The position numbers and the translations under genes were made by a program. Of a DNA stretch of 64,000 nt, positions 1 to 64,000 are shown in pieces (within the stretch, counting starts at the first letter, position 1; each line of letters starts with the position of its first letter). The stretch is taken from the NCBI GenBank assembly GCA_030386875.1, contig CM059562.1:22187360-22251359 (forward strand). The letters are read 5' to 3'. This stretch comes from Morinoia aosen. Taxonomy: Eukaryota; Arthropoda; Malacostraca; Amphipoda; Talitridae. Below the pieces are notes generated by a model that saw nothing but the letters and a program-made list of their open reading frames with translations, was not told the DNA's origin and searched no databases.

Positions 1-72
1 TACGAGGGCCGCGGCTACAGCCTGAGTGAGGTGCTCGACTGGAAACCGTTTTTAGGCGAGCCAGAAGGCTGA
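1..72 (+). CDS. Possible 3'-terminal coding exon of an unknown gene (partial)
   Basis: The first 69 bases read openly in frame 1 for 23 codons and end in TGA at 70-72. The stretch is far more GC-rich than what follows, and its third positions are mostly G or C (ggc, cgc, tac, agc, ctg, gtg, ctc, gac), which is the pattern expected of a real exon in an AT-rich genome. The encoded tail includes GYSLSEVLDWKPFLGEPEG. I do not recognise the family. The exon would begin to the left of the window. The next 200 bases keep a moderate GC content and may be 3' UTR. A chance open stretch of this length is possible, so confidence is limited. Confidence 0.35.
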   Translation, partial: YEGRGYSLSEVLDWKPFLGEPEG

Positions 73-2334
73 GGTTGTAATCCTTCCTTCCACTCAAGAA
101 TGCATCACACGTGGTTGGTGCAGAAGCTGCAGCTCTGCAGACCACGAGTTTGGTCCTGGCAAGAGCAGTTTCGTAGCCCATGGCCGGATATTGAGGACAT
201 CCTGTCGCTTCCCAGCAGCCTTGCTTCTCTTGCTACGCAGGCTTTTCTTGCTCGCTTTCTTTGTGCTTCTTCGCACAGTTCCACCAACGAAATTGAACGT
301 GCAACCTCATAAATCCAAGGCTATGAGTTACACCGTGTGAAGAGCCAAGTGACAGCTATCAGGCTGTGTAAAACGAATTTTTAAGGAATCGGAAGTTTGC
401 GAAAAGACAGAAACATGCTAGATATTTTAGTAAAATTATCGATTCGAATTTTTTTATTGATCCTGCAATGAATGGCAAAAAAATTCATCTTCGCAACCAT
501 TTCTAAACGACATTTAGGTCAACCGAATCAACGTCTAAAAATTTCTGTGCGTCGGTTCACGTTTTCCCGTCACGCTTCAACATAGATACAAGTTTACTTT
601 GACGGCACGAAGCACAGATTTACTTTGCACCGGCGCGCGTGCGATGCCTGCAGAATACCAGGCATTAAACTATGGCAGTTATGCATCCATATTCTGACGA
701 GGAAAATGAATTCTAAATCCTTTTAAACTTGTTTATATATTGACATACATAGTATCATCGAATGAAATTTTTTTGCTTAAGTATTGATTTTTAAATCAAC
801 TGTACAAATAACTCTAATTATTACGTACGCACCTGATCAGGAAAAAGTATAAAATATCTTTGAAGATGAGTGAAACTGCCTTTTTAGTGGACTCGAAAAT
901 GAGTATAAATTATAGTCCAAGACTGTTTGGAAATAGTTGTTCACTCATTGTTGAACACCTTCTCCAACTCAAAATGCGGTTTTCTTAACGCAATTTAGTC
1001 CGTTCTCAGACAGCTTCCTATCACCCACCGGAGCGATTCTATCAACCCACGATGCACGGGAAGAAGCATCACTTGAGATCTCTGCACTGCCGCGACTTGG
1101 AAACAAAGCTTGCCAACTGCCCGAAGTCCACAACTTGCAGTCCATAAATCAATTCTTCAACAGATTTTATCAGTTGTCAAGTTCGTCATTAACTTCATGT
1201 TCTGAGAGATTCAATAGTTCAGCCAGAAAATTGAGGTTTTGTGACGTCTGTCACTGGGAAAAAAAACAGTGCATGTTGAGTGCGATCGTAATATTCGCTT
1301 TCTACATTCTCATCATACTATCCTCATCATCTTTTTCAACACTCAACTCAGCATTCTCTGAAATTGAAATAAATCCGTAAAATTGAATGTCTTTGAAGAT
1401 ATCTACTTCTATCTATGAGGAAAAACTTCAAAGAATACCTTCAATACTATGGACATTCATAGCACTGTCCTCGGTAGACTTATTACTAGCTAAGCGCTCA
1501 AGCTTCATCTGTATCCCATTTCTTCATACTCTTTTTCCAACTGCTAGGTAGAAAGACTCCCTGATAGGATCGAGGAAAAGACCAGTGTACGACACGTTGC
1601 TCTAATATGAGACCGTGAATAACAAATCACTGCCCACGTCTTGGATGATTTTCCCAGGCACGTGTCACGCTGACGACGATAGCGGCGCACTGTGCGTCTA
1701 GTATAATACTGAGCTCAAATTATTCCTCTTGTCTTTCGGTGCGTCTTCTGTGATGATGCGCGTCTTCTGTCCTGGGTTGTGTGTACTTTAGGCTCGTATT
1801 GTGCGCTGACATATTCGTCTTGTGGGTGTGTGTTTTACTAGTGTTCTAACTTCGATGAATAAACCTAAACTACAGGGTTCTGACTTCCATTTCTGACGTA
1901 TTTTGTTTAATCATCTATGAATTAAGTAAATGGTTGTTCAACGGACCCATTGCCAACGAACATCATTGGTTGCTTGTGTAAGCAGCTGTGAAAATAAATT
2001 CAAGTTTTAAGAACTAGACACCTGGTGAGAATTTTAACACAGTGTATAGAACTGTTCTAAGAATTTGTCTGAGTGTGCGCTGCAAGTTTACCGATAAGTT
2101 ATAAATAGTTGCTGTACATGGTGGGTGAGATCGCACACGGTGCAACTGGCAGATCTGGTGTGGCAGGTTTATTGCTAAGAAATAGAGGGTGCGCGCGTTT
2201 GTAGGACTGATGGCAAGGGCACTTAAGTTACGTTGCACGTTCTGTAACCGGGCCTATAGCATCTAAAAGATCCCTTATTATTGTGGTATAGTTGCGCCCT
2301 GATTATTGTGCTAGACGTGCAATATCCTGGTATA
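73..2334. other. Intergenic or 3' UTR sequence, no gene recognised
   Basis: Only short open frames without codon structure are present. AATAAA hexamers occur at 1368-1373 and 1858-1863, and either could serve as a polyadenylation signal for the gene ending at position 72, but nothing else supports this. No transposon protein signature is seen on either strand. Confidence 0.5.
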
Positions 2335-2405
2335 CTCGACATCTTTGGTTCCTCGACATCTTTGGTTCCTCGACATCTTTGGTTACTCGACATCTTTGAT
2401 TCCTC
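2335..2405. repeat. 17-bp tandem repeat, about 4 copies
   Basis: The unit CTCGACATCTTTGGTTC is repeated four times head to tail with one or two changes per copy. A 65-codon open frame running through it is a product of the repeat and not evidence for a gene. Confidence 0.85.
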
Positions 2406-3024
2406 TTTTAAATCACACGTTTTCTCAACAGGTTTAAGATTAAAAAAAAGAAGTATATTTGGAGAACGTAAGATGTGAGTTATTTTAATTTTACTTAGCT
2501 TCCAATCCTGTAGATAAATTTGCGCGCATTTTTCATGATATACACTTGCTTAAAAGTGATTCGCAAATTTTAAAACTTACAAAACACAGGACACTGAAAT
2601 AAGCAACGGAATTTATCAACAAGGTTTTATGTGAATATCAACTAGAAATTCAATCCTGTCAAGCTAACGCAGGGATTTATGCTTCATTTTTTGTGATGTG
2701 AAAAGAAAACTACTTAAATAACGGGAGAGGTAATGTATTGTCCAGGATGACACACACATCTCTCCCTGTGGTCAAGTGATGGTACATCGCTTTCGAGAGC
2801 TGCTAAGCTGGCGTACTGATACAGTGACAGCTCACTGTGAAATATTGTGTTTGTGAACTGCAAACTCTGTTTCTGGGTTGAAATACGTGTTTGTGTAGTG
2901 AAGCTTTATCAAGCCAATAGCGTGTACCTACCATGCGCATCTTGAAGTTCATCTGGAAAAAAATCTGGTTCGACAGGACGTCCTTGTGACTGTTAGATAA
3001 ATATAAAGGCTTCATCTAGACGTG

Positions 3025-3225
3025 TTAATCATGACCCTGCCTACTCAACCACACTGGTGTGGTCGACAAGAGGCTTCTGGTGGCGGGCACCAGCTGCTGT
3101 ACCACCGCCACCTGCAGCACAACCCCGCCATGGTGGGGTCATGGGGGTGCTGCTCCCCCATACTCCACCACGTCGCTCCCCCGTGGACCGAGCAGGCCCT
3201 CCGTCGGCATAGCGCCCCCGGGTGA
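3025..3225 (+). other. GC-rich island, weak exon candidate
   Basis: About 200 bases rise sharply in GC compared with both flanks. All three forward frames are partly open; one frame is open to a donor-like GTGAGG near 3222 and would encode a His-, Pro- and Trp-rich low-complexity peptide. No known domain is seen in any frame on either strand. It could be an exon, a CpG-type regulatory island, or an old GC-rich repeat fragment. Confidence 0.2.
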
Positions 3226-4149
3226 GGCAAGATAGTCTTTTTCATTTGCCAGGGCTTCAAGCTATAGGACAGCTGCGATTTCTTTTAGAATAAAGGAGAG
3301 GCTCGTTCCTCGACTGCAATGTGATGTTGGAAATAGCGTTCTAAGGTTCGGGCATGCCAGTGGGCACAGGTTGTGTGTTGTACTGTTGTGTGGAAGCCTA
3401 TGAATGCGATGAGATATTTAAATTTAAAGTTATTCGAAATAAAAACTAGTATTTTAGGCCAATTACAGCAAGAACTTAACATATCAACTAGCATTTACTC
3501 TCACTCATTAGTCTCACATGCATTTTTGTCCTTCAGCGTCTTTGTTTTTTTTTATAACTGAAAATGTCTTTGGAATAAGCGTTATAATCGATCAGGTTAA
3601 GTTTGAGAAGTACTCCTATTTATTCATTCGTATATTAGGAACCATATATCAGTTGAATCATGTACACGAGATTTTTTTCTCGGAATGTTACTTGTGGTTT
3701 GACTCCTTGCTCTGGATTTTACTGCCAGCTTTTGTGCTCGTTTGCGTGTTGCGAGACGACCTGTAAACCCTCAGCCTGCTGCATAAAACTTTTCATGACT
3801 TGCGTCAGGAATAAACAATTCTGTGTTTCTACGCTAAACACAGTGCAGCTTCGTGCTATCTTATCAGCACATGTGCGTTCGAAATTTCAGATTCCACATT
3901 TTATTTAAATTCAACTTTCATAGAGAAATATCTCTGGACCTTTGTTCATGTTATGTTTTAAAAAACTTAAGAATTATTAGAATGTGTAGTTTGTTGGAGT
4001 TATTCGCCCACATCTTGCTTCTTCTAACAATGCCTAATGTAAGTATTCCCACTTAACAAATTAGAAGCCTTCAATTGAATTAATTATATTTTAACATCGT
4101 AGAAGGGTTTCGTTATTTTTTAAACGTCAGTGTACCGATAACATATACA

Positions 4150-4169
4150 AATATATATATATATATATA
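4150..4169. repeat. (AT)n microsatellite
   Basis: An uninterrupted run of about ten AT dinucleotides. Confidence 0.9.
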
Positions 4170-4384
4170 AAGTGCGAAAGTAAGAGATTGATGATTTTTC
4201 AAAACTTCAAGCTTATAATAAGATCTAATTTCGTAAAGATATTGCCGCGTATCTATGTTGAACCTCTAATGCTGACATCTTTTTTATAATTTGGAATTTC
4301 ATTTCTTTTTTCTAGCTGTGGGCGAGCGTTACGATCCATTCATGTTTCGTAATATAAAAATATACTCCGACGCGTAAATAAAGC

Positions 4385-4465
4385 TTTAAGCCTGGCAAGT
4401 GGCGGTGGTGCTCTATCACGAGCTCGTTATTTAATTAAATTTAATGACCTCAGTTCAAATTCATA
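4385..4465 (+). repeat. Decayed tRNA-like / SINE-head sequence
   Basis: An A-box-like stretch (TGGCGGTGGTGCTC) is followed about 50 bases later by a B-box-like CAGTTCAAATTC. The spacing and order fit a pol III promoter of a tRNA-derived SINE. Paired arms of a functional tRNA cannot be drawn, so this is called a relic. Confidence 0.3.
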
Positions 4466-6860
4466 ACAAGACCCGTGAACATGCAAGCTTGTGATGAATT
4501 CTGGGCACCACTTAAACTAAAGGAATTGTTGCGCATGCGCTGAAGCAACGTGCGCTCGTATGCATGATACCTGCACACCTCACTGAGGCGGAGCTCTTCT
4601 GTGTTGTACGAAGACTTGCGTGCCAAGTGTGAGCGATATTGCGCCTCTGATATGGCTTATCTTCTTCAACGTATTTCTTCAGCTCACGCGCGAATGGCGT
4701 GAGCAACGAAATTCTGTCATTTGATAAGCTTGCTTGAAATGGCTTTGTGCCAGTTAATATGAGTTATTTGGGTCTTGTTATCTGGAGTGTTTAAATGAAA
4801 TTTACGTCTCTTGAAATTCATTTTTGAACCTACTCATTAACTACGTCGAATATCAAAATTTTTACCTTTACGCGGCGAACATTGCTATTTTTGTTTCGGA
4901 ATTCCATGGTCGAATTTTAAATCCTGAAAAATTTTAGAGATAAACTGCACAATAGTTGCGTTCGCTGACAATTGCTGTACTAGAGTTTGCGGAATTTCAG
5001 GTGATATAAACAGGCAAGCGATCTATACATCAGTCACAATATCGCCTCTTATTATTAAAGTGACCCTGTAATTATGCAGGTGATAATAACTTGAGCATTT
5101 CACAGTTAGGATGACCAGAGCCAATTTCTGTGAGGCGACTATCGAAAACCACGAAATGCAGAATGGAGTCGTTGAGACACCGTGACGTGACGCTTTAGAT
5201 GAAGATAAAGTAGGGTAAATAATGCAAAACGTGTTTGCTGGTTTGTCTTTTGCTGAATATCGATTCCATATCACCTCACTGCTCAGGGTTTAAATCTCCT
5301 GGTATTTCTTTCAGCCGGTCACGTGCGAAAATTATTCCCGAGACTCAGTTGAATGTGTACTGGGTGTGGTTGAATATAAGGGAAACTGGTGTAGCGAAGA
5401 CCAGCTTTATAGCGACTCGCATGGTAGACCTGGGAGCACGTCACTGTTATTTCTTGCTTGTTTTCTTTTCCTATGAAACCGTACTTCTGCTCTCATTTGC
5501 ATACCTTGTCCTTTTGAGTGCATTTTTGCTCTCCCGCTCGAATCTTTCCGAAATTGCTGAAATCTGTTTCGCCATTGAGTTTGTCGTTTCCTTTTAATGT
5601 TTTTTCAAAGTTTGTTAAAAAACTTTTGAAAGCTCCTACAGAAAATATCATAATAGGTGAGTTTCTCATTATCGCAAATGTTGTACAGACTAAAAAAAAT
5701 GTGAGGCTTGTGAACTAAGGGAAACTGAATATCCTGTCAACAAAACTACTTTAAACCCGCTGGTGAACTCTGCTTCTATTGTTATGATACAGGTAGTACA
5801 TCCGACCTGAATTTTCACTTAGCAAAATAATATTCATTTTCCAAATGATTGAAAGCCTAGGCTAGGCAATTTCCATGTCTAACAAATATCTCCTGCTCAT
5901 TATGTCACTATTTTTTCTGTTAATTGTCACAGAATAATGCCTCACACTCATTTGCAGGGTAGTCCATGAATTGATAAAGTGTATTTTTAATATACATTAA
6001 GGTATATATTAAATTACTCAGAATACTTATTTACATATTTCTGTACACGTACTTGCTTTCGAAATAAATGATATTCGTACATTTTTCTACCATCATAATC
6101 CATTAAATGGCAATTTAAGCATTGTAGAAAAAAGAGGACTGCAAACATAACTTGCGGGAATCTACCACGTTTTCCCCAAGATCTCTTTCTATGCTGAGAG
6201 ATGACCATACGAGTATAAGAACAGCTGCATTTCAGTCGTTGAATTATCGCTGATTAGATCTCACTTGTGATCAGTTTCGAAAGAATTTAGTTACAGTTAA
6301 ACGTTTGATACTCATTGTCATTCAGATAATTTTCTTACTGCGTTAGTTCAACGTCAGCAGATGCAGAAGACCGCCCATCGTTTCCCTACCTCTGAGGAGT
6401 TCCCTCGATGCCGCTGTGCAACCATAAGCTTACACTAGGAAGGAAAGCCTGATGACCCGAGGTGTGCTGCATATCTGGCTGTCGCTCACAGCAGTGAAGT
6501 GAGCGTCACTGCCGCTGCTGCCTGCCGGACGTTGTGGCCTTGGTGTTATTCTCGCCCGCAGAACGGCACTTACTGCAGCTCGGGCAGCGGCACCAGCTGC
6601 GGTGTCTGTTTTTTGGATGGCAGCGTGTGCAAGCTAAACACAATTACAAAGCTGCACGGCGTGTAAACCTCTCGTTGGAACGTTTTTGGAACGGAAAATT
6701 TTGTTGCCTGGCCCTCCACCGTAGGAAGTGTCGGGGGAAAATAAGTCCCCTAATTTTAAGTATCTATGATACTATCTAATTTTCATAAGCTGCATTTTCA
6801 GGATGTAAAATCTTAAAATTATGTCGACGAAATTGACCTGTTGTGCAGTAATTCATGATG
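4466..6860. other. Intergenic, nothing recognised
   Basis: The longest open frame here (5235-5597, plus) starts at TTG, has no recognisable domain and shows no coding composition. No repeats of note. Confidence 0.5.
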
Positions 6861-6861
6861 T

Positions 6862-6940
6862 AATAGATCGATAGCGCGCTAGATAGCGTGCTAGGCGCGG
6901 TAATTTCTAGTCCTGAGTTCGAGTCTCGCGAACTCCTCGT
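6862..6940 (+). repeat. tRNA-derived SINE head or tRNA relic
   Basis: A good B box, GAGTTCGAGTCTC at 6915-6927, follows an A-box-like AGCGCGCTAGATAGCG by a normal distance, as in a tRNA or tRNA-derived SINE. The acceptor stem does not pair and no CCA-type end is seen, so a working tRNA gene is unlikely. Confidence 0.4.
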
Positions 6941-7839
6941 ACATTTAGATACGTAAAATTATAACTATCTATAATCATTGAATACATTTTTATATGTGTG
7001 TATAATAATATTGTCTGGCCTAAAGACTATTTATCGACATCCTGCCCTTATGCCGTCGTCAACTTAATTCTACTCGAACACTCGAACAGTAAGGTACATT
7101 ATACAACATGTATGGGTAATGTTGTAATGTGGTTTACGAGTGAAAACTTGACTAATAAGTTTTTTCGGTCGCCACCGAAATGAGGTATAAAAATGAAATG
7201 TCAGCAATGAAAACAACGCATTGATTTACACATGTCATACTGGTGTAGTTACACATCTTGCACGCGTAGTTAGGTATAAATAGCGATGAAGGTTTTTTTC
7301 AAATTGATTGCTGAACTTCAGTGGCAAAAATCAGAATACTACACCTTTCATCAGAGTTAAATAAATTCTGACGGCGTAAGGGGAGGGGAGAAGTCTGTGA
7401 ACAATCTTAATTCTCCCTTTTGTGAATAAACTACACACACAGTAGTTTACTCGCGTCATCAAGGCGGCTCCTATTTTGTTTTGATCTTTTTATCTTCTGT
7501 GTTAGGAGAATATCATAATGAATTTCAATCATTATGAATGGATTTCAGTTCAAAAATGCTGAAATTTGCTGTCATTAGGGAACTTTCTGGTATCCAGTTT
7601 ACAGAATCGGAGTAGGGAAGGACATAGCTACTTACCAAGCAAACAAGCATACTCTGTGTCACTATAGAACAAGTTGAAAGTCTTTTGTCATAAATTTTCA
7701 TGAAGTGTGCATTTTACTATCGAGAGCTGTTATATTTTGCCCAAATAGACAAATATTAGAAAAAGATTCGTGTGACGTAACACGTAATATTTCACAAAGA
7801 TAGCAGCTCAGCTAATAATTGAAAATTTATCAAAAGTTC
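6941..7839. other. Intergenic, nothing recognised
   Basis: AT-rich sequence with only short open frames. No repeat or protein signature seen. Confidence 0.5.
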
Positions 7840-7930
7840 CATCATCAGGGATTCAAACTCAGAGGCTAAATACCAGTAAAATAGGCTTGTGGCTAGAAAA
7901 TTTAGAACACCTCTGCGCCTAAGCTCGCAG
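7840..7930 (-). repeat. tRNA-derived SINE head or tRNA relic (minus strand)
   Basis: On the minus strand an A-box-like TTAGGCGCAGAGGTG (plus 7908-7922) is followed by GAGTTTGAATCCC (plus 7848-7860), a close match to the B box. The gap between boxes is about 50 bases, longer than in a standard tRNA, which fits a SINE promoter or a tRNA with a long variable arm that has decayed. Confidence 0.4.
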
Positions 7931-8841
7931 CGCACGAGACTGACGTTCCAATGCCCGTTTAGTCTACGGAACTTCGTGACAGAATTTCAGTAACTCGCAA
8001 CTTCTACATGATGGGCAAGAAGTGAATGACACTTCTCCGTACGATGTTAATCACCAAATTTTTAAAATCAGAAAACTGAAATAATGTTTCTTTAAGTGCA
8101 AACGTTCGTAGGCAATTGCTTGTTCTCAAGTTTTTAAACATCTATTCTTTTTTTTTTTTGAGCAATAATTCTTAACAAGACTTTCATTTGTTTTGCCTCA
8201 CGACTCATTGCGTCAGGTCTTCAGTCGCGCCATTTTACGCTTTGTGATAATTTCTGAGCAGAGTGGGGAAAAAATTGTAGCAATTTACGGGCGTTTTCTT
8301 GTCAAGATTTTGGATTGTCTTAACACTTCTTAACACTCAATAAATAGTAATTTATTGAACGTTCTTAGTGTTCCCTGGTTTCGTAAATTTTCTATCCAAA
8401 CCATTAATTGTATTGATATACATCGTTGCGTTTCATGAGAAAGTCTTAGACAATCCCTTGGTACTCTCGTGAGTGACTCTGTGTGACTGAGCCGTCACAT
8501 TGCGCGTCTCTCAGCGCATGTGCAGGGCGCCAAGCCCGAATAAATTGTTTTTTAAATTGTTTTCTTAGAATAATGAGCTGTTTGCATGTTTAGGAAGTAT
8601 TTGAACTGTAAAATTAATAAATTTTAATTAATTGATATTTCGTTGCATTAGCATTTTCAATTAATTTTTTATGGAGAGTGCTAAGTGTCCTAGACTCAGA
8701 GTGATTGAATAATTCATTTTCAATTAGTTTTTAATATCCATCGTGCACTAAACCTAGCGACACTTTTGAAGCAGATAGTGCTGCTGAAGTCACCAGCATC
8801 AATCATAACATCGCGGTGTCAATGTTATTTGAGGAGCTTCG
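7931..8841. other. Intergenic, nothing recognised
   Basis: AT-rich sequence including T-runs. No gene or mobile-element signature seen. Confidence 0.5.
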
Positions 8842-9077
8842 ATATGGTGCTGATATGTTGTTAAACTACTAATGTGGTGCTCAACTATTAATATGATGCT
8901 AAACTACTGATATGATGCTAAACTACTGATATGTTTCTAAACTACTGATATGATTCTAAACTACTGATATGATGCTAAGCTACTGATATGATGCTAAACT
9001 ACTAATACGTTGCTAAACAACAAATAAAAACTACTAACATGATGCTATGCAACAATGTGTTTCTAAACTACTTCATT
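8842..9077. repeat. 19-bp tandem repeat, about 11 copies
   Basis: The unit TGATATGATGCTAAACTAC recurs at a 19-base period, with the central copies nearly identical and the copies at both ends more diverged. This edge decay is typical of unequal exchange within a minisatellite. Confidence 0.9.
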
Positions 9078-9744
9078 TGTGCCACTAAATATTCCTACTT
9101 TTAGGTATGATGTCATGAGGCTTACAATATCCGTTCCCGAGACTGTGAGTCTTTGCGCACCGCTACTAATATACACGTATTCAATGGACGTTATTATAAA
9201 CACGTGATGTGAAAATGTTTTCAAAATTGGCCACGCTGCTCATCATGACTTATAACTTATTTCTATGTCTCATTTTTACTTTCTGTGGATGAATAGGTAC
9301 GCATAAATATTTAATGCTGAAATCAAACCCGATAGTCCACGTAGGGCTGTTGTTTGTTTGAATATAGCTGCTGATGGTAACACTGCTACCTCCATACAGC
9401 AACACATTTACCTGTTAAACTCTTCGCTTAAAATTTCTTCTTCACCTTTAAAAATATGCTACCGTTATTTTTCCTACTTGTTTTATCATGCCACTTTATA
9501 ATGGTTCTGTTTGTTCTCATCTCATGGTTTCAGTCACACAAAACTCACACGCTCACACTACTGTACAGAGCGTCAAGAGATACGTTAACACCTCCACCAC
9601 GCATCACGTTCCGGCAGACCACCCACTTGACTTGCATCTCTGGAGAGAAAGCAAACATTCACAGAGAGGGATCTTTGTCATGTTCGGCAATTAGTTAGCG
9701 TTTGCCGAAGCTGTTTAAAGTCATTGCTCTCCCGTTAGATGAGG
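9078..9744. other. Intergenic, nothing recognised
   Basis: Overlapping 68- and 80-codon open frames near 9456-9698 have no recognisable content. No other signal. Confidence 0.5.
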
Positions 9745-9812
9745 TACTCGTATATGTCACACATGGCCAGGCTGCTCGCCAGGTGCTCGGCTGTTGAGCT
9801 ATCAAGACGCGC
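9745..9812 (-). repeat. Decayed tRNA-like / SINE-head sequence (minus strand)
   Basis: The minus strand reads TTGATAGCTCAACAG as an A box, then a region able to form an anticodon-like arm, then a degraded B-box position. The order matches a tRNA body, but the B box has lost its GGTTCGA core. Confidence 0.3.
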
Positions 9813-10250
9813 TCTCATACAGGGTTGATAACTATACCACTGCTTGGCTGTGTAGCAGCTATGTTCAAGTTTTTTGATGACATTATAAGTTTTACATTTA
9901 TTTTTTCGCTGAAGATAAAAAGAATTTTGAAAATAAAGGCAGTGCTGTTGCTATATCGGTGCAGTATTGACAGCGTAACGCTGTAGTGGCTATGCAGTGA
10001 CACTATACCGCCGTGGCCGCTTGGAAAGCAGTTTTCTTCCACCGTGGCCGCTGTAGTTATTCTAGCAGTTGACCCCAAATGGCACCAAACTCCAGTTGGG
10101 GCAAAGATTTTCAGGGCAGTTGGGGGCAAACATTTTCCAATAGTGGGTCTAGGCGCATCAATAGCAGCGCACGTGTAGTTTTCCAGCTTTAATTGTTATT
10201 TGTCATACTTGACTTGACTGCAGCAAGAACTTTTAGCGCAGTGCACCGCT

Positions 10251-10978
10251 TTGAACCGATCGTACAGTGTACTAACGGCTCTGAACTGCAGCAAATCGTT
10301 GGAAACACTGCACCAATTTCCAACTATAGACAACATCTTTGTTCGTATTAATTTGTGTGAAGGTTATTGCTACTATAATAAGATGATGACAGACGGCAAA
10401 ATTCTAAAGGTTAATAGGTGCAAATTTTGGGGTGTGTAAATAGATAAATATTCGACTTTTGCAAACCATGTCAATCCCAAACCCCTGAAACTATTTAAAT
10501 CGTTTGGTATTTTGCACAAAGTGAAGCACATCCTGCCAAAAAATGTTCTAAAAATCCTCTACAGCACGTTGATTCATTTGCTTATGCCATATGGCAATAT
10601 GAAGTCCAGCATGCACAGATAGAAATAAAGTGATGAGAGAGTATTCACTCTACAAAACAGGCTATTAGAGCTATCTACAACTTGAAAAACAACCCCCACT
10701 CTGACGATTTATCTCAAAATCTAAGAATGCAGAAATTGTCCGACTACTACCGATTTTCACTTGGGATTTTTAGATACAAAAACGCAAAACTTACAAGAAC
10801 TCTGGACTTCGTAAGTCAATTTACGCTCAAGCTGACTACCACGACTACTCGACCCGAAACAGAAATAAATTTATGGTCCCGCATTTACTTAAATTCTAAA
10901 TCTCAAAACAGTTTTATTTTTGCTTGTACCAAATTCTTGAGTTCGATCTCGAATTTTATTTGCGATGCTGCCGCCTAG
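10251..10978 (+). pseudogene. Decayed LINE reverse-transcriptase C-terminus
   Basis: The end of a non-LTR retrotransposon ORF2 is readable across at least two frames. From about 10380 the frame gives ILKVNRCKFWGV, a stop (10437-10439), then IDKYSTFANHVN and a stretch ending SFGILHKVKHILPKNVLK and LIHLLMPYGN. These match the usual segment just after the reverse-transcriptase catalytic core of LINEs (KFLGV-ID, then GIL, then YCN/YGN-type motifs). A frame change after MPYGN leads to QAIRAIYNLKNNP and a 98-codon tail ending at TAG 10976-10978. No catalytic core is left. It differs clearly from the LINE at 24 kb, so it is another family. The upstream limit is uncertain. Confidence 0.75.
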
Positions 10979-13900
10979 TTAGCATATAAAAGTAGGCCAG
11001 AATCTAACGTGATCTCAAATTGTATATGTTAGTAAAGTCAATGATAGCTAAAATTTGAATGAAATAACTCATAAGAAATTTAATGGAGATCGGGAAATTA
11101 TTTCTGTTTTACATGAGAAGTGCAATGAGTTTAGAATTTTTTTTTTCGTAAAAACTTCGAAAGTATAATTGATACGTGCAACAGATGATCGTTTCATCAC
11201 AGAAACGTTTTCATCAACTTACGCATATAATTTCAAGTATGCATAATACATTACATAATATTCTATTCCATCGTTGCTTCTATATGAGATTATTCATTAA
11301 AATAACAGAATACTCTTCTTAATACTAGAACCCGGTGTCTTAATGATTGAGTGCATGCTCACTATCATCTATGACTCGTTCAAGGTATTTATGGCAAGTA
11401 GAGTTCAGTCGAAGCTCGACTTTTGTTTGGAGAAGTGTGGCGGGAACTAAAGCTGTGATCTCCCTGCCTGGCTTACCCTGGCCTTCTTTTCATTTACGGG
11501 GCCACGCGACCGCAGAGTTGGTGTGCAGAGCAAACAATTTGGCGACCTCACGAGAGAAGTGATGTCACAGATAGCCAGCGACGCTTTATTATCTAGTTTC
11601 ATTTTTGCTCAATTTTATTTGTGATCTTTATCTGCACGACTGTTTGCTGCTCATGTGTTCCACTGAGTTTGCTCACGGACATTGTCTCTGGAATGCCTGC
11701 TACTTGATTGCTTCATCGAGCTGTGGAAGTAAGCTCTAGCTGAACAACGACGTCGGTGGCATTTCCCTGTTGTAACGCGCATGCATTACACAATATTAGT
11801 TTTCTCTCTCTCAGTGTCTACTGACACGTCAATGCAATTTCCTTTAAAATCAACACTACGTTATAGGTTTACTTTTACGATGAGAACATTCTAAAATATA
11901 ATCCCACTTATTTTATCGAAAAAACTCACCCCAGATGCATTTCGCACGTGGATGAAAACGTTAGTGTGCTGAACGCGCTGTTGTGAACGCCTTTCTCGTG
12001 AATTTTAGAATAGAGTAGAAAATTATATGCAGCTTCTAGCCATTCAATTCAATTGCAAGTACAATGGCACATAAATTTCACAAGTCCCATTCTATAGAGG
12101 ACGGTTGCCAGCGCTTCACTGTACCGCTATGATATGCAACACTTGTAGCTCACTGATACGAAGCATATCACGACTAGCTAACGTTCTAAAACGCAATAAG
12201 GATCCTTCTACCTGACAGTAGAAGCGCCGTACGTCATAGGTGGACATCATTGCCTAAAAAACTATATCAGATTTATTTTCGATTCGTATTTTACAGCTGT
12301 TTTTATTTTTCGACTGCGTAAAATGGTGAAATCTTTATTCGTTTTGTCCAGACGTTATTCAACACGTCGCTGATCATCATAAATTTTCATTTTCTCTTTA
12401 TATCCATTTCGCTCCACCGCTTCATCTTGAATGTTCCTTGCTCACCGAAGTTAGCTACTTCGCGCACGTGTGTACGTGCCAACAAAATGACGGTGTTTTT
12501 TACGCTAAAGCTATTATTTGTTCTTCAAAACCGTATTTAAATTTAACTGTTTGAATACGTATATTCTTCTTTCGATCCTTTTATATATATATATATATAT
12601 GTGTGTTATGATAATGTTGGGCTAAAATTCAACCAATACCGATCATAAATCTTCCAATTAGAAAAAAACAAAAAAGGAATTTACAGGTATCCATTCAGCT
12701 TACATTGAGGGGAGTGAGGACGGACGCACCAAACAAACTAGCTGGCATGCAAGCTAACAAACAAGCAAGTAACGAGCTATATTTTATTACGTAGGGGATG
12801 AGTGCTACGTTCAAAATATTGCAACATGTGACTTCGTCCAGCTCTTTGTGATTCTCTTCGTTTTACCAGAATTTCTGAAGAAAGTCACAGGCAAACCGAT
12901 CCGTACTGATAGCACTTGACGGTCAGTGAGGAATAATAACAGCATTCGTTCTATTGTTATTTCCTTCATGACCTCAAATTATAACTTATTTAAAGAAAAA
13001 TTATAACCTATGCGCTACGCACATGTCTCGTCACGAGTAAAAATACAAAATACACCTTTTATAAAAATAGCCCGTCTTTCGACCTTCCTCTTCAAACACT
13101 ACTTTTGATGAGCTACTATTACTGAGCCCTAGATGTGCGGCAAAACGTATTCCTGGCAGACCTGATGCTATTTTCGCTCATCTTTTATATATCTGTGTAC
13201 TTTGTCGGACTGAAAATCCGTCCGCAGTGAACATGAGGAGCGACAAAAAAACCTCCGAGACTGTCGTTCGCTTGCGTCCGCTGCAGGCGATGGATCCGCA
13301 CGGGAAGTTGCATGCGTCTTCCTCATCCGTGTTCTAAAATAAAAGTTACCTTCAAAGGATGTGTTCTTAAGAGCGATATTCATACGATGTGTTCTTAAGA
13401 GTGATGTTAAAAGGATGTTTTGTAAGGAAATCACACACTGCAAGGTTTTCAAAAGTTTTTAATTTGGTAACGCAACCGAAGACAAGAACGTAGAAGTTTG
13501 ACAAAGATTGAGGCAGGAATGGAATCTTATTCCGTTCGGAAATTGGTTGATAAGACCTCGCTTCCTCCTAGTTTGCGAGTGTTCAGCTGGGGCACACTGG
13601 AAACAGAGCAGCCTACAAAGAATAGGAAAAAATCGGGTGAGAGTCTATCAACGAAAGCAGCTATGGAGATTATGGAGATGATACTGACAAACTAAAGCAA
13701 ACAAGAGATTGGAATTTATCAATAAAACATTAAGAATCAAATTCATTGACAAAACAAATGGTTGCATAGGAACGTAATTTAGTATTTCAGTAGTACCTTC
13801 AGAAGGGTAGGAACATCAAACAAAAATTAGGAGTTAGACGGGCGCACTACAAGAATTTAGCGGGGCCGAAATGACGCCCTCATCTGCTGTCGGGTTGGAA

Positions 13901-14240
13901 GCAGACCGGACCCGGCCGTAGTAGCGGTATACTGCGCATAAAGAAAATGGTAAGCTTGCGAAAAACACAAAACTAGCAAGCTTCTTGCAGTTATTACAAT
14001 AAGAGTTCAACGTAGAGCACAAATTTAAATTGAATACGAGTCAAGTCCTAATGACCCTCACCTAAGGAATTACTTCCCGAGTGAAGCCATTGGAGCTTCT
14101 TTTAGAAAGAGGTTAGGTAAGAGATGGAAAAATAACGAAAAGACGATAGTGGAAGAATGCCATTCAGAGCAAGTATCAATAAGAGTTAACGTTTTTAAGG
14201 ATGGCCCAACGGGCTCTTAATACACGAGAGTAGCTTGACA
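10979..14240. other. Intergenic, little recognised
   Basis: Holds an (AT)n run at 12581-12600 and short direct repeats near 13350-13410 built on GGATGTGTTCTTAAGAG, a motif that recurs near 15010. Open frames such as 13168-13452 (minus) and 13498-13695 (plus) have no recognisable domain. Nothing else is supported. Confidence 0.5.
12581..12600. repeat. (TA)n microsatellite
   Basis: Ten uninterrupted TA dinucleotides, followed by GTGTGT. Confidence 0.9.
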
Positions 14241-14640
14241 GCTAAGTAAGTACGGCTCGACAGAACCGGTAAGTATAAGTAGGTACGGCTCGACAGAACC
14301 GTTAAGTAAGTAGGTACGGCTCGACAGAACCGGTAAGTAAGTAGGTACGGCTCGACAGAACCGGTAAGTAAGTAGGTACGGCTCGACAGAACCGGTAAGT
14401 AAGTAGGTACGGCTCGACAGAACCGGTAAGTAAGTAGGTACGGCTCGACAGAACCGTTAACCAAGTAAGTAAGTACGGCTCGACAGAACCGTTAAGCAAG
14501 TAAGTACGTACGGCTCGACAGAACCGCTAAGCAAGTAAGTAAGTAAGTACGGCTCGACAGAACCGTTAAGCAAGTAGGTAAGTACGGCTCGACAGAACCG
14601 GTAAGTAAGTAAGGAAGAGGCGGCTAGAAAGCCTGGTAAT
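14241..14640. repeat. 31-bp minisatellite, 11 intact cores
   Basis: The core CGGCTCGACAGAACC recurs eleven times, followed by GGTAAGTAAGTAGGTA-type spacers; a twelfth decayed copy is at about 14620. The central copies have an exact 31-base period, while outer copies vary to 32-39 bases by gain or loss of AAGT tetramers. Because 31 is not a multiple of three, the minus strand stays open for up to 89 codons through all frames, giving false repetitive open frames. No spacers of unique sequence exist, so it is not a CRISPR array. Confidence 0.95.
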
Positions 14641-16723
14641 TAGTAATACCGCCCTGAATGGCTAGTTGAACAAAATAAACATGAAACACACATTCACACA
14701 AACCAAATCAGGAGTACGGCCAAAGAAAAGAACCAAGATTACGAGAAGGTAGTCGAATACACAGGCGATGTGCAGCACTCTGCCGTTTCACGTTACACCG
14801 TTAAGTAACACAGGACGAGTAACGAGTCCAGTAGAGCGTCGCGTAGTAGTAACGAATGTCAAGCCTCTAATATCTACATAAAAAGGTCTCACCGACATCG
14901 TTTCCTCCTCCGCCCCCTGTCAGCTGAAAGCCTCTAAAGTTCAAACAGAAAAGTACCTGAGAGGCGCACACGGAAATTCTCAACAGTTTTCTTATGAGTA
15001 ACCTTCAGAGGATGTTATCTTAAGAGTAACATTCTTAAACCAATTAAGTCTGGTACATATGTTCTTGCGCATTGTTTTCTCAAATTCTCTGTAACCAATG
15101 CCAGGACGCAATGACGGATACCTTCGGTCAAGTCGGTAAAAGTCTAGAAAGATTCAAAATGAATTATACCATATGAATCAGAGATTACTATTTTATTCAA
15201 ATGTACGATAAAATATTAAATTTGGAGAAGAAATAAAATGGATCAAAGAAAATTTCAGTTACTCGGCGCGGAATGGAATTTATTCCATCAACAAAGACAG
15301 ATTTGTTCTCGTCATGACTTTTCCAAAAAAATATTGCATTTATGTAAGCTTTCGATGACAGTCGCATTTACAAATCAGCATGTAATTTATAATGTGGTTT
15401 CAGTTATTTTTTCAATTTACCATTACAATGATAAACACCATTAAGTTTTTCCATTGTTATTCACGAATAAAAAGGACATTCGTAAATAAAATGGACGTTT
15501 TCAAAAATAAATGTATTTTTTCCAAGCTTCGGGAAGCCAACTTCAGCCCTCATCAGAAATTCATTATAAGGTTCTTAGTTCAGAGATTTTTAAAATAAAA
15601 ATATTGAGAGTCACTTTGCGAGACGTGATTTTCTATTGCCATCGCTAGCAGAGGTATAAGGCTAACGAAAAAAAGAGCACAAAGAGAAAAAGAGGCAGCA
15701 CCTATTGCATGGTGAGACTAGCCATTCATCCTAACAACAGAAGCAAATTAAAGTCCCCATTGTATTTACTTCAAATTTAAGATGGGATTCTGTAGTTTGA
15801 TCTCTATGGTCTCGGTGATAAGGTCGATTGTGTTATTGAAGGAATAAATTATTTTTATCGTTTTTTATGTGTATCAAAAGTTGGGCGTTCATCCAATATC
15901 TTTGGTGTAATGCTTGTGAATGCAGCTAGAAGTACACCTATGCTTCATGCATCTTGTATACCTGTGCTGCATGCAGGTCTTCCAACATTATGGGTACAAT
16001 GGCTGCAGCGCTACAGCCAGCCTGTGTACAATTGAAGTGGTGCGCATTTTCACTTCTTGAGAGTTAAAAGTTTTTATCTTGTAAAGAAATGAGTGAACAA
16101 TTTGAATGCTTTAAAAAAGGCTGAAAAATAATTGTGTTCTAAAGAAATCTACGCTTAATATGTTTTTTCAGGATAGATTTTAATCTTTTATTGTCTCTGT
16201 TAATTAAGAGTTGCGAGGTTAGATAACTGAAGGCAGAACTGAATAAATTACCCATTGCGATGCGAGGCCATCTTCCCCGTGAGCTGTCGAGAGATGAAGA
16301 TTCTGTGTTGAGTCGTTGACTGAATTTCAGCGTAAAAAGTGAACATCAAATAATAGTACTGAAGCTACAATTAGAACACTTAGATTCTTGATCAAAAAAG
16401 AAAGATCGAAATCGCAGAAGAATCAGAATCACTTGAACATTTTACAATTATAAACCTACAAGGTCTACTAAAAAAAAACCCTCTTGCATTGAAAATCAAT
16501 CGCTTGAAAGACTTAAAGAACATGCCTCGTTAATTTTGCAATGCCATCATCCCTATGATGTCGCTGATTGTTTGAGGAGAAATTGGAAAGCTTAATTAGC
16601 GATCCTTTAAAAAATGCAAGCAAAGCCAAATTAAGTTCTCAAGCATCGAGCGAGAAGAACAAAATAAATATAAAAGCCAATGCTTTCAAAAATAATAATG
16701 GTTCATTCATTTTCATTATTCTT
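14641..16723. other. Intergenic, nothing recognised
   Basis: AT-rich sequence. Short open frames at 15238-15598 show no coding pattern. Confidence 0.5.
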
Positions 16724-17018
16724 CGTCAATTCGTGTTTCATTGTCATTTCCAATACCGTGATGGCCATCATATGGTTCGCCAAAATTCACAAGAACTCGA
16801 ATATGTCCGTCCCTTGAGATGCAATATTTAGCATGAGTGGCACAGTCGCACACAACATTGCTCAATATTATACCAGTTTAATCAGGCCATAGTTGAACAC
16901 CGCGCATGTTGTACACTGTTTCAAAAAAACTATTAATGCGCTTGAAATAAAGGCGTAAAATTCACTCTCAAACTATTGCTTCTCCTGAAGTTACAGTCCA
17001 CATCATTATTGACGTAGC
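16724..17018. mobile_element. 295-bp MITE-like repeat, copy 1
   Basis: This segment is nearly identical to 19447-19740 in the same orientation. Both copies start at GTCAATTC and end at GACGTAGC, and outside these points the flanks differ entirely, so the ends are true element ends. The two ends form a short imperfect inverted repeat (CGTCAATTCGTG against CGTCAATAATGATG). There is no protein-coding content. Superfamily unknown. Confidence 0.7.
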
Positions 17019-17033
17019 GTTGTCACTCTCATA

Positions 17034-17180
17034 TCCACCAGCTCCAGCGTTTCTTTCAACAGTTATCCACCAGCTCCAGCGTTCCTTTCAACAGTTATCC
17101 ACCAGCTCCAGCGTTCCTTTCAACAGTTATCCACCAGCTCCAGCGTTCCTTTCAACAGTTATCCACCAGCTTCTCCAGAT
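17034..17180. repeat. 32-bp tandem repeat, about 4.5 copies
   Basis: The unit begins ATCCACCAGCTCCAGCGTTC and has a 32-base period. It starts just beyond the right end of the 295-bp repeat and is missing beside the second copy of that repeat, so it belongs to this locus and not to the element. Confidence 0.9.
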
Positions 17181-17836
17181 GTTCGCAACGGTAATTTCAT
17201 TTGTCTTCAAAGGAGACACCGCCATCTTAAGTTGATGGCATCTTGAAAGGTTCTCCGTTCCATGGGCCTCACATTTTGTAGAATTTTATGAGTCTGATTT
17301 ATGAAATTTTATTCTTAAAACCCATTCAAAGTCATACCTAATTTTATCTTAAATTTATTTATGATATTTTTGCAATTTAGAACTATCTGGCCCATATTCG
17401 TTAACGTATCAAAAGACTTGAGAAAAACTTTCTACTTGAATTTACTGTTAAAATACCTAAGATTTGTTTTTCGTTTTTCGATGCCAAAATACGTATAGAC
17501 TCTGAGTGTCGCATACATATAAGAATACATACCAAGCTTATCAATCCTGGTACTTTTACGTCTTTGAATTCATTTGACCAAAACTTTGTTTCGTAGAGCG
17601 ATCAAATACAGGTCAAACTGACACGCACCCCACTCTGCATGGGTTGGAGCGGCTCTAACAGTTTTTTGCTAATGACTACTTACCACCGAAAGCTCGTCGA
17701 GACCATAACTAAAAACTTGAGTGCAATTTACTTCGGACCAAATTCTTCATCTCTTTCGAATGATGTTGTGTTCTTCTTTTAGTTAACTAACCTCTAAACC
17801 TCTCAATTTTTAAACGATGAACTTTTAAAATCTGCG
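17181..17836. other. Intergenic, nothing recognised
   Basis: AT-rich sequence without clear open frames or repeats. Confidence 0.5.
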
Positions 17837-18064
17837 TGAACACGGTGACCGCGATTGGTTAAAGTGAAGTTCAATATTCAACTCAAATTTAAAGTCAATT
17901 GTTGTAGGCAATTTTACAAATAGCAAACATTAACTGAATCGTGAGCTCATTTAGCTTCAATTAAATATTTATGAAAATTAAGTATATGATCACTGGTCGG
18001 TCAGCAGCATTATGAAAATATCCTCCTTGGCCATGGGTGATTCACGTTGCGGTCAAAGTGTTAA
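17837..18064 (-). mobile_element. TTAA MITE (piggyBac-like), reverse orientation
   Basis: The right end is GCGGTCAAAGTGTTAA and the left end TGAACACGGTGACCGC, giving terminal inverted repeats of about 15 bases next to a TTAA (left copy mutated to TGAA). The interior, reverse complemented, matches 37845-38073 along its length, including GACCGACCAGT and CTAAATGA. TTAA targets and this end sequence are typical of piggyBac-type non-autonomous elements. No coding content. Confidence 0.75.
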
Positions 18065-19027
18065 AGCAACAAGTTAAGCCTATGTTTTATGAGAATACAA
18101 TTGCTATTCAATTTTTGAAACCATACAGAATACATGCACTCAAATTTCATTTTTAATCGAAAAAGTCAGAACTTACGAGGATTAAAGCTGTGTGCCACTT
18201 CAATGGCTCAGACACTGGCTGTAGAGCTACCTAGTATATTGTATGAATAACGAACATGCTCGAAACGTGGTATGCTGCTTAGATATGCTTCACACGTGTT
18301 CACAACATTCTTCAACGTTATAGCTAAGAACACTGTACGAACGTTGCGACCTTCGATACCTTTCAAAACAGTTTTGAAACATTCATTCTCTCAACAACGT
18401 AATCGACCTTCGTGGCGCCGAGACATTTGGAAAACATGTCTCGCAAACTAACTCGCTGTATTTTTGTCCTTGAAAGTCTGCGAGCTAAGATCCTTAATAT
18501 AAATTCTTGATGACGGTAGAAGCTTTTTGCCGAAAACCTAGCAAAAAATGAATATATATTTAAAAGCGCAAGTCCTTTTTATTCCGGAATAATTTTGAAA
18601 AACTCTGAAGTGTTCTACAAAATTGTGGCGGCTAGAAAAATTGGTGAAACTCCAGGATAAGATAAAGAAACTGAGGAATTGAATTGCAGAATCTCACCAT
18701 TAGCTCAGCAGTAAATGTAAATCAGCAGTAAATGTAAGTGACTAAAAAATCTGACATTACAAATTTTCAAGTGATTTTAAGAACGATAATACAAGAAGCT
18801 TCAGACCACCGCGGCAGATTTTCAGCGCTGCATCAGTAGGTAGGCCTACCAATATTAGTGCATGTTTGCCTGTACAAAGCACTGGTAAAAATCGAGCGTA
18901 CGTAATCTTTCAGATGAATTTGAAGAATTTCCCTTCTCATGTTTAAATCATAATAAACCATAGAAAAAGTAGTTTAATACTTTCAAATAATTATATTTTT
19001 TGACAGGCCAGGAGGACAGAGGTTTCA
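18065..19027. other. Intergenic, nothing recognised
   Basis: AT-rich unique sequence; a short direct repeat of CAGCAGTAAATGTAA is near 18705-18735. Confidence 0.5.
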
Positions 19028-20345
19028 TTAGATAAGACCATCTTCAACTATGACGACGGCTTCTACGCGCTTTCGAAAGCTGGACAGGGCGTGGAGAACT
19101 TCTGCCGTTTCCAGCGACTCCTAATTGCTTATATGATGTACTTCTTGAAGGCTGTGACTTGGTTTTGTGACTTACGACTAGCTAAGTAATCCAGAAATAG
19201 TAATCCAACGAACACAAGTCAGGCGAGTTGGAAGGTCAAAAGTCTTTCTCCTAGAGTCGCAAGTCTGACCTCTCGAACAAGTCAGTGATTTTGCTCGCCG
19301 TGTGGGCCAGGAGTCTTTCTGCAATATGAAGTTCTTGCTTGAAGCCTTGCCCTTCATTCGTGGAGTGATTTTTGTTTGCAAGACGTAGCAGTAAAATTCG
19401 GCATATTTTTTACCTTTGTTGGCGAAGAAGTGGGTAAAGATGTCATGTCAATTCATGCTTCATTGTCATTACCAATACCCTGATGGCCATCATAGGGTCC
19501 GCCAAAATTCACAAGAACTCGAATATGTCCGCCCCTTGAGATGCAATACTTAGCATCAGTGGCACAGTCGCACACAACATTGCTCAATATTATACCAGTT
19601 TAATCAGGCCATAGTTAAACACTGCGCATGCTGTACACTGTTTCGAAAAAATTATTAATGCGCTTGAAATAAAGGCGTAAAATTCACTCTCAAACCATTG
19701 CTTCTCCTGAAGTTACAGTCCACATCATTATTGACGTAGCTAAGGGGGTCATGAGGGTCATGAGTGGCGCTTGCTGGCTTCTTCGTGTTTACCGTAGGTC
19801 GAACGCTCTTGTTCAAAGAGGCAATCCAGCAATTGTCTGTTACATGCCCTATCAACCGTAAAAAAAAATCAGCAGAAAAGAACTTGATGGTATAGACCCG
19901 TGGTCTTTAGCCAGTTCAAAACATTTTTGTAAATCTTCTAGACAATTTCTCCGACTCAGACTTTTTTCATTTTATTGGTTAGGAGATGCTCCCTGTTTTG
20001 AGCCTAAGAGGTTAGGTCAAGGTCTTTGATCGATTGTGAATTGTGACACTGCGAGCTTCTTCTCATACAATGTCGATAATGACACAGTTCGGTTGGGTTG
20101 TACGCGTCTTTTAAGGCTAGCTTTTGACGCGAGGTTTACAAATATAAGTTTTTCTTGCTGTGTGGGTGGCTTTCCAACTTGGCCAGATTGATCAAAAGAC
20201 TTACAACTTTCGTAAACTGTCAGCCCAGGTTACTGGAGGGATTTTGGAATAAAGGGTGAGCTTCGACTCGTGCGACAAAGTTCACAGATAGCTGAACATT
20301 CCCAGTGCTCCATTGCGTTGTGTTCATGCAACGAACTCCAATTGT
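19028..20345 (-). pseudogene. Broken mariner-family transposase
   Basis: Read on the minus strand, fragments in several frames line up in the order of a mariner transposase: a helix-turn-helix start (AICELCRTSRSSPFIPKSLQ, then KSFDQSGQVGKPPT) near 20150-20310, FFFTVDRACNRQ near 19850, then a frame change to NCWIASLNKSVRPTVNTKK near 19790-19840, then HFFANKGKKYAEFY near 19400, FILQKDSWPTRRAKSLT with the second catalytic Asp at 19313-19315, and the typical tail SFRKRVEAVVIVEDGLI ending at a stop (19028-19030). There are many stops and frame changes. The 294-bp repeat at 19447-19740 interrupts it between the TKKPAS region and HFFANKG. Terminal inverted repeats were not located. Confidence 0.8.
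19447..19740. mobile_element. 295-bp MITE-like repeat, copy 2, inside the mariner relic
   Basis: Nearly identical to 16724-17018. The flanking transposase segments on its two sides are neighbours in the mariner family, so this element landed in the mariner copy after that copy inserted. The exact target duplication is not clear. Confidence 0.75.
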
Positions 20346-23300
20346 TAACTCCCAGCTCTATAGATAATTAAGCATAACTGATGCACTTCAGTTGAGCTAA
20401 CTTTCAGAAGAATCAGAACCTCTAAAATTGTAAATTTATCTGAAAGACCCAGTACAATGGGACTGGTCAAAACAAGCCTACAAAACAAGTTTTCGTGAAG
20501 TACAACGTATGAGTTTTTGTATGGTACAAAGTTTGAGTTTTATGCCCATGGGGTAGGAGCGAAGCTTCAAACTTGAAGAAGTTGCTTTGTGACAAGCAGG
20601 CTCTGTTTTTCTAATGGTCTTTTCTATATGAGCCTGCGAGTTCGTCTTACGGACTAGTTCTGTGTTTCAGAGGTGATGGGAGGTGCGGTCGGTTTTTGAC
20701 TGAACGTATTACCGGAGAAATAATTAATTGTACACTGCCCTGTTATCAGGCGTACTTGATGTTCACATATCACTGATGTATTTTACGGTTATTGAGTGAT
20801 TTTGAAAAACATGGAGACTGAATGTGAATGTTTCTCAAAATTAAAATGATGAATATAGGAACCGCTGAGTCTGAACCGTAATAATAAAGCTAAATGTAAT
20901 TTTTAGAGCGCCAATAAGCGATAGTTATTATTTGAATTAATATAATTACCGTTCAGAAAACAGACAGTCGACACTTGCAGCTTAACAAAAAGACGAGGAA
21001 TACACACTGCACAGCGTCAAAATCAGGTAGATTTGGCCGTTGTAAACTGGCTATAATCCAACAGCAGACTAGGACAAAACACTAAAGCTGTAAGCCAGAT
21101 TAGACTACGTTTAAGTAGAGAAGTTGCTGGCCAAGAGTAGACTTGGCCAAATTAGACGAGCTGAAAAAAGCGAAGAGTACACGATGCATGGTGCGCCAAA
21201 ACAGCAATAGAGGCACCCACGCACTACTTGGCCAGCTACTGAGTAAACCGAGAGAAGGGCAGACAGCTGGTGCGTACCTAATGACCATCAGCACCTGCTT
21301 CTCCACTTGTCAGGGTATTGCTATAGGTCACTGGGAACTCATTTCCCCTCTCTTTAAAACTTGCCAAGTAATTTCTGACAACCGGTGCAGTAAAAACTAA
21401 TGTCAAGAAAAATTTCCTAAGCCGTACGTCCAAAAATAGTTCAAATTAACTGCAAAATGTCGCGTAAATTTTTTTCTGAGCATGAGATAGGCATAATGTT
21501 ATAAATATGCTCATTTTCAGGAGCAGGAATAAGAAATCACCCAAAAATTAGCGGGCCTTGAAGTACTTATGAAGGAAAGGAGCCGAAGTCAGCTAGGTGG
21601 CGGGGGCCAGCCAAAGCCTTAAAGTGAACCTAAACTGAACATGATCATAGGCTGAACTGAGTTTCTCGTTTACTGAGAATAAGCGGAACTGATCTCGGTT
21701 ACTGAGAGAGAACGTAGCCCATTCCCTAAGGACAACAACGACACTGTGACGGAGAAAAAGTCGCTTCTGCATTGAGAAAAGTTACCTCATCACGACATGC
21801 TGCATGACATATATACTCGTACTTTAAATGCATTTGCAGATGTTTTTCTACCTTACTAATTTCCTTTAACAGACAAGTAATACTTCCGTCCTACCGTTAT
21901 GCCGCGATGTTTATTGGTTATCTCCACTGATAAGATCTTTATTGTCCTTCCTTCGTTACACCTTCGATGTTAAGAATTTCCTTTCCTTTCACACGTAAAG
22001 CACTGGCTACCAGGCTCACATGACTCCCCTCGTCTCCCAGGGTCTTGTGGACTGACTTGTATATAAGAACCGATCACGTGATGGCATCATGTAGTACGGT
22101 CGATCCTCGAGTTTTAGGGCAACTTCTCATGCGAATCTTAACTTAGCCAGGTAAAATTTTGCTCAGATTCAGAGTTATTCATAACTGGCATTGTTTTCGT
22201 TGAATAACCGGAACTTGTTTTTATCCGACTTGCACAGGATAGTTTCAATTCGATGATCAATTGTACTTTTTTGGCACACCTCAGAACTTCCAAACCTGGA
22301 CTCTGTCAGGCGCTAAGCCTTTTGCACCTGCTGAACTCGGAGAGATCTTTAAAAATCAATGTGAAGTGCTGGAACAGAATTTAGTGTTGCCAAACAAGCT
22401 GAACCTTCCCAGAATATAACGAATGTTGCGGGTTCTCCAAATTCATCTGGGGGAAATTCTTTTGCTCCGGAAAATAGCGAACCGAACCGCGTCTAAACAT
22501 CACCCCATGTATTTTTTCGCTCTGGAATAGGGATTTAAACTTGAGAGTGAATGAAATATGAAATATTTGATAGTAAGAAAATGAAAAACTTGGGGCTAGG
22601 GCTTTGGGCGGCACTTTTCTTCATTTAGCATCAATGCTGCCATGTTAACTAGTAACCTAGAATGGTTACCCTCTAATATGCTAACACGGATGGTTAACTC
22701 AGGAGAACTTTAAATGAACTTGAAAATGAAAAAACACCTATAAAGGAATAGCATTTATGTTGAAAATACTCAAAAAATATAGGTCTTCATTTATCATTTG
22801 TGTTATTTTGAATTGAAATTACAGTTTAAAAAGTACCTTACAAACCCTGAGAAAATAGTTAGCAGCGGGGGTAATTAAATTAAACCAAAAAACTTCATAT
22901 TTAATTAGCAAAATAGCAATCCGATCTTCTTACCCTCGTGCGTGGTCTTACAGGGGATAACTCGATCAGTAATTTTTTTATCTATGGACCGATTTTCCTG
23001 AAATTTGCCCAGAATATGTAATTTTAAAAAGAAAAACATATTTACTCCAGTAACTTTCTAGACTTAGTCCTTCGTTTCTTGAGAAAATGGGAATTGTTAT
23101 TTTTTTAATAATTCTCTTGGACATTTCAAAAGAATAGAAGTCGATGAGTTTTCATGCTAGAAAAAAAACAAAGACAACTTTTTTTAGGTTGCATATATAT
23201 GTTATGATATATATATATATATATAGATATATATTTTAATATATGTATTTATAAAAACACATATATATATATATATGTATATAGCATAACATATTTATAT

Positions 23301-24025
23301 TTAACGTACACTAGCTGTATGCAATCATCACAGGCACCGGGATAATTACTCCCTGGTAACCGTATCAGGTTTATTAAATACAGTTCTAATCACGCAACAT
23401 TTCTTCAGGTACTCACAGCACAGGGCGTTGTAGCATGAAAAGGTTTTGGGCAGATACAATGTGCACACTTGATGCACTTGGCGATATGTGCTCATACATT
23501 CTCGACTCCACAGCACATCGCGCTAACTAAAGGCTCAACTTCTCTAGACGTCTTGTTGTTTGAAACGTTTATTTCCCACAAGCAACGGGTCTGTTAAGGT
23601 TCACCAAACTTATGCTTCAATTTTTAAATCGCGTGGTTTACTTCCTTAGTGAGAGCAGCCGGCGTATTTTATCAGGAAAGAAGTTTTTGATGTGTTATTG
23701 GAGAAGTTATTATTTCACACGTTAGTGTTGCGTCAAGTAAGAGGTTCTCTCTAAGGATAGCTCGGAAATTTCCCAAAATAATCAATGGAAATTTTCAAGA
23801 AAAGCATGAAATAATATTTGAGAAAATGCGATTTTCTACAGATACCGTGTGAGGCATTTCTGTGTCTTATGGGTCCATGTGTTTTTAAAATTACAATGAG
23901 CCCATCTCACGGACATTCCCTAGTGTATCTCCCAGAAGCTGGATTCTCGAGCGTTTCGTAAGATCGACTTAGTGCTGCTGCTTTGCACCTCCGTGTTTTT
24001 ATTTTCACTACATCGCAACGCTTGA
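20346..24025. other. Intergenic, no gene recognised
   Basis: Contains only short open frames. An AT-dinucleotide palindrome is at 23190-23300. Some of the last several hundred bases may be the 5' UTR of the LINE that follows, but no 5' boundary is visible. Confidence 0.45.
23190..23300. repeat. AT-dinucleotide palindrome
   Basis: Runs of (AT)n lie on both sides of a short spacer, and the outer ends GTTATG and CATAAC are inverted copies. The sequence can form a long hairpin. It may be a simple repeat or the core of a small inverted-repeat element. Confidence 0.6.
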
Positions 24026-24064
24026 CTTTCTCCGGGAAGAGTTGATTATCATTATTTTACTTCT

Positions 24065-24952
24065 GTGTTTGGCCTGCCTATCTCGTTGTTCTCCTCAGTT
24101 TTCCTGGTATCAAAGTTTAGTACTGGATTTTCGAAGAATGTGTGTCGTCGTAGTGGTTCAGTTGACAGCGTAAGTTCTTCTAGTTCTACAGCTACCACAG
24201 CGTTAATTTTCATAAAATCAATACAAAGAGAAAAATTGCAGCAGAATCGCGGTCAAAATCCGATAAAATACTTACAGCCAAACCGCACACATAACCACCA
24301 CCAAGAGAGTGAAAATGACAAGAGCACCCCTCATTTCTCAGTCGCTCACTCAGCTAAAACTGGCCACAGCCTGCCAATTCAAAGCGAGGAAAGCAAGAAA
24401 TCCAAACAACTCTCATCCGAAAATGCTGAATGTCAGCCTAAATATCACTCAAGCCCCATGTACTCACTCGTCAGTACCACCATGGATGAATTAAAACGAT
24501 CATTGAAAGTGAAGCTGCATCCTACCATAGCCGATGGGCACTGCCTCCTTCATGCAGTAACTCACCAGCTTAAGACAAAATCGCCCTCAAAATGGAATTA
24601 CAATTCCTTAAAAGCAGCAATAAAAAAAGAAAGCACTACAAATGAAAACAAATATGTCAATTTCCTTGCCAAGAAAAGCGGTGATCTACCTAGGCTCATA
24701 AGTAAATACATTGACGAAAAACATTTTGATCATGATGCTGGGGACCTAATACCACATATCATATCAAAGATCACTGGTAGGAGAATTCTCATCTTCGATG
24801 AGCAAGGCGATGGTATTTGGAGAACAGTAATCGACCCCTCACCAGAAGTATCAACTAATAACCATCCGTTGATGCTTCATCGGAAAAATCATCACTACAG
24901 TACCCTTGTTGCACAAGACAAAAACAAGACTGATATCACATCATCTTCATGA
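24065..24952 (+). CDS. LINE ORF1 with OTU-like cysteine protease domain
   Basis: About 295 codons end at TGA 24950-24952. The first 130 residues are polar, Ser/Lys/Gln-rich and without a known fold. Residues 148-283 form an OTU domain: the catalytic loop DGHCLLHAV (Asp at 24533-24535, Cys at 24542-24544; usual form DGNCLFRAV), then helical segments including YVNFLAKKSG, an ILIFDEQG strand, and the catalytic His in HHYSTLV (His at 24893-24895). All three expected active-site positions are present. OTU proteins cut ubiquitin chains or act as proteases; in a LINE it might process the translation product or counter host ubiquitin marking, but this is inference. The frame opens at 24026 without an ATG; the first in-frame ATG is 24458, which still keeps the entire OTU domain. 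A further ATG is at 24482. The listed start is only the first non-ATG start-like codon. Confidence 0.8.
   Translation: MFGLPISLFSSVFLVSKFSTGFSKNVCRRSGSVDSVSSSSSTATTALIFIKSIQREKLQQNRGQNPIKYLQPNRTHNHHQESENDKSTPHFSVAHSAKTGHSLPIQSEESKKSKQLSSENAECQPKYHSSPMYSLVSTTMDELKRSLKVKLHPTIADGHCLLHAVTHQLKTKSPSKWNYNSLKAAIKKESTTNENKYVNFLAKKSGDLPRLISKYIDEKHFDHDAGDLIPHIISKITGRRILIFDEQGDGIWRTVIDPSPEVSTNNHPLMLHRKNHHYSTLVAQDKNKTDITSSS
24950..24952 (+). other. In-frame TGA joining ORF1 to ORF2
   Basis: ORF1 and ORF2 share the same frame; the codons after TGA (caa aat act gtt gtc cag) run without a stop into ORF2. The codon is flanked by TCA before and CAA after. A C-to-T change in CGA would create this TGA, so it may be a decay mutation; it may also be a recoding site. 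Confidence 0.9.
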
Positions 24953-27937
24953 CAAAATACTGTTGTCCAGTTGAATAGCAGTCTCTCAAACACACCAGAT
25001 GCTAGACTTGACACTCTGGGCAACAATGATAAAATCAATAAGTCCACGAAACAGTCCCTACCAAAAAATCCCTCTTATGCCACAAATAATCGCCATAAAA
25101 TAAAAAACATTAAAATTAAACATATCAATACTCGTAGCCTCTTTAGTAAGCTGGATGACATTAGAGTAATGTTGGTCACAGAAGACATTGACATTTTATG
25201 TGTTTCCGAGACATGGTTCGATTCGCGCACTCAGAGCTCCTTTTTCAACATTCCCGATTATGTGCTGTACCGCCATGACGGCGTTAAAAATAGCAAAGGT
25301 AGTGGTTCTTGTATTTTCGTAAGAGAAATTTACCAGTCGTCTTTACTTTTAACAAACGAAGTGTGCGAGGGCATAGAGATGGTTTGGTTGAAAGTGCAAA
25401 TAAATAAACATAAATCCATCATTACCGGCAGCCTTTACCGGCACCCATCAGCTTCTCTACCAACAACAGTAGAGTTCATTGAGAAAATTTTCAGAGAAAT
25501 TTTGGCTACAAAAAAGTCATTCTTTGCTTTCGGTGATTTTATTATTGACCTGACGGATGAAAAAAATCAGCTTAGCAGACTGTTGTACAAACTAAACCTT
25601 TCACAAATGGTCAAAGAACCAACTCGCGTCACAAGCGTATCTAAGACTCTCCTCGATCTAGCAATCACAAACAAACCTACGGCAATACTTAATACAGTAA
25701 TATCACCCTCTGTCGCCGATCACCACTCTGTAGAATGTAAAATTAATATTGCAAAGGAAAGACAAAACTATCGTCTCATGACTTACCGCCTAAAAAGTCA
25801 ATATTCGCCGGAACTATTTAATGAAAAACTCCTAAACAGGTTCACCGAATTTCAGAGCATGATGCAAATTGACGATGTGGACATTCAAGTTTCTATCTTT
25901 AACGAGAACTTTACAGCAGCTCTAAATGAATGCGCTCCTTATATCACCAAAAAAACTAGGCCAAAACGCACTCTGTGGATTACCAGCGAAATTAAAGACC
26001 TAAGCAGAATAAAGAAAATTTACTTGCGAGAGTACAAAGAAAACAGGTCAAACATTACTTTATACAGGAGGTATAAAGAACTTGGAAAGATTCTTCGGAA
26101 GAAAATCACGCAAGCAAAACAAACTCACTTCCACCAAGAACTATTCATGGCAAAAAATAATCCAAAACGCACATGGGAAATCATTAGTGAGGTGGCTCAA
26201 TATAAAAACTTAGAGCGAAAAAGTTATTTTGAAAATCCTTTGGAAAAAGCCACTGAGTTCAACACTTTCTTTTCAAAAGTAGGTGCCCAAGTCTTCGATG
26301 AAGTGAGTAAAACCAGTCCGAGGAAATTGACAGTTGAAAGTTCATGCCCTACTGCACTTTTAAAGGCTAGCGCCCTGTGGAAGCCACGCCCTATCGATTT
26401 ACCAGAGTTAAAAACTATTTTATACTCATTGAAAAACACAAAAGCAGTTGGACATGATGGAATCAACCTCCAATACATAAAAGACAGTTTTCCAGTCACA
26501 GCACCATTGATTCGTTTGATTATCAACACATCAATAGCTACTAATAAGTTTCCAAAACAATGGAAACACTCTATAATTAGACCGTTGCATAAAACTGGAG
26601 ACATAAATACAGCGTCAAATTACAGGCCCATTAGCCTTTTACCTGTCCTGTCCAAAATATTAGAAAAAGTAGTAACGAATCAACTGTCATCTCACCTGGA
26701 CGAGTCAAATTTACTTCATCGAAATCAATATGCCTATAGGAAGAACACTAGCACTCAAGACGCCCTGCTTAACATCACTGAAAAAATATACAACGACATC
26801 GATCAAAAAAATGTTACAATATTGCTGCTACTTGATCTCTCTAAAGCATTCGACAGCGTCGAACATGATCAACTCCTACAAAAAATACTGAAATTAGGAG
26901 TGGATACACAGTGGTTTAAAAGTTACCTTTCAAACCGGTCTCATGCAGTCCTCTTAGATAACAAGTTGTCCCCATTCCTTCAAAATACTCGTAGCTTTGG
27001 TGTCCCTCAAGGATCAATTCTGGGCCCGCTACTGTTCTCAATTTTCATTAACGATTTCCCTCCAATGCCTTCTAACACACGAATCTCCATGTATGCAGAT
27101 GACGTCCAAATTGCAATGACAAGCTCTGTAGCACAAATACCACAGACGAAAAAAGAAGCTGAAGCTCTATTGATCAGCCTCAAGTCATGGTATGACCAAA
27201 ATGGTCTCAAGCTAAACGCGAACAAAACACAATTCATTATTTTTGGGTCAAAGCATTCAATAAACAACATTCAAAATCTAGATCTAACTCTTACAGTTGG
27301 AAATGACAAAATTCACCCATCAGAAAAAGTAAAAAATTTAGGTATTTGGTTCGATAGAAACATGTCCTTCAAATCCCACGTTGACAAAACCTGCAAGGCA
27401 ATTCACGGGACCTTATTGTTTTTCAATCGTATAAAAAATATGCTTGACGAAGAATCTAGATTGTTGGCCGTTCATTCTTTGGTCTTATCACGTATTGACT
27501 ACTGTAGCCTGGTCTGGGGAGATATATCGAAAGATCTTCAGAAAGACCTACAAAAATGCATAAATTTTGCAGCAAAGGTTGTATGCAGCGGTCAATTCAA
27601 AAAGCATGACCACGTAACACCACTCCTGGATAAACTTGGCTGGGCTCCGATTCGGGAAAGGTTTCTGGCGCACAAAGCCCAATACGTTTTCTCCTCTTTA
27701 TATCTTCCTCATAGCAGTGCTGAAATAGTGGAATTCCACTCCCCTACCGTCACGAACCAAAAGCCAAACAGGAGACGTGATGTCTCAATCAAATACCGTT
27801 CATCTAGCATCGGGCAGAAAGCTCTGTCAGTATCAGGCGCCTTACTGTGGAACAAACTCCCCCAGAGCTTCAAAACCCCTCAAACACTGAGAGAATTCAA
27901 AACTAAAATGGCTCTCTATCTTGCGTCAGCACAATAA
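24953..27937 (+). CDS. LINE ORF2: apurinic-type endonuclease and reverse transcriptase
   Basis: About 994 open codons follow the TGA directly and end at TAA 27935-27937. Endonuclease motifs: HINTRSL at 25121-25141, SETWFD (Glu at 25208-25210), GSLYRHP, GDF (Asp at 25535-25537), LLDLAITN, and ADHHSVE (Asp-His at 25718-25723). The Asn normally following GDF is Ile (25541-25543). Reverse-transcriptase motifs: LDLSKAFD (first Asp at 26834-26836), GVPQGSILGP from 26999, and YADD at 27092-27103; then a long C-terminal region with SRIDYCSLVWG and LWNKLP (27845-27862). No zinc knuckle was noticed. No ATG precedes the endonuclease: the first Met codon (25169) lies inside that domain, so translation must come by readthrough of the TGA, re-initiation at a non-ATG codon, or the TGA is a mutation in a single long ORF. 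No other stop or frame change is present. Confidence 0.92.
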   Translation, partial: QNTVVQLNSSLSNTPDARLDTLGNNDKINKSTKQSLPKNPSYATNNRHKIKNIKIKHINTRSLFSKLDDIRVMLVTEDIDILCVSETWFDSRTQSSFFNIPDYVLYRHDGVKNSKGSGSCIFVREIYQSSLLLTNEVCEGIEMVWLKVQINKHKSIITGSLYRHPSASLPTTVEFIEKIFREILATKKSFFAFGDFIIDLTDEKNQLSRLLYKLNLSQMVKEPTRVTSVSKTLLDLAITNKPTAILNTVISPSVADHHSVECKINIAKERQNYRLMTYRLKSQYSPELFNEKLLNRFTEFQSMMQIDDVDIQVSIFNENFTAALNECAPYITKKTRPKRTLWITSEIKDLSRIKKIYLREYKENRSNITLYRRYKELGKILRKKITQAKQTHFHQELFMAKNNPKRTWEIISEVAQYKNLERKSYFENPLEKATEFNTFFSKVGAQVFDEVSKTSPRKLTVESSCPTALLKASALWKPRPIDLPELKTILYSLKNTKAVGHDGINLQYIKDSFPVTAPLIRLIINTSIATNKFPKQWKHSIIRPLHKTGDINTASNYRPISLLPVLSKILEKVVTNQLSSHLDESNLLHRNQYAYRKNTSTQDALLNITEKIYNDIDQKNVTILLLLDLSKAFDSVEHDQLLQKILKLGVDTQWFKSYLSNRSHAVLLDNKLSPFLQNTRSFGVPQGSILGPLLFSIFINDFPPMPSNTRISMYADDVQIAMTSSVAQIPQTKKEAEALLISLKSWYDQNGLKLNANKTQFIIFGSKHSINNIQNLDLTLTVGNDKIHPSEKVKNLGIWFDRNMSFKSHVDKTCKAIHGTLLFFNRIKNMLDEESRLLAVHSLVLSRIDYCSLVWGDISKDLQKDLQKCINFAAKVVCSGQFKKHDHVTPLLDKLGWAPIRERFLAHKAQYVFSSLYLPHSSAEIVEFHSPTVTNQKPNRRRDVSIKYRSSSIGQKALSVSGALLWNKLPQSFKTPQTLREFKTKMALYLASAQ

Positions 27938-30370
27938 GTGTGAACTGCAGTACGTGCTGGAGGAGTGCGTATATGCAGTACGTGTGTGCGCATATGCGTA
28001 TGGATATAGGTGTACGTATGTGCGTGTCTGTATGTTTAGAACACATTCCCCTTTAAAATGCTCATGTTGATCCTATTGTGACGCAGTGTCGTCCTTTACA
28101 CTCTTCCAGTATGCTTCGGCCACACCATTTCAGGTTGTTTTGACTATCTCGTTTTGCCCCAGCAATCTTGATAATGTTACGGTTGGCATTGTACATCGGT
28201 CCCTCTCATCTATTTTGAATCCGGCGAATTTTTTCTGTGCCAAAGCTTGTAGTATACGAAATTTAAATTTTTCCGTTATTGTAAAATCTTCATTTCATCC
28301 ATACCGGTATTTTAGCTTACTAGTTAATACAGAACAATGTAAAACTGCCTCTATCATCAACCTAGCAGTCAAAGATGCAAATTAATTTTGGATCGACCCG
28401 TTGTACTTTCAACCTTTAATCCCTCATTTCACTAGTTCCAACGTTCGTAAGCTCAAATTTCAATATGGAAGTGCACCAACTGGAGTGTTCTTAACAACGC
28501 ATCACATGTGCAATGTTTTCTTGACCCCTTGAAATAAAACCCAGTGTTAAAATCAGACCAACACAACGGAGAGAATGCATTTATCTACGTACTTTTCTCC
28601 TAATTATTTGTTCTAAAACTTAACCGATAGAAATATTACGATCCTCATGTATTTGATATCAACACAATGGAAGGAATGCATTTTCTTTGTACTTTTCTCT
28701 CAACCATTTGTTTCAAAATCAACCAATATAAATATTACGATCCTCATGTACTCGATCTCAAGTCATGGTCTTAACTTTAAGATACTCGTAAGTACTTTTC
28801 GCTCATATTGAAGCTTTTTGAACATGCGACGTAGTTCATTAGCAATTTTTTTACTTTCCTGCGCTCGTGTGTACATTGGTGTTCCAGCTATGTAGCAAAT
28901 ATTACGGACTCGTGATCCAATAACGCGCACCCTAACAGGAGTATTTTCAGCTATGTGTCACAGGGATTTTGTGTTCTTAGTGACTCACTTTCATCTTGCA
29001 TTTCCAAACCCAAATTAATTATCCCAAAGAGAGAGAGGATGTTAAATGTGAGGGTATTTTTTGCACATACTCTCTCTACTTCGGTCTCATTGAAACTTTT
29101 AAAAAAGGCCTCGGATCTGACGAATGTCATAACTTTAAAGATCATCATTTTAATCTTCTTATTCTGGTCTCAAATTGCTGTCGTAAGCTTTGTGTGATAA
29201 ACTCTTTTTACCTTTTTATTCTCGTGAATACACTACGACAACACTAATTCTAGATAGTTAACTTTTGTACGGTTCCACCTATGTTGAAAATATTACAGCT
29301 AGCGATGTAAAACAATACTTTTCATATCTTTGACCCCGATGTACTCTTTGCGCCAATACTATTACCGCAAGTAAGAAATATCATAACCATTTTGTGTTTT
29401 GTTATAGCAAATATTATCGTTGGGACACCTTGCATAGGGATGAAAGATCGGATGTGGGCTTTCACCAGATGTAAGATATAAACAAGTGTGAAGCGTAACC
29501 AAGTGCAGATGCATGACCGGGTGCGGGGCATCACCGGAGGAGGGAGCGAAGTGTTGTCGGATGGGCGAAAGGAATTTTGGGATTTTGGAGTTGATAATTT
29601 ATTAGAAAAAATAATAAGCCCCATTTCCATTTCCGGGCACCACAGATGGAGTACTAGTAATTGTGGAAAGCAACCTCATTCCACTGCATGGAACCAACAG
29701 TTGTGGTGCTCATTTTATTCGACAGGAATAAGTCGGACCAATATTAGAATGACTTAGCGAACGTAAAACAAGATAAATTTTTCACTTCCTAGCAAAATTT
29801 CAGATATTAAAATTTAGAAATTCAAACACAGAAACTGAAACTTAGTGCTGCCCTCCAAATGCAAACGATCCTCTTATACATATTATTGTTTATTTTTTAT
29901 TAACTTGTGCTTCTCCCTAAATCCTGCGTCGACAACTATCATGTGTATTGCGATAACCATGTATGAATAGCAATTAAGGATCTAAATCATATGTTCCAAC
30001 ACTTAACATGGGTATTACGATAACCATGTATAAATAGCAATTAAGGGTTTCTATGCTAAGGTATTTGAATGCATTTTTCGCTTCCATTTTTCAATACTTG
30101 TGCGTACTAATGAAAGTGTTTTTCAAATGAGCGTCGCGAGGATTGTGCTCTCTTAGTTCAAAATCAGATTAGGCAAGGAAAGGAACTCAATTTTGTTGTA
30201 CTTTTCTATCAATCATTTTGTTTCAACATTCTACACGGGTATTACGATACCAATGTGTTATAATCATTTAAGGATGTTAATGTTAAGGTGTTTTAAAAAC
30301 CAATGTATTGACATTTCATGTTTGTACTTTATTGGAAATAAAATGTTTTTCTTTCTTTCTTTCTTTCTTT
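27938..30370 (+). repeat. LINE 3' region of degenerate repeated units with CTTT tail
   Basis: After a GT- and ATGC-rich stretch (27938-28030), a unit built on GTACTTTTCTCTCAACCATT and then TATTACGATCCTCATGTA recurs about every 98 bases at 28588 and 28686, then more loosely near 28795, 28895, 29288, 29942, 30007 and 30198-30250. The end is CCAATG, then TTGGAAATAAAATG, then (CTTT)n. The last 150 or so bases match, reverse complemented, the stretch 56322-56530. Short open frames within (28086-28385, 29322-29630 and others) have no recognisable content. Confidence 0.6.
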
Positions 30371-32003
30371 TCTTTCTTTAAACGATGGAAGTTTATCGTC
30401 GAACTTTTCATTTTTCTGCTTCCTTTCCTCTTTGTTTGATTTTTTTATCGCTCGTGCATTAATCTTGCGTGAGGCTTGCAGCAGCTCACTAGGTCATCAG
30501 CTGTAATAGATTTTTTTTTAACATCAGCGGAACAAATGATTAAAATCCTGGCTTGAATGATGTATTCCGTATCTGATTCAACTATGTTTAGCATTTCGAT
30601 ATGAATTTGACCTGGAAACACAGCATTGTTTGGCGCTAGGTAGCAATCGTAGGTAAAGTAAAATCTGCAGTGGAATATCATCATGATGGGAAACATAAGA
30701 GTTGGCGAATTTCTGCTTCAAAATAACGAGCAAATTTATGTAGTTTTCTTCGTTTTTATACAATTAACCGTAACGTGAAGCCTCACATGCGGTGAATGAC
30801 TAATTATAAAAGCATGCTTGCAATCTCAAAGAAAATAAAAAGGACGCTTGCTGAGGAATCAATACTGAATAATATTTACCGTGTTGTGAAACTATGATTT
30901 CACTCTATTCGCCCTTTTCATCTAAATTTTACCCAATGTAGCAATTATAAAAACAAAATAATCAGGCAAATTGCCGAATAATTTCATGCACTGTGCATAT
31001 TTTACAGATAAGAAAAAAAGTTTTTTATGCTGTGAAAATAAGATTAACTTTAAATATGAACGCGTAACGATGCGTCGGAATCAGCGTTCGCAAATCAATA
31101 ATATTACCATTTTTATTTTTGTTTCAGCTAAATATGGCCATGAATCATACAACACGAGGACGTTCTATTTAACTTCTCAGCGCTTTGACAGCATTCCTAT
31201 TTGATCGCAGTGGGTGCTGCTACAGCTTTATCAGAGAACTAGCTTACAGGGACGTTAATTATGCAGGATGCAAGTATAGGGAATTGGAACGTGGTTGCAG
31301 AAGGAAGAGAACTCGTGCCACACCACTGAGTGTCAAACCGCTGTGCATTTTTTTGCTTTTGATGAAATTACTGGCTTGCATGCATGCAATAGGTAATTTT
31401 TGACCGATACAGCAGTCAACAGACAGTCGAAAAATGAAGATTAGCTCCACGTCACCTACTAGAATTGGTGATGTTAACGTAAAATGTTAAATCCAAGGAG
31501 GAACTGGACAAAAACGTAAATATTTGTTGTTGTTGCTACACTTTACACATACGATGATTGTAGAAATTGAGATGAAAAGTGTATATTTAAACTGAAGTTC
31601 CAAGCTATAATCTGTAATATTATTTTTTAGATACCTGATCACTGGCATACGTAAGCTGTGAGAACACATTAGCTGACATCGTCTCAATAGCGCTATGTCT
31701 GCTCATCTTGGAGCAAATTAAAAAATTAAAAGCATAATTAAACAGCGAATAAAACCAGTGAGGAAAACACTTATAAATATAGGGCTATTAAAAATTGCTA
31801 GTAGGTTGTTTTGATAATAAATTAAATCAAACTAATTGAACGAAATTTAGTTTGTAGATTCATTGGACATTTTTGAGTATTTCCTGCTATCAATCTAGTA
31901 TGCAGAATGATAAAACGGATTGCTAGGGTAAAAAGGGTTTCATTCACTATGAGATGCGTTATAATGCTAATTACATAAATCAGTTAGGAATATCTTTTCT
32001 GCT
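30371..32003. other. Intergenic, nothing recognised
   Basis: An 83-codon minus-strand open frame at 30445-30696 and others near 31185-31687 have no recognised family. No repeats stood out. Confidence 0.5.
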
Positions 32004-32260
32004 AATCAGTTTAATTATGGAGGTTATAGCAAAGAAGAACTTTAAAATTATTTTTATGAAACGTTTCAAGCCTCATCAGTCATACTCATTAAAAACTTGA
32101 TAAAAGGAACTGTAAAAATTCAATTTTTATAATTTTCATAATTTTCACTGTTCCCTTAACCAAGTTTTTACTGCGTATGACTGATGATGAGCTGAGGCTT
32201 GAAACATTTCATAAAAATGATTTTAAAGTTTTTCTTTGCTGTTACCTTCATAAATCAGTT
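32004..32260. repeat. 257-bp inverted-repeat (hairpin) element
   Basis: The left arm (about 32004-32130) contains AGCAAAGAAGAACTTTAAAA, ATGAAACGTTTCAAGCCTCA and CAGTCATACTCATTAAAAAC; the right arm (about 32140-32260) holds their reverse complements with scattered changes. The arms meet around a short AT spacer. It could be a MITE of an unknown superfamily; no target duplication was identified with confidence. Confidence 0.75.
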
Positions 32261-34046
32261 GTTTTAAAGTTAACTTTGTGTTACAACATTCTGGGTTTAG
32301 TAATCATTTTCATTAAACTTTTAGTGCACTCAAACTCATTAACAATGTAAACACTTATTCGGATAAAACATGCGCAACATACTCATGCAAATATGCGCAT
32401 GTTTGCGTGAAGATAAAACATGCGCTTCATGATTCAAGACGCTTGTTTCTTAATAAAATTTTTATTAAAATATATTTTATTATGAGCAGATTTCTCAGTG
32501 GGATTTTTGATTGTATTTTGAAGAGAAATGTTGTTCTTCATCATCGTGCTGCCAAAAAGCACATGAATTGAATTTAAGTCCAACGTCTTTTAAGATCCTT
32601 CCAGATCCTTGAAGAAGAATTACATGTATTGAATATATTCAACAAGTTACCCAATAAAATATGATTATAAGTGCTATGTGCTTTACATCTAGTGATTTAC
32701 ACCTAGTGATCAGGTAGCATCTTCATAAGTATGCGGTGGCCAAGAATAATATTACAACGATAGTAGAAAATTCTGTAGGAGCTATCAGTCATAAATTACG
32801 TCGGTTCTAGTCTAGAAATGAGAAGAAAATCAAAATTAATCACGATTACAAATGGTTGCGGTGATTTATAATTTATGTTTTCATTGCAAAAAAAGAAATG
32901 GATATCTCTTTACAAATTTATGCAGTTTATTTGTGCATAAGTGAATCATTTACCAACCACATCGATGGACTTCATGTATTTGCAGTAATTTAGGCATACG
33001 GGCTGGAAATAAGTTCATGGTAAACATCATGATCTCACTTTGAAGAGCTCCCATCATATCAAGTTGCACCGCGTCATTTAACTCGTCATTCTAGGGGTTG
33101 CGGTCAAAATTAAAACGCTATACTGTGTGCTTTTCAATCAATTCTGTTTTTACTCTGCTTTGATAAATATAACAGTTCATGCTGTACTGTGTTTGAGAGG
33201 AGAATCCTGCAGTTGCCAGTTGGAGGAATACAAATTTGTCTTCCATTTTAACGTTATTTCAGTGAGTTAGTTTATTCTTGCTGCAAAAAAAAGCTGAAAC
33301 CAAAAGATTTTGATCCAAAATATGACAATTTTAAATATTATGAAGAAAATTTCAAACTTATTTGAGCAAATAAAAATTTAGGATACCGTATATATTTGTT
33401 ATTTCATAATCGAGGTCAGAGAAAATGAATGGGCATTAAAAACTTCAGGATTTAATAAAACTGCTAGGGTAAAATGTTTGAGCTTCTAGGGTAACAACAA
33501 GTCGACTTCAGGGAAGGGTAGTCTGTCCAGTCTCTCCCTGACTGTCGTGAAGTGTGGTAGCGCTCGACCTGTGTTTACAAACATGGTGGTTTCCATATGA
33601 ACGTTCTTTAGACCTTAGTGGCCCCTCTTTGTAAACCTGGATTCCTCTAGTATATTTGGGCAACTTCATGCTTCTTTTAGGAAACGGTAAGTATTTATCC
33701 TGTAATTGCAGAAATTTCTGGGTTGTTCCTCCCTTTGCCCCCTTCTCTCTATTCCGTCGACCGACCGTCTCTAAATTATTGCGACACATCTTACGTTATC
33801 TGAATTTTCCTTTAACTCACTAAATGATACTTTGTTGTTTCCTAGTGGTGATTATCACTGACGCGATATGGTAAGATAACGATTCAATCATGCTGAATTT
33901 GTCCAGGGTTGTATCCTTGCGTCATTCTAAAACACGTTTGAGCCTGAGTCTGAGTAACTAGTCGGATACTCCTCCCAACCCTCTTGATGCTGCAAGCTTT
34001 CGGATTATTTCATTTTTTGAGGAATTGTATAGAATGTTCAACTGAT
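32261..34046. other. Intergenic, possible first exon near 33.6 kb
   Basis: Mostly AT-rich. Between 33500 and 33790 GC content rises and a strong 5' splice-site consensus, GGTAAGTATT, lies at about 33687; the minus strand is open for 93 codons there but matches no family I know. Evidence for a gene is weak. Confidence 0.3.
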
Positions 34047-34546
34047 NNNNNNNNNNNNNNNNNNNNNNNNNNNNNNNNNNNNNNNNNNNNNNNNNNNNNN
34101 NNNNNNNNNNNNNNNNNNNNNNNNNNNNNNNNNNNNNNNNNNNNNNNNNNNNNNNNNNNNNNNNNNNNNNNNNNNNNNNNNNNNNNNNNNNNNNNNNNNN
34201 NNNNNNNNNNNNNNNNNNNNNNNNNNNNNNNNNNNNNNNNNNNNNNNNNNNNNNNNNNNNNNNNNNNNNNNNNNNNNNNNNNNNNNNNNNNNNNNNNNNN
34301 NNNNNNNNNNNNNNNNNNNNNNNNNNNNNNNNNNNNNNNNNNNNNNNNNNNNNNNNNNNNNNNNNNNNNNNNNNNNNNNNNNNNNNNNNNNNNNNNNNNN
34401 NNNNNNNNNNNNNNNNNNNNNNNNNNNNNNNNNNNNNNNNNNNNNNNNNNNNNNNNNNNNNNNNNNNNNNNNNNNNNNNNNNNNNNNNNNNNNNNNNNNN
34501 NNNNNNNNNNNNNNNNNNNNNNNNNNNNNNNNNNNNNNNNNNNNNN
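34047..34546. other. Assembly gap, 500 N
   Basis: Exactly 500 N. The round number shows a placeholder gap of unknown true size. Open frames reported across it are meaningless. Confidence 0.99.
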
Positions 34547-35049
34547 AAAAATTAAATAGCTCAAAAACAATGTATCATTGTTGTAAAAAAATCTCACAAA
34601 AATTCTTCTTTCAAATTTTTCAATTTTCTTCAATACGTTTGTTAGAAATGCTTCAAGGATTCTAAAACTGTGTTTAGTTTTTTCTAGCATCAAAACTCAA
34701 TGACTAACATTCTTTTGAAATATCAGCAAAAATGTACTAAAATACTAATTTTTCGTAGAAATAGTAAGGCCTAAATCGAAAAAGTTACATGAGAAAAAAT
34801 GTTTACTTTCAATAAATACATATACTGTCCAAATTTCAAACGAATCAGACGAAAAAAGTTGAAAAATCCGGATGATCGCCTCAAACCTCCCGAGCCCTAA
34901 CAAAGGTGTTCCCGGGAAGGGAAGGAAGAAAGGTTAACATCGGCATCTTTGGGATGCTTTATTTCCAATCAAGCCTGATACATATGATCTTAGCATTTGG
35001 AAGAAGATACTATTTAGTTGAAAAATTATGGAAACAAACAAGGAGTGTT
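34547..35049. other. Unassigned AT-rich sequence
   Basis: The left part is AT-rich non-coding sequence. The right part may belong to the SINE-like copy that follows, but its limit is not clear. Confidence 0.4.
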
Positions 35050-35312
35050 CCCACACACTGCAGAGAGAAATAGAAAGATTAAAAATGTTTAAGAAACAAG
35101 ATAAAGGTAGATGAAAGTAATTGGTGCTGAGAAACAAAATGAAGGAAACCGGAGATGATGGTCCGTAACAAAACAAAAAAACCATTCCACTTTAACGAAA
35201 GGAAGGCGTACCCCGACCTTCAGCTCAAGGCCCCGCATCTTTCCCCCGGGCGCGCTAATTCTCTTAGATACTCGTCTAACAGTTACATCATTCTGGGGGG
35301 GCATTAGCTAGG
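35050..35312 (-). mobile_element. SINE-like retroposon copy A (minus orientation)
   Basis: Shares with 36018-36380 the stretches GGTGCTGA, GATGGTCC, GGAAGGC, CAGCTC and CGCTAATTC in the same order and spacing, but is well diverged. The GC-rich part at 35195-35260 corresponds to the head of the element. The left (tail) end could not be placed. Confidence 0.5.
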
Positions 35313-35519
35313 GGGATCTCATCTGGAATGACACATCGAAGCATTTCAATTGCATGGTCAAACGTTTATCCTAACCGGGGTGAAACTCGTACCATAGATT
35401 GTGAAAGTACAAGAAGAATGATCGATTTCAGAGATTTTAATGAAAAATTTCGAAACCTCAAAGGGTAATTTCAAGGATGTTAAAACTCAGCAAGGAAGGC
35501 TCATCTCCTATTTCGGCAT

Positions 35520-36576
35520 TTAAACGGCACAGGACTCGGGAAGCTAGCACAATCGATGGCTGACTGATTAACAGAATATCTCGTATGAATTCTTTTGAAA
35601 CAGCTGGAGGAATTTCACGGCATTTAAAAAATTCTTTCAGCATCTGTGCGTCTCGGAAAACAGCAACTCGACGTTTGAAGGAAACCGGATTAGATGCGGG
35701 GACCAGCCGCTAAACGTCTCTTACACAAAGAAAATCACAACGCCCACCATGCCTTTGCGGCCTATCATTCGTCAGTATAAAGACTGAACGAGTGCCTCCT
35801 TTTTTATTTAGAGTACGCTCAATCTTGTCGAAGGAGACGATAAACAGAGAGTTCGAGGATTTAAAGACGAGGTATTGAAATCCTCAGGTGTTGTGAATTC
35901 AGCGAAATTGAGTGGAGGTTCTGTTACGGTCTAGGGATTTTTTTCTGGCTAGATTGTCGTACCTGAGGTTAGAGTAACGGGGCAGGCAAACGCAGAGCTG
36001 TGTGAAAAGCATTAGTAAGATTAAGATTATAAGTTAGTTTAGGCCTCCCTAACCGCTACAAAAATAGAGCGTATCGAAGAGAGGAAGGAGGAAGGCACCA
36101 TTTAGCATGTAGATAAGAAAATGAGGAATCTATGCTGAAGGGGCATAGAAACAGTGAGATGAGAAAGAAGTTCATGAAATAAGATAAAAGTTGAAGAAGA
36201 AAGTCAGAGGTGCTGAAAAATAGGACAGTAGTGAACCGAAAAAAAGTGGTCCTTGACATAACAAAAAACATTTTATTTCATCAAATAGAAGGCCTACCGA
36301 ACTCTCAGCTCGGGCCCTCACATTTTTCCCCTGGGAGCGCTAATTCCCATAAATACTATAGTTGTATCCCCTTGAGGGGGAAAAGCATTAGTATGGACCT
36401 TGTTTTGCCAACTTGGGAAGAGTCGTTAGTTCGTGAACTGATCCTTATGCATGACAACGCTCCGTGTAATACGGCTAGGGAGCTTGAGACTGCACTCGAT
36501 GAACAAAATGGGATTATACGGAAATTTCCACCACATAGTCCTGACCGTAATGCTATTGAAATCTTAATGCGATAAA
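35520..36576 (+). pseudogene. Broken Tc1-type transposase
   Basis: Reading through stops and frame changes gives the order of a Tc1 transposase: LINRISRMNSFETAGGISR near 35565-35625 and SRKTATRRLKETGL near 35650-35695 (paired helix-turn-helix DNA-binding region), KRLLHKENHNAHHAFAAYH near 35710-35770, KLSGGSVTV then a stop then GFFSG near 35905-35955 (the usual GGSVMVWGCFSG), then, beyond a 363-bp insertion, HDNAPCNTA and SPDRNAIEIL at 36450-36565, the catalytic D and E region (usual DNAPCHTA and SPDLNPIENLW). There are at least five in-frame stops. A SINE-like element splits it at 36018-36380 and a TTAA MITE begins at 36582, just after its last recognisable codons. Confidence 0.8.
36018..36380 (-). 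mobile_element. SINE-like retroposon copy B with 13-bp target duplication
   Basis: The 363-bp insert is bounded by identical 13-mers AAAAGCATTAGTA at 36005-36017 and 36381-36393. Removing it and one 13-mer joins two parts of the Tc1 transposase relic. Read on the minus strand it starts CCCCCTCAAGGGGATAC and ends in an AATCT-type tail (TTATAATCTTAATCT). Target duplication plus a simple-repeat tail and no coding content fit a SINE or short retroposon. A clear tRNA-type A and B box pair was not found; GAGAGTTCGGTAGGCC is only a weak B-box candidate. Confidence 0.8.
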
Positions 36577-36581
36577 ATACC

Positions 36582-36811
36582 TTAACACGTTAGTTGCGAT
36601 GGGTTTAACTGAAGTTCAATATTCAACTTAAATTTAAAGTCAAAAGTGATAAGCAAATTTGTAAATATCAAACATTAACTGGGCCTGTTAAATACCACTA
36701 ATTTAGAAAGGTTGTTAGAATTTTTCCAAACGACCCATCGATGGGTCGTTTCGCAGCAGGAAAAACCTAACTACGACCCACCGGTGGGTCGTACCGCAAT
36801 TAATGTGTTAA
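36582..36811. mobile_element. TTAA MITE (piggyBac-like) beside the Tc1 relic
   Basis: Bounded by TTAA at 36582-36585 and 36808-36811. The left end is TTAACACGTTAGTTGCG and the right end, reverse complemented, is TTAACACATTAATTGCG, giving about 17-base terminal inverted repeats. The inside carries two near-perfect palindromes, CGACCCATCGATGGGTCG and CGACCCACCGGTGGGTCG. The left part (GAAGTTCAATATTCAACT) matches the copy at 17837. Confidence 0.85.
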
Positions 36812-37844
36812 TTCAATTGAAAACTTAAGGAAGATAAGATACCTTAATCCGATTGAAAGCTTGTTTCGGAATTTGGCTTCATTATTTGTAAGTTATTGAA
36901 TATTTTTTCAAACCTATGGCTTATGTGATTGTGTGTTGTTTTTTAAAGTAAACTTCTTCCTAATGATGAAAGAGCCTTTACATGTCCAATAAAAATATTT
37001 TTACAACGATCCAGTGAATAATTTAAGACAGTTTGAATTTTAATATGCGTTTTGCAAAATATTTCCAAAACCTTTTCAGCAACAAAATTTTTAAATAAAG
37101 AACATTATTGGTGCACCTCTTATCAGAAATTTCTTTTAGAATTCAACATACACGAAGCATACGTGCGATACTACGTTTAGTGCAAGTTTTAATAAAATAG
37201 GCTCCATAGTTTAATTAAAAATTGTATTTGCGTCCCCTAATTTCGCCTACGACTGTATATTTCTCCTTGCTTGCATTTATCAGTATATTTGCACGCGTAA
37301 TATCGTGATTATTACAGTCATGTGAGTATGATCATCTTCTGTAGTCGCGCTAAGTTGATAACCTTCTTATGCGCGATCAACTCCATTTTTCTGTGCTGCA
37401 ACTATTTATACTTTCATAATTAAGATAATGGCTGTGAATTCGCAGAGCTCTAGTTTTCATCCCCAGAAATGACAGTAACTGCACGCAGTTTGCACGCTTT
37501 GCGTGCAAACTGCATCCATTACGTAACAAATCGAAAAGCATCACGCGTGCATAATTGCATGTATAGACGCATGGTCATAAGTGATATCAACGCGCGCAGC
37601 TACGCATTTCTGCGCCAACTGTAGTCGATTGAGGAATACAAGTAATGTTTTTTACACATGGACTAAGTAATGTATTTGTGGAAGATGCGTCAAATTCAAC
37701 ATAAATTTCGCTATAGCTGATTAATTTTGATTACCTGGTGTTTAGGCAAGAGAGTATGAATGAGTTGAACGTACTCAACGGGAAAAAAAGACGAGCATTT
37801 CTTAGCGCTCCAAAGCAGGATATGAAAGGGAACAAATCGCTTAT
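36812..37844. other. Intergenic with one perfect hairpin
   Basis: The first 50 bases repeat the motif ATACCTTAAT and ATTGAAA twice, possibly the end of the Tc1 element. A perfect hairpin is at 37485-37513. Nothing else recognised. Confidence 0.5.
37485..37513. repeat. Perfect 13-bp hairpin
   Basis: GCAGTTTGCACGC and its exact reverse complement are separated by TTT. No run of T follows, and the context is intergenic, so a function is not evident. Confidence 0.85.
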
Positions 37845-38073
37845 TTAACACTTTGACCGCAGCGTGACCCACCGGTGGTACACGGAGGTAATTTTCACAA
37901 CGCTGCAGACCGACCAGTAGTCACAAACACAATTTCCATAAATACTTAATCAAAGCTAAATGAAGGCACGATCCAGTTCATGTTTGCTATTTTCAACATC
38001 GCGCGCTGCAGTTGACTTTTAATTTGAGTTTGGTGTTGAACTTAATATTTAGTAGTTGCGGTTAAAGTGTTAA
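37845..38073 (+). mobile_element. TTAA MITE (piggyBac-like)
   Basis: TTAA at 37845-37848 and 38070-38073 bound a 229-bp element whose ends are TTAACACTTTGACCGCA and, reverse complemented, TTAACACTTTAACCGCA. The interior contains CCACCGGTGG, GACCGACCAGT and CTAAATGA in the same order as the copies at 17837 and 63712. Confidence 0.88.
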
Positions 38074-39030
38074 AAGCTGTTTTATGGTCTGAAAGTTCAG
38101 TATGTGTATCCATGGTACGCTCACTTTAGACAATTTTACGCTGTCACTTTTCCAACAGGAAATAAACATGGAAATCGATTTAAGAAGTATTTCATTCTAA
38201 AATCTTTTCTCGACATTGTCTGGGGCTTAAACTTGGCTTACAGGTATATCATACGACTGAACAGCGGCACATAATTTATCCTTGTAATCATAAGATACTT
38301 TATTGTAAAAATACTAAAACGGCCTGGTAAAAATTAATGGAATAGAAAATACTTCTCTTTCTCTGGATTTGACTTGCCTACAAAATTACTGAGAATTTTA
38401 GGCATAAATTATTTTCAAAGCACCGTCTCGCTACATAATAACCTAAAAAGTAAACACGATCGGCACCCAAACTGAAATAAATTAGAACACATTTAACATG
38501 CCTGGCGAAAGAATACAATACGTCCTAAGATTGTCTCGTCACCTATATAGATATGCAAATTTCTTCCAGTTCTCCAAAATTATTCAAGCTCAGCTGTGGG
38601 TATAATTTTTTCTCCCAAGGTTGGCGCATGACTTTAAAAGCAATCCTGGAAGCTGCCCAATCTCAAAAATTCTGGGAATGGAATCTTTTAAGACGTTCAT
38701 GGGGGGCTTGAGAATGCCATCCAATGCTTAGGAACATCAAGGTAATCAGAGAAACAATACCCTCAAGTCAATTCTGGTCTCAGTAAGCTCTTGGTATTCC
38801 TGGAATTTATCTCACTCTACACTTCTAGGATCAGAACGTTCGCGGTGATAGCGAAACTCAAGGCATTTCTAAGAAGAGACCCACCTTGGCCGACGCAGAC
38901 AGGGCTTCACCTGGCCGCCGTGCAAACAGGTCTCTCCCGTTAGTCAGGGAATCTGCTATATTCTGTCTTTCAGGGAGGCGTGCCAACGTTGGCAGTAACA
39001 GATGCAGTTCTTCCGTTTGTCATGACTAGA
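38074..39030. other. Unassigned sequence left of a GATTA tail
   Basis: Contains moderate-GC stretches at 38880-39000 without a recognisable protein. It may be part of an older repeat but this could not be shown. Confidence 0.4.
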
Positions 39031-39411
39031 TTAGATTAGATTAGATTAGATTATTGGTTAGTTTAAGCCTCCCTAACCGCTACAAAAATGAGCGTATCAA
39101 AGAGAGGAAGGAGGAAGGCCTCGTATAGTATGGAGATAAGGGAATGCGGAATCTATGCAGAAGGGCATAGAAACAGTAAGTTGAAACAGAAGTTTATGAA
39201 ACGAGATAAAAGTCGAAGAAAAAAGTAGGAGGTGCTAAAAACAGGACAGCAGTGATCCGGAAAAAGATGGTCCTTAACATAAATAACACATTTTATTTCA
39301 ATAGAAGGAAGGCCTACCTAACTCTCAGCCTTCTTTTCGTTGAAATAAAACTTTTTTTTCGTTATGTTGAGGACCATCGTTTTCGGTTCACTGCTATCCT
39401 GTTTTTCAGCA
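39031..39411 (-). mobile_element. SINE-like retroposon copy C with an inverted duplicate of its centre
   Basis: Starts at the left with a (GATTA)n run, the tail of a minus-strand element, and then matches copy B closely through CCTCCCTAACCGCTACAAAA and the later GGTGCTAAAAACAGGACAGC segment. At about 39312 the similarity to copy B stops; 39331-39411 is instead an inverted copy of 39231-39312, so the right half forms an 80-base-arm hairpin with an 18-base loop. Confidence 0.75.
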
Positions 39412-42400
39412 TGAAAAAATGCTTATTTTATCAGTCGTAAAAACAGTACATAGCAACGGCCCGCGGTTTTCGTTCTTTCAGAACATCTGGTTCATAGAAA
39501 ACCAGAGATATCTCTCGCGCACTTTAAAATGCACAAACGATTTAGGTGCTCGCATTAAAAAATCTACAGAACAAGTATGCTCACGCAAATAATTGGTCTC
39601 TTACTTCAAACATTTGGCCTTCGTGAAACACTTTTTGTCAGTGGATGGTAAATTCAAAATATGCCTAACTACAGTGAAAATTTCCTCATGAAATGATGAG
39701 AAAAATCACGGTGGATTAATTTGGTGATAGCAGTTATTTTTCGTGGCATTAATAGGTATTGACTTGAGATTTGACTTGCAAATTAGAATGCTCGTCACAG
39801 CGAAGAGTGCGCACCCACCACACTTCTTCCTCTCCCTCCACGCCTGACTTGACTTGCCGTTCCGAGAAAACTCGGAACGGCTGTGCAGGAAATGCTTGTG
39901 CGCTCCAGAGCGGTGGTTCGAAAAGCTCTTATGAGGCATGTGTAGATGTTACTGCTTCTGTTGCGCGACGATTTCCCACGGTAAAAATTCTTATCAGCCC
40001 ATATACAATATGCAAGACTTTTAGAACCGAGTTTACATTGCGTTTTAAGACGTGCAGTCCAGTTAAGTGTTAAACTGTAATAAGCAAAATGATTTTAAGA
40101 ATTTGTAACATCAATTATCGATGGTGCTGTGGCAGGTAGCTTTTCTCTACGCATAACAAGGACGGCGTCGCTCATGATAAGAATATCGATGCAGAGTTTT
40201 GAATTAAATGCAAGATTAAGGCTTGGGTGCACGACTCTGAAGTGATATAACGCAGCGTGAAAATCAAAATTTGAAAAATTAACCACAGGTGCGAACTGAG
40301 CATTTACTTAAGACGTTGAGTACGTTTTCGCATTGTGACGGTTGGTTGGGCTAGGTGTAGAAGTATTGGGAAATCGACTTCACTGCCCGTAAACATTTGT
40401 AGCCTTTTAAGACCTATAACATTTTTGCACAATAACATTTTTCCTCGCATGAAAACATTTCCTTTTAAAAAAAGACGCGTAGAGTGAAATGCTTTTCACT
40501 TATACCGGTGCGTAAATGAGGAATTTACCAAGCAGTACGCATATGTCTTGATACGCAGTGAACATGTTAATCGCATAAGCTATGTTACATAAATTACATT
40601 AGCGAATTATCAAATCCCTTAGAATTATATTTGTGTCTTGTAGGCAAGGCAGAAAATCAAGACAGTGGTTGTCTGACGGACTTAGAGGAATGGAAAGTGT
40701 GATGCCTTGCTTTTTTAATGGCACGCGAACAGTTGCCGCAGGATTTGAGAACTTCAAATTACGACTACGGATTTCAAAATAAACTTTCGAAGTGAGAAAC
40801 ATGAGAGCCTCATTCGATTTCTAGATAGATTGCTTGCTTCAAAAATTACCTGCTCTTTCTCTTATACTATATTACCTCCCTTAGAATTACTGCACATAAG
40901 GGTGAGAACGCCGTATTTACTTAAAGTAACAATTGGCTACGAAGACGAAAATTTGAATAATTATTTGTTAGATTAAAACTTCCTAGCTACATCAAAATCG
41001 ATCCCTAGAGAGCGAAGAGAAGGGAGCGTTGAGAATGGACTGTAGAAAACAGTGAATCAAAGCACAAGGTTGTGTTCCCACTCAGGATACTCTGTCCAGT
41101 GAAACGGCAAGTTAAAAAAGATGAGGAAGAAAGGAAAAAAAGAGAGAGTGGAAAAGGTATGAATAGTAATGGAAGCAAAGTTGGTAGAGAAGATAAAAGT
41201 TACATAGGCTTACCTATGGCTGAGGTAACCGGACATTATGGGTCCCCAGGCCTCATAGCACGCGGCAGACAAACCTAACCTTAGCCTACTGGCTGTCCCA
41301 TGCCCCCTGAGGGAATCAAAAATTGAAAGTGAAGTTGAATCATGAGTTGAAGACGCTCATAGATGAGATCGGTCACACAGGACGTCAGTTGGCCTCTAGG
41401 ACGAAGTAAAATTATAAAAAGGCTAACTACTACAAAACTAAGTTTTTAATGCTAACCTATTTTATACGTGCTTCTAGACCTTGTTACGTTTTTGCGTTTG
41501 AATTATAAATTATAGGCTCGTATGATGACACACGAACAAATTCGCGAAATAATATCATTAAATCTTCACGCAACGAAAATTTGGAGCTTAGTATTACTTT
41601 AAAACGGTTTGCCAACAGGTTTACGGTATAGAATCAATATATTGGAACGTTTATCTTTCTTACCAACTTAGCAGGAAACCGGAATCAATCTACGAAACGT
41701 GCTCTGTAACCTCCGCAATGCAGCGTAACATAAGTCTTTTCGAAGTATTTTAGTCTCACACTGCACGCCAGCGGATTTTGCCTTGCTTACTCCCTACGTT
41801 ATTAAGGCACTTTCTATATCTCCTCTTTATATAGCACAGGCTACAAGGAATCTATTTCGTCAGTATTTTCGCTCACCCACCAAGTGCATCTCATAGACCA
41901 GCACCCATTTGCGTCAATTGAGCAAGTGAAAAATTGTCTGTCCAATTTTGGGCTGAAAACCTTCATTCGTCAGCTGAATTTCATGCAACCACTAATTTCT
42001 AGTTATAATAATACACAAATACGAGTAATAAATTAAAAAAGGATTGTGTGTATCATAAAAATTTCCTTTTGAAAGTTCAACCTGTCGATGAGGCGTTTTC
42101 CGCGCTGGCCGAAAACACCGCGGGAGACGCTGGTTGTTGTGCTTATGCGCGCGTGCTGGGAGCCAGTCCCTCCATGTAGGGCGGGAAGGCTGTTCACCGC
42201 CGAAGTTGTTTACGAACTCTGATTCAAAACATTCAACTACACACAACGGATATGACAAATATAATTATTTAAAAAATGATTCAGCTTTAAAACTGTCATC
42301 CAAGAACGTTAGGTTTAGACAAACCTCAAAATTGAGAGTGTATGTTTAAGTCAATTACGTCCCACAGTATCCGAATCCGGTATTACTACAGTCAGTATTC

Positions 42401-42589
42401 GAATACAGTCAGTATTCGAATCCGACAAAACAAGTCGAAAATGTTATATGCGAACATATTCAAAAGCCTATTTTTTGGACTTTCCCATTAGTAATAGAAT
42501 CGAAAGCAAGTAGGAGGGGCTGCGCTGGCAGTCATTAGCCGTCAGTAGGTTGGATGCTATTTGGGCGGGACCCTCAGATGACCGCGTCT
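39412..42589. other. Intergenic, no gene recognised
   Basis: Contains a perfect hairpin at 39856-39881, a purine-rich stretch at 41105-41165, a moderate-GC stretch at 41200-41320, and a 15- to 17-base direct repeat (CAGTCAGTATTCGAATA) near 42390-42420. Open frames of up to 100 codons (39771-40073) show no known domain. Confidence 0.5.
39856..39881. repeat. Perfect 11-bp hairpin
   Basis: GCCGTTCCGAG, an AAAA loop, and CTCGGAACGGC. GC-rich stem in moderate-GC surroundings. Confidence 0.85.
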
Positions 42590-42853
42590 TTAACACGCTA
42601 ACTGCGTTTTGGTACATGTTAACGCCACTAGGTAAATTGCTCATTGACGTACCAGTATCAATGAATAGCGATTGAATTATGTCACTACCCTTACTCAAAT
42701 TAGACTCTAGCGACAAATTAAAAGTATAACGTGGAATTATATTCAAAGAGAGGATAAAAATGTAATCAACTCGTAAACACAGTTTTTCAATTCTGCGACT
42801 TTTAACCTCATCAAATCAACCGTAGCAACCGCGCTAACGCAGTTACGTGTTAA
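42590..42853. mobile_element. TTAA MITE (second subfamily)
   Basis: TTAA at 42590-42593 and 42850-42853 bound a 264-bp element. Left end TTAACACGCTAACTGCGTT; right end reverse complemented TTAACACGTAACTGCGTTAG. The ends resemble the other TTAA MITEs but the interior does not, so it is a different subfamily, perhaps mobilised by the same kind of transposase. Confidence 0.8.
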
Positions 42854-43330
42854 GTTGTCCATTAATTACTTAATGACAGAAACTCAAACGGTTGACCATG
42901 AGTGACACACATTCAATACAACAATTACTCGAGCCTTAACCATCATAGAACACCCATGATGAAAAACACTCAAAGATTCGTAGTTTTCGCGAATGTTCGA
43001 ATATGCGAACAGACGAGTAAATTTCGAGGGCAAAATGTACTTAAAGCACGCGATAGGTCATTTATGATGGCATATATAACGCTTGGAACTATTGAGGTTT
43101 TAATTTTAATGCACTCACGGAAATTAAAAATTTGATTTCCAAGAACCAGTAGAAGAACACAGTTAAAGACCTTTCACACGAATGACATTTTGCTCGCTAA
43201 TGCGTAATTTAGAGATATAACAATAATTACGTTCAGGTAGGCATAATATTATGTAGTCGGTTGCGTAGTCTTCGCATTGTTGGAACTCGCCCACTTTTTC
43301 AGCGAAAAAAAGCATCGGTTTGGGTAAGTT

Positions 43331-43425
43331 AGGGTAAGCTATTTCATGTTTATTTAGGTTGGTTTAGGTTAGTTCAAGGTAGTTTATTCAACTAACCTAA
43401 CGTTACCTAACGGAACCTCACCCAT
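43331..43425. repeat. TTAGG-like degenerate stretch with inverted halves
   Basis: TTTAGGTTGGTTTAGGTTAG is followed within 30 bases by CAACTAACCTAACGTTACCT, so the two halves are inverted. The motif recalls the arthropod telomere repeat TTAGG but is short and degenerate. Confidence 0.4.
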
Positions 43426-43636
43426 CGTAACATCTATACCGTATTAGGTTAATATGCAGTTTAATGCGTTCACGGAAATTAAAAATTCTGTTCCCAAGAA
43501 TCACTAGAGGAAGACATTTAAAAACGTTTTACATAAATAACATTCTGCTTTTCGATGCGTTACTTTCGAGATATAACAATAATTACGCTCAGATAGCAAT
43601 AACATATATAATCGATTGCTTAGTCACCGCATTGTT

Positions 43637-44092
43637 GGGTCACGCCCACTTGCTTGGCGGGACACGCCCACTTGCTTGGCGGGACACGCCCACTTGCTTG
43701 GCGGGACACGCCCACTTGCTTGGCGGGACACGCCCACTTGCTTGGCGGGACACGCCCACTTGCTTGGCGGGACACGCCCACTTGCTTGGCGGGACACGCC
43801 TACTTGCTTGGCGGGACACGCCCACTTTCTTGGCGGGCCACGGCCACTTTCTTGGCGGGCCACGGCCACTTTCTTGGCGGGCCACGGCCACTTTCTTGGC
43901 GGGCCACGCCCGCTTTTTGACGGGACTCGCCCACTTTTTAGCGGGACACGCCCACTTTTTGGCGGGTCACGCCCACTTTTGGCGGGACACGCCCACTTTT
44001 TAGCGGGACACGCCCACTTTTTGGCGGGACACGCCCACTTTTGGCGGGACACGCCCACTTTTTGGCGGGACGCGCCCACTTTTTGGCGAGAA
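43637..44092. repeat. GC-rich tandem array of 20-22-bp units in three blocks
   Basis: About twenty units of the form GGCGGGACACGCCCACTTGCTT lie head to tail. The array is in blocks: CTTGCTT units with GGGACACGCCCA (about 43637-43825), CTTTCTT units with GGGCCACGGCCA (about 43826-43910), then shorter CTTTTTGGCGGG units of 20-21 bases (to 44092). Overlapping long open frames on both strands (up to 179 codons) are repeat artefacts. The surrounding DNA is strongly AT-rich. Confidence 0.95.
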
Positions 44093-44906
44093 CGTGTCCG
44101 TTCCTTCACTTTTATATACGACGTTCCTGTAACTTCAAAGTTGAATAATTCGTAAATTACGCATCGGAGAGCAAAATGTCAGTCATATAAAATGTTTTTA
44201 AAGTGTGTTCTTTTAGTGATTCTTGGGAACGGAAATTTTAATTTCTGTGAATGCATTAAAGTGCATAATGACCCCGTATTACAGCATATTTACGTCTGTT
44301 CATTCACTTTCATATACAGCGTTCCTATGACTTAAAGGTAGAAGAACTCGAAAATTACGCATCAGCGAGCAAAATGTCATTCATGTAAAACGTTTGGTAA
44401 ATGTTGAGGATTAACCGGGAGTCGATTTTCCACTTTTCGAATCCTATTCATAGTTATTTAGATCGAAATAAACAAGTTTTCTTCTATGTACTTTCCGACG
44501 TAAATAAGTATTTTACGAATTATGGCGATAGGTTTAGTTTCGTCTTTGATGACGAATGTGCTCGAATAAACAGCTACTCGTTGATTTTCGAATTTCTGTT
44601 GGCTGAATCATGGTAATAACATCAAAATAAACTACTTTTCTCGTATACACTTTTTTCGTCGGTAAATGTATAGTGTTTGACCATAATCGATTTTCCACTT
44701 TTGGACCAAGAAACATGGTAGATGAGACGAAAATAAACAAGTTTTCTTCTATGCAATTTCCTTCGGAAATGAGTATTTTAGGAGTGAGAACGGGAAATGA
44801 GTTACCGTAACTCCAGTATTTGAGGCGGGGAAAAATACACCGCGCGGTCCGACGTGAAAGTAAACAGGCGTTCCCGCGCGCCAACCAAGCCGACGAAGAG
44901 CAAACC

Positions 44907-45030
44907 CCCTATTACAAACGTAAAGAGGTCGGGTCGTGAGGGGTTGCAACAGTTCTTTTAGTGAAAATTATAAAACTAAAAGAACTGTGGCTACCCCTCA
45001 CGACCCAACCTCTTTACGTTTGTAATAGGG
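44907..45030. repeat. Near-perfect 56-bp inverted repeat, 12-bp loop
   Basis: The arms 44907-44962 and 44975-45030 are reverse complements with three differences. The arms hold CTCACGACCC and TCTTTACGTTTGTAATAGGG and surround the loop GAAAATTATAAA. This is the centre of the foldback-like element. Confidence 0.95.
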
Positions 45031-45660
45031 TCATGCACTATCGAGTTCCGGTAACTCATTTAACGCCATAACTTTTAAAATACTCATTTCCGAAGGAAAG
45101 TGCATTGAAGAAAACTTGTTTATTTTGGTCTCATTAACCATCTTTCTTGATCAAAAAGTGGAAAATCGATTATGGTCAAACACTATACATTTACCTTTTC
45201 GTCAAATGAATATTTTACAAGTTAGTGCGGGAGATTTAGTTTCGTCTTTGATGACGATCGCGCTGGAAGCGAGACTCCATAGCAGTGTTGCAATACGCTG
45301 GGCTCGATGAATTACTTCCCGCTTCAAACACTTTAGTTGCGGTAACTAATTCACCGCTATAACTCGTAAAATACTTATTTACGACGGAAAGTGCAATGAA
45401 GAAAACTTGTTTATTTCGATCTAATTTACTATTTTTAGGCACCGAAAAATCAAATATCGATTCTCGGGTAATCCTCAACATTTACCAAACGTTTTTAAAT
45501 ATGCTCCTTTAGTGATTCGTGGGAACTAAGTTTTTAATTTCCGTGAGCGCATTAAAATCAATATCGACCAACGTTTTTAAATGTGCTCCTTTAGTGATTC
45601 GTAAGAACAAAATTTTCAGTTTTCGTGAGTGCATCAAAATCAATATCGACCCTATTCAGT

Positions 45661-48600
45661 TCGGCTAAGCGTGACTATAAATCCGAGACGATTCTATCTC
45701 CTCCGCTCTTAATTCACTTTGCTATTGTATGCAACTTCTACATTAATGAAATAGGCGAAAAAGTTTACTCAAAAATTTAATGGGAGTTATTTTCCTTTTC
45801 AGCTCAAATACTTAGCATGCATTTCCTTGAAACCTGTTGAAAAAAACTCACAGTGCCTGGAATGATAGTCCGCTACAAGCCGGTTGAGTAAGAAGAAAAG
45901 AATTGATGAGAAAATACAAGTCGAGCATAAAGAATTATTTATGCTAAGTTTCTTTACGAGAAACGATTTCGTTCCTAGTACCTGGTCTAGCCGTATAGGC
46001 TTGTATATAATCTTGAGTAACGAGCACAACACTTTTCATTACTTACTGCACCAAAACACGCGAAGCCTAACAACCCTTACACAACAACTAAACAACGATA
46101 GTGAAAAAACTGAGGAGTCTCTTCTTCTTCCCGCAGCCATAATCCAGTCATAATAAAGCCATTCTACTAGTAATGGGGAAAAATTTCTAGTTTATTACAC
46201 GCTATGTTTACATCGGTCTAAATCTTGCGTTTTACCACCATCAACCTAGACTGCGTTGTGAAGGTGACGTCTGGAATACAGTTGGGTAAGCTGTATTATA
46301 ATTTTCATCTGCATTGATAATACATTATAAAAATACAAACTATACCTGTATCAGCAATGATGTCTTAATTATATTTTTGAGCTGCCGCACGAAGTCACAA
46401 ACGCCAACGGATAGGCGTCAGAGGATGGATGACACGAGCCTTGAAATCTCACACAAGCGATGGCGAACCATGAAACTGGAGTCAAAACCTACTATAAAGT
46501 TATGATACTGGCACTTATTAGCATGACCTGTGCTAAGGAATGGCGCTTAATGGCCGTCTGCACTAGTGGTGACATGCCCCAGCATCACACAGACACAGAG
46601 TACATCAAATGAAGACTGACGCCAGCGAAAGATCCAGGCGCCAGGAAGCGCAAAATCGAGGTTCCGCATCCGCGAAGTGACATGGGATCTTTACTTCCAT
46701 GGCTCACTGCAATGGCTCTTATATCTAGGAGCCATTGCTTAGCGTGTCTGTCTTTCAGCCTCTGGTGCTCGGCGCTGCCAGCTGTTAATTTTTCTAAAAC
46801 AGCATCTATGACGACCAAATTACGCCAAACTTGAATGAAAAAGTCCTTCTATATACCTATCCATATTTTAGGCGAGGACTTTCTCTAATTTCATTCATTT
46901 TAATAATATGCAGCAAATATTTTATGCTTCATTCGTGATACATGCTCATTGCCCGCTAGGAATATGTAATAATAAAATGACAGAACACTGCTTCCATGAG
47001 TTTCAAATTATGAACATGTCAAACGTTTATGAATAATAAAAAAAGGGTAGTCGAACACATTTCAGACAGCTGAGCTCTGTGAAAAAGGGTAGTTTTCCTA
47101 GCTGTCACAAGTCACAACACCGTTACCAATGCGCCTCAGATATTAAACTTTCAATGGCGTAGAATTCTAATTGCTCAGGAGTTACGAACCATGTGGAGCT
47201 ATGAATTTTGCAGCTGCCTGTGGTATTCGTGATACAATGTGGTTTTACTAGAAGCTGTTCATGCATGACCTACATCATTCTTATCGACTGATATAATTTT
47301 TTCTGGGAGAACAGATACTATAAATTTATGCACAAGAAAATTGAAAACTGCTATAATTTAAATAAGTCTTATTTTAGACAATTTAGAACAATCATGTCTT
47401 GCAAAAAATAATTTAAGTTCAGTAGAACTGCACGACAATGTAAAATTTTCTCAAAGATTTCAGAGCACATCTTCCGACAAAAGAGTTCGGCATTGTTTCC
47501 GGAATAATAAAGTAAATTTAAATCATGCTCTTCAGTTTTCATGTTGCTGGAGCAGTGAAACACAGCTGCAATGTTATAACAATATTCTCAATATTGTTTC
47601 TTTCGTGTGAGAAGAAGGCAGAAGACAAGTTGGATGTTTCACGCAAACCGTGTAGGCTGACGACGACAGCCTCGCGTTTTGACTGCTCTACAAGAGAGAC
47701 ACCGATGCATGCAAGGCGACAAGGCTTATGGCTGATTTCCCCTCCCTACCAGGATGGAAGTCAGTTTTTCAATTCTTATACTTCAAAGAAAACAAATAGG
47801 CCAGGTGCTCGCCAATCCCTAATCTAACCGCCACTAAAAACTACGCAGCGCACATGTTTTCTCCATTTACTTCGGTGGCCAGGCTTGACGCTGCATGGCA
47901 TTCACAAAACTGTACGGAAAGTAAGACATTTAAAGTGAACTTTCAAACTAGCTCTTACACTCGTAAAAGCATTTTGTTTTGAGTTTTCTACATTGAACTA
48001 TAGTGAGCAAGTTTTCCAACATGTGATGTCGGTCCTACAATGAACAACGATTGTTAGGTATTGGTCATCGTACAGTTGCGGTCTATGGAAACTTTCAGAT
48101 CAAATTTTCATTCACCATTTCTCCTAACGAAGTTAGTTATCCTTCAATGAAGGCCTTATACAGATAAAAGCACTAAATTAGTTGTGAATGTTAATTAACC
48201 AATCATGCATAAAAATGTAGTCACCTTCTCATGTCTAATTAAATTCTAAATGCATTGCTGGAAAGACTCAGTTAGACAAGAATGGACACATGGCATATGA
48301 TAACCAATCTCAAAAAATGCGGACCCAACACTGCTTATCCATCATGCACACTATCTCAGAATACGATCATGCTGTGTTCGTCGACAATGGAAGTACGAAT
48401 TTGAGATGCTGATGCGCCACATTCAAACTTGATCATCTTTAACGGGAGGAAAATGTGTTTGAGATTTTGTTATAGTGAAGTGATAAATGCATAGACAAAG
48501 AGCTGATAGCAAAGCCAGTGAAAAGGCATTTTTTCTCTGGCTTAGAGACAAGAAGTCGTCGAGCTCTTTTAGCTGTCGCAAAAACTTCCCTCTATGCTTG

Positions 48601-51600
48601 GTCGTCACCACACCACTCCTGCACGGAGGTTAGCACTCCTGCTCCACGTTCTGAATAGATACTTAATTAGGCTCCAAAGCGAACTCAACACATTAGAGTA
48701 TTGAACTATGTGTTCTGAGGGATGCCAGCGCAACTCATGGTAAATTACTGTGTATGTTTACCTACGTAATGAAGTCCACGTGTACGCCAAGAAAATCGAA
48801 TGGAAATCAAGATCATTTTCTCGCACAAGATGCTGTTTTCCAAGTATATTCTTCTTTGTTACGAGAACGGTATTAAAAATAACAGTGAGCGGTAATGACT
48901 TTGTCGTGCGTGGGGTTTGTGAGACTAAGTAGAACAAGCCGTAACATGGCGTCAATGATTGAAGTTGTAGCTCAAGCAAAGCTGGAGTACAAAGTCATGT
49001 AGCCAAAGCCCCTTTGACGGCTTAGTTAGGGAGATATTGCTGCCGGTGTAGTGGTCCCGGTGCCGTAACTCCTCCATCTGTTTTGCCCTCACAATTGTTC
49101 TAGAACTTAAGCAAGTAATTACAGTTGCGAGAAAACATACTCAATCCAATACAGGCGACAGTGTGATCAGTTCGTGCTCAGCAATTGAAGCTAGTCTGAA
49201 GGTAGGAATAACACAAATGTTGCATCACATTAAGCCATAAAGCTTGACCAAGTGCCTCCCCCATCAATAAAACTTGAAACCCGAAAATAAATGCAGGAGC
49301 CGCAGTAGGACTCGTCATTATGAGTTATTATGTGCCCCTAACGACGTGCTTAGCAGCCTCATAGCTACCAGATCGCTTTCTCAACACTAGGCAAAGTATT
49401 TTGCTCGAAGTGAGGAGGAACGAAGTCAGCGCACGAGGAGAATGAATTATATTTCCATAAAATCATCTTTACGTCATAGATGTTTGCGAAATGTTATCAA
49501 GGAAGTGGGTCATTTTGAGAATAATGTTTGCTTGAATATTCACTACGTAAATTCTGTTTTGTGCCCGCACCTTAGCACTTTAACACCACGTTGATCCAAG
49601 TCAAATCTGTAATTGGAATATTTTAATTTGAGCCTTTATTAAAAGTGCTCAACAAAAGTATTTTCGAGGCAGCAACGGAGTTAGCAACGTATACGCTGAG
49701 CCCTCAGTAAATATTGTAGACGCCATCACACAGTACACAGACGTGAACTCATCAGTCCGGCTCGTGCTAAAGCCATTGCTTTGTATTACTCTCGCATATT
49801 TTTGAGTTTCCCGCTGATACAGATGCAATTAATTATTGAGAAATTCTTTCGGACAATCTGCGATTGAAACACTGCCGGTAAAAAATTATCATTCCATCAC
49901 AATGTCATATTATAAGCTCATTCAAATGCAGAGTTCATACTTTTCTTCACAGAAAATGCGACGTCAATTTTTTTTTGTACAGTTAAGAAATTCACATTCC
50001 ACCACACTGTTCTGCCTTAAGATGCTTGAAAATTACACTTTTAAAATCTAAATGTTCATAGCTTTTTGCTTCCAATATTTCATTTCAATATATCTAACTG
50101 AATATACGTGTTCCACAGGTTTAATTCAACTATTACGTTCAATATATTCAACAAACCTTGCCAGTATGTTCTTGATGGACTAAACATTCTTTTAAACTCA
50201 CTGACTGCCCTTTTACCATCCTCCACTGTAAAAAATTTTCTATCAAAGATGTAATTTAATTTCTGTTTCACTGAATTTCCTTAATTTTCTTCAATATTCA
50301 ATTGATGGTTTCCAGGAAAATTGCGGAACTGCTCTAGTACCCCGTGCTTAATTCCTGACATCACTGCTATTAATTTCGTAATCAATGTGGTCCAAGCGAG
50401 GCAATTTCATTTTATATTTTTAACCATGAGATGAATCAAGCACTTATTAATGATACTGAGATCGATAATAATTGAGCGTGGTAACACCAAATTGAGCTCT
50501 CTCGGCTGAATGGTGACTTGCTGCTCAAACTCTAACAAGGTGATTTGTAGCAAATTTTGCTTCGTGACCCAAGGAAGAACCCCAGCATCGGAACGTTTAC
50601 AGAAACAAAGATTTTCTAGTTTTTTTGCCTACTTCCTCTGCATCATATTTCGCAATACTTGGTATAGCAATCAATGGAAAAAAAGCTGAAAGTTATCCTG
50701 AGGTGTGAATGAACTTAACTCTAACACTACTGTTGATTGCAGCTACAGAACCCACATTTTCTGCCGTATGCTTTGAAAAGTACTAAGAATATTAGCAAGA
50801 AATAAGTGGCAATGAAAATCAATACGTATTTTTATCTTTTTTAAAAATAAATTTAATGAAATACAAACGCAGCGTGTAACGAAACTTTGATTAGAATGCG
50901 TAAGAAAATGTCCAAAAAAATAAGTTAATGCTACGACGCATTCTCATTTTACTCGAGGTATATCTTTGGTCTCTACCTTGAACTCATGAAGCCGATCGCG
51001 TAGATTGCGAAATCAATACGTCTATTTTTCTTTTCTCATGTATTTGTGTTCTATTTAGAAATGTGCACAATTTTAATGTAAAGAATTGTTGATTTGTCAC
51101 TGTACATACTCACAGCATTTTGAAAATCTTGTGCAGAGAGTTCGAATTGAACGTTGCGAGACTCCTTCTTTTCTGATTTTCAATGGGACAGGCGCAACCA
51201 TGCTTGCGACGATGTACTTCCTTTGCTTTTGCTAATGTGAACCACTGACTATCAGACAACGTCTCGTCTGAGTCTCTACAGAATTGAAACGCTACGAATC
51301 GTACGTGGGTCTAAACGTCAACGCATGCAAAATGTCCGGAATTAAAATGCTCATTTGGGACCAGATAAAGAAGTCATGGGAGTTACGCTGGTTGACGCAA
51401 CACCTTCTGGTGGAGACAGCTGTTGAAGTGGATGTGCTCACTTCTTTTAGATTTATTTGAATTTACAATCCATCCCTCAATGAGTCTCATCAATTTTCTT
51501 CGTGGGATGCATTCCACTTGTGTGACACTAGTGATGTGAAATAACCGTCATCATTTGCTCTGTCGCTAGCTCGTCGTGCTTGTCTCTGCATGCATGCCCG

Positions 51601-54600
51601 ATCTTCCCATTTTCTTCCTCTTCACTTCAGTCCCAAAACGTGACGATAACTTCCGACATTAGAGATGCGGAACGGATTCAAAGTTAAGAGCGAATCAAGA
51701 TTATGACCTCGCTAGCTCTACATGGTAATTTTTTTTATTACTTCTGTATAATTTTTACAATTTCTGAATGGAGGTAGCGTTAGAAGAAAGCTCAGCATGT
51801 GTCGCATGGTGTGAAGGGTCCTGTGCTGAGTGCTGACGTAAGAAGCATCGCTAGATTAAAACTCTAGTTCATTCAGGTATAGCGCTCATCCCACAAATTT
51901 TATATCAATTTTTAAGTTCGTATAACTAATTATTACTAGAGTTAGTGGGCTACTGTTGCACTGTTCATGCGCCATTTAGGGAGATATTGCTGGGAGATAA
52001 CCTTATCCATTTAGGGAGATAACCTTATTCATTAGGGAGCCTTAAAAATGAGTTTTTTTTCCTTAAATACAAGTATTACACCTCAATTGCATCAGGCAAT
52101 AGTGAATGAACTTAAACGATCCAGAGGGAATGATCATAAATGAGTATTCGGGCCTCTATGTTGGGCGCGTCAATTGTAAATACAATAGAGTACGTATAGA
52201 TGTGAAAACCATGGGAATAAATTGAACAAGCTTTGTGCCTCTTTCATGTAATACGGCAGTATATTTTATTGAATTTTTTGTAGACAGCCAAGTACTGAAA
52301 AACTTTGTCGCTGATAGATTAATGACGGAAATTTGAGAATTAATTAAGTGATCACTTTCGATCAGAAAAAAAACAATACAAATAGACCTTACAAAATTCT
52401 AGATTTGAGAATCGGCATATTCAGTCGATGGTCATTTGGAAACATACCTCTAATTTATAGTAAGGAAAATCTTTCCTGATACGCAGTATATTTACATGTT
52501 TAAGAGCTTTTTTCATCAAAACTTCAAACCGTCTTGCTAAAAGCATTTTATAGACAGCCTGTATCGTAATGGACGTCATTTAAAAGTTATGTAATGACTG
52601 CTTAAAGCGCAGCAGTAATTAAGTTTTCAGTTCTTCACCACGGCAGCTAGGTCGGAGTTCACATAAGAAAATCAGACTGGAGTAGAAACCTAACACCTCT
52701 CCAAAATCGTCTTTGCCCTCCTGTAAGGCAATATGGAAAATGTATTAACCCCGCAACAAACTTAAGTCCAGGACTGGTAACATCCAGTTTGTGTGAGATT
52801 TTTAACATAAAATACTCAAAACGACCGATTTCGGGGACAAATTGATGAATTTGTATGCATGCTGCTACATTACCAGTCCGTCAGTAATCTCGATGCTGCT
52901 CAAGAACTAGCCATGCCTTGCGCGGGGGCCATAATTGGTTCGCCTCTTCAGGCGTGCTCGTCACTACCACCGTGCGATGAGGAAGAATTGATCGTCCGTT
53001 CCAGTGTCTGAAGGCTTTTGTTGCTCTCCAAATTGTCTGCGAGTTTGAATGTTCCGACTCCTGTCTTGTAAATATTATTGTGAACGCACTTGTAGCTAGA
53101 TTTTTTGTAAGCCACATGGATAGATTGCTCAATTATGACTGAGCCGTTATTTGGGACGTCCTTGCTTGATATAAAATTTCAGTACTGTTTGAAAGTGTTG
53201 AAAGCGACTCAGTGAGAGATTCACTGCCCAGAGGTAAACACGAAGCAGAAGCAGAAGTTTGTACGTCAGAGTAATTTCGCTGGGCTTCCAAGAGTGAGAC
53301 ATTTATTCATCACTTCGTACACCAGTCGACTGTTAAAAATTCTTATCAAAGCTAATCCAAACATTTGAGTTTGCGTTGTTGAAATTAAATCCATCCATTT
53401 TTTGTATTTCATAATTTGAAAATATCACTAACATCACTCGTAGCTGATGCTTGTTTAAATTACCGATGTTTTGATTATAAGTACTCGACAGAAGTATACT
53501 ACGTCGCATGAAAAGGAAAACCCACGAAAAAATATGCGTCCTTATTTGCAAACGCTTCAAAATGGTCTCACTGCTATACTTCCATATTTCTTACAGTACA
53601 GAACGGAGCCTCCATACGCATCTACATCCCCACATCCCAGTCGTCTATGAGGAAAGGTTGGAATATTTCAATTACCTCTGTTCAATTTTCCAATTTTTCC
53701 TACTTTCCCGCATCACTTGAGAAGACCTTGACTTTCGTATTTTAGAGTCTCTATTCAATTTTACAGACCGCTCTTTAATCCCGATTAAATAAGTCAGCGA
53801 AGTTAAATATTGCACTACCATCCAATCCAAGCCTTGTGTACACAGTCAAACAAGAGACTGAACTAGCATCTATTTACATGTGAGGGAAGTTACCTACGTT
53901 TTAGATACTGGCTATTGCCATATTGAGTCGCAAATTTCAAGTTTTTATGCATTTTTGACATTGTGTTTAATTTTAGACTATTGGGTCTTTTTGTTTCAGC
54001 TCTGATGATAAGGTACGAAAGTTCCAAAACGTTCACGAGTAAGTATGTTCACCATTGTGATGATTCTTCTTACCATTCTACGCGTAAATTTTCTAAAAAA
54101 ATCAATCAATTCATTCCATAGGTACCAGGCTGACGGAGATTTGTGAGGTTCCTTCTTTACAGATTATTTTATGTTAAATATGTCTGTATATACAGAAGAA
54201 AAGTGATTTAATCAAGATATATATAATACATTGATTTTTTGGTCGATAACTTTGAAGTTATATTGGTAAACGTCGCATCACAAACACAAAATCGCATTAT
54301 GTGACAAACTATATACTGGTTTTTATGGCTGCTCTCAACATCATATAGGTTCGTATGCTCTTTACTAGTAAAATTTGCTGAAGAATTTACAAATTATGTG
54401 AGTTTCCATCAACTGAGTTGAAACAAGCTCATATAAGAATGTTGCCAAAAGTTTCAGTTCACATTCACCTCAGATCCGTCTTGCGGTGGTGCTCCGATAC
54501 ACCCTAGGTAATGAATATGTTACTCAAATTGTTGGGCAATTTATACAATTTTAAGCCCTTTTTCACGAGCGATACATCAGTAAAATCTTTATTATTACAA

Positions 54601-56321
54601 CTGACAGAATGAAAAATCACTACCCGTGGGGCTGTGAGTTCAAATACACTCTATGACTTCCAAGAAATCCTATGAACACTCGATTCTATTGCTTCTAATT
54701 CTATGTTATTTGGAACACACATCCTTGACGTACACTTGACTGATGGCGAAATAATTGAAATTATTAACAATCTGAAAATGTTAAATTAAAGAGTCAAGCG
54801 AGAACCATTGATTCTGAAGGAATGCCTGAAGATTAACATAATTTATGGACAACTAGACAATCACGTTGTATCATTTGTGTAACTCTGTTATTTCCATTTT
54901 ACGTAGGAAACATGGCTATTACCTGTTGTATATCTCATGGTTTATATCTACCAACTAACGATTTTAATGATAAAACTTATACTAAAAAAATGTTGATTTA
55001 TATTTCAAGTATAACTCTTAGAAAATGCCTTTCTAATTTTATCTCTTTTTTAAGGGTAACCCGGTACATTTTTTATTTTAAAGAATTGGACATGTGTCAG
55101 AGATTTTATTCAAAATAAACTGTGAGCACACGTTCTAGGTAAAGTGAAATCATCCTATGCATGCAGAATGTGCGCCCAATAGTTACAGTTTTCACAAATT
55201 CGTTCATGTCTAATTCATCTAAGCCAAATGACACTATTATGCTTGTGAGTTCAATGAATAAGCTACACCGAGAAACTGGAGTTTCCTCGATTTGAGGGAA
55301 TAAAGAGGACAATATTTAACCAGGCAGTGGATGATAATTGCTAGCATTGAATAAAAATAACACTTATTTGAAGGGTAGCAAGTAAAATATAAACTCAATA
55401 GGAGATTTATTTTTAATACAGCATTTTTTGAATTTTTTGAAATTTTGCTGTACTTGTATCATATCAAGTTAGTCGCCGTACGAAAAACTCAACAATATCA
55501 ATGTGAGTAAAATATTGCATCTATATGAAAGCATTTCCAGGCGCAGACCTGGTTGGACTTGAAGAATAGTTTCTCCATGGTTTAAGCAAACAAGGTTTGA
55601 AAGCCTTTCCAAAAGTTTTTTCCAATTTTTATGAGTGACAAAAATTAATGATTTGGATCAGACTTCTCTCCTATCAGCTTCCCAATCCATAGCTCTCATT
55701 GCTTGCTAAGGCATGCCACTATGTAGAACAAATCGGTGTTTGACCATCCTTGGAGGTTATTTCACCCGTATCTTATGATCATTTGCAATATTCGGCCTTT
55801 GATTTGAAATTCAAAATGTTAGATTTCGAGCGATTTTCTTTGATTATACATGTCTCTTTCAGCAAACGTTGTCTCTAATAATAAAGAAGAAAAATTGACA
55901 ATATCTTAAAGATATTTGATCCACTTTCTTTCTTAAGGGTTTGAAAAATTTTACGCTATCTTTCATAACGAGGAGTTTTAAAATCCGATACATTAAAATT
56001 TTGAACACATTCACTTTTTGTACACTTAAAAGGGAAAAGAGTATGGCAGAAGTAGCAAATGACAGAACACAGCTGTATGAACAAATCTACGGTGTAACTA
56101 TTGAGGCTTAATGCTCTCAATTTTGAACGCTGCGCAATCAAACAGCATGTGTAACCCATTGAAATTTTATTGAAAGTTGATAGTATAAAACATCTAGTTC
56201 GTGACGAAAAAAGCTTTCCTGTGTATTAAGTTTAACTGTGCACCTAAATATCTAATGGAATTTTCGCAAAATGAACTTCAAAACGGAATTCTGTTGAAAA
56301 CAGAGAGGACAGAGTAGAAAG
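45661..56321. other. Long intergenic stretch, no gene recognised
   Basis: About 10.7 kb of mostly AT-rich sequence with open frames no longer than 116 codons. Somewhat GC-richer patches at 46390-46780, 47640-47720 and 52900-53060 have minus- or plus-strand open frames without a known domain. A 22-base motif GGGAGATAACCTTATYCATT is repeated near 51970-52040. Small exons of a spaced gene could be missed by eye. Confidence 0.4.
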
Positions 56322-56419
56322 AAGAAAGAAAGAAAAAACAGTTTATTTCCAATATAGATGGTACAGAAGTACAATCATTGGTTTTTAAAATATCTTAAAG
56401 CTAATACACTTAAGATGAT

Positions 56420-56450
<31 letters not shown>

Positions 56451-56530
56451 TATTGTAATACCCATGTCCTAGTCAAAAATAAATGATTGAGGGTAAGGTA
56501 CTCCTAAACTTTTGACAGTTTACATATACA
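56322..56530 (-). mobile_element. 5'-truncated LINE 3' end (minus strand), same family as 30.2-30.37 kb
   Basis: Reverse complemented, it holds TACCTTACCCTCAATCATTT, then ACATGGGTATTACAATAC, then a (GT)n run, then TTTTAAAAACCAATG and ATTGGAAATAAACTG followed by a CTTT-type tail. These blocks appear in the same order at 30198-30370. The copy has no coding part, as expected of a 5'-truncated insertion. Confidence 0.75.
56420..56449. repeat. (CA)n microsatellite inside the LINE 3' end
   Basis: About fourteen CA repeats placed between two blocks that are conserved in the 30-kb copy, so the microsatellite grew inside the LINE fragment. Confidence 0.9.
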
Positions 56531-58320
56531 TGCCATAAAACTTCGCAATTCTTGACGCCAGGAAATGATACATGAATCGCTTGTTTCGGCCGATTGTTTA
56601 AAAATCTCATTTCAAGGAAGCATCAAAAAAATATATGTATAATGTATAAGCATGAGGATCACGAAAATTACAAGTTTTGTATTTCTAATTAAAAAATTTG
56701 TGATGGAAACCATGACAACGTGCTCAATTAGCTTGCATTGCATTCCCTCCAAATATTGTGAGTTAATAAATCTTTGTTAATAAAAAAAATTCAGTTGTAA
56801 AATAAAGTTATCAATAATGTATTTTTTCGTTAACTTCGTGAGGACCTGTGACAAATGTCGAGAACAAGAGTAGCAGTCGAGACCCCTCCGCTCCCCCGAC
56901 TGCCAACCGCACGACGAAAGGCGGCTTTCCAGGACATACGTTACAGGTACTCGGGCACCACATGAACCTTCATCATGGCAGCCTCAAAAGTTTCACATTT
57001 ATGCTCCGGGCATGTGAATTCTTTGAAAATATCAGCAGCAGCAACTATTTCATAGTTTCAATCGTGCTCTGTTCACTGGTTTAATCATCCCTTATATTGG
57101 TGAAAAATTTTAATAAAAATATTTGCGGTATTGTACAGGTTTGACGATATTTCCAATTTTTTTCCTGATTGTTTATGAGAATAATTTTACATCCTTGAAG
57201 ATAAGGGATCGAGTACCATTTTTCGAGCCTATTTAACTTCACTGAATAAATTGTTCTATAATAAACTTCCACCTCCGAGAATGAGAGTTCACAAAGAGCG
57301 ATAGAATATTTGAACATGTAGTTTACGGCTTCAATTTGTTACATTTCACTGAGCTTTAGGTCACTATCGTTCGTCATTAAACGAATAAATAAGAAGCCAG
57401 CGATTCTTAACACTTTGTTGCTTACGGGAAGGCAGCATCGATCATTAAACAGCCAGTTTCATTAGCAGTCCGCAGTACAAGAGTATTGGAGTGTGCAAGG
57501 CATGTCCAAGCATGGAAATTTCCAGCCTCTTAAATCATGTCAATGGCTTGTTAGATTCAGTCACATTTGCAACAGCGCTATGCAAGGTGGGATACTTGTC
57601 TACAAAATATTTAATAAATAGCAGTCTACAAAATATTTATCGACCATTTCCTATACCGTATTGAAGATCCCCAATTACAAATACACATTCTACTGAGTTA
57701 AAATGTTTTTATGAACGTATGCAGGGAATGCATTAGGTAATTTATTTCAAACATCTTCCTAAGTTGTGGCAAATCAATCTCCTTAGACCTTATGTGACCA
57801 CGTAGTTGTGATGTCATTTGAGGTTCGGAAATTAATCTGAAATGGCGACGAACTTTGAAGAGGCTTGCGTTGACTGGAAGATAACATCTATTCCTTATTT
57901 CAAAACGAGTAGGATATATCATTGGCATCAGTGCGCTGAAAACGGACAGATGTAAGTTTTTAGAACAACATTTAATTCATTTAAATAATAAAAAAGTTGC
58001 TCTTAAATAAATTTCACTCCTGATTGTAGCATAAGCTTGTCAGTATATGTTTATAGTTCGTCTCGTCACCCTTTTCTGGGGTGGTCAACTTAGTTCCGAG
58101 AGAGCAGATGTGATGCAGTGATGCCATGCGCCTGCCTAGCTCATGGGACAATTAGCTGCACGTTCAGAATTCAATCTAGAGACTTTCTAATTGTACTGTC
58201 AACTTGTGAGGTTCGCATCGTGGAAATGATACCCAGAGCCATGACTTACATATTATCGCGTGCAAACGCTTCCTTAGTTCAGTTCCAACGAACCTAGAGA
58301 TTGAAAGACGGTCAAGTCAA
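56531..58320. other. Intergenic, nothing recognised
   Basis: AT-rich. A minus-strand open frame at 57698-57928 reads plausibly in part but matches no family I know. A lone TTAACACTTTGTTGC end-like motif is at about 57407. Confidence 0.45.
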
Positions 58321-58390
58321 CAAAAAACCTCTTCCATATTTGAATGCACATGATTACTGCAGTTGGAAGAGACCTACATGCTAGATTCAA
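58321..58390. repeat. 70-bp interspersed repeat, copy 1
   Basis: Shares CATATTTGAA and TACTGCAGT and GGAAGAGACCTACATGCTAG with 59000-59069 in the same orientation, about 88 percent alike by eye. Confidence 0.8.
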
Positions 58391-58999
58391 GATGACTCTT
58401 GTTTGCGAGTGTGACGTAAACCCCATAAGTACATTTCTCTATTGCGAGCGTGTGAGCTGGTCGTGTTGACATAATTCCAGTACAGAAGTGCACTCTTCCC
58501 GTTGCTTGCAATTGTGAGGCGTCAATGCTGAGCCGAAGTCAAGGCCTTGATCGTGATAAGACAAGCATGATTATTTTTCACAGACCACAGTTTGTCTTTC
58601 TTGAGCTTTTTAGTATCCGGGGAAAAATTCTCAGAATTTTGGAAAAATGAGTGACAATTGAATAATTGATCTTGCTGTTTTGATGATGAACTCAATGAAT
58701 AGCATGGTCGTTGGAAAACATGGTATATTTGACATTACACGTTAATAGTATTTTATGCGTATACATTTTTATTTGTACAGAAATATCTATGGTCGAAAAA
58801 GCGAATACAAATCATGCGTATCACAAGATATGTAACACATACTACGTTGGGCTCAATTCTGCGATACTGGGATTTTAACTGATCATATTTATATAGTATG
58901 TACCACCCTATATCAGCTACTAATTTGAATTTATCGCTTCTCATTCAAAGTTATTTTTTCGCTCTGCCCCGCGACTTCGTCTTCTACTTTTCTATGGAC
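58391..58999. other. Intergenic, nothing recognised
   Basis: AT-rich sequence between the two 70-bp repeats; only short open frames. Confidence 0.5.
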
Positions 59000-59069
59000 C
59001 ACAAAACCTCTTTCATATTTGAACGCACGTGTTTACTGCAGTAGGAAGAGACCTACATGCTAGTTTCAA
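59000..59069. repeat. 70-bp interspersed repeat, copy 2
   Basis: Second copy of 58321-58390. The similarity stops on both sides, so this may be a fragment of a larger, decayed element. Confidence 0.8.
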
Positions 59070-59639
59070 TAAGTTTTTTATTTAGCTTGCTCATGTTTTT
59101 ATTCTAGAGTAGTTCTTTTAAAATTTCCGATGAACTAAAATGTAATTTTAGAAAATTGAAGATATGTTTAAAAACTTACGTGAGATTAATCGGAGATATA
59201 AAATTCTTGAAATACGGACCACCACACCACGCATCCATCATGGTGACGGTCACGTAGTGTTGCCGTCGTCAGCGCTGCAAGCTCCCTTTGTCCACCTGGC
59301 TTTTTCTGCCGCATAACTCTTCAACAATAGCAAAATTCCTCCCAAATAATTTTCGCACAAGTTCTTCTGGAACCACGTATGAGACGTCGGTGTTGAAATT
59401 TGAAATAAGTACTTAAGCGTTTAATTTTTTTGTGAATAGTTTATTCTCACAGAAATACGATGATATAATCATCATACTCTATTGCTCATTTCCTAGAAAC
59501 GTGCATCACAAAAATTGCACTGCACTGTGTAGCGTACGTTCAGACAGCAGACAAAGTGCGCTTTTGACCGAAAAGTTGTTTGGATATGATAGGCTGTGAC
59601 GGTACAATAGAAGCAAAAATGTAAGCTTTGTGCGCATAT

Positions 59640-59790
59640 AAGGTGTCACCGTGGCCTAGCGCACACCTTTCACGGGAAAGGTTGCCGGTTTTATTCCCTC
59701 GAGTGCTTGCTCGGTGATTCTCTCTAATGGAGAGAATCACCTCAAGCAGTTATTTTAAATAACGAAGAGGGAGAACTCGGCCGTAATTCT
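59640..59790 (+). mobile_element. tRNA-derived SINE
   Basis: A good A box TGGCCTAGCGCA (59652-59663) and a B box GGTTTTATTCC (59687-59697, two changes from consensus) stand at tRNA spacing. The tRNA-like head is followed by a non-tRNA body with a perfect 12-bp hairpin (59713-59741). Pol III elements of this layout are SINEs; the 3' end was not resolved. Confidence 0.6.
59713..59741. repeat. Perfect 12-bp hairpin in the SINE body
   Basis: GGTGATTCTCTC and its exact reverse complement flank TAATG. An outer GCTTG/CAAGC pair extends the stem with a bulge. Confidence 0.85.
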
Positions 59791-62511
59791 ACTCCTCTAT
59801 CCAGGTGACGAAATGAGTACCGGCGCTACCGGGGTCATTGCGTCCTGATGTTGGTTGTAAGGTTTTGAAAAATTCATGTACAAGTTGATACGCATCACGT
59901 TTGATTGAAATAAAACATCCTTTACGTTGAAATTTTGTGAATTTTTTTTGCGGGTCATTTTTGCTTTCACGGTCTTCGACGAGAGGATTCAGAGTCTAGA
60001 AAAATTAGGCATGTTACTATAGAATGTTAATTTATACATCAATATTTACGAATAAGTTTCTTAGAAAGTTAACACTCACATATGATTTAAATATAATATT
60101 ACAGTGGAGTTTAAAATGAACTAATTTGTGACCCTTTGTAAGCAAATAATAGAATTTAATTCAACAAACCGTTTTTCCTGCAGCGTACTGTATGTAGCAA
60201 AATGTTTGAGAAGCTTTAATAACCGGTTCGGTCGACGAGGAGATATTACCTAATCTTTATTCTGCTAACTTTGACTTCGTAAAGAATTTACTACCCTGGC
60301 CTTGGTGGAGTGCATAATCAGGCTGCAAAGCTAAATAATAATAAGAAGCGGCGACTGTAAAAAACACTCGCAGTTTCTAGCAAACTTGTGAGTTTTTTCT
60401 TCAATTCCTACCTCGTGCGGGGAACTTCAGGGCCTAGGATCAAAGTAGCTCTGAGTTAAGGGGACAGTCGCACAGTGAGTGACCCCGATCAGGCACAAAC
60501 TAACTTCAGGAAAAAAAATGAAGAAAAATTGTACATTTCTAAAATAAGTTGCTACAAAAAAATGCATTACAATCAATTAAATCTCACGAATATCTCAGCA
60601 TAAAGGTCCTAAATTGATCGACAGATCATATAAAGTAAATAATGGTCATGCTAAGGGTTAAATAAATTGTTAAAAGAAAAGATGAAAATCTATTCTCTTC
60701 GATGTTTTACTTAGGGTTTGAAAACACTGTTAGATACTCGTCAGAAGTGAAGACGGTGATACGTTCACAAAGACGGCCGGCCGTGAAGGACATAATTTCC
60801 ATTCACATTGACGCATTAGCTTGGCTATTTTGCGGTGGTAACTCAATGTTGTTAAAACTTTTTGCAGCCGGGCAAACAAGCAAAAATTAACGTCATTGTC
60901 GGAGTTCAATGTCGTGAGATGCAAGAAAGATCTTTGGTGAAATTTTTACTGATGTGCCTGGACTGTATGGTGCAATTTGATGTAAAATCCCAATTTTGTG
61001 ACCTCAACTTAGCTCGCAATTATATATCAAAAGTGTTTGTCTAATTTCTGTGTTACTTGAACAGCTCAATAAGCTCCAATCATTCAATCTACTAGTGGAA
61101 CATTTCTAACGTCATTTAATAAGTAATAATGAGACATAAAAAAAACAGATAAAATGATCTCAGGTTGAGTCCTAATAAGCTTTATAAGCTCTTGATTTAT
61201 GTGAGAGATCATGGCATAAGTCCTGCGCTCCATTGAACACATCAATTAAGTGATTAATTCAGACAGCCTAGCTCAGATCTGAATAGCAAGAACACCTGGT
61301 TTTATCATCAGCTCTTTATTCAATGAATATTTGCAAAGTTTACGAGCACGAGCTTAAGTTCCTCATCGAGAATAAGATTTTCAGCAAAATTTATGGATAG
61401 CTCGGATTTGAAACACTATTTTCGAGCATTACAAGAGCCTTACGCTGGAGCGCACTTCTCGCAAGCCGCTCTGTCAACAACTTTTGTGAAACCGAGTTTA
61501 CTTAAACAGCTTGCAGAGAGCAGTGCATTGCTTGAGGCCAGTTTTTATATTCTTGTAGCTTTAACGCGAGAGCGATGCAATGTTTGACGTACGTACGTCA
61601 TCGTGAAGCCTGAACAACCACACCGCTTTCTGTAGTCACACTTCTGCTAAATTCCCTCGACAGGGTAGTCTGCTTGAGCTACAACATTCAATTTCTTGTC
61701 GTGATCAACATTGAACACTAAACTTTAGTACTAATGTTTAGATTAATTAGGTATCCAATTTAGACATTCATTACGATAGTTCGAGATGGAGTGCATAAAT
61801 TTTCGAAATCCCTTCTGGTATATTAGTTTTAGTTGTCAAGACTGATTAGTTGAATACAAATAAGAATTATTTCGAACTTATTGCAAGTCTGAGAGTACGT
61901 GATGGTTGACACAAATTACTCCAAGGTGTTCAGATTGTGACTTGGCGGTGAAAAAAGCGTTTCACACTCTCAAATAAGCCTTTCAATATATCCTTGAAGT
62001 TAGTATAATATATTGAAAATATTTTAAAGTTTTGTTCATCCTGAAGTTATTGATAATGATCGTTGAAGTTATAACAAGTTTTAGGAACATCGTTTAACAG
62101 CTTTTGTTCATGCCGGTCTACGCACGCTGTTGCCCTTATCAGGGGGATCAATATCCATTATTTTACAAATTTTTACACCAGTGACCATACTGAAATTTCT
62201 TTCAGTTCGTTTCAGTTTCAGTTCCTCTTTAGAGGAACAGACGCTAATTTTCTAGAAAACGTTTTCTGAAAAATCACTGAACTTTCTCAAGAATCACTGA
62301 AGCAAGAGACTTTTCTCATCAACAATTGGCACGAACTTGTTCAGTAAATATCCCTTGGCAATAATTACCAGGATGTGCAAACAATTAAATTATCACATCG
62401 TAAAGCAAAAGAACTAACAAAATTTCAGGCACTGGTATTTGAAAGCTCTAGCCATCTTCACCTCACTCAACAATCACCCGCACTGGTTAATTGAAAATAG
62501 AATTCGCCTGT
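59791..62511. other. Intergenic, nothing recognised
   Basis: AT-rich sequence with open frames of at most about 64 codons. No repeats or domains recognised. Confidence 0.5.
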
Positions 62512-63011
62512 NNNNNNNNNNNNNNNNNNNNNNNNNNNNNNNNNNNNNNNNNNNNNNNNNNNNNNNNNNNNNNNNNNNNNNNNNNNNNNNNNNNNNNNNN
62601 NNNNNNNNNNNNNNNNNNNNNNNNNNNNNNNNNNNNNNNNNNNNNNNNNNNNNNNNNNNNNNNNNNNNNNNNNNNNNNNNNNNNNNNNNNNNNNNNNNNN
62701 NNNNNNNNNNNNNNNNNNNNNNNNNNNNNNNNNNNNNNNNNNNNNNNNNNNNNNNNNNNNNNNNNNNNNNNNNNNNNNNNNNNNNNNNNNNNNNNNNNNN
62801 NNNNNNNNNNNNNNNNNNNNNNNNNNNNNNNNNNNNNNNNNNNNNNNNNNNNNNNNNNNNNNNNNNNNNNNNNNNNNNNNNNNNNNNNNNNNNNNNNNNN
62901 NNNNNNNNNNNNNNNNNNNNNNNNNNNNNNNNNNNNNNNNNNNNNNNNNNNNNNNNNNNNNNNNNNNNNNNNNNNNNNNNNNNNNNNNNNNNNNNNNNNN
63001 NNNNNNNNNNN
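62512..63011. other. Assembly gap, 500 N
   Basis: Exactly 500 N, the same placeholder length as the other gap. Its right side enters directly into a copy of the foldback-like family. Confidence 0.99.
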
Positions 63012-64000
63012 GCTATACTCATTTTAATGTACAATGTGTGCTTGGTAAATGTGTAGCGTTAGGTAGTTATCAATTTTTCAGTTTTCGGTGCCTAAACATA
63101 AATGATTAAATCTTAAAAAAAAAGTTTATCTATGCTTTTACCGTCGCAAATGAGTATTACATAAGTTATAGCGGTAGGTTTAGTTTCGTCTTTGATGATG
63201 AATGCGCGCAAATAAACAGCTACTCATCGATTTTAAAATTTTTGTTGCTGGAATCACGGTAATAACATCGAAATAAACTACTTTTCTTCTATACAATTTT
63301 TACGGTAAATAAGTATTTTATGAGTTAGAGCGGTAGGTTTTATTTTTTGCTCAATCCAGCTGTTGAAGTACGTTTAAGTACTTTGTAATTTATTATTTGC
63401 AGCCCCGCAGAGCTTGCTGAGCCTGAACCCACTTCTAGGATCTTTTAGTTAATAACACAATAGATATCATCACCTAAAAATAACGAATTACAACGGTATG
63501 TTAACTTTCGTCTTAGTGGCGGGTATGAGCTCGAGCATTCGAGCGCATCAAAAGGGAGCGTCCATTGCAGTGTTGTCATACGACGCACTCGATAAATTAC
63601 TTACTGCTTGAAGCACTTGAGTTGCTGTAACTAATTTACCGACATAACTCTTGAAAAACTCATTTCAGACTGAAAGTGCATTTAAAAGAAAATTTGTTCA
63701 TATTGATCTAATTAACATGTTAAGTGCTGCGTGACATACCGGTGGTCATTTAGGAGATTTTCATAATGCTTCTGACCGACCACCAGTCACTGACTCAATT
63801 GTTACAAATACTAAATGAAGGCAGGATTCAGTTAATGTAAGATACTATCAAAATTTTTTACTACAATTGACTCTAAATATGAGCTGGAGATTGAACTTCA
63901 GTTTAACCTGCCGCACTTACCGTGTTAACTATGGTTAGGCACCGAAAACTGAAAAATTTATTATGGCCATCTTGTGGACATTTACCAAAAAAACGGACTT
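63012..64000. mobile_element. Second copy of the foldback-like family (partial)
   Basis: 63150-63350 matches 44500-44660 in the same orientation (GGTTTAGTTTCGTCTTTGAT, AATAAACAGCTACTC, ACGGTAATAACATC). 63540-63710 and 63929-63990 match 45240-45460 (GCAGTGTTG, GATCTAATT, TTTAGGCACCGAAAA-type). The order fits an element with inverted arms. It begins in the gap and runs to, or beyond, the end of the window. Confidence 0.75.
63712..63928 (+). mobile_element. TTAA MITE inside the foldback-like copy
   Basis: TTAA at 63712-63715 and 63925-63928 bound a 217-bp insert with CATACCGGTGG near the left end and the same internal blocks (TTTTCATAATGCT, GACCGACCA, CTAAATGA) as 17837 and 37845. Removing the insert and one TTAA gives GATCTAATTAACTATGG, which aligns with the uninterrupted sequence near 45418 (GATCTAATTTACTATTT). 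Confidence 0.9.

Follow-up and report, generated by a model that had tools for sequence, protein, structure and literature searches.

At the locus examined here, an OTU protease-like domain and the endonuclease and reverse transcriptase (RT) of a LINE lie in one reading frame, divided by a single TGA, which raises the question of how the RT protein is made. The stop could be a mutation in a decaying copy, a boundary between two separately translated proteins, or a codon that ribosomes sometimes decode. Judging from sequence comparisons, we consider it likely that OTU-LINEs produce their RT protein via stop-codon readthrough. The locus lies in a 64,000-nucleotide stretch of DNA, hereafter the window.

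Layout of the Locus

The shared frame runs from 24026 to 24949 (308 codons) and from 24953 to 27934 (994 codons), both counted stop to stop, with the TGA at 24950–24952 as sole divider. These frames, together with domain profiles, confirm the initial annotation, which had placed the OTU domain and the endonuclease/RT in a single frame with only this TGA between them. The same annotation had begun ORF1 at 24026; because LINE homology begins near 24213, positions 24026–24212 are instead flank, and the first in-frame ATG is at 24458. The LINE copy occupies 24213–28042 on the plus strand, to which all coding features given below also belong, and from its 5′ end near 24213 it shares 95–99% identity with L095, L096, L118, and L120. 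Matches to L118 and L120 reach the limits of the stretches compared (28042 and 28037), so that the 3′ end is a lower bound, at least 28042. The non-LINE flank (22127–24212, no strand assigned) is within a segmental duplication, in which window positions 22127–24489 and G000:C7:22922900-22925260 are 99.7% identical over 2365 bases.

The 3′ part of ORF1, taken from its first in-frame ATG (24458–24949), encodes the OTU-like cysteine protease domain, with the Cys codon of a DGHC motif at 24542–24544 and the His codon of an HYS motif at 24893–24895. The TGA, our proposed readthrough site, is followed by CAA AAT. ORF2 (24953–27937; 994 codons plus TAA) encodes the endonuclease and the RT, the RVT_1 domain spanning 26594–27349 with YADD at 27092–27103. 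From the TGA to the first endonuclease motif extends an open linker (24953–25120) that contains no in-frame ATG. The first Met downstream of the TGA is ORF2 codon 73 (25169), inside the endonuclease and beyond its first motif at codon 57, in agreement with the earlier observation that no ATG lies between the stop and the start of the endonuclease. There is likewise no Met ahead of this motif in L120 or in L028, a member of a sister family from the same genome.

Domain Identity

Pfam profiles identified RVT_1 in the window copy with an E-value of 1.5e-38 and OTU (PF02338) with 3.3e-4 and 21.6 bits, slightly below the cut-off of 23.3, while the match to Exo_endo_phos was weak (0.042). In L028, the corresponding results were 1.6e-38 for RVT_1, 9.1e-10 for Exo_endo_phos, and 31.4 bits for OTU, above the cut-off. 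The DGHC and HYS motifs are invariant across all 13 rows of our OTU alignment (A2), and we take their Cys and His to be active-site residues. A search with the A2 profile matched VCPIP1 (E = 0.0045), to which the Cys part aligns. By profile and active-site motifs, the OTU-like domain is a putative cysteine protease. A single-sequence PDB search returned only RNase III (E = 0.27 and 0.61), and PHROGs and NCBIfam gave no further information on ORF1. The middle of the sister-family ORF1 may resemble an SGNH/esterase fold; Pfam matched OTU alone in that ORF1, and no SGNH/esterase family.

A predicted AP-like endonuclease and an RT encoded together in one ORF, along with dispersed copies (all 40 scored copies of the window family are spread over many contigs), identify the element as an APE-type non-LTR retrotransposon, or LINE. 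A first look counted 2092 candidate copies. From its general features we assume that it belongs to the Jockey superfamily (CR1/L2/Jockey-like). PMC4120745 describes Jockey-superfamily LINEs as having an AP-like endonuclease and RT in ORF2 and an upstream ORF1 with variable domains. The ORF1 types given there are RRM, PHD, and esterase, and the paper mentions neither protease nor stop codon nor readthrough, whereas here ORF1 ends in OTU and one in-frame UGA precedes ORF2.

Conservation of the Stop Codon

The initial annotation had proposed aligning codon 24950–24952 across other copies of the family, and this comparison bore out a conserved stop. TGA is kept in all 39 other window-family copies read at the junction, 37 of which have TGA CAA. 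The L120 copy is open on both sides of its TGA CAA; two (L118 and L119) of the three window-family stretches read through ORF2 are interrupted. The junction of this family, UGA CAA AAU, corresponds neither to UGA CUA nor to the full CARYYA, and its UGA-CAA context is probably weaker than UGA-CUA.

The sister LINE family shares 65% amino-acid identity with the window copy in ORF2 and 52% in OTU, with silent sites saturated, and all 35 of its junctions read TGA CTA, a context known to promote strong readthrough in animals. The position of the stop is similar in the two families: 19 codons past the OTU His in the window vs. 20 in the sister, and 57 vs. 54 codons ahead of the endonuclease motif. 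Between window and sister, dN is 0.22 and dS 2.28 for the endonuclease-RT, and dN is 0.36 with dS beyond computing for OTU; the low dN/dS in both indicates purifying selection flanking the TGA on both sides. The linker has few sites and shows little amino-acid constraint, and when its first 49 codons were shuffled, they stayed open in 6% of cases. Full-length ORF2 is present in 11 of 20 long sister stretches, which were selected as plus-strand sequences whose OTU frame is open over a long distance, when the junction codon had not yet been seen; their open ORF1 is therefore partly due to selection. L049 was left out as a host OTU-gene exon, judged from its translation.

A comparable junction occurs in a distant LINE clade, represented by four bacterial-MAG contaminant contigs (sponge-symbiont), all of which have ORF1-TGA-CTA-ORF2 in frame. 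In this clade, L012 has the same design with TAG CAA CTA. The single in-frame stop is missing in 13 of 19 contaminant LINE contigs, several of which are without a complete ORF1. OTU-LINEs and the contig clade are not sisters in the clade comparison, and the single-stop design that they share may therefore be convergent or very old. Searches of phages and plasmids with tblastn gave distant RT matches only (those listed for plasmids being largely RTs of group II introns), scans of viral and genome contigs with ORF2 found no relative, and an RT-motif scan of viral contigs found none. Full-text literature searches found no report of LINE readthrough.

Alternative Explanations for the In-Frame Stop

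The TGA might be a private nonsense mutation (e.g., of a CGA codon), acquired as this copy decayed from a parent with a single long ORF, as the initial annotation had also considered. The window copy is indeed not pristine: it is 5′-incomplete, ending at 24213 where its relatives continue, and its endonuclease is altered from GDFN to GDFI by an Ile codon at 25541–25543. Of 20 other copies checked, 19 have Asn at this position and one, L098, the segmental duplicate of this copy, shares the change; Asn is also present in the 11 other LINEs aligned there. Yet a sense codon was found in none of the 39 other family copies and none of the 35 sister junctions, despite the saturation of silent sites, which refutes CGA decay for the copies examined and leaves a private mutation with almost no probability. 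Also very improbable, if slightly less so, is a bypass in which selenocysteine is inserted at the UGA, A-to-I editing turns it into UGG, or the stop is spliced out, since plain readthrough would account for UGA-CUA and since neither the window nor L028 (which covers about 1.07 kb past ORF2) has a match to any Rfam family, SECIS included, that reaches the gathering score.

The better of the alternatives, though still unlikely, is a separate ORF2 protein started past the stop, whether through reinitiation after termination, through internal ribosome entry, or from a non-AUG codon. Reinitiation is described as a route in other LINEs (PMC5972666), and the scant constraint on the linker fits a separate start. 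The window family also has an ATG overlapping the stop (ATGA, 24949–24952), but it opens merely 9 codons in another frame, by which reinitiation at this site is ruled out, and the overlap is absent from the sister family. Furthermore, reinitiation and internal entry require neither a frame shared by ORF1 and ORF2 nor TGA CTA, yet the sister family and the other clade retain both.

Proposed Readthrough and Its Relation to Known Systems

The kept stop, the shared frame, the absence of an ATG, purifying selection in OTU as well as in ORF2, and the sister family's UGA-CUA instead suggest readthrough. The broader proposal of recoding in the initial annotation, by readthrough or re-initiation, has the conserved TGA, two-sided selection, missing ATG, and sister UGA-CUA in its favor. 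The OTU domain might, as that annotation also suggested, process the resulting polyprotein, and its interpretation as a whole is partly supported. The family RNA would carry ORF1 (a long protein with the OTU domain at its end), a single in-frame UGA, and ORF2. The majority of ribosomes would terminate at the UGA and release ORF1p, and a minority would decode it as an amino acid and continue into an ORF1-ORF2 fusion, which would keep the supply of endonuclease and RT at a small, constant proportion, like gammaretroviral Gag-Pol. We infer the occurrence of readthrough, its rate, and the role of the fusion as the working RT protein. A stem-loop 3′ of the stop was considered as a readthrough stimulator and rejected, none being seen after the stop (z = 0.19 and −0.72).

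With somewhat less assurance, we favor the view that readthrough recurs among LINEs as a Gag-Pol strategy like that of retroviruses, having arisen or persisted in at least two well-separated lineages (OTU-LINEs and the sponge-symbiont contig clade). The RT-bearing protein would then be the ORF1-ORF2 fusion, which here would combine OTU, endonuclease, and RT in about 1,800 residues. In gammaretroviruses, Gag-Pol is made by readthrough of a stop between structural and RT ORFs in one frame, an arrangement common to both systems; these viruses have LTRs, UAG, and an RNA pseudoknot at the readthrough site, whereas the LINE described here has UGA. Readthrough of UGA-CUA is also used by alphaviruses. 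According to PMC4132726, UGA-CUA by itself gives 1.5% readthrough in human cells and acts in the cellular genes OPRL1, OPRK1, MAPK10, and AQP4. The sister family and the four contig LINEs have the same UGA followed by CUA, but the extensions in those genes and viruses are short or viral, while here an entire ORF2 would be added, and the window family has CAA for CUA.

The way in which LINEs translate a downstream ORF2 is a long-open question, for which reviews name reinitiation, bypassing, or initiation of an unknown form (PMC5009743, PMC5972666). SART1 is reported to make ORF2 by coupled translation through reinitiation, and the same is proposed for mammalian L1 (PMC5972666). These are likewise LINEs with ORF2 in a downstream frame, but their reinitiation occurs where stop and start overlap or beyond a spacer, whereas in OTU-LINEs the frame is shared and a start codon is lacking. 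For some lineages, the UGA-CUA conserved at the junction of young LINEs with many copies would offer an answer that is simple and can be tested. If readthrough is confirmed, a set low rate would yield a fusion that puts RT on ORF1p, and non-LTR retrotransposons would join viruses and cellular genes as users of readthrough. Annotation that treats such stops as decay would then misread intact elements.

An OTU protease is itself carried by other mobile elements, namely Ginger1 and Helitron (PMC2836005); those are DNA transposons, whereas here the carrier is a LINE whose ORF1 ends in OTU.

Structure of the LINE Copy

The LINE copy extends from position 24213 to at least 28042 of the window and comprises the 3' part of ORF1, including an OTU protease-like domain, a single in-frame stop (TGA, 24950-24952), and, in the same frame, an ORF2 with endonuclease and reverse transcriptase (RT) that stays open for 994 codons before a TAA at 27935-27937. 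The earliest Met of ORF2 is codon 73 and the first endonuclease motif lies at codon 57, so an AUG start within ORF2 would cut the endonuclease. The copy is incomplete at its 5' side and altered in its endonuclease, where the GDFN motif reads GDFI; the Asn is present in 19 of 20 other copies, the lone exception being the duplicate of the window locus. The initial annotation began ORF1 at 24026, which we now assign to flanking sequence because relatives match the window only from 24213 on. Two of them, L095 and L096, carry the ORF1 frame on upstream, for 572 codons in L095 with about 40% identity to ORF1 of a second OTU-bearing LINE family in the same genome (the sister family). The flank itself is 99.7% identical to another site on this contig, 0.7 Mb distant, from which we infer that the locus is segmentally duplicated; the full match (22127-24489 against G000:C7:22922900-22925260 of the source genome, 99.7% over 2365 bases, non-LINE flank included) may represent either a segmental duplication or an assembly duplicate.

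Conservation of the In-Frame Stop

A DNA search of the same genome gave 2092 first-look candidates, of which the best 40 copies (98-100% identity, the window among them) were scored, and junctions were read in the other 39, a sample of best-scoring copies that leaves older ones unsampled and includes the segmental duplicate of the window locus. All 39 have TGA, as recoding predicts, followed by CAA in 37, TAA in one, and AAA in one. No sense codon was found at the junction in these best-scoring copies, which refutes, for them, the suggestion that the TGA is a C-to-T decay of CGA. Three copies were followed through ORF2: L120 is open ahead of the TGA and past it stays open for another 992 codons, and L118 and L119 have interrupted ORF2s.

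For the sister family, the best 150 of 1842 candidates from an OTU search were scored. Its copy L028 is 65% identical to the window copy in ORF2 and 52% in the OTU domain. Junctions were read in the 8 returned loci, in 20 longer stretches chosen for long open frames, and in seven of eight short matches; the eighth (L049), which resembles an exon of a host OTU gene, was left out. Among these scored matches TGA CTA AA is found in 35/35, including one locus (L051) with a frame shift right before the stop and a match that ends right after the junction. The OTU frame spans 806-864 codons in the 20 long stretches, 11 of which have a full-length ORF2 (987-991 codons). Long alignments to L028 are 96.5-99.7% identical, and the family was therefore recently active.

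Selection on Both Sides of the Stop

Between the window copy and L028, dN is 0.22 and dS 2.28 for the endonuclease-RT region, dN is 0.36 with dS beyond computing for the OTU domain, and the ratio is 0.43 for the linker (the codons between the TGA and the first endonuclease motif) plus the endonuclease start. In these two copies the stop sits 19 or 20 codons past the OTU histidine and 57 or 54 ahead of the endonuclease motif, and has held its place while silent sites saturated. Within the sister family (66 pooled pairs from 12 copies, i.e., the 11 with full ORF2 plus L040, which has an extra linker stop), pN/pS comes to 0.32 in the final 170 ORF1 codons, 0.27 in ORF2, and 0.52 in the linker, the last resting on very few changes; taken across the final 700 ORF1 codons it is 0.69, and ORF1 is therefore mostly weakly constrained. 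For L120 vs. L118, both of the window family, the ratios are 0.53 in the OTU part (9 changes), 0.38 and 0.23 in the first 181 and last 482 codons of ORF2, and 0.89 in the linker (4 changes), which reaches 0.99 for L120 vs. L028. In shuffled sequence the linker frame is open by chance 6% of the time. We read the linker as a spacer.

Similar Junctions in Bacterial and Archaeal Assemblies

Among bacterial and archaeal assemblies, 19 contigs were found to carry a LINE RT motif; we take these to be host contamination. Six have ORF1 and ORF2 in one frame with exactly one stop between them; the other 13 lack this design, some having overlapping or single long ORFs and some no complete ORF1. Four of the six (L004, L016, L018, and L019) are from MAGs labeled Poribacteria, a group of sponge symbionts, and in all four the endonuclease begins immediately after TGA CTA, with ORF2s mutually only 39-56% identical. 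The remaining in-frame junctions are TAG CAA CTA, the tobacco-mosaic-type CARYYA form (L012), and TAG GAA (L006). Phylogenetic analysis of 18 ORF2s places those of the four Poribacteria-labeled contigs in one clade (100/100), with a 99/97 branch between it and the pair formed by the window and sister copies (100/100). A recognizable OTU domain is absent from all 19 contigs. 2A-like motifs (GDVEXNPGP type), which occur in some sea urchin and other LINEs, were seen near the start of ORF1 or the long ORF in L006, L016, L014, and L008 (GDISTNPGP in the last).

Probable Stop-Codon Readthrough

According to PMC4132726, UGA-CUA is a known animal readthrough motif that by itself gives 1.5% readthrough in human cells (about 31% for OPRL1), and CARYYA is effective with UGA and UAG alike. 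UGA is followed by CUA A in the sister family and by CAA AAU in the window family, which retains the C after the stop and leaves both UGA-CUA and CARYYA incomplete. No RNA stem-loop was found 3' of the stop in the window or sister families.

Readthrough of the TGA is, in our assessment, quite likely, being the simplest account of the shared frame, conserved stop, missing AUG, two-sided constraint, and UGA-CUA context. Ribosomes reading through the stop would yield ORF1p plus a minor ORF1-ORF2 fusion. The initial annotation had allowed either readthrough or reinitiation; entry into ORF2 by reinitiation or at a non-AUG codon fits less well, since it makes a common frame unnecessary. Selenocysteine insertion, editing, or splicing past the UGA would also be compatible with the DNA data. 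If a fusion is made, the OTU domain may cleave it, or may deubiquitinate either the fusion or host proteins. OTU domains are also borne by Ginger1 and Helitron transposons (PMC2836005). Our literature search, with most subscription journals and Repbase reports outside its scope, found neither a LINE expressed through stop-codon readthrough nor an OTU domain in any LINE, and absence is thus unproven.

Other Features of the Window

Window positions 29652-29815 (minus strand) match L028 7371-7537, directly beyond the sister ORF2, at 72%. A tandem array of a 22-base unit (about 21 copies, 93% matches) occupies 43637-44088, and 34047-34546 and 62512-63011 are each exactly 500 N, either assembly gaps or masked stretches.
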